This document shows positions 1 to 48,426 of a DNA stretch of 48,426 nucleotides, one piece after another. How positions within the stretch are numbered: position 1 is the first letter of the stretch; each line of letters starts with the position of its first letter. Under the pieces are notes generated by a model. That model was given only the letters and a program-made list of their open reading frames with translations, was not told the origin of the DNA and did not search any database. Origin of the DNA: Ilumatobacteraceae bacterium (lineage in GTDB: Bacteria; Actinomycetota; Acidimicrobiia; Acidimicrobiales; Ilumatobacteraceae); contig JAFMMJ010000005.1 in assembly GCA_017859785.1 (NCBI GenBank), forward strand, positions 1-48,426, written 5' to 3'. Both the position numbers and the translations under genes were made by a program.

Positions 1-2
1 AC

Positions 3-113
3 CACGGCATGCTCTTCCGGGCCCCCGAGCGCGTCCGAATCGACAACGCCGACCTAAATGCTCTCGACGAGTACGACGATCTGCTCGACGCGATTATCGG
101 CCTTACAGGCTGA
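3..113 (+). CDS. C-terminal fragment of an unidentified protein (5' end outside window)
   Basis: Frame 3 is open from the window edge to a TGA at 111-113, giving 36 residues rich in acidic amino acids and ending in IIGLTG. Codons are GC-rich at the third position, like the neighbouring genes, and no other frame here gives a credible gene end. The family cannot be recognised from so short a tail. It lies 71 bases before icd on the same strand. Confidence 0.5.
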
Positions 114-126
114 ACACGGCGACCGG

Positions 127-132
127 TAGCCT
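127..132 (+). promoter_or_regulatory. Possible -10 element for icd (TAGCCT)
   Basis: TAGCCT preceded by CCGG matches the GG-TANNNT pattern seen before many starts in this window. It would give a leader of roughly 45 bases containing the icd ribosome binding site. No convincing -35 is seen. Confidence 0.35.
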
Positions 133-184
133 CGACAGAGCCCCCCACGGGCTTGTAGACGCACACGAAACGATCGGGAGATCC

Positions 185-2413
185 ATGTCCGAGCAGCCGA
201 CCATCCGCTACACCTACACCGACGAGGCGCCGGCCCTCGCGACGCACTCGCTGCTGCCGGTGGTCCGCGCCTTCGCCGCGCAGGCGGGGATCTCGGTCGA
301 GTTGCGCGATATCTCGCTCGCTGGACGGATCATCGCGGCCTTCCCCGAGCGCCTCACCGCCGAGCAGCGCATTCCCGATCACCTCGCTCAGCTCGGCGCC
401 ATGACCCTCACCCCCGAAGCGAACATCATCAAGTTGCCGAATATCTCGGCCTCACTCCCCCAGTTGAAGGCAGCCATCGCCGAGTTGCAGGCCAAGGGTT
501 ACGACCTCCCGGATCACCCTGACGCTCCGAGCAACGATGATGAGCGCGAGATCCGCGCCCGGTACGACCGTGTGAAGGGCTCGGCGGTGAATCCGGTGCT
601 CCGTGAGGGCAACTCGGACCGCCGCGCGCCTCGCGCCGTGAAGGAGTACGCGCGCAGCCACCCGCACTCGATGGGCGCTTGGGAGTCATCATCGACTACT
701 CATGTCGCGACGATGGGCGAGCGAGATTTCCGGTCGAACGAGCAGTCGACCACGGTCGCGGCGGATACGACGCTGCGCATCGAGCACGTCGCTGAGGACG
801 GCTCCGTCAGCGTGCTGAAGGACGCTGTGCCCGTCTTGGCGGGAGAGGTCATCGACGCGACGTTCATGGACGCCGCGGCGCTTCGTTCGTTCCTTGATCG
901 CGAGATCACCGAGGCCCGCTCATCGGGCATCCTGCTGTCTCTCCATATGAAGGCAACGATGATGAAGGTCTCCGATCCCATCATCTTCGGTCACGCCGTC
1001 CGCGCATACTTCTCGAAAGTGTTCGCCGAGTTCGGCGACGAGTTGGCCGCAGTTGGCGCGAACCCGAACAACGGGCTCGCTGCCGTGCTCACCGCTGCCG
1101 AGACCCTCCCCCCTTCGCGCCACGAGGCCTTCCTCGCGGCGATCTCCGCGACCTACGAGTCCGGGCCCGATCTGTCGATGGTCGACTCGGATCGCGGGAT
1201 CACCAACCTTCACGTGCCGAGCGACGTCATCGTCGACGCGTCGATGCCCGCGATGATCCGCAACGGAGGCCGCCTGTGGGACGCGTCGGGCGCGACCCGA
1301 GACACCAAGGCGATCATCCCGGATTCCTGCTACGCCGGCGTATACCAAGCCGTGATCGACGATTGCCGCGCCAACGGAGCGCTCGATCCGGCGACGATCG
1401 GAACGGTGCCGAATGTCGGCCTGATGGCGCAGAAGGCCGAGGAATACGGCTCGCACGACAAGACCTTCGAGATCGACGCCCCCGGAACCGTGCGCGTGGT
1501 CGATCCTGATCGAGGGGTGCTGCTCGAGCACACAGTGTCGGCGGGCGACGTGTGGCGGATGTGCCAGGTGAAGGATCTGCCGATTCGTGACTGGGTTCGC
1601 CTCGCCGTGTCGCGCGCTCGCGCGACCGGTGCTCCCGCGGTGTTCTGGCTCGACGAGTCCCGCGCCCACGACCGCGAGTTGATCGCGAAGGTTCGCGAGT
1701 ACCTCGGCGATCACGACACCGCCGGGCTCACCATTGAGATCATGGCGCCGATCGAGGCGACCCGCCATGCCCTCGCGCGCATGCGCCGAGGCGAGGACAC
1801 GATCTCGGTCACCGGCAACGTGCTTCGCGACTACCTCACCGACCTCTTCCCGATCCTTGAGCTCGGCACCTCCGCCAAGATGCTGTCGATCGTTCCGCTC
1901 ATGAACGGTGGTGGCCTGTTCGAGACGGGCGCCGGAGGTTCGGCCCCGAAGCACGTGCAGCAGTTCCAAGCTGAGAACTATCTCCGTTGGGACTCCCTCG
2001 GCGAGTTCCTCGCGCTGGCGGTGTCCTTCGAGCATTTGGCCGAGGTCACCGGCAACTCGGGAGCTGCTGTGCTCGCCACGACCCTTGATCTCGCGACCGG
2101 TCGGGTGCTCGACGAGGACCGCAGCCCGGCTCGCCGAGTCGGCGGTCTCGACAACCGAGGCAGCCACTTCTACCTGGCGCTCTACTGGGCGCAGGCGCTC
2201 GCCTCGCAGACGACCGACGCGGCTCTCGCCGGACGGTTCGCTGAAGTCGCCGCGCGCCTCGCCGACGAGGAGCAGCGCATCGTGGAGGAGTTGGCCGCGG
2301 TGCAGGGGTCGCCGGTCGATGTGGGCGGCTACTACTCCCCCGACCAGGCGCTCGTCGACGCCGCGATGCGTCCGAGCGCGACCTTCAACGCCGCTCTGGC
2401 GCTGCTCGACTAA
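185..2413 (+). CDS. icd: NADP-dependent isocitrate dehydrogenase, monomeric type
   Basis: Catalyses oxidative decarboxylation of isocitrate to 2-oxoglutarate in the TCA cycle, producing NADPH in the cytoplasm. The 742-residue length is that of the large monomeric IDH family, not the ~400-residue dimeric type. The stretch [17 protein letters not shown] at residues 131-147 carries the Ser, Asn and two Arg residues (S133, N136, R140, R146) corresponding to the isocitrate-binding set known in the Azotobacter enzyme. PHSMGAW follows at 160-166. The ATG has GGGAG four bases upstream. The gene ends 4 bases from the convergent F420 enzyme gene, and both stop codons lie in one small palindrome. Confidence 0.97.
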
Positions 2414-2422
2414 ACGCTTAGT
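2409..2422. terminator. Hairpin holding both stop codons of a convergent pair
   Basis: ACTAA-ACGC-TTAGT is a perfect 5-bp stem with a 4-base loop. The icd TAA (2411-2413) pairs with the complement of the opposing gene's TAA (2418-2420). It is A/T-rich and weak, so termination activity is uncertain. Confidence 0.4.
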
Positions 2423-2873
2423 GCTCGGCCGCTGAGGCGATCAGCACCGGTATGACCCGGCCAGCGGCCGAGGCGGATACCTCGTAGTCCGCGTAGGTCG
2501 GGAACACAGCCACCGCGCGCTCCCACCACAGGTCGCGCTCAGCGCCGGTGACCTCGCGAACCACCGCGTCGAACGGGGTCGGCCCATCTTGGATCTCAAC
2601 CCGTGGGTCGGCCAGAAGGTTCGCGTACCAATCGGGGTGGTCCGGGGCCCCTCCCCGTGAGGCGACGAGCGCGTACTCGCCGTCGTGCTCAACGCGCATG
2701 AGGGCGATCTTGCGCACCAAACCGCTTCGCCGACCTCGCATCGTCACCAAGAACACCGGGATCCCGGTATCGCGGAGCGTGTTAGCACGGGTTCCGCCAG
2801 AGGCCTCGTATTCAGCGACCTGCTCGGCGACCCACGGAATCGTGCTCGGTTCGTACTGACCCTCGATCGGCAT
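2418..2873 (-). CDS. Nitroreductase/deazaflavin (F420)-dependent oxidoreductase, Ddn family
   Basis: A 151-residue split-barrel protein of the deazaflavin-dependent nitroreductase family, whose members use reduced coenzyme F420 to reduce quinones or nitro compounds. Typical family elements are GTRANTLRDTGIPVFLVTMRGRRSG near residues 26-50 (given here only as a landmark) and the later GGAPDHPDWYANLLADP segment, which contains the conserved P-x-W-Y-x-N-L motif. Length fits single-domain Ddn homologues. TAGGTT lies exactly six bases before the ATG, so it appears to have its own leaderless promoter despite sitting 9 bases after the dehydrogenase gene on the same strand. The physiological substrate cannot be told from sequence. 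Confidence 0.88.
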   Translation of the reverse strand: MPIEGQYEPSTIPWVAEQVAEYEASGGTRANTLRDTGIPVFLVTMRGRRSGLVRKIALMRVEHDGEYALVASRGGAPDHPDWYANLLADPRVEIQDGPTPFDAVVREVTGAERDLWWERAVAVFPTYADYEVSASAAGRVIPVLIASAAEH

Positions 2874-2879
2874 GGCGGG

Positions 2880-2885
2880 AACCTA
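2880..2885 (-). promoter_or_regulatory. Leaderless -10 (TAGGTT-N6-ATG) overlapping the upstream stop codon
   Basis: Reading the minus strand, TAGGTT is followed by CCCGCC and the ATG of the Ddn-type gene. The first three bases of the hexamer are the TAG stop codon of the upstream 2-hydroxyacid dehydrogenase. Confidence 0.5.
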
Positions 2886-3842
2886 CACCGGCGTGATCGG
2901 ATCATCGCCGCTGATCACCGCAACGACGTTGCGCGCCGCGAGGGTGGCCATGGCGGTGCGGGTTTCGATCGTCGCCGACCCGAGGTGAGGAACGAGCACA
3001 GCGTTGTCGAGCGCGAGGAGGCCCTCCTCGACGGCGGGTTCCCGCTCGAAGACGTCGAGGGCGGCTCCGGCGATCACCCCGTCGCGGAGGGCGACAGCGA
3101 GGGCCGCCTCGTCGACGATGGGGCCGCGCGCCGTGTTCACCAAGAACGCGTCGGATCGCATCATCGAGAGCGCGTCGGCATCGATCAGGTGATGGGTCGC
3201 TTCTGAGTAGGGACAGTTCAGCGAGACGACATCGCTCGTGGAAAGCAACTCATCGAGATCGAGACGGATCGCGCCGAGGCGTTCGGCGACCTCGGGTGCG
3301 ACCGCTGACCGGTTGTGGTACGCGATCTCCATGCCAAAGGCACGGGCCCGGTCGGCGAGGGCGACACCGATCGCTCCCATGCCAACGATGCCGAGGCGGC
3401 GACCCTGAAGGCCGGTGCCGAGCATCATGAACATCCCCCACTGCCACGGTGCGCCGGCCCTGATCAGTCGCTCCCCTTCACCGAGTCGGCGCGTCACCAT
3501 CAGCACGAGCGCCATGGCGAGGTCGGCGGTGGCATCGGTCAACACCCCCGGGGTGTTGGTCACGGTGACCCCTCCGGCCCGACAGGCGGGCACGTCGATG
3601 TTGTTGTATCCAACGGCCACGTTGGCGACCATTCGCAGTGCCGGGGCCGCGTCGAGAAATGCCTGATCGACCCGGTCGGTGAGCAAGGTGACCGCGTAGT
3701 CGGCGGTGGCGAGCTGCTCGTCACGCACCTCGGTTGGGATGACCTCGTCGCTGGTCCATGCCCACACGTCTGCGACCTCTCGCAGTAGATCGAGGCCGGG
3801 CTCAGGGATACGGCCGGTGACAACGACCCTCGGTTTGGTCAC
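2883..3842 (-). CDS. D-isomer-specific 2-hydroxyacid dehydrogenase (glyoxylate/hydroxypyruvate reductase-like)
   Basis: NAD(P)H-dependent reductase of 2-oxoacids to D-2-hydroxyacids, 319 residues, normal for the family. The N-terminal catalytic half contains VANVAVGYNNIDV and TNTPGVLTDATADLA, typical of glyoxylate reductases. The Rossmann motif is GIVGMGAIG. Catalytic residues are visible as Arg in NTARGPIVDE, Glu in FEREPA and His in VPHLGSAT. It overlaps the upstream aminotransferase gene by 4 bases, so the two are almost certainly co-transcribed: the aminotransferase would make a 2-oxoacid that this enzyme could reduce. Glyoxylate or hydroxypyruvate is the most likely substrate, by family resemblance only. 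Confidence 0.93.
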   Translation of the reverse strand: MTKPRVVVTGRIPEPGLDLLREVADVWAWTSDEVIPTEVRDEQLATADYAVTLLTDRVDQAFLDAAPALRMVANVAVGYNNIDVPACRAGGVTVTNTPGVLTDATADLAMALVLMVTRRLGEGERLIRAGAPWQWGMFMMLGTGLQGRRLGIVGMGAIGVALADRARAFGMEIAYHNRSAVAPEVAERLGAIRLDLDELLSTSDVVSLNCPYSEATHHLIDADALSMMRSDAFLVNTARGPIVDEAALAVALRDGVIAGAALDVFEREPAVEEGLLALDNAVLVPHLGSATIETRTAMATLAARNVVAVISGDDPITPV

Positions 3843-5032
3843 GCGGCACCCACCCAGTCCGCGAGGCGCTGCAGCCCCTCCTCGATCGCGTCCACTCCGA
3901 TGCCGGAGTAGGCGAGGCGGATGTACTGCTCGGTCTCATCGGCGGCCTGCCGTCCGAAATGACGACGGGTGCAGAACGAGACCCCCGTGTTGTGGAGTGC
4001 GGCGGTGGCGAACTCCCCAACGTCGCTGTGGCCCGTGATCGACATGGCCTCGGTGACATTCGGGAAGAGGTAGAAGGTCGACTCGGGCTTGGCGCAACTC
4101 ATGCCGGGCACCGCGACGAGCCCGGTGTGCGCGGCATCCCGACGGCGCTCGAGTTCGCTGAGCAGGGCAGCGGCGCCGGATGGGTCGCGGAGCGCCTCGA
4201 CTCCCGCATGCTGCACGAAGTGGGCGGTGCAGCTCTCATCGTTGGTGTTGAGTTTCGCGATCTGAGCGGCGACCTCATCGGGGGCAACGGCGCATCCGAG
4301 CCGCCAACCGGTCATAGCGAACTTCTTCGAGAAGGTGTGCAAGATCACGGTGCGCTCAGCCATCCCGGGCAGGGAGGCGATGGAGGTCGACGTACCCGAG
4401 TAGCGCATTTCGAAGTACGCCTCATCGGAGAGCACCCAGAGGTCGTGCTCGACGGCGAGTCGAGCGATCTCGGCCATCTCCTCGGGCGAGCTCTCGCAGC
4501 CGAGCGGGTTCTGCAAGTTGTTGTAGATCAGCAGCCGGGCTTGGGGAGCGAGTTCGCGGATACGGTCGAGGTCGATGCCGAATCCGGTCGGTGTCTCGGA
4601 GTAGCCGTAGGGCATGCCTCTGCCGCCGAAGTACTCGATCTGGCTCTCGTAGATCGGGTAGCCGGGGTTCGGGTAGAGCACCCCGTCACCCGGGTTCATC
4701 AGCGCCTGGATGAACTTGGTGATAACCGGTTTACCTCCGGGCTGAACGACGACTTGGGACGGGGAGAACGTCATCGACCGGCGGGATCCGAGGTCAGCGG
4801 CGAGCGCTTCGCGCAGTGGCGCGATGCCTGGGGCTGCGCAATACCCGGTGTGCCCGTCGGCGACCGCTCGAGCCATCGCCTCGACGACGTTGGCCGGAGT
4901 TGGAAGGTCGATATCACCGAGATGGAAGGGATAGACGGTGTTGCCCTTGGCCTTCCAGTCGGCAGCGGCGGCTGAGACCGCGAACGCGGTCTCTGTTCCG
5001 AGGTTCTGGAGTCGTTGTGCGAGTTCAGCCAT
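3839..5032 (-). CDS. Class I/II pyridoxal-phosphate aminotransferase (aspartate aminotransferase family)
   Basis: A 397-residue fold-type I aminotransferase. The Schiff-base lysine is K236 in TFSKKFAMTGWRLG. NPGYPIYES (~122-130) and SDEAYFEMRY (~202-211) contribute to cofactor binding, and C-terminal IRLAYSG supplies the substrate-carboxylate arginine. Substrate specificity (aspartate, alanine or other) cannot be fixed. It is the first gene of a two-gene unit with the overlapping 2-hydroxyacid dehydrogenase. TACGGT lies 10 bases upstream of the ATG. Confidence 0.92.
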   Translation of the reverse strand: MAELAQRLQNLGTETAFAVSAAAADWKAKGNTVYPFHLGDIDLPTPANVVEAMARAVADGHTGYCAAPGIAPLREALAADLGSRRSMTFSPSQVVVQPGGKPVITKFIQALMNPGDGVLYPNPGYPIYESQIEYFGGRGMPYGYSETPTGFGIDLDRIRELAPQARLLIYNNLQNPLGCESSPEEMAEIARLAVEHDLWVLSDEAYFEMRYSGTSTSIASLPGMAERTVILHTFSKKFAMTGWRLGCAVAPDEVAAQIAKLNTNDESCTAHFVQHAGVEALRDPSGAAALLSELERRRDAAHTGLVAVPGMSCAKPESTFYLFPNVTEAMSITGHSDVGEFATAALHNTGVSFCTRRHFGRQAADETEQYIRLAYSGIGVDAIEEGLQRLADWVGAA

Positions 5033-5042
5033 AGCGGGCCCG

Positions 5043-5048
5043 ACCGTA
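5043..5048 (-). promoter_or_regulatory. Candidate -10 (TACGGT) for the aminotransferase operon
   Basis: TACGGT on the minus strand, 10 bases before the ATG at 5032, implying a leader of only about 4 bases. Confidence 0.4.
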
Positions 5049-5076
5049 GCAAGTGTGACCGGCGTCTCAGGCGGTC

Positions 5077-5496
5077 TCAGGTCATTGGGCGGCCGAAGGT
5101 CGGATGGCCCATCAGGCCGGTGTCGAGTCGCGTCGGGTCAAAGGTCCACCACTGCCTGATCTCGCAGATCAGACCATCTCGAAACTCGTAGTGGTCGCTG
5201 CCCCGGAAGGTGAAGGCCCGACCGCTCTCGCGATCCGTGCCGTGCATCGCCCACTCCACCGCCGCTCGGTCGCCCTCGACCACGGTGGACAGCACCTCCC
5301 AGCGCGCCCCACCCCAGCGCTCTCGCACCTTGACCCACATCAGCCCGATCTCATCGGGGCCGCGCGCCGGCCGGGTGTTGGCGTCCCACACGACCGCGTC
5401 GGGGGTGAAGTGAGCGGCGATCTCGGCGTCGTCACCGGCATTGCACGAGGCGAAATAACTCTTGAGTCGCTCGCGGCTGCGCTGAGAGGATTCCAT
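5077..5496 (-). CDS. SnoaL-like / NTF2-fold protein
   Basis: A 139-residue single-domain protein of the SnoaL-like NTF2 superfamily. The pattern is an N-terminal helix ending in YFASCNAGD, then HFTPDAVVWD, and a terminal strand set around GSDHYEFRDGLICEIRQWW. Members include small isomerases, cyclases and proteins of unknown function, and no catalytic assignment is possible here. It lies 44 bases upstream of the aminotransferase on the same strand and is divergent from the M14 peptidase, 52 bases away. Confidence 0.8.
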   Translation of the reverse strand: MESSQRSRERLKSYFASCNAGDDAEIAAHFTPDAVVWDANTRPARGPDEIGLMWVKVRERWGGARWEVLSTVVEGDRAAVEWAMHGTDRESGRAFTFRGSDHYEFRDGLICEIRQWWTFDPTRLDTGLMGHPTFGRPMT

Positions 5497-5534
5497 CGGC
5501 GGAGCATGGCAGACGGCCCGACCAACTCGACCAC

Positions 5535-5540
5535 TAGCGT
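5535..5540 (+). promoter_or_regulatory. Candidate leaderless -10 (TAGCGT-N8-GTG)
   Basis: TAGCGT followed by 8 bases and the GTG start of the M14 peptidase gene. No ribosome binding site precedes the GTG. Confidence 0.45.
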
Positions 5541-5548
5541 TCGCCCGC

Positions 5549-7234
5549 GTGGACTACCGATTCGATCGATTCCTCCGCTACGACGAGATGGTCGAGTGGC
5601 TCCGAGCCGCCGAGTCGCGATCAAATGGACTGCTCTCGCTGGAGGTCTACGGGCGGTCGCACCTCGGTCGTGATCTGTTGCTTGCCACCGTCACCGATCC
5701 GTCGACCGGGCCGGCCGCCGATAAGCCAGCGCACTGGGTCGACGCGAACATTCACGCGGTCGAAGTCACCGGTGGGGTGGCGGCTCTAGCGCTCATCGAC
5801 CGTCTGATCAGTGGTTTCGGCCCGGACGCGACGGTCACCGAGGCACTGAGGACCCGCGCCTTCTACATCGCGCCTCGGGTCAACCCGGATGGAGTGGAGG
5901 ACGCCCTCGCTGACCAGCCCCGATTCCACCGCTCCAGCGTGCGCCCTTGGCCGTGGACCGATGGGCACCGCTGGCCGGGCCTGGTCCCGACCGACATCGA
6001 TGGCGACGGAGTGATCCGCACGATGCGCATCGCCGACCCCGACGGTGCCTGGGTCGAGCACCCGAATGACCCGAGAGTGATGGCCCCGGTTCCCCCTGAT
6101 GGCCAAGTGGGCGGCCGGCAGCGATACCGGCTGCTGACCGAGGGAGTGATCGAGAAGTACGACGGCTTCACGATCGACACCCCTCGCGACCCCGCCGGAC
6201 TCGACCTGAACCGTAACTTTCCGGCCGGATGGTCGACCTCGGTGCTCGGGTCTGGTGACCATCCGCTGTCCGAACCGGAGATCGACGCCCTGGTGCGAGC
6301 GATCAGAGCTCGCCCGAACATCTGCGGGTACAACGCCTTCCACACCTCCGGCGGTGTGCTGTTGAGGCCGAGCAGCACCCGTTCCGACGGCGACCTCCCA
6401 GCCGGCGACCTGTGGGTGTGGCGACGACTCGCTGAGCGGGGAACCGAACTCACCGGCTACCGGTGCCACTCGGTGTTCGAAGATTTCACGTGGGATCGAC
6501 GCCACCTGATGAGCGGAGCGGCCGATGACTGGGCCTATGACCATCTGGGGGTCTTCTCCTGGACGACCGAGTTCTGGGACGTCGTTCACCATGCCACCGG
6601 TGAGCGAGCGAGCACCCATATCTGGTTCGAGGGGCCGACGGTCGAGCAGGAGCTCGCGGTGGCCCGATGGTCTGATGAACACGCGCCCGGCGGCTACGAC
6701 GGGTGGAAGCCCTTCGATCACCCCCAACTCGGAGCGGTCGAGATCGGCGGTGCGGACGACTTCCGCCTCTGGACGAACGCTCCGCCTGGCATGCTCGCCG
6801 CCGAGGTGAGTCCGCACGCCGACTTCGCCATTCATCAGGCTCTCGCCTCACCTCGGCTTGAAATCTCCCGCATCGAGGTAGTCGCTCTCGGGGAGGATCT
6901 CTGGCGCATCCGCGTAGGTGTCTCCAACAGTGGCTGGCTGCCAACCGAGATCAGCGCGCACGCACGACGCGAGCATCTTGTGTTGCCGATCCGCGCCTCG
7001 CTTCATCGATCCGACGGCACTGAGGCGAGCACGGTCGGAGGTCCAGCCACGGTCCGCCTCGGACAGCTCTCGGGTCGGGCGGCGATGAACCTCGGTGGGC
7101 GACCGATGTCCGACGGGACCCCGGATCGGCTCGTGCACGAATGGACCGCTCGTGGGCCGATCGGCTCCGAGTTGACCGTCGAGGTGTCCCATCAGCGGGC
7201 CGGGCGGGTCACGGCGAGGATCGAGCTCAGCTGA
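5549..7234 (+). CDS. M14-family zinc carboxypeptidase
   Basis: A 561-residue metallocarboxypeptidase-type protein that should remove C-terminal residues from peptides. The zinc site is readable: H69 and E72 in NIHAVE, and H265 in NAFHTSGG. The substrate-binding NRNF motif (DLNRNFPAGW) and the probable catalytic glutamate E341 in TTEFWD are also present. The N-terminal ~400 residues are the catalytic domain and the rest is probably a beta-sandwich. No signal peptide is visible, so a cytoplasmic location is likely. It starts with GTG. The stop TGA shares its last base with the ATG of the next gene (TGATG), indicating translational coupling to a membrane channel protein. Confidence 0.9.
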   Translation: MDYRFDRFLRYDEMVEWLRAAESRSNGLLSLEVYGRSHLGRDLLLATVTDPSTGPAADKPAHWVDANIHAVEVTGGVAALALIDRLISGFGPDATVTEALRTRAFYIAPRVNPDGVEDALADQPRFHRSSVRPWPWTDGHRWPGLVPTDIDGDGVIRTMRIADPDGAWVEHPNDPRVMAPVPPDGQVGGRQRYRLLTEGVIEKYDGFTIDTPRDPAGLDLNRNFPAGWSTSVLGSGDHPLSEPEIDALVRAIRARPNICGYNAFHTSGGVLLRPSSTRSDGDLPAGDLWVWRRLAERGTELTGYRCHSVFEDFTWDRRHLMSGAADDWAYDHLGVFSWTTEFWDVVHHATGERASTHIWFEGPTVEQELAVARWSDEHAPGGYDGWKPFDHPQLGAVEIGGADDFRLWTNAPPGMLAAEVSPHADFAIHQALASPRLEISRIEVVALGEDLWRIRVGVSNSGWLPTEISAHARREHLVLPIRASLHRSDGTEASTVGGPATVRLGQLSGRAAMNLGGRPMSDGTPDRLVHEWTARGPIGSELTVEVSHQRAGRVTARIELS

Positions 7235-7881
7235 TGCTCGGCGGGCTGGACGAGTCGATCGTCACGATCCTCGAGTTCGCTGGGATCGTGGCATTCGCCG
7301 CCTCGGGCTCTCTGCTCGCGGTCCGGAAGGACTTCGACCTCATCGGCGTGCTCGCCCTCGGCACGGCCACCGCCCTCGGCGGTGGCTTCGTGCGGGATTT
7401 GGTGATCGCCGACGGGACTCCAGCAGCGTTCAGTGACCCGTGGCTCCTACCGACCGCTCTTGCGGCAGCAGTAGCGGCGGCCGCCGCGCATCGCCTTCTG
7501 GCCCGGTGGCATCGCGCGATGCTCGTCTTCGACGCGCTCGGACTCGGACTGTTCTCAGTGGCGGGCGCCTCAGTCGCCGCCGAGGCCGGACTCGGCGCGT
7601 TACCGGCGGTGCTGCTCGGCGTGGTCACCGCAACCGGTGGCGGCGTCTTACGTGACACGTTGGCTGGCGACGCCCCACAAATCTTCCGAGTCGACTCGAC
7701 GCTCTACGCAGTGCCTGCCGCACTCGGCTCGACGGTCACAGTGATGCTCCACGGCGCCGAAGCCGGAGGAGCCTTCGCCGCACTTGCAACGGCGGCGATC
7801 GTGATCACCGTCCGACTCATCGCGTTGCGTTTGGGTTGGCGCGCGCCGTCTCCGGCGCGTCGCGCTCAGACGAGCTCGTAG
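7234..7881 (+). CDS. TRIC/YadS-family (UPF0126) membrane protein
   Basis: A 215-residue, about seven-helix membrane protein made of two repeated half-domains of the glycine_transporter/TRIC type. The repeat signatures are GTATALGGGFVRDL in the first half and GVVTATGGGVLRDTLAGD in the second, the conserved glycine-rich loops of prokaryotic TRIC cation channels. The start is placed at the ATG overlapping the peptidase stop, because the 31 residues further upstream in frame are Arg-rich and out of character. Its 3' end overlaps the convergent DUF3237 gene by 16 bases. Transported species unknown. Confidence 0.87.
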   Translation: MLGGLDESIVTILEFAGIVAFAASGSLLAVRKDFDLIGVLALGTATALGGGFVRDLVIADGTPAAFSDPWLLPTALAAAVAAAAAHRLLARWHRAMLVFDALGLGLFSVAGASVAAEAGLGALPAVLLGVVTATGGGVLRDTLAGDAPQIFRVDSTLYAVPAALGSTVTVMLHGAEAGGAFAALATAAIVITVRLIALRLGWRAPSPARRAQTSS

Positions 7882-8267
7882 ATCTCGTAGACGAGCTTGC
7901 CGCGCTCCGGGAAGGTGCCCTTGGCGACGGCCTGTACCCGGTTCAACCACGCATACCGTTCGTCACCGGTGTGGAACAGAGGCGCCGCGTAGATCGTCAT
8001 GGTGTCGAACTGCATCCGGCCGGAGTACTCGGCGTAGATCGTCGCGCCGTCATCGGTCTCGACCGCGAGCTTCACGTCGAGCGTGCCGACACCGTCGGGC
8101 CCGATACGGATCCAGTCAGCCGCTGCCTGACCCTTCATTGAGGCTCGGATCCTGTCGCCCTCGTACTCGACCGAGGTGAGCTCCCCGATCGTCAAGGTTG
8201 GCGATACAACGATCGGCTTGGCGAGAGTGATGGTCGCGGTGCAGAGCGGGACAAGTTCGAGTGACAT
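7866..8267 (-). CDS. DUF3237-family protein
   Basis: A 133-residue protein resembling the DUF3237 family (small beta-barrel proteins of unknown function), with GPDGVGTLDVKLAVETDDGATIYAEYSG in the middle and a C-terminal tract ending in YEIYELV. The ATG at 8267 gives the normal family length; the open frame continues further upstream, but that part is a shadow of the divergent PPOX gene. TACGGT lies 7 bases before the ATG. Biochemical role unknown. Confidence 0.82.
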   Translation of the reverse strand: MSLELVPLCTATITLAKPIVVSPTLTIGELTSVEYEGDRIRASMKGQAAADWIRIGPDGVGTLDVKLAVETDDGATIYAEYSGRMQFDTMTIYAAPLFHTGDERYAWLNRVQAVAKGTFPERGKLVYEIYELV

Positions 8268-8274
8268 GCCGAGC

Positions 8275-8280
8275 ACCGTA
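8275..8280 (-). promoter_or_regulatory. Leaderless -10 (TACGGT-N7-ATG)
   Basis: Minus-strand TACGGT, seven bases (GCTCGGC), then the ATG of the DUF3237 gene. This supports the short start. Confidence 0.5.
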
Positions 8281-8322
8281 GCCGCGCGAAGTTCCATGGC
8301 GCGGGCCGGTAGGACCCTTCGG

Positions 8323-8328
8323 TAGTTT
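8323..8328 (+). promoter_or_regulatory. Leaderless -10 (TAGTTT-N6-GTG)
   Basis: GGTAGTTT followed by six bases and the GTG start of the PPOX gene. There is no Shine-Dalgarno sequence. Confidence 0.5.
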
Positions 8329-8334
8329 CCGGTC

Positions 8335-8736
8335 GTGACCTCACCGGAGATCGTCGGCTCGCAGCGGTATGTCTCGATCGCCACCCGGCGGCGTAATGGA
8401 ACGACGGTCGACACCGCGGTCTGGATCGTCGACCTTGGCGACGAAACCGTGGGGTTCACCACCGATGTCACGGCGGGCAAGGTGAAACGAGTCCACAATT
8501 TCTCAGAGGTGACCCTGCGACCTTGTGATCGACGCGGGATCGTCGCTCCGGGCGCTCCGACATGGCACGGCACAGCCGCGGTACTGACTGGCGACGCTGC
8601 CCGCCCGACCGTCCGCGCGATCCGACGAAAGTACGGCTGGCAGGTGGTCGCGATCGATGTCGCCTCGTGGGTTCGTTCCCTTTGGACCCGTCGTCGAGCG
8701 GAGGACGCGGCGATCGTGATCACGCTCGATCCCTAA
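8335..8736 (+). CDS. PPOX-class (pyridoxamine-oxidase fold) F420-dependent enzyme
   Basis: A 133-residue split-barrel protein of the actinobacterial F420-dependent PPOX class. It begins with SQRYVSIATRRRNGTTVDTAVW, has the flavin/F420-binding beta core, and contains GKVKRVHNFSEVTLRPCDRRG, where family members contact the phosphate of F420. It is a short cytoplasmic enzyme, probably dimeric by family. Substrate unknown. The S9 peptidase gene follows in the same direction after 72 bases and appears to have its own promoter. Confidence 0.85.
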   Translation: MTSPEIVGSQRYVSIATRRRNGTTVDTAVWIVDLGDETVGFTTDVTAGKVKRVHNFSEVTLRPCDRRGIVAPGAPTWHGTAAVLTGDAARPTVRAIRRKYGWQVVAIDVASWVRSLWTRRRAEDAAIVITLDP

Positions 8737-8794
8737 CGAACGGGTTCAACGCACAACTGATCTTCCGCGCTCCTGCGGACGGCTGTGTCAGGGG

Positions 8795-8800
8795 TAGCGT
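8795..8800 (+). promoter_or_regulatory. Candidate leaderless -10 (TAGCGT-N8-ATG)
   Basis: GGGGTAGCGT followed by eight bases and the ATG at 8809. Because the hexamer lies downstream of the alternative GTG at 8785, it argues for the ATG. Confidence 0.5.
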
Positions 8801-8808
8801 CCGGCGCC

Positions 8809-10881
8809 ATGAGCGAGATGCAGTCGTCACCTTTCACCGATCTGGTCAGCCGCCTTCTCGACGGTCAGGTGTCGACGGGCCAGGTCGCGATCTCTCCCGA
8901 CGGGACACGCGTCGCCTTCACAACGTCTCGCGTCGACCTCGAGGGAAACACGTATCGACGCCAGATCTGGCTCGCCTCGATCGACGGCACCATCGCGCCG
9001 AGGCCGCTGACCTCAGGTGATCCTGGCGAGACGAATCCCGCGTGGTCGCCCGACGGTCGACATCTGGCGTTCGTTTCGCGGCGCGGCGGCGACCCGAACG
9101 ATCGTCGAGCGAGCCTGCACGTGATTCCGGTCGACGGACCCGGCGAGGTCCGCTGCCTCGTCGAACGACCAGACTCGCTCTCCTCCCCCGTCTGGTCACC
9201 CGACGGCCGACTGATCGCCTACGCCGCCCGAGTGCCCCACGATCGCTACTCGAAGTCGAGTGACGCTGACCGGGAACCTCGACAAATCGAGTCCTACTAC
9301 ACCCGTCTGAACGGCGAGGGCTGGGTCTTCGACCGACCCAACCATGTGTTCATCGTCGCGGCCGACGGCACGGGATCGCCGATCGACCTGACTCCCGTAT
9401 CGAGCCTTCCTGAGGGCGGCGCTCCCGATCACAGCGACTTCTGCTGGTCACCGGACTCCTCGTCATTGATCGTCGCCGCCGCTCGACACGAGGGCTGGGA
9501 CGTCGACCTCGCCTCCGATCTCTACCGGGTCATGCCAAGCGGCAACAGTGAACCAGCCGCGATGGAACTCCTGACCGACGGTGGCGCGAACATCGCCCTG
9601 CCGGCCGTCTCCCCTGACGGGACGCGGGTCGCGTTCCTCGGAAACGACGACCCCCTCACCTACCCGCAGAACGTCCGAGTCGGCGTGCTCGACCTCGCGA
9701 GCGGGTCGCGTCGATGGGTGTCCGAGGGGCTGGACCGGACGTTCGAGGTGACGTCGGGCGCTATCCGCCCGGTGTGGACGGCAGACGGCGCGTTGCTCGC
9801 GAGCGCGGAGGACCGCGGAACCTGCCACCTGTTCCAGCTCGACCCGATGGGATCTACGCCCCCGGAGCCGGTGACCACCGGCCGGCGCTCGGTCACCGCC
9901 TGGGACCATCGTGGAGGATCAACGGTGGTCGTTGTCTCCGAGGTCGACCGTCCTGGTCGTGTCGTCGCGCTCGATGGCACCTCTGAACGGGAACTGGTCG
10001 ATCCGGCCTCCGCCCTCGTCGATCGGATCGCTCCGGTCGGCTGGACTCACTTCACCGTTCCGTGCGCGAATCCGACGCCGGGGACGGACGGTGAGATCGA
10101 TGCCTGGATCATGTGCCCTCCCGGGGTCGACCCAACCGATGGTTCCTCGCCGTTACCAGTGATCGTCAACGTGCACGGCGGGCCCCACACCCAGTACAGC
10201 GAGTCGTTCTTCGATGAGGCGCAGGCTCAGGTAGCCGCTGGGTTCGTCGTGGTGATGTCGAATCCACGAGGTGGTTCCGGACGGGAGCAAGCTTGGGGTC
10301 AGGCCATCCTCGGTCCGAAGCATCCGGTCGCTCCCGGCACTGGTTGGGGGGTAGCCGACCTCGACGACGTGATCGCGGTGATCGACGCCGCCCTCGATCG
10401 CTTCCCGGTTTGTGATCGAGGTCGTGTCGGAATGCAGGGTGGGAGCTACGGCGGGTACATGGCGACCCTGCTCGCCTCCCGACACGCTGGGCGCCTTCGA
10501 GCCGTGTGCTCCGAGCGCGCCGTCAACAACCTGCTGACCGAGGAGTGGTCGAGCGACATCGGCACGATGTTCCGAGTCGAGCATGGTGTCGATCCGGTCA
10601 CCGACCCTGAGGAGTACCTGCGCATGTCACCGGTGCGCTTCGCCTCTGAGATCGATGTGCCGATGCTGATCATCCACAGCGAGGACGACATCCGCTGCCC
10701 GGTCAGCCAGGCGGAGGAGTTGTTCATCACGTTGCGCTGGCTCGGCAAGCCCGTGGTGTTCTGGCGTTTCCCCGGCGAGACCCACGAACTCTCCCGATCC
10801 GGGTCCCCCTTCCACCGTCGACGCCGCTTCGAGATCATTCTTGAGTGGTTCACCGAGCATCTCGCGGCCGCGGAGGTATGA
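8809..10881 (+). CDS. S9-family serine peptidase (prolyl oligopeptidase / acylaminoacyl-peptidase-like)
   Basis: A 690-residue oligopeptidase. The N-terminal ~400 residues contain repeated TolB/WD40-like blades ([42 protein letters not shown]), forming the propeller that limits access to small peptides. The C-terminal alpha/beta-hydrolase domain holds nucleophile S546 in GGSYGGYM, acid D627 in HSEDD, and H659 in [10 protein letters not shown]. No signal peptide is visible, so it is probably cytoplasmic. I placed the start at the ATG because a -10-like hexamer lies between it and the upstream GTG. The stop codon overlaps the region coding the ribosome binding site of the next gene, so they probably form an operon. 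Confidence 0.93.
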
Positions 10882-10882
10882 C

Positions 10883-11305
10883 GTGGCCCAGGTGAGTCAT
10901 CGCTTTCATCTCGCGGTGCCGGTCGACGACCTCGCGGCGGCCACCGAGTTCTACGGCGGTGTGCTCGGCTGCCCGATGGGCCGGAGCGCCGACACGTGGA
11001 TCGACTGGGACCTCTACGGACACCAACTCGTCACCCACCTCGACGAGGGGGCCGGTGTTCGCGTCTCGAATCCAGTCGATGGTCACGACGTCCCGGTTCC
11101 ACATTTCGGAGTGCTCCTCGACGTCGACACGTTTGGGGTGCTCGCCGAGCGCCTCAGGGCGGCTGGGGTCGAGTTCGTGATCGAGCCCTATCTCAGGTTC
11201 GAGGGTCTCCCCGGCGAGCAGTGGACGATGTTCCTGCTCGATCCCGCGGGGAACGCGCTCGAGTTCAAGGCGTTCGCGGACGACGCGCAGGTCTTCGCCC
11301 GCTAA
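10883..11305 (+). CDS. VOC-family (glyoxalase/bleomycin-resistance/dioxygenase fold) protein
   Basis: A 140-residue vicinal oxygen chelate protein with two beta-alpha-beta-beta-beta modules. The first begins [26 protein letters not shown], and the second ends [21 protein letters not shown]7 near the N-terminus and the final Glu of NALEFK are in the usual metal-ligand positions. The GTG start has GGAGG six bases upstream inside the end of the S9 peptidase gene and lies 1 base after its stop. Substrate unknown. Confidence 0.85.
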
Positions 11306-11311
11306 GTGATC

Positions 11312-11974
11312 TCAGCCGAGAGCGGCGAGAGACTCGGCGACCAACTGCTCAAGCAGACCGTCCGGGGTCTGCCCGCTGTAGCGCCACATGACCTCACCGG
11401 CGGGTGAGAGCATCACGAGTTGCGGGAACCCGGTGGTGCCGAACGCCGCCGCGGCCGTTGCTGACGCGTCGTCGGCGAGCACCGGGAAGGGGAACCGCTC
11501 GCGTTCCAGCCAGAGCGATGGCGGATAGTTCGCGCGGTCGGGTGAGGTGGCCGTCGCCACGGCGAAGACGTCGAGGCCAAAGGGCACGCGGAGGCTCTCC
11601 GCCCACTCCACGAGCATTGGCACTTCCGCCTGGCAGTGCGGGCACCAGTGGGCGAGGAACACGACGAGGGTCGGGGAACCGGGTCCGATGACGACGGGGG
11701 ATCCGTCGAACGAGGCTCCGGTGATGACGGGGGCGATCGCTCCGAGCGCCGGATCCCCGAGTGTGTCTCCACCGAAGGGGACGAGGGGCGCTCCGTCAAC
11801 CTGCACGGCCCGGTACTGCTCGCTGTCGGGGGTGAGGGTTCCTCCCCCGTCGGTCACAGCGACGATGACCAAGGTGACCGCGACCACGAGGATCACTGTG
11901 GCTAGGACGACGACAAGTTGGTTTCGACGACTGCCGCTCGCCTCGTGGTCCGCCGCGTCACGCGCACTCGACAT
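11312..11974 (-). CDS. Membrane-anchored TlpA/ResA-like thioredoxin-fold protein
   Basis: A 220-residue protein with one N-terminal membrane helix (~19-41) and an extracytoplasmic thioredoxin domain. The redox motif is WCPHC, with C111 and C114 in FLAHWCPHCQAEVPM. The cis-proline loop is represented by TTGFPQLVML. Such proteins reduce or exchange disulphides outside the membrane, for example in cytochrome c maturation, but no cytochrome genes adjoin it here. A strong AGGAGGGAG lies six bases before the ATG. It is divergent from the zinc-finger membrane protein gene with 69 bases between them. Confidence 0.88.
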   Translation of the reverse strand: MSSARDAADHEASGSRRNQLVVVLATVILVVAVTLVIVAVTDGGGTLTPDSEQYRAVQVDGAPLVPFGGDTLGDPALGAIAPVITGASFDGSPVVIGPGSPTLVVFLAHWCPHCQAEVPMLVEWAESLRVPFGLDVFAVATATSPDRANYPPSLWLERERFPFPVLADDASATAAAAFGTTGFPQLVMLSPAGEVMWRYSGQTPDGLLEQLVAESLAALG

Positions 11975-12043
11975 GCCGGTCTCCCTCCTGAACTGTCTCG
12001 GTCGTTCGGGAACCGCTCAGAGTTTCCAGACGACCATGTCAGT

Positions 12044-12694
12044 ATGCCGTCGATGAATTCTGAGCGGGCCGTGACCTGCGACATGGTCATCGAAGCCGTG
12101 TCTGCCTCATTCGACGGTGAGGCGATCGATGTTGAGGCGCGGTTCATCGGGGCGCATCTCGCGGTCTGCGAGCGCTGCACCAAGATCGTCGGGTCGCTCC
12201 CCCGCGTCTCCCCTGACGGGAGCGATCTCGTGGGTGCGGGTCTGACGGGACGGTCGCGACGCCTTGGTTTGCTCGCCTCCCGAACGGCTGAGTGGGGCCT
12301 GTCACGGGCGTTGATCGCGCTCGCTGCCGTGCAGATACTCGTGTTCTCACTGATCGACCTGTTCAGCGGTGGCTCCCACGAGGCGCGTCACCTCGCCGCG
12401 TTCACCCTCGCCTACGGACTCCTCCTCGCGACGGTCGCGTTCCGCCCGGCACGGGCCCGAACCGCGCTCCCGGTGGCCCTACTGCTCGGACTCACGCTCG
12501 CGATCACCGCCGTGGTCGATCTCATCGCCGGCCGCGTCCCTCTTGCGGGTGAGGCACTCCACCTCCCTGAACTGGTGAGCCTCGCGGCGGTCGCCCATCT
12601 GGCGGGCTTGTTCGACCGGCCGCTCAGAAACCGACGGGGCGTCTCGGCTCGTAGAGCGACTCGAGTCGCTCCCGTTCCGAGTCGTCGAGGGTGA
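12044..12694 (+). CDS. Membrane protein with N-terminal anti-sigma-type zinc finger
   Basis: A 216-residue protein. An N-terminal ~45-residue region ends in HLAVCERC, matching the H-x3-C-x2-C signature of ZAS (zinc-binding anti-sigma) domains. Four to five hydrophobic helices fill residues ~80-205. By analogy it would bind a sigma factor at the membrane, but no sigma gene is in the window and the rest resembles no family I can name. The start could also be the ATG three codons later. Its last 71 bases overlap the 3' end of the convergent aldo/keto reductase gene, so the Arg-rich tail after about residue 193 may be poorly conserved. Confidence 0.65.
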   Translation: MPSMNSERAVTCDMVIEAVSASFDGEAIDVEARFIGAHLAVCERCTKIVGSLPRVSPDGSDLVGAGLTGRSRRLGLLASRTAEWGLSRALIALAAVQILVFSLIDLFSGGSHEARHLAAFTLAYGLLLATVAFRPARARTALPVALLLGLTLAITAVVDLIAGRVPLAGEALHLPELVSLAAVAHLAGLFDRPLRNRRGVSARRATRVAPVPSRRG

Positions 12695-13613
12695 TCGAGA
12701 GCGCGGCCACCGCGTCGTTCAGATGGTGGGGCCTCGTCGCCCCGACGATCGGTGATGAGACGACCGGGTTCGCGAGCACCCAGGCCAAAGCGACGCTCGC
12801 CATCGAGACACCGCGCTCCCCGGCGATCGCGGCCACCTCCTCGACGATTCGTCGGTCGTCGTCGCGGTAGAGGGTGCCGCCGAACTGGTCGGTCGCGGAT
12901 CGCTCGGTGGCCTCATCCCACGGTCGCGCCAACCGTCCGCGGGCGAGTGGGCTCCACGGAATGACTCCGACGCCCTGATCAGCGCAGAGCGGAAGCATCT
13001 CGCGCTCCTCTTCTCGATTCAGCAGGTTGTAGTGGTCCTGCATGGCGACGAACGGGGTCCATCCGTTCTCCGCCGCGACGTGTTGGGCCTTGGCGAACTG
13101 CCATGCCCACATCGACGAGGCGCCTAGGTAGAGCGCCTTGCCAGCGCGCACCACATCGTTGAGGGCCTCCATCGTCTCCTCGATCGGGGTTCGGGGATCC
13201 CATCGATGGATTTGGTAAAGGTCGACGTGATCGGTGCCAAGGCGACGAAGGCTGTCGTCGATCGCGGTCATGATCGCCCGCCTCGACAGTCCGGCGCCGT
13301 TCGGGCCGTCGTGCATACGTCCGTGCACCTTGGTCGCGATGACCACCTGATCGCGGGAGGTGAGCGAGTTGATCGCGCGGCCGAGGTATTCCTCGCTTGT
13401 CCCGAGCGAGTACACGTTCGCGGTGTCGAAGAAGTTGATGCCGAGGTCGAGCGCCTGAGCGAAGAACGGCCGCGAGGAGTCCTCGTCGAGCGACCACGGG
13501 TGGGTGCCACGCCCGGGCTCGCCGTAGCTCATGCACCCGAGGCAGATCCTCGACACCTCCATTCCGGTCGATCCCAGTCGTGTGTATTTCATCGTGGTGT
13601 CGGATCCCGACAT
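12624..13613 (-). CDS. Aldo/keto reductase
   Basis: A 329-residue NADPH-dependent aldo/keto reductase of the (beta/alpha)8 type. The catalytic tetrad is visible: Asp and Tyr in FFDTANVYSLGTSEEYLG, Lys in VIATKVHG and His in DLYQIHRWDP. It starts MSGSDTTMKYTRLGSTGMEVS. The ATG at 13613 is chosen because GGAGGGG lies seven bases upstream; a GTG six codons earlier is upstream of that site. Similar proteins (YajO/Tas-like) reduce varied carbonyls, and the substrate here is unknown. It is divergent from the flavin monooxygenase gene. Confidence 0.93.
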   Translation of the reverse strand: MSGSDTTMKYTRLGSTGMEVSRICLGCMSYGEPGRGTHPWSLDEDSSRPFFAQALDLGINFFDTANVYSLGTSEEYLGRAINSLTSRDQVVIATKVHGRMHDGPNGAGLSRRAIMTAIDDSLRRLGTDHVDLYQIHRWDPRTPIEETMEALNDVVRAGKALYLGASSMWAWQFAKAQHVAAENGWTPFVAMQDHYNLLNREEEREMLPLCADQGVGVIPWSPLARGRLARPWDEATERSATDQFGGTLYRDDDRRIVEEVAAIAGERGVSMASVALAWVLANPVVSSPIVGATRPHHLNDAVAALSITLDDSERERLESLYEPRRPVGF

Positions 13614-13678
13614 CGCTGTCCCCTCCCGCACGGCAGGGTGATCCGAAAAGATCAGGGTCCCCGCCTCAACCCCGAAAG

Positions 13679-13684
13679 TAGTGT
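13679..13684 (+). promoter_or_regulatory. Leaderless -10 (TAGTGT-N6-ATG)
   Basis: TAGTGT followed by GATCCC and the ATG of the flavin monooxygenase gene. It has the exact geometry of actinobacterial leaderless promoters. Confidence 0.55.
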
Positions 13685-13690
13685 GATCCC

Positions 13691-15181
13691 ATGTCCTCTC
13701 GCCCGGTCGACCATGACGTCGTCATCGTTGGCGCGGGCATCTCGGGAATCGGCGCGGCGTACCACTTGAGCACGCTCTGCCCCGATCGCTCGTTCTCGAT
13801 CCTCGAAGGTCGCTCGGATATCGGTGGCACGTGGAGCCTGTTCCGCTATCCCGGTGTTCGCTCCGACAGTGACATGCACACCCTCGGCTACTCCTTCAAG
13901 CCGTGGACGGCCGACAAGTCGATCGCCGATGGGGCTTCGATCATGGAGTACCTCCGCGAGACCGTCGAGGAGTACGACATCGCCCGCCATATCCGCTTCA
14001 ACCATCAGGTGCGGCGGGCGGAGTGGTCGAGCGAGGAGGCGCGGTGGACACTGACGGTCACCACACCCGATGGCCCGTCGGTGACGACCTGCTCGTTCCT
14101 CTTCGTCTGCGCGGGCTACTACTCGTATCGGGCGGGCCACACCCCTGACTTCACCGGACGCGACGACTTCGAGGGCCTGATCGTGCACCCTCAAGACTGG
14201 CCCGACGACCTGGACGTCTCAGGGCGTCGAGTCGTGGTCATCGGATCGGGGGCGACGGCGGTGACGCTCGTGCCGGCACTCGCCGAGTCGGGGGCCGACG
14301 TCACGATGCTCCAACGTTCGCCGACCTACATGGTCGCGAGGCCCGACACCGACCGGATCGCTCTCGCGTTGCGCCGCTTCCTGCCCGAACGCCTCGTGTA
14401 TCGGATCGTCCGCCGTAAGAACGTCTTCCAACAGCAATTCGTCTATCGCAAGACCCGCACCGATCCGGATCTGATCCGACGCCGCCTGCTCGACGGCGTT
14501 CGGGCGGCTCTCGGGCCAGGTCACGACATCGAGACCGACTACACCCCGTCGTACGACCCGTGGGATCAGCGACTGTGCCTTGTCCCCAACGGCGACTTCT
14601 TCTCAGCGGTCCGCTCGGGCCAAGCCCGCGTCATCACCGCGACCATCGACCGTTTCACTCCCAACGGGGTCGCGCTCGACGACGGCAGGGAGCTCGCAGC
14701 CGATGTGATCGTCACGGCCACCGGTCTGGAGTTGGTGAACCTCGGCGAGATGGAGGTCGCTGTCGACGGGGCCGAGGTCGACTTCTCCTCCACGCTCACG
14801 TACCGCGGTGTCGCCTACTCCGACGTGCCGAACCTGGTGTCGACCTTCGGCTACATCAACGCCTCGTGGACGCTTCGGGCGGACTTGGTGTCGACGTACG
14901 TGTGTCGCTTGCTCAACCATCTCCGTGATAGCGGCCACGCCCAGGCGACCCCGCGACGACGACCGGAGGACGCACACATGACCCTGCGGCCGTGGATCGA
15001 CGACTTCTCGGCCGGCTATCTGCAACGCATGATTCCGGCGCTTCCCAAGCAGGGTGACCGCGAGCCTTGGACAAATCCGCAGCGCTACGCGGCCGATCGC
15101 CGCGCCCTCCTCAGCGCACCCATCGATGACGGCGTCATGACCTTCTCATCCCCTCGCGTCGCCCTCACAGCCGACCGGTGA
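13691..15181 (+). CDS. Flavin-containing (Baeyer-Villiger-type, EthA-like) monooxygenase
   Basis: A 496-residue FAD- and NADPH-binding monooxygenase. The FAD Rossmann motif is VGAGISGIGAA at ~13-23, followed by DIGGTWSLFRYPGVRSDSDM, typical of EthA-like enzymes. The fingerprint region is F-x-G-x-x-x-F-x-G then VHPQDWP (BVMO consensus ends H-T-x-x-W-P; the HPQ-x-WP form is the EthA-group variant). The second Rossmann motif GSGATA follows. Expected reaction: oxygen insertion next to a ketone, or S-oxidation. Its stop overlaps the start of the secreted repeat protein gene by 4 bases (GTGA), an unexpected partner. Confidence 0.9.
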   Translation: MSSRPVDHDVVIVGAGISGIGAAYHLSTLCPDRSFSILEGRSDIGGTWSLFRYPGVRSDSDMHTLGYSFKPWTADKSIADGASIMEYLRETVEEYDIARHIRFNHQVRRAEWSSEEARWTLTVTTPDGPSVTTCSFLFVCAGYYSYRAGHTPDFTGRDDFEGLIVHPQDWPDDLDVSGRRVVVIGSGATAVTLVPALAESGADVTMLQRSPTYMVARPDTDRIALALRRFLPERLVYRIVRRKNVFQQQFVYRKTRTDPDLIRRRLLDGVRAALGPGHDIETDYTPSYDPWDQRLCLVPNGDFFSAVRSGQARVITATIDRFTPNGVALDDGRELAADVIVTATGLELVNLGEMEVAVDGAEVDFSSTLTYRGVAYSDVPNLVSTFGYINASWTLRADLVSTYVCRLLNHLRDSGHAQATPRRRPEDAHMTLRPWIDDFSAGYLQRMIPALPKQGDREPWTNPQRYAADRRALLSAPIDDGVMTFSSPRVALTADR

Positions 15182-17292
15182 GGCTCGCGGCAACCATCGC
15201 GGCCGGTCTGCTCGGGATCGGCGCGACATCGCTCCCGGTTGTGGCGGGCGACGATTCCGTCGCGGCTGTGGCTCCGTCAGCGGGATCGATCACATCCTCG
15301 GCGCTCACCGCCTTCTCCCTTGAGTTCGATCCGGTCGGCACGATCGGCTCCCTCGGCGTCGAATGGACCTACACCGGCGACTGGTCGGATTCGGCCTTCG
15401 GTTACGACGTCTACATGAGGTGGGACTCCTCAGGTCGGTGGTTCACCTGGGAGACCGACACGTCCTCACTCGATTACGGGCGCCCGACCGGCTACCACTC
15501 TGGTCCGCTCTACGACCCGGCGGCGGCGATCGTGCGCATCGAGTTCTATCCCCACGACGCCGACGGCTGCTCGGGCGATGACCCGGAGCAGGACTGTTAT
15601 TGGGAGGTCTACGACCCCTTCGACGAAAATCACGGCGGCATTGCGATCCAGATCGAGCGAACCGCCGACGGGCTTCCCACCGATCTCGGGCCCGTGCACC
15701 TCGCCACCCCCGGTGACGCCTGGGGAGGGTTCCCTATCGTCGGCTCGGTGGTCGACGCCGGCCCGGTCACGAGCGGACGGGTCAGCATCGACGCGTTCCA
15801 GATCCCGTGCTCCTGGCATGAGACTTGCGCGCCGGTGCCAACGAACGCCCAGGGCACGAGTTTCGGCGCTTTCGGAACCCTGACCACCACCGGTGATACC
15901 TGGTCGACGGCGATCGGTTGGCCGGGTCGCTACACGATTTTCGTCACCGATAACGCGACCGGTCGACGTATCCAAGGCTTCGATGATCTCGCGCCCGGTT
16001 CGATCCCCGACATCGACCTCGGCGCACCGTGTTTCGGTCTCGACCGCTGCGTCGTGTTGTCCGGCGCGTCCGAGGTGAGCCCTCCGGTCGGCACCTTCCA
16101 CCCGACAGCACCGACCCGCGTCCTCGACACAAGGATCGGTCTCGGAATTCCGAACGGCGCCGTGCGGTCCGGAGATGGTTCGGCCTCGACGACCAACCCG
16201 GAGATCCGACTCGACGAGCGGCGCAACCATGACCTTGTCGTCACCGGGGTTGGAGGGGTCCCAGCGTCGGGCGTATCGGCGGTGCTCCTCAATCTCACCG
16301 CGGTCGAACCGACGGCGAATGGCTATCTGACCGTCGGCCCGCGCCCCGCCGGCCAGGGCAACGTCTTCGACGACCAGTCCGACTACGGCGCCTGGCCAAG
16401 CGCCTCGAACCTCAACCTGTCGCGAGGAGTGACCGCGCCGAACATGGTGCTCGCCCGTGTCGGCGCCGGCGGCGCGATCCGGTTCCACCTTTCCGAAGGA
16501 TCGACCCATCTCATCGCCGATGTCGCCGGGTGGTTCGGCTACGGCCCGAACGCCGACGGTGTCGGTTTCTCTGGTGTCACCCCAACCCGGTTGCTCGACT
16601 CCCGGCTCGCGGGTGGTGCGTTCTCCCCGGGAGAAATTCGACGGGTGGCCGTGGCCGGGGTCGCAGGGGTGCCCGCCGACGCCAGGTCCGTGGTGCTGAA
16701 CGTGACCGCAGCCGATCCGGTCGGCTCGGGCTACGTCACGGTGTTCCCAGCAGGTTCACCCGCGCCGAACGCGTCGAATCTCAACCTGCGTCGAGGCGTC
16801 ACCCGTCCGAATCTGGTTGTTGTCGAGGTGGGCGCGTCCGGAGCTGTCGATCTGCTCGCAGCAGGCACCTCCACGCATCTCCTCGTCGATGTGCTCGGCT
16901 ACTTCGGTGACGGCGGGATGACGACCGCGGTCGATCCGGTGAGGGTGTTCGACACACGGACCGGTCGCGGGACAGCAGCAGGCGCGATGGGTCATGGTGA
17001 GACGCGAACCATCCGAATCGGTGGTGTCGAGGGCGTGCCGGCAGGCGCGACCGGAGTGCATGTGAACATCACCGTCGTCTCACCGACGGCGGCTGGCTAT
17101 CTGTCGGTGTGGCCGACGGGAGCCGCCCAGCCGACCGTGTCGAATCTCAACTGGCGGGCCGGCGAGGTGGTGCCGAATATGGCGATCGTCGGCCTCGGCG
17201 GTGACGGGACACTGCAGGTGTTCCTGTCAACGGGAAACGACTCCACCGGCTCGGGCCACGTGCTCGTCGACGTGCTCGGCTGGATCGGGTGA
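15178..17292 (+). CDS. Secreted protein with three C-terminal P-x-RVLDTR repeats
   Basis: A 704-residue protein with a Sec-type signal peptide (residues 1-~22, hydrophobic core AATIAAGLLGIGATSLPVV). An N-terminal region (~40-300) with three Cys pairs resembles no family I recognise. It is followed by three modules of about 110-145 residues at ~312-455, 468-578 and 586-704. Each begins P-x-R-(V/L)-(L/F)-D-(T/S)-R, contains a GVP...VLLNLT-like strand, a SNLN(L/W) tract and ends H-L-(I/L)-(A/V)-D-V-x-G-(W/Y)-(F/I)-G. Such modules recur in extracellular proteins of actinobacteria, function unknown. The GTG start overlaps the monooxygenase stop. No cell-wall anchor is seen. Confidence 0.85.
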   Translation: MRLAATIAAGLLGIGATSLPVVAGDDSVAAVAPSAGSITSSALTAFSLEFDPVGTIGSLGVEWTYTGDWSDSAFGYDVYMRWDSSGRWFTWETDTSSLDYGRPTGYHSGPLYDPAAAIVRIEFYPHDADGCSGDDPEQDCYWEVYDPFDENHGGIAIQIERTADGLPTDLGPVHLATPGDAWGGFPIVGSVVDAGPVTSGRVSIDAFQIPCSWHETCAPVPTNAQGTSFGAFGTLTTTGDTWSTAIGWPGRYTIFVTDNATGRRIQGFDDLAPGSIPDIDLGAPCFGLDRCVVLSGASEVSPPVGTFHPTAPTRVLDTRIGLGIPNGAVRSGDGSASTTNPEIRLDERRNHDLVVTGVGGVPASGVSAVLLNLTAVEPTANGYLTVGPRPAGQGNVFDDQSDYGAWPSASNLNLSRGVTAPNMVLARVGAGGAIRFHLSEGSTHLIADVAGWFGYGPNADGVGFSGVTPTRLLDSRLAGGAFSPGEIRRVAVAGVAGVPADARSVVLNVTAADPVGSGYVTVFPAGSPAPNASNLNLRRGVTRPNLVVVEVGASGAVDLLAAGTSTHLLVDVLGYFGDGGMTTAVDPVRVFDTRTGRGTAAGAMGHGETRTIRIGGVEGVPAGATGVHVNITVVSPTAAGYLSVWPTGAAQPTVSNLNWRAGEVVPNMAIVGLGGDGTLQVFLSTGNDSTGSGHVLVDVLGWIG
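16111..17289 (+). repeat. Three tandem protein-coding P-x-RVLDTR modules
   Basis: The modules lie at about 16111-16542, 16579-16911 and 16933-17289. The first has an insertion around residues 390-406. Similarity is clear at protein level (RVLDTR/RLLDSR/RVFDTR; SNLNL/SNLNL/SNLNW), while the DNA has diverged, implying old duplications. Confidence 0.75.
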
Positions 17293-17299
17293 ACGACGG

Positions 17300-17315
17300 C
17301 CAGCCCACTGGCTGG
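17300..17315 (+). terminator. Hairpin after the repeat-protein gene
   Basis: CCAGCC-CACT-GGCTGG is a perfect 6-bp stem with a 4-base loop, 8 bases after the stop codon, followed by TT and a further short palindrome (17316-17328). There is no long T tract. Confidence 0.5.
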
Positions 17316-17338
17316 TTGGCTCAGCCAAGAAACGCGAA

Positions 17339-17360
17339 CACCCCGGTCGCGACCGGGGTG
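17339..17360. terminator. 22-bp perfect palindrome, probable bidirectional terminator
   Basis: Perfectly self-complementary from CACCCCGGTCG to CGACCGGGGTG. It abuts the 3' CCA end of the tRNA gene on one side and lies after the secreted-protein gene on the other, so it can fold in either transcript. Confidence 0.65.
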
Positions 17361-17437
17361 TGGTGGGCACGACGGGACTCGAACCCGGGACCTCCACCGT
17401 GTCATGGTGGCGCTCTAACCAACTGAGCTACGCGCCC
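17361..17437 (-). tRNA. tRNA-Val (anticodon GAC)
   Basis: A 77-base cloverleaf on the minus strand. The acceptor arm is GGGCGCG with CGTGCCC (one G-U), the D-arm is AGCTCAGTTGGTTAGAGC, the anticodon stem is CCACC/GGTGG around loop ATGACAC with anticodon GAC, and the T-arm is CCGGGTTCGAGTCCCG. The 3' CCA is encoded. It lies between the hemW operon end and a strong palindrome. Confidence 0.97.
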
Positions 17438-17449
17438 GTAGCGGCTCGG

Positions 17450-17455
17450 AGTGTA
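17450..17455 (-). promoter_or_regulatory. Probable -10 of the tRNA-Val gene (TACACT)
   Basis: Minus-strand GGGGGTACACT, 12 bases before the mature tRNA 5' end. This suggests separate transcription from hemW. Confidence 0.45.
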
Positions 17456-17461
17456 CCCCCT

Positions 17462-17484
17462 GGCCGGAGTCGGCACCACCGGCC
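17462..17484 (-). terminator. Terminator-like hairpin after hemW
   Basis: GGCCGG and CCGGCC pair as a 6-bp stem around an 11-base loop, immediately after the hemW stop codon. Confidence 0.45.
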
Positions 17485-17486
17485 GG

Positions 17487-18548
17487 TCACACGATCAGGT
17501 GCGTGCTCACCTCGTTCGCCATCAGTCGTCCCCGGCGGGTGAGCACCCACCGATCCCCACGCTGTTCGACGATTCCCGGTAGCGCCTCGCCATCGAGCCG
17601 ATCGAGCGGCACCCCCTCGCGGGTGCGAAGGCTGAGTTCGAGCCCCTCGAACAGGCGCGTCTCATCGTCGAGCTCCTCGCCGGCCGCCTCGGTGGAAGCG
17701 CCCGAGTTGACGAGGTCGATGTAGCGATCGGGGGTGCGCACGTTCCACCACCGTCGTCCCGCTCGATGCGAGTGCGCGGCGCACCCGAAGCCCCAGTAGT
17801 CGCCCTGCGACCAGTAGAGGCCGTTATGGCGGCACTCATGTCCGGGCTTCGCCCAGTTGGAGATCTCGTAGCCGACGAGACCCGCCGAGGTGAGGGCCTC
17901 GTCGACGATTTCGTAGCGGTCGGCTTGTACATCGTCGTCGGGGTGATCGGCCCGACGCTCGGCGAGCGGCGTGCCCGCCTCGACGGTGAGGGCGTACGCC
18001 GAGATGTGGGGAGGGTCGAGTGCGAGTACCTCGTCGAGGGTGCTCCGCCAGTCGTCGTCGCTCTCCCCCACCGTTCCGTAGATCAGGTCGAGGTTGAACG
18101 TCGGCATCCCCGCCGATCGGATGGCGTCAACCGCCGAGGCGACGTTGTCGCGGTCATGTCGCCTACCGAGGCGCTGGAGCACCTCGGGAACCATCGACTG
18201 CACCCCGAGCGAGATCCGGTTCACCCCAGCCGCGGCGTAGGCCGCGGTGAGCGTCGGGGTCACATCGTCGGGATTGCACTCGACGGTGATCTCCGCACCG
18301 TCGACCACCGCAATGGTGGCGATCAGAGCGGCCAGACGTTCCGCGGGGACGAGCGATGGGGTGCCACCGCCAACGAACACCGAGGTGGCGCCAGGCAGTT
18401 CGGCCTGTTCGATCTCGCGTTCCACGGCGGCGAGATACGCCTCCATCAGGTGGGCTCGGTCCGTCCAGGTCGCGAACGCGCAGTAATCGCATTTTGAGGC
18501 GCAGAACGGTATGTGCACGTACACGCCGAAACCGGCGGCGTCGCTCAC
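17487..18548 (-). CDS. hemW: Radical SAM heme chaperone HemW
   Basis: A 353-residue radical SAM protein related to coproporphyrinogen dehydrogenase. The iron-sulfur motif is C16-x3-C20-x2-C23 in FCASKCDYCAF; it lacks the fourth cysteine of true HemN, pointing to HemW, which delivers heme to apoproteins. Other family marks are SVFVGGGTPSLV, ECNPDDVT, RISLGVQSM and the C-terminal HemN_C domain starting near NWAKPGHECRHN. It overlaps rsmE by 4 bases and is last in the lepA-to-hemW run. In most actinobacteria it precedes hrcA, so its position here is shuffled. Confidence 0.94.
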   Translation of the reverse strand: MSDAAGFGVYVHIPFCASKCDYCAFATWTDRAHLMEAYLAAVEREIEQAELPGATSVFVGGGTPSLVPAERLAALIATIAVVDGAEITVECNPDDVTPTLTAAYAAAGVNRISLGVQSMVPEVLQRLGRRHDRDNVASAVDAIRSAGMPTFNLDLIYGTVGESDDDWRSTLDEVLALDPPHISAYALTVEAGTPLAERRADHPDDDVQADRYEIVDEALTSAGLVGYEISNWAKPGHECRHNGLYWSQGDYWGFGCAAHSHRAGRRWWNVRTPDRYIDLVNSGASTEAAGEELDDETRLFEGLELSLRTREGVPLDRLDGEALPGIVEQRGDRWVLTRRGRLMANEVSTHLIV

Positions 18549-19210
18549 CTCGTAACCCGAGTCATCAGAACGGCGGCCGTCACCGCGGCGGTCTCAACCC
18601 GCAGCACCCCCGGCCCGAGATCGACACGCCTCGCCGCGGTGGCAAGTTCGGCATCGCTCCAGCCGCCTTCAGGACCAATGGCGATCGACCGATCGTCGCC
18701 GGAGAGCGCTTCCCCTCCGGGCTCCGCGATCGGAGTCTCGTGAAGCACTTCGCTGGCCGGGATGGGACCTTCGAGGCTCGGCATCCGGAGGCCTCGAGAC
18801 TGCTGAAGCGCCCCGATAGAGATGCGGCGGAGCCGCTCGAGTTGACGCTCGCCCCGCTCACCCTCCCAATTGACGACCGACCGCTCGCATCGCAACAGCA
18901 CGATGCGCGCCACTCCGAGTTCGGTGAGCTTCTGAACCATCCAGTCGACCCGGTCGCCCTTCGGAACGGCGGCTGCGACGGAGATGCTCGGCCGATCAAC
19001 ACCCTCGCGGATGTCCCCTTCCACAGCCAACATCCCCGATTCGAGGCGACACGTCCTCCATCGGCCACGGCCGTCGGTGACCGTGACGAGGCGCCCGTCG
19101 CGGAGGCGCAGAACCCTGGTGAGGTGATGCTCGGCCTCCTCGGTCAGCGCGGGGTGATCGAGATCGTCGACGAGAAGATGGCCGTCGGCGGTCCGGAGTT
19201 CGTCGGTCAC
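18545..19210 (-). CDS. rsmE: 16S rRNA (uracil1498-N3)-methyltransferase RsmE
   Basis: A 221-residue SPOUT-class methyltransferase that modifies U1498 of 16S rRNA in the small subunit. There is an N-terminal PUA-like domain, then the knot domain with AAAVPKGDRVDWMVQKLTELG, IGPEGGWSDAEL and LRVETAAVTAAV, the SAM-binding trefoil loop. It overlaps dnaJ upstream and hemW downstream by 4 bases each, so all three are translationally coupled. Confidence 0.95.
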   Translation of the reverse strand: MTDELRTADGHLLVDDLDHPALTEEAEHHLTRVLRLRDGRLVTVTDGRGRWRTCRLESGMLAVEGDIREGVDRPSISVAAAVPKGDRVDWMVQKLTELGVARIVLLRCERSVVNWEGERGERQLERLRRISIGALQQSRGLRMPSLEGPIPASEVLHETPIAEPGGEALSGDDRSIAIGPEGGWSDAELATAARRVDLGPGVLRVETAAVTAAVLMTRVTR

Positions 19211-20340
19211 GAGAAGGCCGACTTGATCCGGGAGAACAGGCTCGTGCCCCCGGATGTGCCGATCCGCTCCTCGCGGTGCTCGGCCAGGCGGGTGAGCAGC
19301 TCGGTCTCGGTGCTGTCGAGCTCGGTCGGTACCCGAACCTCGACGATGACCCGCAGATCTCCGCGTCCCCGGGCCTGTAGGCGCGGGACTCCTCGTCCCC
19401 GGAGAAGGAACTCGTGCCCGGGTTGCGTGCCGGCGGGAATCTGCAGCTCCTCGTCGCCGTCCAGCGTCGGAAGATCAACCGTCGTTCCGAGGGCGGCCTG
19501 GGAGACCGACACCGGCACCCGAGTGACGAGATCGGTGCCGTCGCGTTCGTAGCGCTCGTGTGGGGCCACGCGCAGGTGGACGTAGAGGTCCCCGCGAGCA
19601 CCTCCCCGAGGTCCCGCCGCACCACGACCGGTCAGCCGGAGTGTCGCGCCTGTGTCGACTCCGGCCGGCACGTCGACGTCGTAGGTCTCCTCCGCGGTGA
19701 CACGGCCCTCGCCTCGGCAGGTGGAGCATGGCGTCGCGATGACCTCGCCCATGCCACCGCAGCGGCCGCAGGCAGCGCTGGTCACCATCTGACCGAGGAC
19801 GCTTTGGCGCACCCGCCGCACCTGGCCGCTGCCGGAGCATTCCGAGCAGGTGACCGGCTGCGTGCCCTCTCCAGCCCCGGTGCCCGCGCAATCCGGGCAG
19901 GGCGAAGGCAGCCGAAGGGGCACGGGAATCCGCTCGCCGAAGACCGCCTGCTCGAAGGTGATGTCGGCCACGACCTCCATGTCTTGGCCACGTGGCGGGC
20001 CGGTCGGGCCACGACCGCGCGAGGTGCCACCAAAGGGGCTACCTCCACCGAAGAAGGCATCGAAGATGTCGCCAAGTCCCGCGCCGAACACGTCCTCGGC
20101 TGACGCCCCTCCCCCGGATCCCGACACCCCGGCCTCGCCGAATCGGTCGTAACGGGCGCGCTGATCGTCGTCGGAGAGGACCTGATACGCGCGGGCGAGT
20201 TCTTTGAAGCGCTCGGCGGCATCCGGATCGTCGGGGTTCGCGTCGGGGTGCAGTTCGCGCGCCCGCTTGCGATAGGCCTTCTTGATCTCCTCAGCGGAAG
20301 CGGAGCGAGCAACCCCGAGCAGTTCGTAGAAGTCGGCCAT
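19207..20340 (-). CDS. dnaJ: Chaperone DnaJ (actinobacterial second DnaJ type)
   Basis: A 377-residue type I J-protein that stimulates DnaK ATPase and binds unfolded clients. The J domain (1-70) has HPD at 31-33. A G/F-rich linker spans 71-118. The zinc domain has four CxxCxGxG repeats with Cys pairs at 148/151, 165/168, 191/194 and 205/208, and the C-terminal substrate domain follows. It directly follows hrcA with a TGATG overlap and is not beside dnaK, as for DnaJ2 of actinobacteria. It should be controlled by HrcA through the upstream CIRCE. Confidence 0.96.
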   Translation of the reverse strand: MADFYELLGVARSASAEEIKKAYRKRARELHPDANPDDPDAAERFKELARAYQVLSDDDQRARYDRFGEAGVSGSGGGASAEDVFGAGLGDIFDAFFGGGSPFGGTSRGRGPTGPPRGQDMEVVADITFEQAVFGERIPVPLRLPSPCPDCAGTGAGEGTQPVTCSECSGSGQVRRVRQSVLGQMVTSAACGRCGGMGEVIATPCSTCRGEGRVTAEETYDVDVPAGVDTGATLRLTGRGAAGPRGGARGDLYVHLRVAPHERYERDGTDLVTRVPVSVSQAALGTTVDLPTLDGDEELQIPAGTQPGHEFLLRGRGVPRLQARGRGDLRVIVEVRVPTELDSTETELLTRLAEHREERIGTSGGTSLFSRIKSAFS

Positions 20341-21338
20341 CAGCCGGCGTCCCCGAGGTGTCGGCCGAGGCGGTCGCTCACCAGACCGACGGTCGCGAGC
20401 GCCTGCGGGTAGTTCATGCGGGTGGGTCCAAGCACGCCGACCGATCCGAGGTGCTCTCCGTCGACGACCACCGGAGCGACCACGACGGAGCAGGCGGCGA
20501 GCGGCTCAACACCATGCTCGACGCCGATGGCGACCGACATGCCGCGGTCGAGGATGTTCTGCACCAGCGAGACGACGACGAACTGCTGCTCGAGGGTGTG
20601 CAGCACATCTCGCACCACCTCGACAGCGTCGAAGGCGGCTGCGACGGTCGAGGCGCCACCGACAAACACCTGGTCGTCGCTGGAGGCGCGCCTCAGCGCA
20701 TCGAGTGCCGCAGTCACGATCCCGTCGACGCGAAGGTCGCCGAGGGCTGGCGCCGAATCGACATCGGCGATGGAGCGACCCGAGAGCACCGAGTCGAGAT
20801 GGGCGGCCGCGCGATGGATCTCGTCGTCGACCGCTCCGTCGGGTAGGTCGATCACCTCGCTCGTCACCGTCCCGTTCGAGAGCACGAGGATCGCGGTGGC
20901 GGTCGTGGTCGAGAGCCCGACGATCTGGACGGAGCGAACCACTGCGGCTGCCGCAGCCGGTCCGAGCACCATCGAGGCGGAGTTGGTGAGCCGGGTCAGG
21001 AGATCTGAGGTTTGGTGGAGCAGTTCCTCGAGGCGGCCATGGGCGGCGGAGAAGAAGTCACCGACCTGAGCGGAACGGCTGTCGTCGAGGCGCCCGGGCT
21101 CAGTCAGGTGGTCGACGAAGAATCGGTAGCCCTTGTCGGTCGGCACCCGTCCGGCCGAGGTGTGGGGTTGCACGAGGAAACCCTCCTGCTCGAGCACCGC
21201 CATGTCGTTGCGAACAGTGGCCGGCGACACCTGCACGCCGGGCGCGCTGGCAATGTGGGACGAGCCCACGGGTTGTGCGGTCGCGATGTACTCCTGGACG
21301 ACGGCACTCAGGATGGCGGTCTTGCGATCGTCGAGCAT
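20340..21338 (-). CDS. hrcA: Heat-inducible transcription repressor HrcA
   Basis: A 332-residue repressor of class I heat-shock genes. The N-terminal winged helix contains EYIATAQPVGSSHI, VSPATVRNDMAVLEQEGFLVQPHTSAGRVPTDKGYRFFVD, the highly conserved DNA-binding region (residues ~17-80). A GAF-like domain follows and the C-terminus ends MNYPQALATVGLVSDRLGRHL. The ATG at 21338 starts the canonical MLDDRK N-terminus; the open frame extends 144 codons upstream inside the photolyase gene, but that part is a shadow. An imperfect CIRCE abuts the ATG, implying autoregulation. Confidence 0.95.
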   Translation of the reverse strand: MLDDRKTAILSAVVQEYIATAQPVGSSHIASAPGVQVSPATVRNDMAVLEQEGFLVQPHTSAGRVPTDKGYRFFVDHLTEPGRLDDSRSAQVGDFFSAAHGRLEELLHQTSDLLTRLTNSASMVLGPAAAAAVVRSVQIVGLSTTTATAILVLSNGTVTSEVIDLPDGAVDDEIHRAAAHLDSVLSGRSIADVDSAPALGDLRVDGIVTAALDALRRASSDDQVFVGGASTVAAAFDAVEVVRDVLHTLEQQFVVVSLVQNILDRGMSVAIGVEHGVEPLAACSVVVAPVVVDGEHLGSVGVLGPTRMNYPQALATVGLVSDRLGRHLGDAG

Positions 21339-21365
21339 CTGGCACTTGAGGTTACCGAGTGCTAA
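21339..21365 (-). promoter_or_regulatory. Imperfect CIRCE operator at the hrcA start
   Basis: Read on the minus strand: TTAGCACTC, nine bases, AAGTGCCAG, then the hrcA ATG. The left arm equals the CIRCE consensus (TTAGCACTC-N9-GAGTGCTAA) exactly and the right arm matches 6 of 9. It overlaps the photolyase stop codon. HrcA binding here should repress hrcA-dnaJ and downstream genes until heat shock. Confidence 0.8.
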
Positions 21366-22714
21366 CCGCCCCGTGCTGCCTTGTACCGGGCGAGCGCCTC
21401 GTCTCGTTCTCGGGCATGGTCGACCATCGGAGCTGGATAATCGGTGCTGTCGAGTTCGGGGACCCAGCGTGCCCGATAGGACCGGTCGGGATCCCAGCGT
21501 TCGGCCTGAGTGACCGGGTTGAACACACGGAAGTAGGGGGCGGCGTCGGTGCCGGTTCCCGCGGCCCACTGCCAGCCGTGATTGTTCGACGCGAGGTCGC
21601 CGTCGATCAGGTGCTCCATGAAGAACCGCGCTCCCCACTGCCAGGGAAGGTGGAGGTCCTTCACGAGGAAGCTGGCGACGATCATGCGAACGCGGTTGTG
21701 CATCCAGCCGGTCGCGAGCAGTTGGCGCATGCCGGCGTCGACGATCTCGAACCCCGTGCGCCCCTCGCACCAGAGTGCGAACCGTTCCCGGGCTCGGTCA
21801 TCGGTGTCGAGCGCGATCCCGTCGAGGCGACGATCGAGGTTTTCCCAGGCGGTCTCCGGCCGGCGGAAGAGCACGTCTGCGTAGAAGTCACGCCAGCACA
21901 GCTCACTCTCGAAGGTGCGGTGATCCTCAGAGCCGGGGTCGAGATCAGCGAGCAGTCGAGCGGGATGGACGAGTCCGAATCGGAGCGCGGACGACATCGA
22001 ACTCGTGCCGGCTTCAGCGGGCAGGTTCCGCTTCTCCTCGTAATGGTCGAGTCCCTCATCGCGAAAGGTCGACCATCGCTGGAGCGCGCTCGCCGTCGAG
22101 AGATCGAGGTGCACGTCGTCGATCAGGGTCGACTCATCGGCGCTCACTCCGAGCGCAGAGCGTGGGTCATCGACTGCCCCGGCGATACCGGTGATCCAGT
22201 CGCCGTTGCTCGGCGCGTCGAGCAGCACGGTGTTGCCCGACTCGGCGAGCACCGAGCGCCACGTCCGACTGAACGGGGTGAACACCGCGTATGGGCTGCC
22301 GTCGGCCTTGGTCACCGTGGTCGGGTCGACAAGATGGTTCGAGCCGGTACCGATGAGTCGTCGACCGTCGGCTCGCAGTCGCTCGGCGACGGCGGCATCA
22401 CGGCGATGCCCATAAGGGCCGTGATCGCGGCTGACGTGCACAACCTCGGCGCCGATCGCCGCCGCGACAGCCGGCACGATCTCGATCGGATCGCCGACCG
22501 CGACGTGCAGCGCCCCGCCGAGATCACGATCGAGTGAGGCGAGCATCCCAGCGAGCGCGGCGCGGCGAACCCTGGAGGAGGCGGAGAACGCGGGGTCGAT
22601 CACGAAGAGTGGGAGCACCGCGCCGTCCGCGACCGCCCGACACAACGCTGGATGATCAATGGTGCGCAGGTCCCGGCGGAACCACACCACGCTCGTCCGG
22701 TTCGTCACGCTCAC
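21362..22714 (-). CDS. phr: Deoxyribodipyrimidine photolyase (cryptochrome/photolyase family)
   Basis: A 450-residue FAD enzyme that uses blue light to split UV-induced pyrimidine dimers. The N-terminal antenna domain starts VVWFRRDLRTIDHPAL. The FAD/DNA domain has ELCWRDFYADVLFRRPE, GRTGFEIVDAGMRQLLATGWMHNRVRMIVASFLVKDL and LIDGDLASNNHGWQW; the final N-N-G-x-W-Q-W is characteristic of class I CPD photolyases. GTG start, 3 bases after the MFS gene stop. Its stop codon lies inside the CIRCE element. Confidence 0.94.
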   Translation of the reverse strand: MSVTNRTSVVWFRRDLRTIDHPALCRAVADGAVLPLFVIDPAFSASSRVRRAALAGMLASLDRDLGGALHVAVGDPIEIVPAVAAAIGAEVVHVSRDHGPYGHRRDAAVAERLRADGRRLIGTGSNHLVDPTTVTKADGSPYAVFTPFSRTWRSVLAESGNTVLLDAPSNGDWITGIAGAVDDPRSALGVSADESTLIDDVHLDLSTASALQRWSTFRDEGLDHYEEKRNLPAEAGTSSMSSALRFGLVHPARLLADLDPGSEDHRTFESELCWRDFYADVLFRRPETAWENLDRRLDGIALDTDDRARERFALWCEGRTGFEIVDAGMRQLLATGWMHNRVRMIVASFLVKDLHLPWQWGARFFMEHLIDGDLASNNHGWQWAAGTGTDAAPYFRVFNPVTQAERWDPDRSYRARWVPELDSTDYPAPMVDHARERDEALARYKAARGG

Positions 22715-22717
22715 AGT

Positions 22718-23974
22718 TCAGCCGACACCGGCCCGAGTCGCCACTCGGGCCTCAGAGCGGGGCACGACTCGAGCGATCAGCCAAAGCACGGCGACCGTCG
22801 TGATCGCCGCCCCGTAGGCGATCGACCATTCGAGGCCGATCAGGTCGCCGACGATCCCAGTGATCGGCCCACCGATCGGATAGGAGCCGAGGAAGGCGAT
22901 CGCGATGAAGGCGAGGATCCGGCCTCGCATCTCCGGTGGGCATTCCTGCTGGCTAAACGAGTTCATGGAGGCGATGAAGGCGGCACCTCCCAGCCCGAGC
23001 GGGATCGCCACCACCAGCGCCACCCATCCACTCGGGGTCCAAGCGAGCGCGAGCCCGCTTACCCCGAGAATCAGGCCGTGCGCGGCCATCCACCTCATGG
23101 TCACCGACGGTCGCGAGGCGGTCATCAGGCTGCCGATCATGCTGCCGAGGCTGATCACGGTCATCACCCAGCCGAACCACTGCTCGTTCTCCCAGATCTC
23201 ATTGGCGATTCTCGGCAGCGAGACGTTGTGGTTGTAGCCGAAGGTGGAGACCACGGCGAAGACGACGAAGGTGGCTCCGAGTCTCGGTGTCGCCCGGATG
23301 TACGCGAGCGCGTCGCGGATCGGACGCCCGCCGGGCGCGACCTTCGGCGCCTCGTGAACCTTCGACCGGTCGACGGCGACGATCGAGTAGATGATCGCGA
23401 TCGAGGTGATGGCGTTCAGCGCGAAGAGCCACCCGGTGCCGACACGGGTGATCAGCAGCGCCGCGATCGCAGGGCCGAAGATGCGCGAACCGGTCATCGT
23501 GGCCGTGTTCAGCGACATCGCGTTGGAAATCTCGCTTTGATCGACGAGCTGGATGACGAATCCGCGCCGAGCCGGATTGTCGATCGCCGAGACGACGCCG
23601 AGCGCGAGGGTGAGCGCGTAGACGACACCCACGTTCAACAGGTCGACGAAGTCCGCGATGGCGAGGGCGACGGCTTGAACCGCGAGAAGGCTCTGGGTGA
23701 TGAGCACGATCCGTCGGCGATCGACCCGGTCCGCGAAGGCGCCGGCCCAGGCACCGAGCACCAGCAGGGGCCCGAACTGCAGCGCGGTGAGCACACCGAT
23801 GGCCGTGGTGGAGCCGGTGAGCCGGTCGACGACGATGGCGAGCGCGGTGTACTGCACCCACGCCCCGATTTGGGAGACGAACAGCCCACCGAGAAAGAGC
23901 CGCGCGTTGCGATGCCGAAGCGAACGGAACGTGGACGGCCCGGCGACGGGAGCCCGCCCGGCGGTGTCACTCAC
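22718..23974 (-). CDS. MFS transporter (EntS-like exporter family)
   Basis: A 418-residue protein with about twelve hydrophobic helices and the MFS loop motif GAFADRVDRRR between helices 2 and 3. FRSLRHRNARLFLGGLFVSQIGAWVQYTA at the N-terminus and LNTATMTGSRIFGPAIAALLI in the middle are typical of the MFS_3/EntS-type exporters. Substrate unknown. It sits between lepA (14-base gap) and phr (3-base gap), where actinobacterial neighbourhoods usually lack a transporter, so it appears to be an insertion into the run. Confidence 0.9.
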   Translation of the reverse strand: MSDTAGRAPVAGPSTFRSLRHRNARLFLGGLFVSQIGAWVQYTALAIVVDRLTGSTTAIGVLTALQFGPLLVLGAWAGAFADRVDRRRIVLITQSLLAVQAVALAIADFVDLLNVGVVYALTLALGVVSAIDNPARRGFVIQLVDQSEISNAMSLNTATMTGSRIFGPAIAALLITRVGTGWLFALNAITSIAIIYSIVAVDRSKVHEAPKVAPGGRPIRDALAYIRATPRLGATFVVFAVVSTFGYNHNVSLPRIANEIWENEQWFGWVMTVISLGSMIGSLMTASRPSVTMRWMAAHGLILGVSGLALAWTPSGWVALVVAIPLGLGGAAFIASMNSFSQQECPPEMRGRILAFIAIAFLGSYPIGGPITGIVGDLIGLEWSIAYGAAITTVAVLWLIARVVPRSEARVATRAGVG

Positions 23975-23988
23975 GGTGATCGGCCGGT

Positions 23989-25788
23989 TCAGTCATCGAG
24001 TTTGAGGGCCGAGATGAACACGTCGCCGGGCACCTCGACCCGACCGATCGCCTTCATCTTCTTCTTGCCCTCCTTCTGCTTCTCGAGCAGTTTGCGCTTA
24101 CGGGTGATGTCGCCGCCGTAGCACTTGGCGAGTACGTCCTTGCGCTTGGCCTTGACGGTCTCACGGGCGATCACCTTGCCGCCGATCGCGGCCTGGATGG
24201 GCACGTCGAACATCTGGCGTGGGATGAGCTCGCGGAGCTTCTCGCACATGCGACGTCCGTACGACTCGGCGTTGTCGCGGTGCACGATCGTCGAGAACGC
24301 ATCGGCCGGTTGACCGTTCAGCAACAGGTCGACTCGCACCAGGTTGGAGCGCTGATAGCCAGCGAGCTCGTAGTCGAGGCTGGCGTAGCCCTGGCTGCGG
24401 CTCTTCAACTGGTCGAAGAAGTCGACGACCACTTCGGCGAGCGGAATCTCGTAGTTGAGTTCCACCCGCTCGGGCGACAGGTACTCCATGCGTTTCATCT
24501 CGCCGCGACGGCTTTGGCAGAGCTCCATCAACGCCCCGGTGTAGTTGGTCGGCGTGATGATCGACACCTTGAAGACCGGCTCCTCGATGAAGTCGACCTG
24601 TTGCACGGGAGGCAGATCGGAGGGGTTGTCGATCACCTCGACATGTCCGTCGGTGCGGGTGACGCGGTACTCGACCGAGGGCGCGGTGGCGATGAGGGCG
24701 AGACCGAACTCGCGCTCGAGGCGCTCCTTGACGATTTCCATATGCAACAGGCCAAGGAAGCCGCACCGGAAGCCAAAACCGAGCGCGCCGGACGACTCGG
24801 GGGTGTAGGTCACTGAGGCGTCGTTGAGTTTCAACTTCGCGAGGGAGTCACGCAGGTCCTCGAAGTCGTCGCCGTCGATCGGGAAGAGTCCGGAGAACAC
24901 CATCGGCTTCGGATCGCGGTAGCCCTCGAGGGCGGTGGTCGCGCCGCGGGGGGTCGTGGTGACCGTCTCGCCGGAGCGAGCATCGCCGACGTCTTTGATG
25001 CCCGCGATCAGGTAGCCGACCTCTCCGGGCCCGAGCGAGGTGACGGGCGTGGGGGCGGGCCGGCGGACACCGATCTCGAGGGCCTCGTGGGTCGCTTGGG
25101 CTTGCATGAACTGAAGCCGCGATCCCGAGGTCAGCGTTCCGTCGACAACGCGGATCGACGACACCACACCGCGGTATTGGTCGAACTGGGAGTCGAAGAT
25201 CAGCGCTCGCAGCGGCTCCTCGACGGATCCGGTTGGCGGGGGGATGCGCTCCGCGATGGCGTCGAGGAGTTCAGGCACTCCCTCGCCAGTCTTGGCTGAG
25301 ATGCGCAGGATGTCCTCGGCGGGGATGCCAAGAACCGTCTCGATCTCCATGGCGTAGCGATCAGGGTCGGCAGCCGGCAGATCGATCTTGTTGAGGCAGG
25401 CGACGATCTCGAGGTCGTTCTCGAGAGCGAGGTAGCAGTTGGCAAGGGTCTGAGCCTCGATCCCTTGGGCGGCGTCCACCACGAGCACCACGCCCTCGCA
25501 CGCGGCGAGCGAGCGCGACACCTCGTAACCGAAGTCGACGTGCCCTGGGGTATCGATCAGGTGGAAGACATGACCGCGCCACTCGACTCGCACGTTCTGA
25601 GCCTTGATCGTGATGCCGCGCTCCCGCTCGAGGTCCATCGAGTCGAGGTATTGGGCGCGCATATCCCTCGACTGCACCGCTCCGGTCACCTCGAGGATCC
25701 GGTCGGACAGCGTCGACTTCCCGTGATCGATGTGGGCGATGATCGAGAAGTTCCGGATCCGGTCAATGCCCGGCGGGGGGAGGTCCAT
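23989..25788 (-). CDS. lepA: Elongation factor 4 (LepA), back-translocating GTPase
   Basis: A 599-residue translational GTPase. G1 is [10 protein letters not shown]2/G3 are ERERGIT and DTPGHVDF, and G4 is NKID. The EF4-specific C-terminal domain includes [23 protein letters not shown] and ends with the basic [33 protein letters not shown] tail region that binds tRNA (named here as landmarks). A GTG 12 bases earlier is possible, but it lies inside the likely -10 TAGCGT (25799-25804), so the ATG at 25788 is preferred. It heads a seven-gene minus-strand run. Confidence 0.96.
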
Positions 25789-25798
25789 GGCATCGCTC

Positions 25799-25844
25799 AC
25801 GCTACCGGTGCGGCGTTGGGTCCACGGGGTGCCTCCGGTAGCGT
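25799..25844. promoter_or_regulatory. Divergent lepA/rpsT promoters formed by a 10-bp inverted repeat
   Basis: ACGCTACCGG (25799-25808) and CCGGTAGCGT (25835-25844) are perfect inverted copies 26 bases apart. Each contains an outward-facing TAGCGT -10: 25804-25799 towards lepA and 25839-25844 towards rpsT. The sequence could be just two similar promoters, or a shared binding site. Confidence 0.5.
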
Positions 25845-25857
25845 TCCCCCGTCCATC

Positions 25858-25905
25858 GGCGGCTTGCCGCCAGTGGGTTCAGGAACCGCCACCATCGGGT
25901 GGCGG
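25858..25905 (+). promoter_or_regulatory. Two tandem hairpins in the rpsT leader
   Basis: GGCGG-CTTG-CCGCC (25858-25871) and CCGCCACC-ATCG-GGTGGCGG (25886-25905, perfect 8-bp stem) lie between the rpsT -10 and its ribosome binding site. Placement suits an autoregulatory or attenuation structure, but S20 binding is only a hypothesis. Confidence 0.45.
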
Positions 25906-25927
25906 CGTGGATCAACCCGGAGTGCCC

Positions 25928-26179
25928 GTGGCCAACATCAAGAGCCAAAAGAAGCGAATCCTCACCAACGCCAAGGCCGCGGAGCGCAATCGCGCTGTGC
26001 GCAGCGAGCTGAAGACGCGCGTCAAGAAGGCTGAGTCCACCGTCGGCACCGACGAAAACGAGGCCGCCGTTCGCGCGGCGGTGAAGCGTCTCGACTCCGC
26101 GGTGAGCAAGGGTGTCATTCACAAGAACACGGCGGCTCGTCGCAAGAGCCGCCTCATGAAGCGCATCAACGCGGGCTGA
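25928..26179 (+). CDS. rpsT: 30S ribosomal protein S20
   Basis: An 83-residue basic, all-helical small-subunit protein that binds 16S rRNA. It begins with the canonical (M)ANIKSQKKRILTNAKAAERN and contains HKNTAARRKSRLMKRIN at the C-terminus. The GTG at 25928 gives the normal N-terminus and has GGAG five bases upstream; another GTG two codons earlier is less likely. It is divergent from lepA and convergent with holA, a standard bacterial neighbourhood. Confidence 0.96.
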   Translation: MANIKSQKKRILTNAKAAERNRAVRSELKTRVKKAESTVGTDENEAAVRAAVKRLDSAVSKGVIHKNTAARRKSRLMKRINAG

Positions 26180-26189
26180 CCCGCTCAGC
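26171..26189. terminator. Alternative hairpins at the rpsT/holA convergent junction
   Basis: GCTGA-CCCGC-TCAGC pairs the rpsT TGA with the holA stop complement. The overlapping GCGGG-CTGA-CCCGC is an alternative 5-bp stem. The gap between the genes is 5 bases. Confidence 0.45.
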
Positions 26190-27183
26190 TGGCGCGTCGA
26201 CCACCAGTGGTTCGCCGCCCGGCAGGCGCGAGTCGCGCGAGGCGCGCGACCAAGATCTCCATCACGGTCTCCTCGTCGAGACCGGTCTCCCCTCTGAGGT
26301 CGAGATCGGCTGAGGCCAGCAGCCCAATGGCTCGACGGACGCCGTCGACGCCAAGGCGTCGATACGAGTTGAGGACTTTCCCTGCGGCGAATGAGCTCTT
26401 CACCCCGAGCGCTGCCGCCGCGCCGTCCGGGTCGCTGGCCCCCGATCCATCGAGACGAGCCATCTTGGCGTAATGGCCATGAAGGATCGCCATGACCTGC
26501 AGGGGATGGCGCCCACCCCCGTGCATCATCCGGTGCAGGAGCGTGATGGAGCGCACGACATCACCACCGTCGATCGCGTCGGTGAGGTCCCAGGGAGGCA
26601 CACCTCCCTCCTCACCGAGGAGGGGTTCGAGTTCGGCGAGTTGGACTTTCGAACGACCCGAGTGGGCAGCCGCAACCGTGTCGAGGAGTCCGTCAAGCGT
26701 GGAGGTGTTCTCGCCGAGCCAGTCGAGCAGACGGGTGAGGGCGGGCTGATCGAAATGCAGGCCCTTCACCTCGAGTCGACTCCGCACCCAGGTCTCGAGG
26801 TCGCGTCCGCGCGTTGACACCGAGGTACTACGCGTCGAGCCTCCGGCGGATTTCACCGCGTCCAGGAGCGGTTTGGTGACCGCTCCCCCACCGCCCACCA
26901 GCACGAGGTGCGTCGTCGGCAACGGATCGGCGAGATAGGCCTTCATAACGTCGATGTCGGCGGCGACGAACCGTCCGATGCCTCGCGCGACCACGACGCG
27001 ACTCTCGGTAAGAAATGGAGGGGTCTGCGCGGAGTCGACCACCTCGCGCAGGGTGTATTCGGCTCCATCGAACTCGTCGACCATGAGGGATCGGTCGGCG
27101 TCGCCGACGAGTTCATGCACGAGTTCAGTGACCGCCGCGCGCAGGTTCGACTCGTCGTCGCCGGTGAGGAGGTGGATACTCAT
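26185..27183 (-). CDS. holA: DNA polymerase III subunit delta
   Basis: A 332-residue clamp-loader subunit that opens the sliding clamp. It begins MSIHLLTGDDESNLRAAV and shows the delta pattern: LVVARGIGRFV-like strand after the first helices, HLVLVGGGG, then the DnaX-like lid (LTRLLDWLGENTSTLDGLLDTVAAA) and the C-terminal oligomerisation helices (LLHRMMHGGGRHPLQVMAILHGHYAKMARL). It overlaps comEC by 4 bases, the usual actinobacterial arrangement. Confidence 0.93.
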   Translation of the reverse strand: MSIHLLTGDDESNLRAAVTELVHELVGDADRSLMVDEFDGAEYTLREVVDSAQTPPFLTESRVVVARGIGRFVAADIDVMKAYLADPLPTTHLVLVGGGGAVTKPLLDAVKSAGGSTRSTSVSTRGRDLETWVRSRLEVKGLHFDQPALTRLLDWLGENTSTLDGLLDTVAAAHSGRSKVQLAELEPLLGEEGGVPPWDLTDAIDGGDVVRSITLLHRMMHGGGRHPLQVMAILHGHYAKMARLDGSGASDPDGAAAALGVKSSFAAGKVLNSYRRLGVDGVRRAIGLLASADLDLRGETGLDEETVMEILVARLARLAPAGRRTTGGRRAS

Positions 27184-28715
27184 GCCGCCTCGTTCATAGC
27201 ACCCCTCCTCGCTGTGGTGTCACCGCTCCACCGAGCGAGTGCGAGAATCGCGCAGCCGAGCACCGCGGTGACCAACACACCGGGGATCGAACTCGCGGGC
27301 TCGAGCCGATCACCGATCGCTGCGATGCGGTCCACCCAGCGCACCCCGAGGGCGACCGGTGCGAGGATCAATGATCCGACGAGGGGCGCGATGGTGGCGG
27401 TCAGCCCGGCGAGGAGGCAGGCGGGCAGGCCGATCAGCATCACCAGTCCGGCCACTGGCACCGCGAGCAAGTTGGCGACGAGGCCGATGAGGGGCAGGCG
27501 GCCGAAGGCGAGGAGGCTCGGTACGGCGACACCGAGCTGAGCGCCGAGGGTGACGGCGACCGGCGTGGCGAGCAGTCCGAGGCGCGCGAGCCCCGGGAGG
27601 AGTCGGGGGCCGATACCGATCACTCCGGCGGTCGCCCCGACCGAGAGCCAGAGTCCAACCGATCGCGTGATGAGCGGGTCGATGACGACCAAGGCGATCA
27701 CGGCGAGCGCGAGCATGCGAATCGGGCTCCGCTCGCGACCGATGTGCGCGCCGACCGCGGCGAGCACCGCCATCGTTCCGGCCCGAAGGATCGATGGTTC
27801 GAATCGGGTGATCATGACGAACCAGGCGATGAGGCCGATGGTTGCGAGGAGCCTCGCTCGTGTCCGGAGCCGGCGCAGGAGCGGCGAGCTGGCTGCGAGC
27901 ACGAGGGTCACGTTCTGGCCGGACACGGCGGTGAGGTGAGAGAGACCGCTGCGGCGGAAGCGCTCGATCATCTCCGCGGGCTGCTCGAGGTCATCGCCGA
28001 TGACCAGACCACGAAGCAGCGAGTCTTCCGGGGCCCCGATGAGGGCCGCTCCATCGGCGACAAGGGCGCGCACCCGGTTGGAGGAGCGAGCGAGCGCCCC
28101 GCCGTCGGCGACGTCGCCGAGCCAATCGACGCGCAGCTCGCCAACCGTGTGTTGCCATGCCACACGCGAGCGGCGTTTCGGGTCGAGGGAGATCCGTTCC
28201 CCAGAGATCATGACGTGCTCGCCAGCGCTGAGCGACTCGGCTCGGGCGCGATGCGAGGACCGTCGAAGCCACACCTCATGGCGCTCGCCATTCACCTCGA
28301 CGAGCAGCCAGGTCGACGATCGGTAACTGCGAGGGTCGTCGACCACCCTCGCCCATCCCGTGTACGGCCCGCCTGCGTCGACGAGAAGCGACCGGTTCGC
28401 GCGTTCGCCAAGCACGAAGCCGAGCAGGCAGAGCACGGCAATGCACAACAAGGCAACGACGCGGCGAGAGCGAGCAACCCGCGGCACTCCGACCACAACG
28501 AGCAGGCACCCAACGACGAGTCCGAGCCGGGCGACGACGGGAGACCCGCCGCCGAGGGCCGAAGGGAGAGCGACAATCGATGACGAGAGCACCACGGCAG
28601 CGGCGACGATGAGGCGGTCGGGCAGACCGGTCGATTCGTCGCCGGTCTCGTGATCGCCTCGCTCCCCCTCGGGGTCGCCTCGCGCGACGTAGTCTGACGG
28701 CGCCGCGTCGGTCAT
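27180..28715 (-). CDS. comEC: ComEC/Rec2-family DNA-uptake channel, short form without beta-lactamase-like domain
   Basis: A 511-residue polytopic membrane protein. N-terminal helices are followed by an extracellular DUF4131/OB-like region (~80-190) and the competence domain with LLRGLVIGDDLEQPAEMIERFRRSGLSHLTAVSGQNVTL, the family hallmark (H-L-x-A-V-S-G-x-N). It ends ~30 residues after the last helix, so the C-terminal metallo-beta-lactamase-like nuclease domain of long ComEC (B. subtilis ~776 residues) is absent. The start at ATG 28715 is preferred; an in-frame extension runs into the divergent gene. Role: transport of single-stranded DNA into the cytoplasm. Confidence 0.88.
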   Translation of the reverse strand: MTDAAPSDYVARGDPEGERGDHETGDESTGLPDRLIVAAAVVLSSSIVALPSALGGGSPVVARLGLVVGCLLVVVGVPRVARSRRVVALLCIAVLCLLGFVLGERANRSLLVDAGGPYTGWARVVDDPRSYRSSTWLLVEVNGERHEVWLRRSSHRARAESLSAGEHVMISGERISLDPKRRSRVAWQHTVGELRVDWLGDVADGGALARSSNRVRALVADGAALIGAPEDSLLRGLVIGDDLEQPAEMIERFRRSGLSHLTAVSGQNVTLVLAASSPLLRRLRTRARLLATIGLIAWFVMITRFEPSILRAGTMAVLAAVGAHIGRERSPIRMLALAVIALVVIDPLITRSVGLWLSVGATAGVIGIGPRLLPGLARLGLLATPVAVTLGAQLGVAVPSLLAFGRLPLIGLVANLLAVPVAGLVMLIGLPACLLAGLTATIAPLVGSLILAPVALGVRWVDRIAAIGDRLEPASSIPGVLVTAVLGCAILALARWSGDTTARRGAMNEAA

Positions 28716-28732
28716 CGACGCAGGAGTAGACG

Positions 28733-29203
28733 ATGAGCGACCAAGCGATCGACAGCGCGCAGCCCACCGAGGCCCCCGCAACGCAGCCCACGCCTGAGTA
28801 CCGCGGATTGAGGTGGCATCGCAACCGCGTGCGGCGCCTCGGCCCGCTCTATGGACTCGCGCTGCCGGGTGTCACCGGTCTGGTCGCGATCGCCGCGCTT
28901 GTTTTCGGGCAGGGCAGAACGACGGCGGTGCTCGCCTTGCTGACCGGGGTGGTCGCAGCTCCTGGCCTGCTCGTGGTCGGGGCGCCGATCGCCGACCAAG
29001 GCGCGTACCCCCTTGCGATCGCAGGAAGCGTGCCGTTCTGGCTGCTGCTCGGTTGGGTGGCGAGTCGCCGGGCGGCTCGACACCCGATCACCGCATGGCG
29101 CGAGTTTTGGATGGAGATGGGCCTGCTCTACGTCGCGGTTGGCATCGGCGCGGTCGCCGGGGTGCTGATCGCGGCGGTTCGCCTCGGCGAGCGCCTGCTG
29201 TAG
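28733..29203 (+). CDS. Unrecognised four-helix membrane protein between comEC and comEA
   Basis: A 156-residue protein with a Pro/Thr-rich N-terminus (~1-25), a basic patch (RGLRWHRNRVRRLG), then four hydrophobic helices at about 38-58, 63-83, 92-110 and 130-150. AGGAG lies six bases before the ATG. It points opposite to comEC and comEA, which flank it by 17 and 8 bases. I recognise no family. The context allows a role in DNA uptake but proves nothing. Confidence 0.75.
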   Translation: MSDQAIDSAQPTEAPATQPTPEYRGLRWHRNRVRRLGPLYGLALPGVTGLVAIAALVFGQGRTTAVLALLTGVVAAPGLLVVGAPIADQGAYPLAIAGSVPFWLLLGWVASRRAARHPITAWREFWMEMGLLYVAVGIGAVAGVLIAAVRLGERLL

Positions 29204-29211
29204 GCACCCGC

Positions 29212-29859
29212 TCACGTCGCAACCAGATCGCGGAGCGCGTCGATGCGCACCGGGCCGAGCCCAGACACCCGATTGAGGTCGTCGACCCCTCGGAAGGGAC
29301 CGGATCGCTCTCGTTCGTCGACGATGGCCCGGGCGAGGGAGGGGCCGATACCGGGGAGGCCCTCAAGGGTGGCGGTGTCGGCGCTGTTGATGTCGACCAG
29401 GCCGGCGGGCTCGGGCCAGGCGACCGCGAGCTCCCCGATCTCGGGAAGTCGAACCTGCGCCCCGTCAACCAGCGGCGCCGCGAGGTTGACACGGTCGGTG
29501 TCGGCGGCAGCGGTCGGGCCTCCCGCCGCGTCGATCGCCTCGTGCACCCGCGACCCGGCCTCGAGTCGGTAGACCCCGGGGCGGTTGACGGCACCAGCGA
29601 CATGCACCGTGACTCGCACCATCGGTTCGCCGATGCCCGACCGGGTCGAGCCCACAGCCGTCGTCAACGTGGGGATGGCCGCCTCGACCGGCGGACGCGA
29701 AGGTGAGAGGAGCCACATGCCAGCGATAGTCACCGAGAGGGCCGCGACAGCGGTGGCGATGAGGCGCGCGGGCCCCCAGAACTCGATGAGCGCACGGGTG
29801 CGAGCGAGCGCGCGTTCCTTCGGACCGGCCGCTCCGATTGGTGCGGTTGATGACGCCAT
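29212..29859 (-). CDS. comEA: ComEA-like DNA-binding protein (SLBB plus helix-hairpin-helix)
   Basis: A 215-residue membrane-anchored DNA receptor. One transmembrane helix (~33-52) precedes an SLBB domain (VTVHVAGAVNRPGVYRLEAGSRVHEAIDAAGG) and a C-terminal tandem helix-hairpin-helix: VDINSADTATLEGLPGIGPSLARAIVDERERSGPF then VSGLGPVRIDAL. It would capture double-stranded DNA outside the membrane for ComEC. AGGAG lies five bases before the ATG. It is separated from comEC by an opposite-strand gene, so the two are not one operon here. Confidence 0.92.
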   Translation of the reverse strand: MASSTAPIGAAGPKERALARTRALIEFWGPARLIATAVAALSVTIAGMWLLSPSRPPVEAAIPTLTTAVGSTRSGIGEPMVRVTVHVAGAVNRPGVYRLEAGSRVHEAIDAAGGPTAAADTDRVNLAAPLVDGAQVRLPEIGELAVAWPEPAGLVDINSADTATLEGLPGIGPSLARAIVDERERSGPFRGVDDLNRVSGLGPVRIDALRDLVAT

Positions 29860-29898
29860 CGATGCTCCTCTCCGATCGGGAGGGAGGTCGGAGCGCGC

Positions 29899-29904
29899 AC
29901 CCTA
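29899..29904 (-). promoter_or_regulatory. Possible comEA -10 (TAGGGT)
   Basis: Minus-strand TAGGGT about 40 bases before the comEA ATG, implying a ~33-base leader with the AGGAG site. It lies within a small GCACC/GGTGC hairpin (29897-29910) that may also end the upstream gene's transcript. Confidence 0.35.
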
Positions 29905-29918
29905 CGGTGCTGTGACGG

Positions 29919-30662
29919 TCAGAAGAGTCGGGCCGTCAACTGTTTGCGATAGGCCGCGGTTCGGGGATCGTCGGGGCCCATCAGTTCGAGGATGTCGACG
30001 AAGGTCTGCCGCGCCTCATCATCACCCTTGACACGGTCGAGTAGCTCGGTTAGCCGCTCGTCGTAGTCGTCCTCGGGCTTGACCGTGCCGAGACGCGCCT
30101 CGGCCTTCACATGGCGAACTCGGTCGGTCTCGGGCACGCGCTCGAGCAAAGCGAGCGCCTCGGCCGTCTCACCGCGCTCCACGAGGATCTCAGCGAGTGT
30201 GACCACGATGTCCTCGTCGCCCGGGTTGGTCTCCAAGGCCGCGCGGAGACCGAGCTCGTCGCGGGCGGCCACCAGCGAGGCGATCATGTCGTCCTCGGCG
30301 CTCGGCGCGAGACGATCAACGAAGGCCTGGACCTCGGAGCGACCGACCGCTCCCATGAAGCCGTCGACGACCTTCGCGTCCGATACGGCGTAGACCGCCG
30401 GGATCGACTGAACCTGAAAGGCGCCGGCGATCGCTGGGTTCTCGTCGACGTTGACCTTGGCCAACACGACCTTGCCGCCCGTCGCGGAAATGACCTCTTC
30501 AAGGATTGGGCCGAGGGTCTTGCACGGGCCACACCACGGTGCCCAGAGATCGACGACCACCGGTGTGGACTGCGAGCGCAGCATCACCTCCTGTTCGAAG
30601 GTCGCGTCGGTGACGTCGATGACGGCACCGCCCTGATTGCCGAGGGCTCCGAGATCGGTCAT
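29919..30662 (-). CDS. cnoX: CnoX/YbbN-like thioredoxin with TPR tail
   Basis: A 247-residue cytoplasmic protein. The thioredoxin domain (1-~115) has W-C-G-P-C with C44 and C47 (LWAPWCGPCKTLGPIL) and the cis-Pro in QSIPAVYAV. The C-terminal ~130 residues are TPR-like helices (LRAALETNPGDEDIVVTLAEILVERGETAEALALLERVP). The E. coli homologue has SxxC and acts as a holdase; this one keeps the full CxxC, as in many actinobacterial members, so it may be redox active. TAGCGT lies six bases before the ATG. Confidence 0.88.
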   Translation of the reverse strand: MTDLGALGNQGGAVIDVTDATFEQEVMLRSQSTPVVVDLWAPWCGPCKTLGPILEEVISATGGKVVLAKVNVDENPAIAGAFQVQSIPAVYAVSDAKVVDGFMGAVGRSEVQAFVDRLAPSAEDDMIASLVAARDELGLRAALETNPGDEDIVVTLAEILVERGETAEALALLERVPETDRVRHVKAEARLGTVKPEDDYDERLTELLDRVKGDDEARQTFVDILELMGPDDPRTAAYRKQLTARLF

Positions 30663-30668
30663 GGTTCC

Positions 30669-30674
30669 ACGCTA
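30669..30674 (-). promoter_or_regulatory. Leaderless -10 of cnoX (TAGCGT-N6-ATG)
   Basis: Minus-strand CGGTAGCGT, then GGAACC, then the ATG. The extended hexamer is the same sequence as at lepA and rpsT. Confidence 0.55.
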
Positions 30675-30711
30675 CCGATACCCCTTGGCCGGGGGCACCC
30701 GCTGCGCGCAC

Positions 30712-30731
30712 GGAGGGACGGAAGTCCCTAG
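30712..30731. promoter_or_regulatory. DosR/DevR-box-like palindrome upstream of a universal stress protein
   Basis: AGGGAC-GGAA-GTCCCT. The GGGAC-N4-GTCCC core has the arms and spacing of the mycobacterial DosR box (GGGACTWWAGTCCC core), with 13 of 20 positions matching the full consensus by eye. Its centre is 42.5 bases upstream of the start predicted from TACGTT at 30752-30757, a typical activator position. Function is inferred. Confidence 0.55.
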
Positions 30732-30751
30732 CGATACCGATCGGTCGCGCT

Positions 30752-30757
30752 TACGTT
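30752..30757 (+). promoter_or_regulatory. Candidate -10 of the universal stress protein gene (TACGTT)
   Basis: TACGTT lies about 50 bases before the ATG, giving a ~44-base leader that carries GAGGAGG. Confidence 0.45.
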
Positions 30758-30807
30758 CGGACTCGGAGGCCGAACACTCGGTTCGCAGCCCTCTCGAGGA
30801 GGTTGAG

Positions 30808-31680
30808 ATGTCCAGTGAATTCACGACCCAACGTGGCGACGAGCACACGCATCTGATCGTTCTCAGCGACGGTTCCGACTTCGCGTGGCGCGCGGTGGAT
30901 CTCGCCGCCGAGTTGGCCAGCTCGGACGGACTCGATCTCGAGGTCCTCGAGGTCGTGCTGCTGCCCGGTGACGTGGAGGCAACCACGGACGCGATCCGCC
31001 GGCGGTTCACCCAACAAACCGCCCGCCGTGAACGCGTTGACGCCCGCATCGGTGAGAACCTCCGAGTCACGGCCCTCGTCCAGAACGGTCGGATCGACGA
31101 GACCATCGCTGCCGAAATCGATGGACGCGATGACGGATCCTTGATCGTGATGAGCAGCGTCGGCAGGGGACGCTCGGCTGCGCTTATCGGATCGGTAGCC
31201 GAGGACCTCCTGCGGGCGCTCCACGGTCCGATACTCCTCGTCGGCCCCCAAGTGGACATCGAGAGTTTCGACCCCTCCGGCCGCGTGCTCATCGCGGTGG
31301 ACGGTTCAGAACTCTCCGAGCAGGCGATCGGTGTCGGCCTCGCATGGGCGATCGAGCACGGCAGCACCCCATGGCTTGTTCAGAGCCTCGATCAGGAGTT
31401 CGCCGACGCTGACCGTGGCGAGTCCGCATACCTCGCCCGAACCGCCGACGACATCTACCGCCGGACCGAGCACCGAGTTGAGTACGAGGTCCTCCATCAT
31501 CGGCACCCAGCTCACGCCATCGCCGACTACGCGAGCGATACATCGGTGTCTCTCGTTGTCGCGACCACGCACGGACGAAGCGGGACCGGTCGTGCGGCGC
31601 TCGGATCAGAGGCGATGAGCATCGTCCATCGGTGCCCTCGGCCGGTGCTCCTCACGCGGCCTCCCGTCATCAGCGACTGA
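30808..31680 (+). CDS. Tandem-domain universal stress protein
   Basis: A 290-residue protein of two USP domains. Domain 1 (~14-146) begins HLIVLSDGSDFAWRAVDLAAEL and contains MSSVGRGRSAALIGSVAEDLLRALHGPILLV. Domain 2 (~155-285) begins VLIAVDGSELSEQAIGVGLAW and contains VVATTHGRSGTGRAALGSEAMSIVHRCPRPVLL, with the ATP-binding G-x2-G-x9-G(S/T) type loop better preserved in domain 2. GAGGAGG lies five bases before the ATG. Tandem USPs are typical DosR-regulon members in mycobacteria, matching the upstream site. Confidence 0.92.
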   Translation: MSSEFTTQRGDEHTHLIVLSDGSDFAWRAVDLAAELASSDGLDLEVLEVVLLPGDVEATTDAIRRRFTQQTARRERVDARIGENLRVTALVQNGRIDETIAAEIDGRDDGSLIVMSSVGRGRSAALIGSVAEDLLRALHGPILLVGPQVDIESFDPSGRVLIAVDGSELSEQAIGVGLAWAIEHGSTPWLVQSLDQEFADADRGESAYLARTADDIYRRTEHRVEYEVLHHRHPAHAIADYASDTSVSLVVATTHGRSGTGRAALGSEAMSIVHRCPRPVLLTRPPVISD

Positions 31681-31716
31681 ACGACCCGCCCCGAGTCGCC
31701 CGCCGGACGGTCCGGA

Positions 31717-31722
31717 TACCAT
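31717..31722 (+). promoter_or_regulatory. Leaderless -10 (TACCAT-N6-ATG)
   Basis: GGATACCAT followed by six bases and the ATG of the phosphotransferase gene. Confidence 0.5.
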
Positions 31723-31728
31723 CGCCGC

Positions 31729-32781
31729 ATGGCGTCCGGGGCGGAGACAGACGACACGCCCATCGGAATCGAGTCGTCATCGGTCTCCGCTTGGCTCGAC
31801 GAGCACATCCCCGGCGCCCGCGGGCCGTATCGGTTCGAGGTGATCGCCGGCGGTCACTCCAATCTCACGTTCTCCGTGGTCGGCGATGATGGCCGACCCA
31901 TGGTGTTGCGTCGTCCTCCGCTCTCGCACGGACTCGCGAGCGCCCACGACATGGGGCGTGAGCACCGCATCATCTCGGCTCTGGTGGATGGCCCGGTACC
32001 CGTACCGAGAACGCTCGGTATGTGCGCTGACGAGTCGGTCAACGACGCTCCGTTCTACGTGATGGAGCGGGTCGACGGCGTCGTCGTCCGCGATGAGGAG
32101 ACCGCGTTGACCGCGCTCACCCGCGAATCGCGGTCGACCGCAAGTCGGTCGCTGGTCGACACCTTGGCTGCGCTTCATTCCGTCGACCCGGTCGCCGTCG
32201 GACTCGGCGATCTCAGCCGGCACGAGGGCTATCTGGCTCGGCAACTGAAGCGCTGGTACGGGCAGTGGAACGCTCAGAAGACCCGCGAGTTGCCGATCGT
32301 CGATGAAGTGCACGACGCCTTGCTCGAATCACTACCCGAGCAGGGCTCGGCCACCATCGTCCATGGCGACTACCGACTCGACAACACGATGCTCGCCGCC
32401 GATGGCTCGGTGGCGGCGGTTCTCGATTGGGAGATCTGCACCCTCGGCGACCCGCTCGCCGACGTCGGCCTTCTCTGCGTTTACTGGACGGGGCCGAATG
32501 ACGAACCGAGCCCGTGGGCCGCGGCGGCGACCCGCGTGGAGGGTTTCTGGGACCGCCAGCAACTCGTCGACCGCTACGCCGAGGTCTCGGGACGGAATCT
32601 CAGCGATCTCGACATCTACATCGCTTTCGCCTCCTGGAAGCTCGCCTGCATCCTTGAAGGTGTCTACGCCCGCTATCTCGGTGGCGCGCTCGGATCCAAG
32701 GATCCCGCCGAACTCGAACCGTTCCGGCGGCAGGTCGACTCGGCTGCTGAACGGGCCCTTCAGATCCTGGAGGCGCGATGA
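31729..32781 (+). CDS. Aminoglycoside-phosphotransferase-fold (ACAD10-like) phosphotransferase family protein
   Basis: A 350-residue protein kinase-like-fold protein. It has the nucleotide loop region GGHSNLTFSVVGDDGRPMVLRRPP, the Brenner catalytic motif IVHGDYRLDN (catalytic Asp) and the metal-binding VLDWEICTLGDPLADVG. This set is typical of the phosphotransferase subfamily related to the N-terminus of ACAD10/11, often near acyl-CoA metabolism genes, which phosphorylates small hydroxylated compounds such as 4-hydroxy acids or is of unknown substrate. It overlaps the PAC2 gene by 4 bases. Confidence 0.88.
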   Translation: MASGAETDDTPIGIESSSVSAWLDEHIPGARGPYRFEVIAGGHSNLTFSVVGDDGRPMVLRRPPLSHGLASAHDMGREHRIISALVDGPVPVPRTLGMCADESVNDAPFYVMERVDGVVVRDEETALTALTRESRSTASRSLVDTLAALHSVDPVAVGLGDLSRHEGYLARQLKRWYGQWNAQKTRELPIVDEVHDALLESLPEQGSATIVHGDYRLDNTMLAADGSVAAVLDWEICTLGDPLADVGLLCVYWTGPNDEPSPWAAAATRVEGFWDRQQLVDRYAEVSGRNLSDLDIYIAFASWKLACILEGVYARYLGGALGSKDPAELEPFRRQVDSAAERALQILEAR

Positions 32782-33671
32782 CCTCCCCCGGTGACACCAT
32801 CCGCTGGCTCTCGGACACGCCACAGCTCGACAACCCGGTCATGATCGTGGCCCTCACCGGATGGATCGATTCCGGTGGCGCGGCTCAGTCCGCGATGCAG
32901 GCCGTTATGACCGAGTCGGACGGCTCGCCGGTGGCCGTGTTCGACGATGACCCCTTCATCGACTTCCGCGCTCGCCGGCCCACACTTCACCTCGACGAGG
33001 GGCTCAACACGCTCGTCGAGTGGCAGCACATCACCATCTCGGTCGGCCGCGACCTCGCGGGGCACGACTTGGTCCTCCTCAGCGGCCCTGAGCCGGACAT
33101 GGCCTGGCACCGCTTCCGCGCGGAGATGTCCCATCTCGCTCGTCTGCTCGGCGTGTCGGCGATGGCCCATCTCGGCGCCTATCCCTTCGCGGCCCCGCAC
33201 ACCCGCTCGCCTCGCCTGTCGATCACCACCCCTTCCCAGGACGTGCTCGCTCGCGTGCCCTTCCTTCGCTCCACCCTCGAGGTTCCCGCCGGGGTCTGCG
33301 CGATCCTCGAGCACGAGATGCACTCTCTCGGCATCCCGTCGCTCGGTATCTGGGCTCAGGTGCCGCATTACGTGTCGACGATGCCGTATCCGGCTGCCGC
33401 TGTCGCCCTGCTCGACGGGTTGCGTGAAGCCGTGGATGTCGTGGTTGACGGAACGGGGATCCGCCAGCAGACGGTGAAGCAGCGTCAACGGATCGATGAT
33501 CTGATCTCCGGCAACGAGGAGCATCAAGCGATGCTCGAACAACTCGAGCGGATCCACGACTCGACCGACGACACTCCGAGCGGTATCGATTTCGGGGGGC
33601 CGCGAATCGAACTGCGCTCAGCCGATGAGATCGGCGCTGAGATCGAGCAGTTCCTTCGCGATCAAGACTGA
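32778..33671 (+). CDS. PAC2-family (proteasome assembly chaperone-like) protein
   Basis: A 297-residue protein with the PAC2 fold: MIVALTGWIDSGGAAQSAMQ at the N-terminus, LVLLSGPEPDMAWHRFRAEM in the middle and GIWAQVPHYVSTMPYPAAAVALL after it, then a coiled C-terminal helix. Actinobacterial PAC2 proteins are widespread; a role in proteasome assembly has not been established for all of them. The start overlaps the phosphotransferase stop, so the pair is translationally coupled. Confidence 0.9.
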   Translation: MTSPGDTIRWLSDTPQLDNPVMIVALTGWIDSGGAAQSAMQAVMTESDGSPVAVFDDDPFIDFRARRPTLHLDEGLNTLVEWQHITISVGRDLAGHDLVLLSGPEPDMAWHRFRAEMSHLARLLGVSAMAHLGAYPFAAPHTRSPRLSITTPSQDVLARVPFLRSTLEVPAGVCAILEHEMHSLGIPSLGIWAQVPHYVSTMPYPAAAVALLDGLREAVDVVVDGTGIRQQTVKQRQRIDDLISGNEEHQAMLEQLERIHDSTDDTPSGIDFGGPRIELRSADEIGAEIEQFLRDQD

Positions 33672-33699
33672 CGCAGCGGGCCGCCAACGGCCCACGGGT

Positions 33700-33705
33700 T
33701 ACCCT
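33700..33705 (+). promoter_or_regulatory. Leaderless -10 (TACCCT-N6-ATG)
   Basis: GGTTACCCT followed by CCGGTA and the ATG of the F420-type oxidoreductase gene. Confidence 0.5.
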
Positions 33706-33711
33706 CCGGTA

Positions 33712-34731
33712 ATGAAGATCGACGCGACCCTCCCCTCGACGATCGCCGGTGCCGGCACAGCCGCCGCCGAATTCGAGGCAGCGAACTACGACGGCGTGTG
33801 GACCGCCGAGACGGCTCACGATCCCTTCCTTCCCCTCGTAGCGGCGGCCTCGGCGACCGAGCGGGTCGACCTCGGAACATCAATCGCTGTCGCGTTCGCT
33901 CGAAATCCGATGCTGCTCGCGAACATCGGCTGGGACCTGCAGACCTACTCAGGGGGTCGCTTCCACCTCGGTCTCGGCAGCCAGATCAAGCCACACATCA
34001 CGAAGCGCTTCTCGATGGAGTGGAGTCATCCGGCGCCACGTATGCGCGAGATGATCCAGGCCGTCCGCGCTATCTGGGACACCTGGCTGACCGGTGAACC
34101 ACTGGCCTTCCGCGGCGAGTTCTACCGCCACACGCTCATGACCCCGTTTTTCACTCCCGACGCGTCCGACCTCGACGAGTTCGGCCCGCCGAAGGTGTTC
34201 CTCGCCGGTGTCGGGCAGTTGATGACCGAAGTCGCTGGCGAGGTCTGCGACGGGTTCTTCTGCCACGGATTCACCACCGAGCGTTATCTGCGCGAGGTGA
34301 CGATCCCCGCCCTGCAACGAGGACGGGAGCGCGCCGGGTTGTCACTCGAGGGTTTCGAGGTCTCCGGACCGCTGTTCGTCGTCACCGGCAACACCGAGGA
34401 GGAGATGGCGGCGGCGGCCAAGGCGACCCGGCAGCAGATCGCCTTCTACGGCTCGACCCCGGCATATCGCGCGGTTCTCGACCTCCATGGCTGGGGTGAG
34501 CTGCAAGACGAGTTGAACAAACTCTCGAAACGCGGCGAATGGGAGGCGATGGGCGAACTGATCGACGATGAGGTGCTCAACACCTTCGCGGTGGTGGCCG
34601 AGCCCGAGGGCATCGCCTCCGAGTTGCGCCAACGCTTCGGTGACATCGTCGATCGCCTCGGTTTCTACGCCCCGTACAAGAGCGATCCCGATCGCTGGGC
34701 GGCGGTGTTGAGCGACCTCAGGGCCGCCTGA
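33712..34731 (+). CDS. LLM-class F420-dependent oxidoreductase (MSMEG_2256-like)
   Basis: A 339-residue luciferase-like TIM-barrel enzyme. Landmarks are NYDGVWTAETAHDPFLPL, TSIAVAFARNPMLLA, GGRFHLGLGSQIKPHITKRFSMEW and the late FEVSGPLFVVTGNTEEE. These fit the actinobacterial TIGR03617-type group, annotated as F420-dependent by phylogenetic profile. Substrate unknown. The ATG is set by MKIDATLP; upstream in-frame codons belong to the PAC2 gene. It is convergent with the amidohydrolase gene. Confidence 0.9.
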   Translation: MKIDATLPSTIAGAGTAAAEFEAANYDGVWTAETAHDPFLPLVAAASATERVDLGTSIAVAFARNPMLLANIGWDLQTYSGGRFHLGLGSQIKPHITKRFSMEWSHPAPRMREMIQAVRAIWDTWLTGEPLAFRGEFYRHTLMTPFFTPDASDLDEFGPPKVFLAGVGQLMTEVAGEVCDGFFCHGFTTERYLREVTIPALQRGRERAGLSLEGFEVSGPLFVVTGNTEEEMAAAAKATRQQIAFYGSTPAYRAVLDLHGWGELQDELNKLSKRGEWEAMGELIDDEVLNTFAVVAEPEGIASELRQRFGDIVDRLGFYAPYKSDPDRWAAVLSDLRAA

Positions 34732-34738
34732 CGACCGG

Positions 34739-34750
<12 letters not shown>
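34723..34750. terminator. Probable bidirectional terminator at a convergent junction
   Basis: A 9-bp stem with one bulged C (GCCGC-C-TGAC with GTCAGCGGC) closes a 9-base loop that contains GACCGGTC. It spans the stop codons of both flanking genes, 7 bases apart. Confidence 0.55.
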
Positions 34751-35800
<1,050 letters not shown>

Positions 35801-35861
35801 GGGGCCATCCTTACAGGAGTCCCAAGAAACTGAAACGACAAGCGCCACCCTCGGAGGAACC

Positions 35862-36827
35862 ATGACCCGTCTCGGCTACCAGATCCCATCCTTCTCCTAT
35901 CCAGGAGTCGACCAGTCGGGCGTGTTCGACCATGTCATCCGTCAAGCCGTCGAGGCTGAGAACTCCGGTTTCGACACGGTGATGCTCATGGATCACTTCT
36001 TCCAGTTGCCCGGCCTCGGTCAGCCCGATGAGTACATGCTCGAGTGCTACACGGCTCTCGGGGCGATCGCCCGCGAGACCTCCCGGGTGCGGCTGTCGTC
36101 GCTCGTCACCGGCAACACCTACCGGAACCCGGCAGTGCTCGCGAAGATCATCACCACCCTCGATGTCGTCTCCGGAGGCCGCGCCCAACTCGGCATCGGC
36201 GCGGGATGGTTCGAACTCGAGCACAACTCGTTCGGTATCGAGTTCGGCACCTTCACCGACCGGTTCGAGAAACTCGAGGAGGCCCTCAACATCATCCTCC
36301 CGATGCTTCGCGGCGAGCGTCCGAGTCTTGACGGCAAGTGGTACACGGTGACCGACGCCATCAATGAGCCACCACCCGTGCGGCGGGTGCCCGTGATGAT
36401 CGGCGGTTCCGGGGAGCGAAAGACGTTCCGCATGGTCGCCCAATACGCCGACTCGGCAAACATCATCTGCCCGGTCGATCAGATCTCACACAAACTTGAC
36501 GTGATCGCCGGTCACTGCGAGACGCAGGGACGCGATCGTTCCGAGATCGTCGTCAGCCGCCTCGCCTACCTCTGTGTGGCGCCGACCCACGACGAGGCTC
36601 AAGCCGAGCTCGACGCGATGCTGCTCGGCCGCGGCGTGCCCGAGTCGAAACTCGAGACCGCGCGGGCGAACTTCCACTGGGGCGACCCCGATGAGGTCGC
36701 CGAGGAGATGGCATCCCAGATGGCCCTCGGCCTCGACGGGTTCTGTGTGAACTCCCTCGCCAACTGTTGGATCCCGGGACGGATCGAGTTGCTCGGCGAG
36801 ACCCTCTCGCGGGTCGTTGGAGTCTGA
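35862..36827 (+). CDS. LLM-class F420-dependent oxidoreductase (TIGR03560-like)
   Basis: A 321-residue luciferase-like barrel. Landmarks are AENSGFDTVMLMDHFFQLPGLG, SLVTGNTYRNPAVLAKIITTLDVVSGGRAQLGIGAGWFELEHNSFGIEFGTFTDRFEKLEEAL (strongly characteristic; positions ~82-145) and PVMIGGSGERKTFRMVAQYAD. It uses F420 by family assignment. GGAGGAA lies just before the ATG. It is divergent from the amidohydrolase and convergent with the FAAL gene. Confidence 0.92.
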   Translation: MTRLGYQIPSFSYPGVDQSGVFDHVIRQAVEAENSGFDTVMLMDHFFQLPGLGQPDEYMLECYTALGAIARETSRVRLSSLVTGNTYRNPAVLAKIITTLDVVSGGRAQLGIGAGWFELEHNSFGIEFGTFTDRFEKLEEALNIILPMLRGERPSLDGKWYTVTDAINEPPPVRRVPVMIGGSGERKTFRMVAQYADSANIICPVDQISHKLDVIAGHCETQGRDRSEIVVSRLAYLCVAPTHDEAQAELDAMLLGRGVPESKLETARANFHWGDPDEVAEEMASQMALGLDGFCVNSLANCWIPGRIELLGETLSRVVGV

Positions 36828-36850
36828 TCTCCCGCTGAGAGCGGATCAGA
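36823..36850. terminator. Bidirectional terminator hairpin pairing two stop codons
   Basis: TCTGAT pairs with ATCAGA and, after a 3-base bulge, CCGCT pairs with AGCGG around loop GAG: 11 bp in total. The TGA at 36825-36827 pairs exactly with the complement of the opposing TGA at 36846-36848. Confidence 0.6.
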
Positions 36851-38546
36851 TGAGCGCGAGTTCCTCGGCGAGGTAGAGCTCGCGGCAGCGGGCCCGCTGC
36901 AACTTGCCCGACGAGGTCTTCGGGAGCGTGCCCGGTTGCACGAGCATGACGTCGCGCGGCGGCAAGCCGCACACCTCGAGGGTGCGGTGGTGGATCGCCT
37001 CGCGAATCTCGTCGAGTGAGGCGTCACCGGAGTCGCGGGCCTCAGCGACGACGACCACCGTCTCTTTGCCCTTGTAGCCGTCCTGACCGAAGGCGATGAC
37101 GTTGCCGGCTCGAACTCCCTCGAGTCCGCCGACGGCCCGCTCGATGTCCTCGGGGAACACGTTGCGCCCCCCAACGATGATGACGTCCTTGATACGACCG
37201 CACAGCACGAGTTCCCCGTCGAGCACGTAGGCGAGGTCACCAGTGCAGAGCCATCCGTCGTGGAAGAGCGCGGCTGTTGCGTCGTCGCGCTTGTAGTAGC
37301 CGGGCGTCACCGATGTGCCGCGTAGGAGCAACTCGCCGACATGGCGTTCGGCGACGTCCTCGCGGGTGTCGGGGTCGACCACGCGCATCTCGAGGCCGGG
37401 CACGGCGGTGCCGAGCAACGGCAAGCGGCGCGCCCGAACGGCGAGATCGTCGGGGTCGGTGATCTCGATCGGCTTGGCGACGCGCGAGCGTTCAAGCACC
37501 TCGCGGTCGACGGTGTCGCACCGGAGTCCTTGGCCGCGGCGCGGGAAGGTGCCGGCGATGGCCACCTCGGCCATGCCGAAGGCGGGGAAGAACGCCCCCT
37601 CTGGCAAACCGAATCGTTCGGCAGCCGTCACGAACGCATCGACCGCCTTCGGATCGACGGGTTCCGCTCCGCTGAGCGCCAAGGTGAGCGACGAGAGGTC
37701 GAGGCCCTCGGCGCGGCGCAGGGCACGGGTGGCGAGCACCCACGAGAAGTTGGGCCCGGCGGTCGCGGTGCCGCGCCAGTCCGAGATCCACTGCATCCAG
37801 TTGCCCGGGTGGGCCATGAAGTCCTGCGGTGCGGCCTGCACCAAGTCGACCCCGGTGGTCATCGGGATCGCGAGGAATCCCACGAGACCCATGTCGTGAT
37901 AAAGCGGAAGCCACGAGACCATCACCTCGTCGTCGCGCAGCGAGGCGGCCTCACCGGCGGCGTCGATGTTGGCCGCCAACACCCGATCAGGGATCATCAC
38001 GCCCTTCGGTTCGCTCGTCGAACCGCTGGTGTACTGCAGGATCACCAGTCGTTCCGGATCATCGGCTGGTGATTCGAGGGCATCGGGCGAAGGGACACCC
38101 GCCGCTCCCGGCAGGACCGAGGTCATCGGGGCGATCGGCGGATCGCCGGCCGTGGCCTCGTAGAACGGGGCGAGCTGGTCATCGATCAACACGAGCTTCG
38201 CGTCACCGTGGCGAATTCGGGCCCGAGTCCCCGACACGAACTCGTCGAGCGACCCCATCCTCATCGGAAGCGGCAGCACCATCGACGCGATACCGGCGAG
38301 CCAGCAGCCCCGGATCACCGTCATCAACTCACGGCTCGTTGGACCGAGGACCGCGACGTGATCACCCGGAATAAGCCCTCGGGCCTGCAGAGCCGCGCCC
38401 ACGGCGCGAGCCTCGTCGTGCATCTGACGCCAACTCACGAAGACCGGGCCATCGGGGGCCACTGAGTGACCAACGAAACGGACGCCGCCATCACGATCGG
38501 CGGCGGTCTCGAGACGCGCGCGTATCGAGGGTCCGGGGGAGGACAT
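36846..38546 (-). CDS. FAAL-like acyl-AMP ligase / long-chain acyl-CoA synthetase
   Basis: A 566-residue ANL-family adenylating enzyme. P-loop motif YTSGSTSEPKGVM; SWLPLYHDMGLVGFLAIPM is typical of fatty acyl-AMP ligases; AFGMAEVAIAG is motif A5; CTGDLAYVLDGELVLCGRIKD is A7/A8; LPKTSSGKLQR carries the catalytic Lys. Whether it passes the acyl group to CoA or to an acyl carrier protein cannot be decided here, and no polyketide synthase or carrier gene is nearby. TAACGT lies seven bases before the ATG at 38546; in-frame residues upstream are not family-like. Confidence 0.88.
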   Translation of the reverse strand: MSSPGPSIRARLETAADRDGGVRFVGHSVAPDGPVFVSWRQMHDEARAVGAALQARGLIPGDHVAVLGPTSRELMTVIRGCWLAGIASMVLPLPMRMGSLDEFVSGTRARIRHGDAKLVLIDDQLAPFYEATAGDPPIAPMTSVLPGAAGVPSPDALESPADDPERLVILQYTSGSTSEPKGVMIPDRVLAANIDAAGEAASLRDDEVMVSWLPLYHDMGLVGFLAIPMTTGVDLVQAAPQDFMAHPGNWMQWISDWRGTATAGPNFSWVLATRALRRAEGLDLSSLTLALSGAEPVDPKAVDAFVTAAERFGLPEGAFFPAFGMAEVAIAGTFPRRGQGLRCDTVDREVLERSRVAKPIEITDPDDLAVRARRLPLLGTAVPGLEMRVVDPDTREDVAERHVGELLLRGTSVTPGYYKRDDATAALFHDGWLCTGDLAYVLDGELVLCGRIKDVIIVGGRNVFPEDIERAVGGLEGVRAGNVIAFGQDGYKGKETVVVVAEARDSGDASLDEIREAIHHRTLEVCGLPPRDVMLVQPGTLPKTSSGKLQRARCRELYLAEELALI

Positions 38547-38553
38547 GGGCGAG

Positions 38554-38559
38554 ACGTTA
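38554..38559 (-). promoter_or_regulatory. Leaderless -10 (TAACGT-N7-ATG)
   Basis: Minus-strand GCTAACGT followed by CTCGCCC and the ATG of the FAAL-like gene, supporting the short start. Confidence 0.5.
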
Positions 38560-38602
38560 GCCACCGAGGCCCCGAGCGTGAGCCGTTGAGGTGGTGCTTC
38601 CG

Positions 38603-38608
38603 TAGGCT
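38603..38608 (+). promoter_or_regulatory. Candidate leuS -10 (TAGGCT)
   Basis: CGTAGGCT lies 11 bases before the ATG, implying a leader of about 4-5 bases. A T-box leader is not present. Confidence 0.4.
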
Positions 38609-38619
38609 TGCGAGTCGGT

Positions 38620-41496
38620 ATGGCAGAGGCGACAGACACCGAACGCGCATCGGGCGGACCTGAGCACCGCTACACGGCGAGCCTCGCCCAGGGCATTGAG
38701 ACCTCTTGGCAGGATCGATGGGAATCCGAGGGAACCTTCGAGGCCCCGAACCCGGCCGGACCGCTCGCCGACGCCGATCTGCTAGCGGATCGGGGCGAGA
38801 AACTGTTCGTGCTCGACATGTTCCCCTACCCGTCGGGCGCCGGTCTTCACGTTGGCCATCCGCTCGGCTACATCGGTACCGACGTGTTCTCGCGCTTCAA
38901 GCGCATGACCGGCCACAACGTTCTCTACTCGATGGGCTTCGACGCCTTCGGTCTGCCAGCCGAGCAGTACGCGGTGCAGACCGGCCAGCACCCGGCGATC
39001 ACCACCGACGGCAACATCGCGAACATGCGCCGCCAGTTGCGGCGCCTCGGATTGAGCCACGACACCCGCCGCTCGATCTCGACGACCGACCCCGACTACT
39101 ACCGCTGGACACAGTGGATCTTCTCGCAGATCTTCAACGCCTGGTACGACGATCGCATCGGGAAGGCCCGCCCGATCGACGAGCTCGTCGCCGAGTTCGC
39201 CTCCGGTGAGCGCGCGACCCCTGATGGCCGGGCGTGGGCTGAACTCGACGCCTCCGAGCAGCGGCGGCTCCTCGACGATCACCGTCTCGCCTACGTCAGC
39301 GAGGCGCCGGTCAACTGGTGCCCGGGTCTCGGCACGGTCGTGGCCAACGAGGAGGTCACCGCCGACGGTCGAAGCGACCGTGGCAACTTCCCGGTGTTCA
39401 AGCGGAACATGCGCCAGTGGATGATGCGCATCACGGCCTATGCCGATCGACTCATCGACGACCTCGATCTCCTCGATTGGACCGACGCCATCAAGACGAT
39501 GCAGCGGAACTGGATCGGCCGGAGCCACGGTGCGCGTGTCGACTTCGCCTCGCCGGCCGGTCCGCTCACCGTGTTCACCACCCGTCCCGACACGCTCTTC
39601 GGCGCCACGTTCATGGTGCTCGCCCCCGAGCATCCAGCGGTCGAGGCGCTCACCACCCCCGATCAGGCCGAGGCGGTTGCCGACTACCGCCGGGCGGCAG
39701 CGGCCAAGAAGGACGTCGACCGTCAAGACGAGAGCCGTGAGAAGACCGGTGTGTTCACCGGTTCGACCGCGACGAATCCGGTGACGGGCGAGGAGATCCC
39801 CGTCTGGATCGCCGACTACGTACTCATGGGTTACGGCACGGGCGCGATCATGGCGGTGCCGTGCGGCGACCAGCGCGACTTCGAGTTTGCCCGCCGCTTC
39901 TCGCTCCCCATCCCGGCCATCCAGCACCCGCCGGCGGAGTGGTTCGAGGCCCGCGACATCGAGCCGTCACTCGACACGGCAACCTGGCCGGAGGCGTTCG
40001 TCGGCGATGCGCCCTATGTGAACTCGTCGAACGCCTCGCTCGATCTCGACGGCACGACCTCCGTCGCTGACGGCGTCGCGACGGTCAACGCCTGGTTGAG
40101 CGCCAACGGCCACGGCGAGGCAACGGTGACCTACAAGTTGCGCGACTGGCTGTTCAGTCGTCAGCGCTACTGGGGCGAGCCCTTCCCGGTGGTCTACGAC
40201 GCCGATGGGAATCCGCACACCCTTCCCGACGAGATGCTCCCGGTGCTGTTGCCCGAGACCGATTCGTTCTCCCCCCGCACCTTTGACGCCGACGACGAGT
40301 TCTCCGATCCGGAGAGCCCCCTCGACCGACTTGGCGACTGGGTGGAGGTCGAACTCGACCTCGGTGATGGCCCGCGTACCTATCGGCGCGACACCAATGT
40401 CATGCCGCAGTGGGCTGGGTCGTGTTGGTATGAGCTTCGCTACCTCGATCCAACGAATGCTGACGCCTTCGTCGACCCTGAGGTGGAGCGCTACTGGATG
40501 GGGCCGCGCGCCGACCTTCGCCCCGACCACCCCGGCGGTGTCGACCTCTATGTCGGCGGTGTCGAGCACGCCGTGCTTCACCTGCTGTACGCCCGCTTTT
40601 GGCACAAGGTCCTTCACGACCTCGGGCACGTCTCCTCCCTCGAGCCCTACGCACGACTCTTCAACCAGGGGTACATCCTCGCCAACGCCTTCAAGGACGA
40701 GCGGGGCATCTACGTGGACGCCACCGCGGTCGAGGAGGTGAACGGCGAGTTCCTTCACGAGGGACGACCCGTCGAGCGCGAGTGGGGGAAGATGGGCAAA
40801 AGCCTGAAGAACGCCGTTTCCCCCGACGAGATGTACGAGGCCTATGGGGCTGACACGCTTCGTCTGTACGAGATGGCGATGGGCCCCCTCGACGCCAGCC
40901 GCCCCTGGGAGACCCGGGATGTGGTTGGCATGTACCGCTTCCTCCAGCGACTGTGGCGCACCATCGTCGACGAGGAGTCGGGTGCGACCACGGTCTCCGA
41001 TGGGCCGGCCGATGACGAGACTCGCCGCCTGCTCCATCGCACGATCGACACGGTGCGAACCGAGATGGAGGCACTGCGTTTCAACACCGCGATCGCCAAG
41101 TTGATCGAGTTGAACAACCACGTCACCAAGGTCAATCAGGCGACCGGCTCGACCCCTCGCGAGGTGGCCGAGTCGATGGTGCTCATGGCCGCCCCATTGG
41201 TGCCACATATCGCCGAGGAGTTGTGGTCGAGGCTCGGCCACGACACGACACTCACCTATGTGCCGTTCCCGACGGCCGACCCGGCGCTCCTCGTCGACGA
41301 CGAGATCGAGATGCCGGTGCAGGTGCGCGGCAAGGTGCGCGCCCGGGTCATGGTGCCCGCTAATGCCGACGAGGCGACGATTCGCGAGATCACCCTTGCC
41401 GATGAACGTGTGCTCGCGGCGCTCGACGGAGCCGATCCGGCGTCGCTCCGCAAGGTGATCGTCGTCCCCGGGCGCATGGTCAACCTCGTCCCCTGA
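38620..41496 (+). CDS. leuS: Leucyl-tRNA synthetase
   Basis: A 958-residue class I aminoacyl-tRNA synthetase charging tRNA-Leu. The HIGH-type motif is HVGH at 77-80 in [16 protein letters not shown]. The editing (CP1) domain has [21 protein letters not shown] and [21 protein letters not shown]. The KMSKS motif is KMGKS at 724-728. The anticodon-binding helical domain and a C-terminal tail ([19 protein letters not shown]) complete it. An in-frame TTG four codons upstream overlaps the -10 and is rejected. In many actinobacteria leuS lies near comEA; here about 9 kb separates them. Confidence 0.98.
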
Positions 41497-41497
41497 G

Positions 41498-41503
41498 TAC
41501 GGT
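41498..41503 (+). promoter_or_regulatory. Leaderless -10 (TACGGT-N6-ATG) directly after leuS
   Basis: TACGGT begins one base after the leuS TGA and is followed by CGGCTC and the ATG of the SDR gene, so the SDR can be expressed independently of leuS. Confidence 0.5.
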
Positions 41504-41509
41504 CGGCTC

Positions 41510-42235
41510 ATGACCAGCCGACGCATCCTCATCACCGGGGCCTCCAAGGGCATCGGGCGCGCGCTCTCCCATCGTCTCGCCGCGGCCGGTCATCAGCCGG
41601 TCGGAATGGCGCGCACGCGACCCGATGACGCCCCCGGCGAATTCCTCACCGTCGATCTCGGTGACGTCGACGCGACCGCGAAGGCTCTCAACTCGGCTCT
41701 CGAGGCGGGCCCGATCGACGCGGTGGTGAACAACGTCGGCGTGGTGCGCGCCCAGATGCTCGGCGAGATCGGCCTCGACGACTTTCATCACGTGCACGAC
41801 CTCACGGTGCGCACCTCGATCCAGACGGTTCAGGCGGCGATCCCGGGGATGCGGGAGCGCGGCTGGGGTCGCATCGTGAACATCTCAAGTGTCGTCGCCC
41901 TCGGTGGAGTGGCTGGTCGCTCGGCGTACGGTTCGTCGAAGGCGGCGCTCGAGCATCTAACTCGGATGTGGGCGCTCGAATTGGCTCCCGACGGCATCAC
42001 GGTGAACGCGGTGGCGCCCGGCCCCGTGGAGACCGAACTCTTCCGCGAGAACAATCCGGTCGGATCGGAGGGCGAGGCGCGCTATCTGGCGATGGTGCCG
42101 ATGAATCGGATCGGCTCCGTCGACGACATCGCGGCCGCGATCTCCTTCCTGCTGTCTGATGACGCCGGCTGGCTCACCGGACAGACCTTGCGGGTGGACG
42201 GCGGATCGTCGATCGGCCGTTCGGCCAACGGCTGA
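41510..42235 (+). CDS. Short-chain dehydrogenase/reductase (FabG-like)
   Basis: A 241-residue classical SDR. Cofactor motif TGASKGIGRA at 9-18, NNVG motif, catalytic Ser in NISSVVAL, and Y-x3-K in SAYGSSKAALEHL. The C-terminal LTGQTLRVDGGSS is typical of FabG-type 3-oxoacyl reductases, but this does not prove the substrate. It lies 13 bases after leuS and is convergent with modC. Confidence 0.93.
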   Translation: MTSRRILITGASKGIGRALSHRLAAAGHQPVGMARTRPDDAPGEFLTVDLGDVDATAKALNSALEAGPIDAVVNNVGVVRAQMLGEIGLDDFHHVHDLTVRTSIQTVQAAIPGMRERGWGRIVNISSVVALGGVAGRSAYGSSKAALEHLTRMWALELAPDGITVNAVAPGPVETELFRENNPVGSEGEARYLAMVPMNRIGSVDDIAAAISFLLSDDAGWLTGQTLRVDGGSSIGRSANG

Positions 42236-42247
42236 ACCGGGTCAGCC
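42230..42247. terminator. Perfect hairpin with both stop codons of SDR and modC
   Basis: GGCTGA-ACCGGG-TCAGCC: 6-bp perfect stem, 6-base loop. The TGA of the SDR gene pairs with the complement of the modC TGA. Confidence 0.55.
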
Positions 42248-43297
42248 CCCGGTCACCGACACCTCTGAGGCCTTCACGGAAGCCCAGACCTCGCCGCCCT
42301 CCCCCACTCCGATCGCGTCGAGGCCCGCTGCGGTCAACTCCACGACTATCTCGACTGGGTCGACCAGACGAACCCTGACGCGGTCGGCGGTCCGGTCGAT
42401 CGAGCTGATCCGCGATTGCCACACATTTCGGGGGCTGCCTTCAGGTCGCGCACGGTGCAGAGAGATCGATCGGGGTCGCACGGTCGCGATTGCCTCCCCT
42501 CCCGGCAGGTCGTGCGCGCCGACGGTCAGCTCGAAGTTGCCAGAGGTCAGGGTCGACCCGTTCAGCGACCCTCGGATCAGGTTGATGCCGAGCAGCTCGG
42601 CCACGTAGCCGGTGCGCGGGGCGGCGGCGAGTTCCCTTCCCGTGCCGATCTGGGTGATCTGGCCCTCCTCGAGGACCGCGATGCGGTCGCCGAGGGTGAG
42701 GGCGTCGACAGCGTCGTGGGTGACGATGAGCGACGGTCGTGCGGTCGCCGTCGTCGCGGCCGTCAACAGCGCTCGAACTCCGGCCTTGGCAGCCAAATCG
42801 AGCGCCGAGGTGGGTTCGTCGAGCAGCAGCGCAGTCGGCTCGGCGACGAGGGCTCGAGCGATGGCGACGCGCTGCGCCTCCCCGCCAGAGAGCGAACGGG
42901 GCCGAGCATCAGCGAGATGCCCGATGTGGAATCGCTCGAGTTCACGGTGTGCCCGACGCCGAGCCTCACGGCGGCTTACTCCTTGCGAGCGCGGCCCATA
43001 GGCGACGTTGTCGAGCACATTGAGATGGGCGAGAAGGGCGTCACGTTGGGGGACGACGCCGAGCCGACGCGACTCGACTGGGCGGTGCTCGCCGGTCGCC
43101 GCGTCATCCCAGATCTCGTCGCCGAAGGTGACCCGACCTGAGTCGATCGGATCGAGGCCGGCCACGCTTCTCAGCAGGGAGCTCTTCCCGGCACCGTTCG
43201 GGCCGATCACCACGAGTCGTTCGCCATCGGCGATCTCGAGATCGACCTCAAGGCGGCGCTCCCCGAGGGCTCGTCGAATGGTGATAGCGAGGCTCAT
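42242..43297 (-). CDS. modC: Molybdate ABC transporter ATP-binding protein
   Basis: A 351-residue ATPase that powers molybdate import. Walker A GPNGAGKSS, Q-loop VVPQRDALLAHLNVLDNVAYG, signature SGGEAQRVAIARAL, Walker B ALLLDEP, and H-loop VTHDAVDAL. The C-terminal ~120 residues form an extra regulatory region with a TOBE-like part, as in ModC. The ATG at 43297 overlaps the modB stop by 4 bases; the in-frame upstream extension lies within modB. Confidence 0.93.
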   Translation of the reverse strand: MSLAITIRRALGERRLEVDLEIADGERLVVIGPNGAGKSSLLRSVAGLDPIDSGRVTFGDEIWDDAATGEHRPVESRRLGVVPQRDALLAHLNVLDNVAYGPRSQGVSRREARRRAHRELERFHIGHLADARPRSLSGGEAQRVAIARALVAEPTALLLDEPTSALDLAAKAGVRALLTAATTATARPSLIVTHDAVDALTLGDRIAVLEEGQITQIGTGRELAAAPRTGYVAELLGINLIRGSLNGSTLTSGNFELTVGAHDLPGGEAIATVRPRSISLHRARPEGSPRNVWQSRISSIDRTADRVRVRLVDPVEIVVELTAAGLDAIGVGEGGEVWASVKASEVSVTGG

Positions 43298-44100
43298 GGT
43301 CGCCCTCCGGTGATCGCCGGAACCCAACGGCGGCGCAGGGCGATCAGCACTGCGAGACATACACCGACCTGGATGACCGCGAGCATGAGTGCCCGATCTG
43401 GGCTGTTCTGCAGAGCGAGATAGGTCTCCGTCGGGAGTGTCCTCGTCACCCCCGGGAGGTTGCCTGCGAACGTGATCGTGGCGCCGAACTCACCGATGGC
43501 TCGAGCCCAGGTGAGCACAGTGCCGGCGAGCAGCGCTGAACGCACCGAAGGCACGGTGACGGTCGTGAGCACCCTCCACGGCCGGGCGCCGAGCGCGCGC
43601 GCCATCTCCTCAGGGCCGCGATCAACCGAGCCAAGCGCGCTCTCTAGGGTGATCACGAGGAAGGGCATCGCGACGAACAACTGCGCGATCACCACCGCGG
43701 CCCCGGTGAACGGGACGGTGACCCCGAACCAGTCGTCGAGGAGCCGACCGAGGGGCGCCCGTCGACCGAGAACGGAGAGCAGTGCGACGCCGGCAACCAC
43801 CGGAGGCAGCACCATCGACAGGGTGCATACCGCGAGGATGATCCGCCGGCCAGGGAGCCGTGTTCGGGCAAGTACGAGCGCGAGCGGCACGCCGATGGCG
43901 AGCGCGATGCCGGTGGTGATGAGGCTGGTCACGAGCGACAGGCCAACCGCCCGACCGGTGTCGTCGTCGCTCAGTATCGACGTGAGCTCTCCCCATGGGG
44001 CTCGAGCGATGAGGGCGAGGATCGGTAGCGCGAACAGCGCGACCGCGAGACCGGCAGGAACGATGAGCAACCGCGGGATGGTGGAGGGGCGACGGCTCAT
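43294..44100 (-). CDS. modB: Molybdate ABC transporter permease
   Basis: A 268-residue inner-membrane permease with five to six helices. The cytoplasmic EAA loop is EEMARALGARPWRVLTTVTVP, which docks on ModC. LTWARAIGEFGATITFAGNLPG near the C-terminus is strongly conserved in ModB-type permeases. It overlaps modA and modC by 4 bases on each side. Confidence 0.94.
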   Translation of the reverse strand: MSRRPSTIPRLLIVPAGLAVALFALPILALIARAPWGELTSILSDDDTGRAVGLSLVTSLITTGIALAIGVPLALVLARTRLPGRRIILAVCTLSMVLPPVVAGVALLSVLGRRAPLGRLLDDWFGVTVPFTGAAVVIAQLFVAMPFLVITLESALGSVDRGPEEMARALGARPWRVLTTVTVPSVRSALLAGTVLTWARAIGEFGATITFAGNLPGVTRTLPTETYLALQNSPDRALMLAVIQVGVCLAVLIALRRRWVPAITGGRP

Positions 44101-44849
44101 GGCACACCGAATCCCGCATCGTTGAGCGCGGCGCGCCCGACGGCCGAGGTGAGCATCTCAACGACGGGGCCTCCAGTCTCAGGGTCGATGGCGAGCACCG
44201 GGTAGTCGGCGACCACTTGGTAGTCGTCGGGCACCGACACCGAGGCGACGTCGGAGCGTCCGATGACGTCGGTGCGATAGGCGACCCCGGCATCGGACTC
44301 CCCGAGGGCGACGCGGGTGACGACTGCGCGTACATCGAGTTCGAGGGTCGCGGGGGCCACGTCAGCCCCGGCTCGTCGAAGCATCTCCATGGCGTAGGCG
44401 CCGGCCGGCACCTCGGGAGCGGCGAGGGCGACGACGAGATCAGAACGAGAGAGATCGTCGGGACCCGTGATCTCGAGCGGGTTGCCCGGCGCGACGACGA
44501 TAACGAGCTCATTGGTGGCGAAGACGGTCGCCGGGCCGAGACCCAGACCGTCGCGAACCAGGTCCATCTGCGCGGTGTTGGCGGAGGCGAAGACCGCGGC
44601 GTCGGCCCCGGCGAGGATTTGCGCTGCGAGGGTCGACGAGCCGGCGAGGTTGACGACCACGTCGACCTCGGGATTCGCGGCTTCGTAGAGCTGCTCGACC
44701 TCGGCCATCACCGCGCCGAGTGAGGCGGCCGCGAAGACGTTGACTCGCTCGGGCGCACCCGAGCCCGAACAGGCTGACCCCATGGTGAGGAGCACCGCGC
44801 AGAGCGGGATGGTCGCGGCCAGTCGGCAGCGGAGCACGTCGACGACCAC
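44097..44849 (-). CDS. modA: Molybdate-binding lipoprotein
   Basis: A 250-residue extracytoplasmic solute-binding protein. The N-terminal hydrophobic segment ends in a lipobox-like LTMGSAC (C27 in this start). NVFAAASLGAVMAEV, NLAGSSTLAAQILAGADAAVFASAN and ALGESDAGVAYRTDV are the oxyanion-binding elements of ModA. The GTG at 44849 is chosen because TATCTT lies exactly six bases before it; a GTG two codons earlier abuts the hexamer. First gene of modABC, divergent from a PadR regulator. Confidence 0.93.
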   Translation of the reverse strand: MVVDVLRCRLAATIPLCAVLLTMGSACSGSGAPERVNVFAAASLGAVMAEVEQLYEAANPEVDVVVNLAGSSTLAAQILAGADAAVFASANTAQMDLVRDGLGLGPATVFATNELVIVVAPGNPLEITGPDDLSRSDLVVALAAPEVPAGAYAMEMLRRAGADVAPATLELDVRAVVTRVALGESDAGVAYRTDVIGRSDVASVSVPDDYQVVADYPVLAIDPETGGPVVEMLTSAVGRAALNDAGFGVP

Positions 44850-44855
44850 CGGCAC

Positions 44856-44861
44856 AAGATA
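44856..44861 (-). promoter_or_regulatory. Leaderless -10 of modA (TATCTT-N6-GTG)
   Basis: Minus-strand TATCTT followed by GTGCCG and GTG. The hexamer overlaps the left arm of the palindrome at 44859-44877. Confidence 0.5.
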
Positions 44862-44877
44862 GTCACATATTGACTAT
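44859..44877. promoter_or_regulatory. ATAGTCA-N5-TGACTAT operator between modA and the PadR gene
   Basis: A perfect 7-5-7 inverted repeat, A/T-rich in GC-rich surroundings. It overlaps the modA -10 and ends 6 bases upstream of the regulator's -10. It is the probable binding site of the adjacent PadR protein, which would control both directions. Confidence 0.7.
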
Positions 44878-44883
44878 TTCCCC

Positions 44884-44889
44884 TACGCT
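44884..44889 (+). promoter_or_regulatory. Leaderless -10 of the PadR gene (TACGCT-N6-GTG)
   Basis: TACGCT followed by GGCCAC and the GTG start. Confidence 0.5.
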
Positions 44890-44895
44890 GGCCAC

Positions 44896-45387
44896 GTGGT
44901 CCCCCTGCCGCTGGCCGAATCAACGTGCCTCTGCCTGATCGCTGAGCACATCGACGGTGTCCACGGCTGGCATCTCGTGCGCGACTTGGCCCCGGAGGGG
45001 GCAATCGGCCGGATCTGGTCGCTCTCGCGACCACTCACCTACCGTGCCCTCGACCGCCTCGAGGAAACCTCCCTCGTTACCCGGGACCGCTCCTCGCGAC
45101 GACACACCCTGCGGGTGACCTCGCATGGGCGTCGCAACCGCGACATCTTCCTCGAGACACCGGTCGATCACATCCGCGACCTCCGCACCACCTTTCTGGT
45201 GAAGTGCGAACTTCGGCGTCGCGCGGGGCTCTCCATGAGCGACCTCGCCCAGCGGCAACTCGAGCATCTCGACGACCGACTCAACTCGCTGATCGAGGCC
45301 GACCCGGGTGACGACATCGTGCTCGCCTGGCGCTCCACCTCGGCATCGGCGACCCGGGAGTTCCTCCGGACGCTCGGAGCCTCATGA
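44896..45387 (+). CDS. PadR-family transcriptional regulator
   Basis: A 163-residue regulator. The N-terminal winged helix shows the PadR pattern: CLCLIAEHIDGVHGWHLVRDL, then IGRIWSLSRPLTYRALDRLEETSLVTRDR, followed by the beta-wing RRHTLRVTSHGRR. The C-terminal half is helical (dimerisation, Vir_act_alpha type). Divergent from modABC with 46 bases between starts and a perfect palindrome there, so it very probably regulates molybdate uptake and itself. This is not the usual ModE regulator. The ligand is unknown. Confidence 0.85.
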   Translation: MVPLPLAESTCLCLIAEHIDGVHGWHLVRDLAPEGAIGRIWSLSRPLTYRALDRLEETSLVTRDRSSRRHTLRVTSHGRRNRDIFLETPVDHIRDLRTTFLVKCELRRRAGLSMSDLAQRQLEHLDDRLNSLIEADPGDDIVLAWRSTSASATREFLRTLGAS

Positions 45388-45398
45388 GGCTCGCTCAC

Positions 45399-45404
45399 TA
45401 GGGT
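45399..45404 (+). promoter_or_regulatory. Candidate -10 of the acyl-CoA synthetase gene (TAGGGT)
   Basis: ACTAGGGT lies 43 bases before the ATG, giving a leader of about 37 bases with a GGAGGAA site. Confidence 0.4.
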
Positions 45405-45447
45405 TCGAGCAGCCGGACGAGAGGATCCGGGAAGCTCGGAGGAACCC

Positions 45448-47088
45448 ATGGAGTCCCAGCTCGCCGTCGCCACTGGCCGCCTCGACACCCCGCTGCTCGA
45501 GACGACCATCGACGAGAACTTCCGCGCCACCGTCGCCGCTCACGGCGACCGCGATGCCCTCGTGGTGCGCCATCAAGGGATTCGCTGGACCTATGCCGAA
45601 CTCGACGAGCGCGTCGACGAGTTGGCCCGCGCCTTGCTCGCCGGTGGGCTCGAGGTTGGCGATCGCGTCGCTCTGTGGTCACCGAATCGCTACGAGTGGG
45701 TGCTCACCCAATACGCGACCGCCCGCATCGGCGCGATCATGGTCTGCGTCAATCCCGCCTACCGCACCAACGAGCTGGAGTTCGCCCTCAACCAGTCGGG
45801 ATCCCGGATGCTGCTCGCCGCACCCGAGTTCAAGACCAGCGACTATCGCGCCATGTGGGGCGAGGTATCCGATTCCTGTCCGACCGTGGAGCGGGCCGTG
45901 TTCTTCGAGTCATCGGACTGGTCCGACTTGCTGTCGAGAGCCGATTCGGTCAGCAGCGAGGAGGTCGCCGCCCGGTCGGCGTCGCTCGCCAACTCCGATC
46001 CGATCAATATCCAGTACACCTCGGGGACGACCGGGCTCCCAAAGGGCGCCACGCTCACCCACCGGAACATCTTGAACAACGGTTTCTTCGTCGGCGAGAC
46101 GCTCGGCTACACCGAGCACGACCGGGTCTGCATCCCGGTGCCCTTCTACCACTGCTTCGGCATGGTGATGGGCAACCTCGGCTCCACCACTCACGGGTCC
46201 ACCATGGTGATTCCGAACGATGCCTTCGAACCGGTATCCGTGCTCTCAGCGGTGAGTGAGGAGCGGTGCACCTCGCTCTATGGGGTGCCGACGATGTTCA
46301 TCGCTGAACTGGCCGTGGACGACTTCGACTCCTACGACCTGTCGTCGTTGAGGACGGGGATCATGGCCGGCTCCCCCTGCCCGGTCGAGGTCATGCGCCA
46401 GGTCATCGACCGTATGAACATGTCGGAGGTGACCATCGCCTACGGCATGACGGAGACCTCACCGGTGTCAACACAGACCGGCAAGGACGACTCGATCGAG
46501 AAGCGGGTCGCCACCGTCGGGCGCGTGCTCCCCCACGTCGAGATCCGCATCGCTGATCCCGACACTGGCGACACGGTGGAGCGCGGGGTCTCCGGCGAGT
46601 TTCAAACCCGCGGCTACTCAGTGATGCGCGGCTACTGGAACGAACCCGAGAAGACCGCGGCGGCGATCGACGCCGACGGATGGATGCACACCGGGGATCT
46701 CGCGGTGATGGACGACGAGGGCTACGTCAACATCACCGGCCGCATCAAGGACCTCATCATCCGTGGCGGCGAGAACGTGTCGCCGCGCGAGATCGAGGAG
46801 TACCTCTACACCCACCCGGACATCGTCGACGTTCAAGTGGTCGGGGTACCTGACGCCCGCTACGGCGAGGAGATCTGCGCCTTCGTGCAGGCCCGACCAG
46901 GATCCGAGGTCGACACCGAGTCGGTGCGCGCCTTCTGCTCGGGGCGGATCGCCCACTTCAAAGTGCCTCGCTATGTGATCGTGGTGGATGAGTTCCCGAT
47001 GACGGTGACCGGCAAGATCCAGAAGTACCTCCTGCGCGAGACCGCCACCGAGCATCTCGGCCTCGAAGGTTTCGGATCGACCGCCTGA
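45448..47088 (+). CDS. Acyl-CoA synthetase (FadD-type, AMP-binding)
   Basis: A 546-residue ANL enzyme that activates fatty acids to acyl-CoA via acyl-AMP. P-loop [29 protein letters not shown] (A5); [38 protein letters not shown] (A7/A8, positions ~415-450); catalytic Lys in [14 protein letters not shown]. The whole sequence resembles the medium/long-chain FadD-like group of actinobacteria. GGAGGAA lies just before the ATG. Convergent with rmuC, with one base between the stops. Confidence 0.94.
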
Positions 47089-47095
47089 GTCAGGC
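47083..47095. terminator. Palindrome spanning two stop codons (GCCTGAGTCAGGC)
   Basis: A 13-base perfect palindrome centred on the single base between the acyl-CoA synthetase TGA and the rmuC stop. As RNA it would fold with a 5-bp stem and a 3-base loop. Confidence 0.45.
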
Positions 47096-48334
47096 CTCGA
47101 GCTCTCCGGCCGCGCCGGGCCCGAGCTCGCCACCGCCGAGCTCCTCGGCTCCGATCTCACGGACGCTGTGCTCGAGTTGGGGGACGTCGACCAGATCGTC
47201 ACCGGGCACCCCGAACTCGCGGAAGCGCCGCATCGAGGGCAACAGCCGAGCCTCGACACTCCCGATCATCTTGTTGTAGGCGTCGGTCGCCGTCGTGAGC
47301 CCCCGGCCGGTCTTCGCCATCGACTCGAGGACCGTGTCGATACGTCGGTACAACTCGGCGGCCTCACTCTGCACTTTCGTGGCGTTCTCGGCGATCTGGC
47401 GGGTCTGCCACCCGCGCGCGACGGTGAGGAGTAGCGCCATGAGGCTCATGGGCGAGGTGACGACGACTCGGGAGCGCATCGCGTCCTCGGCGAGGGCGGC
47501 GTCGATGCGAAGCGCGTCGGCGAGGAACGACTCACCCGGGACGAACATGACCACGAAGTCGGGCGACTCGGGGAACTGGTCCCAGTAGCGCTTCTCGGCC
47601 AGGGCCTTCACGTGCGCCCGCATCGCCTTGCCGTGCTCGACGAAAAGCCGCTGCCGTTCTGTTTCGTCGGAGACGTCTTGCATCTCGAGATAGGCCGAGA
47701 GCGGAACCTTGGAGTCGACGACGATGAAGGCGCCGTTCGGGAGGTTGACGGTGAGGTCCGGGCGCTGACGACCACCCTCGCCAGTGGTGACCGACTGCTC
47801 GGCGAAGTCGCAGTAGGGCGCCATGCCCGCGAGTTCGATGATGTTGCGCAGTTGGTTCTCACCCCACGCGCCTCGGGCGGCCGGTGACTTGAGCGCTCCG
47901 GCCAACTGGGAGGCCGTCGCGTTCAAGGTGTTGATGCGCCCCGTCAGTTGCTCCGCCATCTCCTTGACGGTCGCCTTATCGCCTTCGTAACTGGTGGTCA
48001 TCTGACCGACGGTCTCGCGCAGCTGCTGCAGTTGGGCGGCGAAGGGATCGAGCAGTCCCTTCGTCTGCTCGGCGATGAGCTGACCGCGCTGCTCGAGCAT
48101 CTCCCCCGCCTGACGGGAGGTGTCGGCGATGGTCTCGGAGGTCGTCTTGCGTATCTGGGCGTCGACGGCTTCACGCACGGCCGAGACGAGCACCGAGTGG
48201 TCGATCGTCGGGGCCGGGGTGTCAACCGGTTGCTCGGTGGGCGCCGCGCCCGCCTGACGCTGAAAGATGATGACGAGCAAGCCAAGGATGGCGAGGCCGA
48301 GAACGATGAGTATCACGGTGGCGATGTCCACCAC
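47090..48334 (-). CDS. rmuC: RmuC-family protein (putative DNA recombination/inversion-limiting nuclease)
   Basis: A 414-residue protein: an N-terminal membrane helix (~4-25), a coiled-coil region (~60-150), then the RmuC domain with KSPAARGAWGENQLRNIIELAGM, RPDLTVNLPNGAFIVVDSKVPLSAYL and FVPGESFLADALRID, a PD-(D/E)xK-like core. RmuC in E. coli limits recombination between short inverted repeats. Translation starts at GTG 48334, just before the membrane helix. The frame stays open to the window edge, but the extra residues are Arg/Pro-rich and not family-like. Confidence 0.92.
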   Translation of the reverse strand: MVDIATVILIVLGLAILGLLVIIFQRQAGAAPTEQPVDTPAPTIDHSVLVSAVREAVDAQIRKTTSETIADTSRQAGEMLEQRGQLIAEQTKGLLDPFAAQLQQLRETVGQMTTSYEGDKATVKEMAEQLTGRINTLNATASQLAGALKSPAARGAWGENQLRNIIELAGMAPYCDFAEQSVTTGEGGRQRPDLTVNLPNGAFIVVDSKVPLSAYLEMQDVSDETERQRLFVEHGKAMRAHVKALAEKRYWDQFPESPDFVVMFVPGESFLADALRIDAALAEDAMRSRVVVTSPMSLMALLLTVARGWQTRQIAENATKVQSEAAELYRRIDTVLESMAKTGRGLTTATDAYNKMIGSVEARLLPSMRRFREFGVPGDDLVDVPQLEHSVREIGAEELGGGELGPGAAGELEA

Positions 48335-48426
48335 TTCACCCTGCCACAGGGGTGTGACACCAGGCTGGTTACGCCGAGGCCGCCAAGCGTCACCTCCTCG
48401 ACTGACGGAGCACCCCTCGCCGAGCG
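48335..48426. other. Window edge, no gene recognised
   Basis: 92 bases upstream of rmuC. No RNA gene, hairpin of note or confident coding frame is visible. GGAGG occurs on the minus strand, but too far from the rmuC start to serve it. Confidence 0.4.

Follow-up and report, generated by a model that had tools for sequence, protein, structure and literature searches.

The window analysed here is a stretch of 48,426 nucleotides from an Ilumatobacteraceae genome (1.96 Mb, 98.8% complete, 114 contigs). It contains the molybdate transport genes modABC, divergent from a gene for a small PadR-like regulator, with a candidate operator in the gap between them:

42242..43360, minus strand: modC, ABC ATPase under the ModC cut-off, with TOBE at its C-terminal end
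43294..44100, minus strand: modB, permease (TIGR02141 over cut-off)
44097..44849, minus strand: modA, molybdate-binding protein (TIGR01256 over cut-off; start placed by comparison with relatives)
44856..44861, minus strand: putative -10 box of the modA promoter, TATCTT, overlapping the end of the palindrome by its first three bases
44859..44877, no strand assigned: candidate operator, ATAGTCA-N5-TGACTAT (core TAGTCA-N5-TGACTA, 44860-44876)
44884..44889, plus strand: putative -10 box of the padR promoter, TACGCT, 6 nt before GTG 44896
44896..45387, plus strand: PadR-like winged-helix regulator, 163 aa, without a TOBE domain, with a putative leaderless GTG start

For modA, the GTG at 44849 is favoured over a start at 44855 by comparison with relatives. 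The best NCBIfam match of the ModC protein (42242-43360) is to WtpC, a tungstate family, which scores above ModC; both scores are under cut-off.

The letters at 44859-44877 read ATAGTCA-CATAT-TGACTAT, a perfect palindrome with 7-bp arms and a 5-bp spacer, present between the divergent modA and padR-like genes as a first-pass annotation of this DNA had described. It is the sole match in the window at up to three mismatches (0.17 expected); the genome holds one further match, with three mismatches, and no molybdenum gene was evident by eye among the ORFs surrounding it. The annotation had also remarked that this A/T-rich palindrome stands out from GC-rich DNA, which agrees with its composition (26% G+C, against 68% in the surroundings) and with repeat counts. 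Perfect 7-bp inverted repeats with spacers of 3-8 number 66 in the window versus a Markov mean of 48.9; the form with at most two G/C per arm is seen once in the window and never in 20 Markov copies.

Two further claims, that the palindrome overlaps the modA -10 and that modA and padR both have leaderless starts, gained support from comparison with relatives. TATCTT (44861-44856), then 6 nt, then GTG or ATG is an arrangement common to the window and its two nearest relatives; loci L004 and L005 have ATG at the position of the window modA start (44849) and TACGAT where the padR side of the window has TACGCT. Of the 59 sites upstream of modA whose arms end in A, 47 have a TAnnnT box starting at the last TA of the site, and 42 have an in-frame ATG or GTG 6-7 nt after this box. 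At other divergent loci, boxes lie at different distances or were not found. Since the start codons lie 6 nt past the putative boxes on both sides, both window promoters look leaderless, judging from their sequence.

Of 200 family genomes, 132 have a homologue of the regulator; they represent 24 of 27 genera, and 126 of the 132 have exactly one match. Comparison of the DNA around 110 regulator loci within the family revealed a mod gene in reach at 102. padR is divergent from modA at 58 of the 110 and co-directional behind modA at 28; the other 24 comprise 16 loci where modB or modC is within reach and 8 whose fetched DNA shows no mod gene. Of the latter, L014 (in genome G038) has modA 1.6 kb away, leaving 7 of 110 loci without a mod gene, some of them at contig ends.

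The first-pass annotation had proposed comparing orthologous padR-modA pairs, with loss of the palindrome beside the same gene pair counting against an operator. In this comparison the arms proved to be conserved: TAGTCA-N5-TGACTA occurs at two or fewer mismatches in 41 of the 58 divergent gaps, versus 0.4% of Markov-resampled gaps (5% of which reach three mismatches). Loci with 0, 1, 2, 3, 4, and 5 mismatches number 19, 10, 12, 9, 7, and 1, respectively; several of the 17 gaps at 3-5 mismatches hold a TAGTTC- or TAGTCC-type palindrome instead. Nine divergent loci from a single genus (L145-L153) show 1-3 mismatches. In a set of 25 co-directional loci (L114-L138), an exact site precedes modA in 18 and a site with one mismatch in six; at the 25th (L134, in genome G019), where the modA alignment had overrun the operator, a genome-wide exact-pattern search found an exact site. 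Eleven additional co-directional loci gave eight exact sites, two with one mismatch, and one miss (G069), where an exact site lies farther upstream of modA. Among relatives the arms are kept and the 5-bp spacer is variable. As the site precedes modA even when padR follows the mod genes, the operator stays with the modA promoter.

The pairing extends beyond the family. Of 198 genomes sampled from the order, 30 matched a regulator profile (E <= 1e-30), including 25 that lie outside the family, and 22 outside-family loci were compared (20 of those 25, plus one from G288 of the same order and one from G485 of another order). With modA in reach (15 loci), 12 loci carry the site at two or fewer mismatches and three at three mismatches, against 0.4% and 4%, respectively, of Markov controls. 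For the remaining seven, which lack a detected modA, the search covered 400 bp before padR: two beside modBC (L234, L237) have an exact site there, and five (L222, L233, L238, L240, L241) have no site within those 400 bp, with no mod gene at all in the fetched DNA of L222 and L240. In a wider phylum sample, 20 of 296 genomes match at 1e-15, mostly far more weakly outside the class.

Loci without the regulator were examined in a hand-picked set of 20 modA loci from genomes with no detected padR, one of which has no upstream DNA and five of which have just 164-278 bp. The operator is absent from 18 of the 19 testable loci (best matches at 3-6 mismatches); five of the 18 are from the genus of the window itself, where it is absent from five of five. 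The exception, G024, carries the site; this genome has a completeness of 63%, and the contig breaks off within modB, at the place expected for a regulator gene that follows the mod genes. At L159, modA starts 27 bp from an acyl-CoA ligase ORF that is 79% identical to the ligase following padR in the window, and padR and palindrome are both gone. Querying 101 family genomes with the exact pattern returned 32 occurrences spread over 31 genomes. One precedes moaA, and the other 31 belong to mod loci: 30 are upstream of modA by at most 450 bp, and one is a second copy before padR in G038. In this last genome (region L140:3455-5524), padR and modA are separated by a gap of about 1.5 kb holding a 351-aa ORF, with identical 21-bp copies of the operator on the padR side and on the modA side.

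The window protein is a weak match to the PadR profile PF03551 (19.7 bits, cut-off 27); six homologues scored 29.3, 32.1, and 30.6 bits, over the cut-off, and 26.3, 18.3, and 22.7 bits, under it. A profile built from 34 homologues matches the solved chains of AphA (1yg2, 7.1e-15, positions 11-135) and PadR (5x11, 2.5e-09, positions 4-138), and thus the homology reaches beyond the winged helix, over approximately 125-135 positions. Residues H92, R94, D95, R97, Q121, W145, and R146 are invariant in the 34-row alignment and kept in 115-119 of 119 homologues. A ligand site specific to this family at H92/R94/D95/R97 was considered and is weakened by AphA, which aligns a similar VRDEF stretch in that region; part of the residue conservation is therefore general to the superfamily. 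An AlphaFold model from a two-row alignment places helices after residue 92, but at a mean pLDDT of 44.6, too low for the model to be relied on.

Regulator, operator, and mod genes thus show conserved pairing and joint absence. These data suggest that the protein encoded at 44896-45387 is a dedicated, autoregulated PadR-superfamily repressor of molybdate uptake acting at the 44859-44877 palindrome, a reading to which we assign a probability of about 0.83. The earlier proposal that a PadR protein controls modA through this palindrome is strengthened by a site that is conserved, stays with modA, is missing from 18 of 19 testable loci without a detected padR, and has nearly all its exact copies at molybdenum genes. 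The regulator would bind the palindrome as a dimer. At the putatively leaderless modA promoter it would cover about -28 to -10, counted from 44849, which takes in the edge of the -10 and the spacer; at its own promoter, likewise putatively leaderless, it would cover about -37 to -19, counted from 44896, on the -35 side. Binding there would thus shut off modABC and padR together. ModE and the TOBE-fused homologues described below suggest, by analogy, that the site would be occupied when molybdenum is plentiful.

If the palindrome is the regulator's site, it could instead serve activation of modABC, as AphA activates its targets. AphA, a named gene activator, is the best-scoring solved chain, and a divergent locus has a single site for its two promoters; however, at 42 of 59 sites the palindrome shares bases with the putative modA -10, where repressors typically bind, and activation appears improbable. 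Less probable still is that another transcription factor binds the palindrome and the PadR neighbor is incidental. Some loci do lack a clear site, but site and padR are jointly absent from 18 of 19 testable loci without a detected padR and are paired in two gene layouts and across families. A chance inverted repeat, terminator, or RNA hairpin without regulatory role can be set aside: perfect 7-bp inverted repeats are common in the window, but the A/T-rich form is unique, its arms are conserved around a varying spacer, its position is fixed relative to the modA -10, and an Rfam scan of 42000-46000 returned zero matches.

Repression of modABC by a PadR-type protein would differ from the established routes of molybdenum control. 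ModE, which combines a LysR-type winged helix with TOBE domains, represses modABC with molybdate. The system described here resembles it in its target and in having a palindromic operator at the modA promoter, and 31 of 119 PadR homologues likewise carry TOBE behind the winged helix. It differs in its PadR-type DNA-binding part, in having at most one TOBE domain (none in the window protein), and in its operator, TAGTCA-N5-TGACTA. ModE was considered as the regulator here and dropped, as the ModE helix-turn-helix profile TIGR00637 found no protein over cut-off in 101 family genomes. Weak matches in 84 of the 101 (best 33.4 bits, cut-off 98.5) are presumably LysR-type proteins. The Moco riboswitch, described as controlling molybdate transport and Moco genes elsewhere (PMC2408646), shares this class of target genes but is an RNA element rather than a protein. 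Its model RF01055 gave no match in the same 101 genomes under stricter filters, and matches in 2 of 14 control genomes. The first-pass annotation had called PadR control an unusual wiring beside ModE and this riboswitch; in the 101 relatives neither the riboswitch nor a ModE over cut-off turned up.

Like PadR and AphA, members of the PadR-s1 group, the regulator has a winged helix and a further C-terminal part. PadR-like regulators have a described operator ATGT-N8-ACAT (PMC5050560). Here the frame is instead TAGT-N9-ACTA, in 95 of 102 called sites under a calling score that favored that frame; the molybdenum target genes and the TOBE fusion are further differences. The open-access literature, judged partly by title, yielded nothing on PadR control of molybdate transport: the word PadR does not occur in the accessible portion of a comparative survey of molybdenum use (PMC6147048), and three other papers are, in the portions seen, unrelated to the subject (PMC11218638, PMC7325909, PMC10482370). 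The components are individually of known kinds, but the PadR-mod wiring and the PadR-TOBE fusion appear to be new. If the repressor reading is true, molybdate uptake in many members of the order would be controlled by a family not previously linked to molybdenum in the literature found, and the fusion would add, beside ModE, another pairing of a DNA-binding domain with a TOBE sensor.

The C-terminal TOBE/Mop segment of the 31 fused homologues contains the string SARNQL, of which SARNQ is a molybdate-binding signature; some of the other homologues are cut by contig ends. Pfam TOBE was confirmed in all four SARNQL homologues checked (58-63 bits, cut-off 22.3), and no TOBE/Mop domain was found in the window regulator. 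Across the genome of the window, TOBE was matched on ModC and nowhere else. On a quick tree, the distribution of TOBE on the regulators requires at least four changes. Two loci with PadR-TOBE proteins (L021, L022) are without a full operator and have several half-site-like pieces between modA and padR.

A domain swap, with TOBE carried either by PadR or by ModC, was considered and is ruled out by the occurrence of all four combinations. Among the 87 loci with a usable modC, both proteins have TOBE in 6, PadR alone in 12, ModC alone in 36, and neither in 33; L015, counted as TOBE-less on PadR, is cut by a contig end. No TOBE match was found anywhere in 14 of 61 family genomes, among them three of 97-98% completeness (G005, G022, G056) that nonetheless possess the regulator. 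Given such genomes and loci, TOBE sensing cannot be general, and any response of the TOBE-less forms to molybdenum must take another route. On balance, we lean toward a separate, non-ModE class of molybdenum regulators that is patchy within the order and combines a PadR winged helix with a TOBE sensor of its own or with none; the TOBE-less forms may read molybdenum either through their conserved, helical C-terminal part (H92, R94, D95, R97, Q121, W145, R146) or by way of the ModC under their control and its TOBE domain.

The homologue set also offers a natural series for joint change of an operator and the helix that reads it. Operator arms of relatives are of TAGTCA, TAGTYC, or TAGTCT types. 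Sites were called for 102 of 119 homologues by a score that favors TAGT...ACTA; the 17 others were dropped with modA out of reach or an unconvincing site. This bias leaves unaffected the counts for divergent and co-directional gaps, padR-less loci, exact sites, and outside-family loci. W41 accompanies every one of the 62 sites whose two arms both end in A (48 with TAGTCA on both sides), none of the 12 with arms ending in C, and none of the 16 of TAGTCT type, a tally that leaves out 12 mixed-type sites of the 102; residue R or H at position 44 accompanies the TAGTCT type in 15 of 16 (in L086, one of these 16, the two arms are TAGTCC and TAGTCT). On the tree, the operator type and the residues of the recognition helix shift jointly 2-3 times. 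Because so few independent changes and a biased site calling are too little for a test of covariation, the tracking of operator type by the recognition-helix residue is suggestive.

The one exact site away from the mod loci is in G070, between a MoeA/Glp-like gene and the moaA that follows it (TIGR02666 over cut-off), 17 bp ahead of the listed moaA start. The region (L221:3001-3035) shows a leaderless-type start, TAGGAT-6-GTG. A backwards-read control pattern has 12 matches in the same 101 genomes, and some chance off-target sites are therefore to be expected; the moaA site is the only one seen. The mod site of G070 itself is of TAGTCC type and its moaA site of TAGTCA type, and as the types differ, the latter may be due to chance; moaA as an extra target in this genome is suggestive. 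Separately, seven loci from genomes without a detected regulator (L163, L164, L166-L169, L176) have a different conserved palindrome, TCACCTTGCCAAGGTGA, approximately 155-175 bp before the start of the modA domain, possibly the site of another molybdate regulator.
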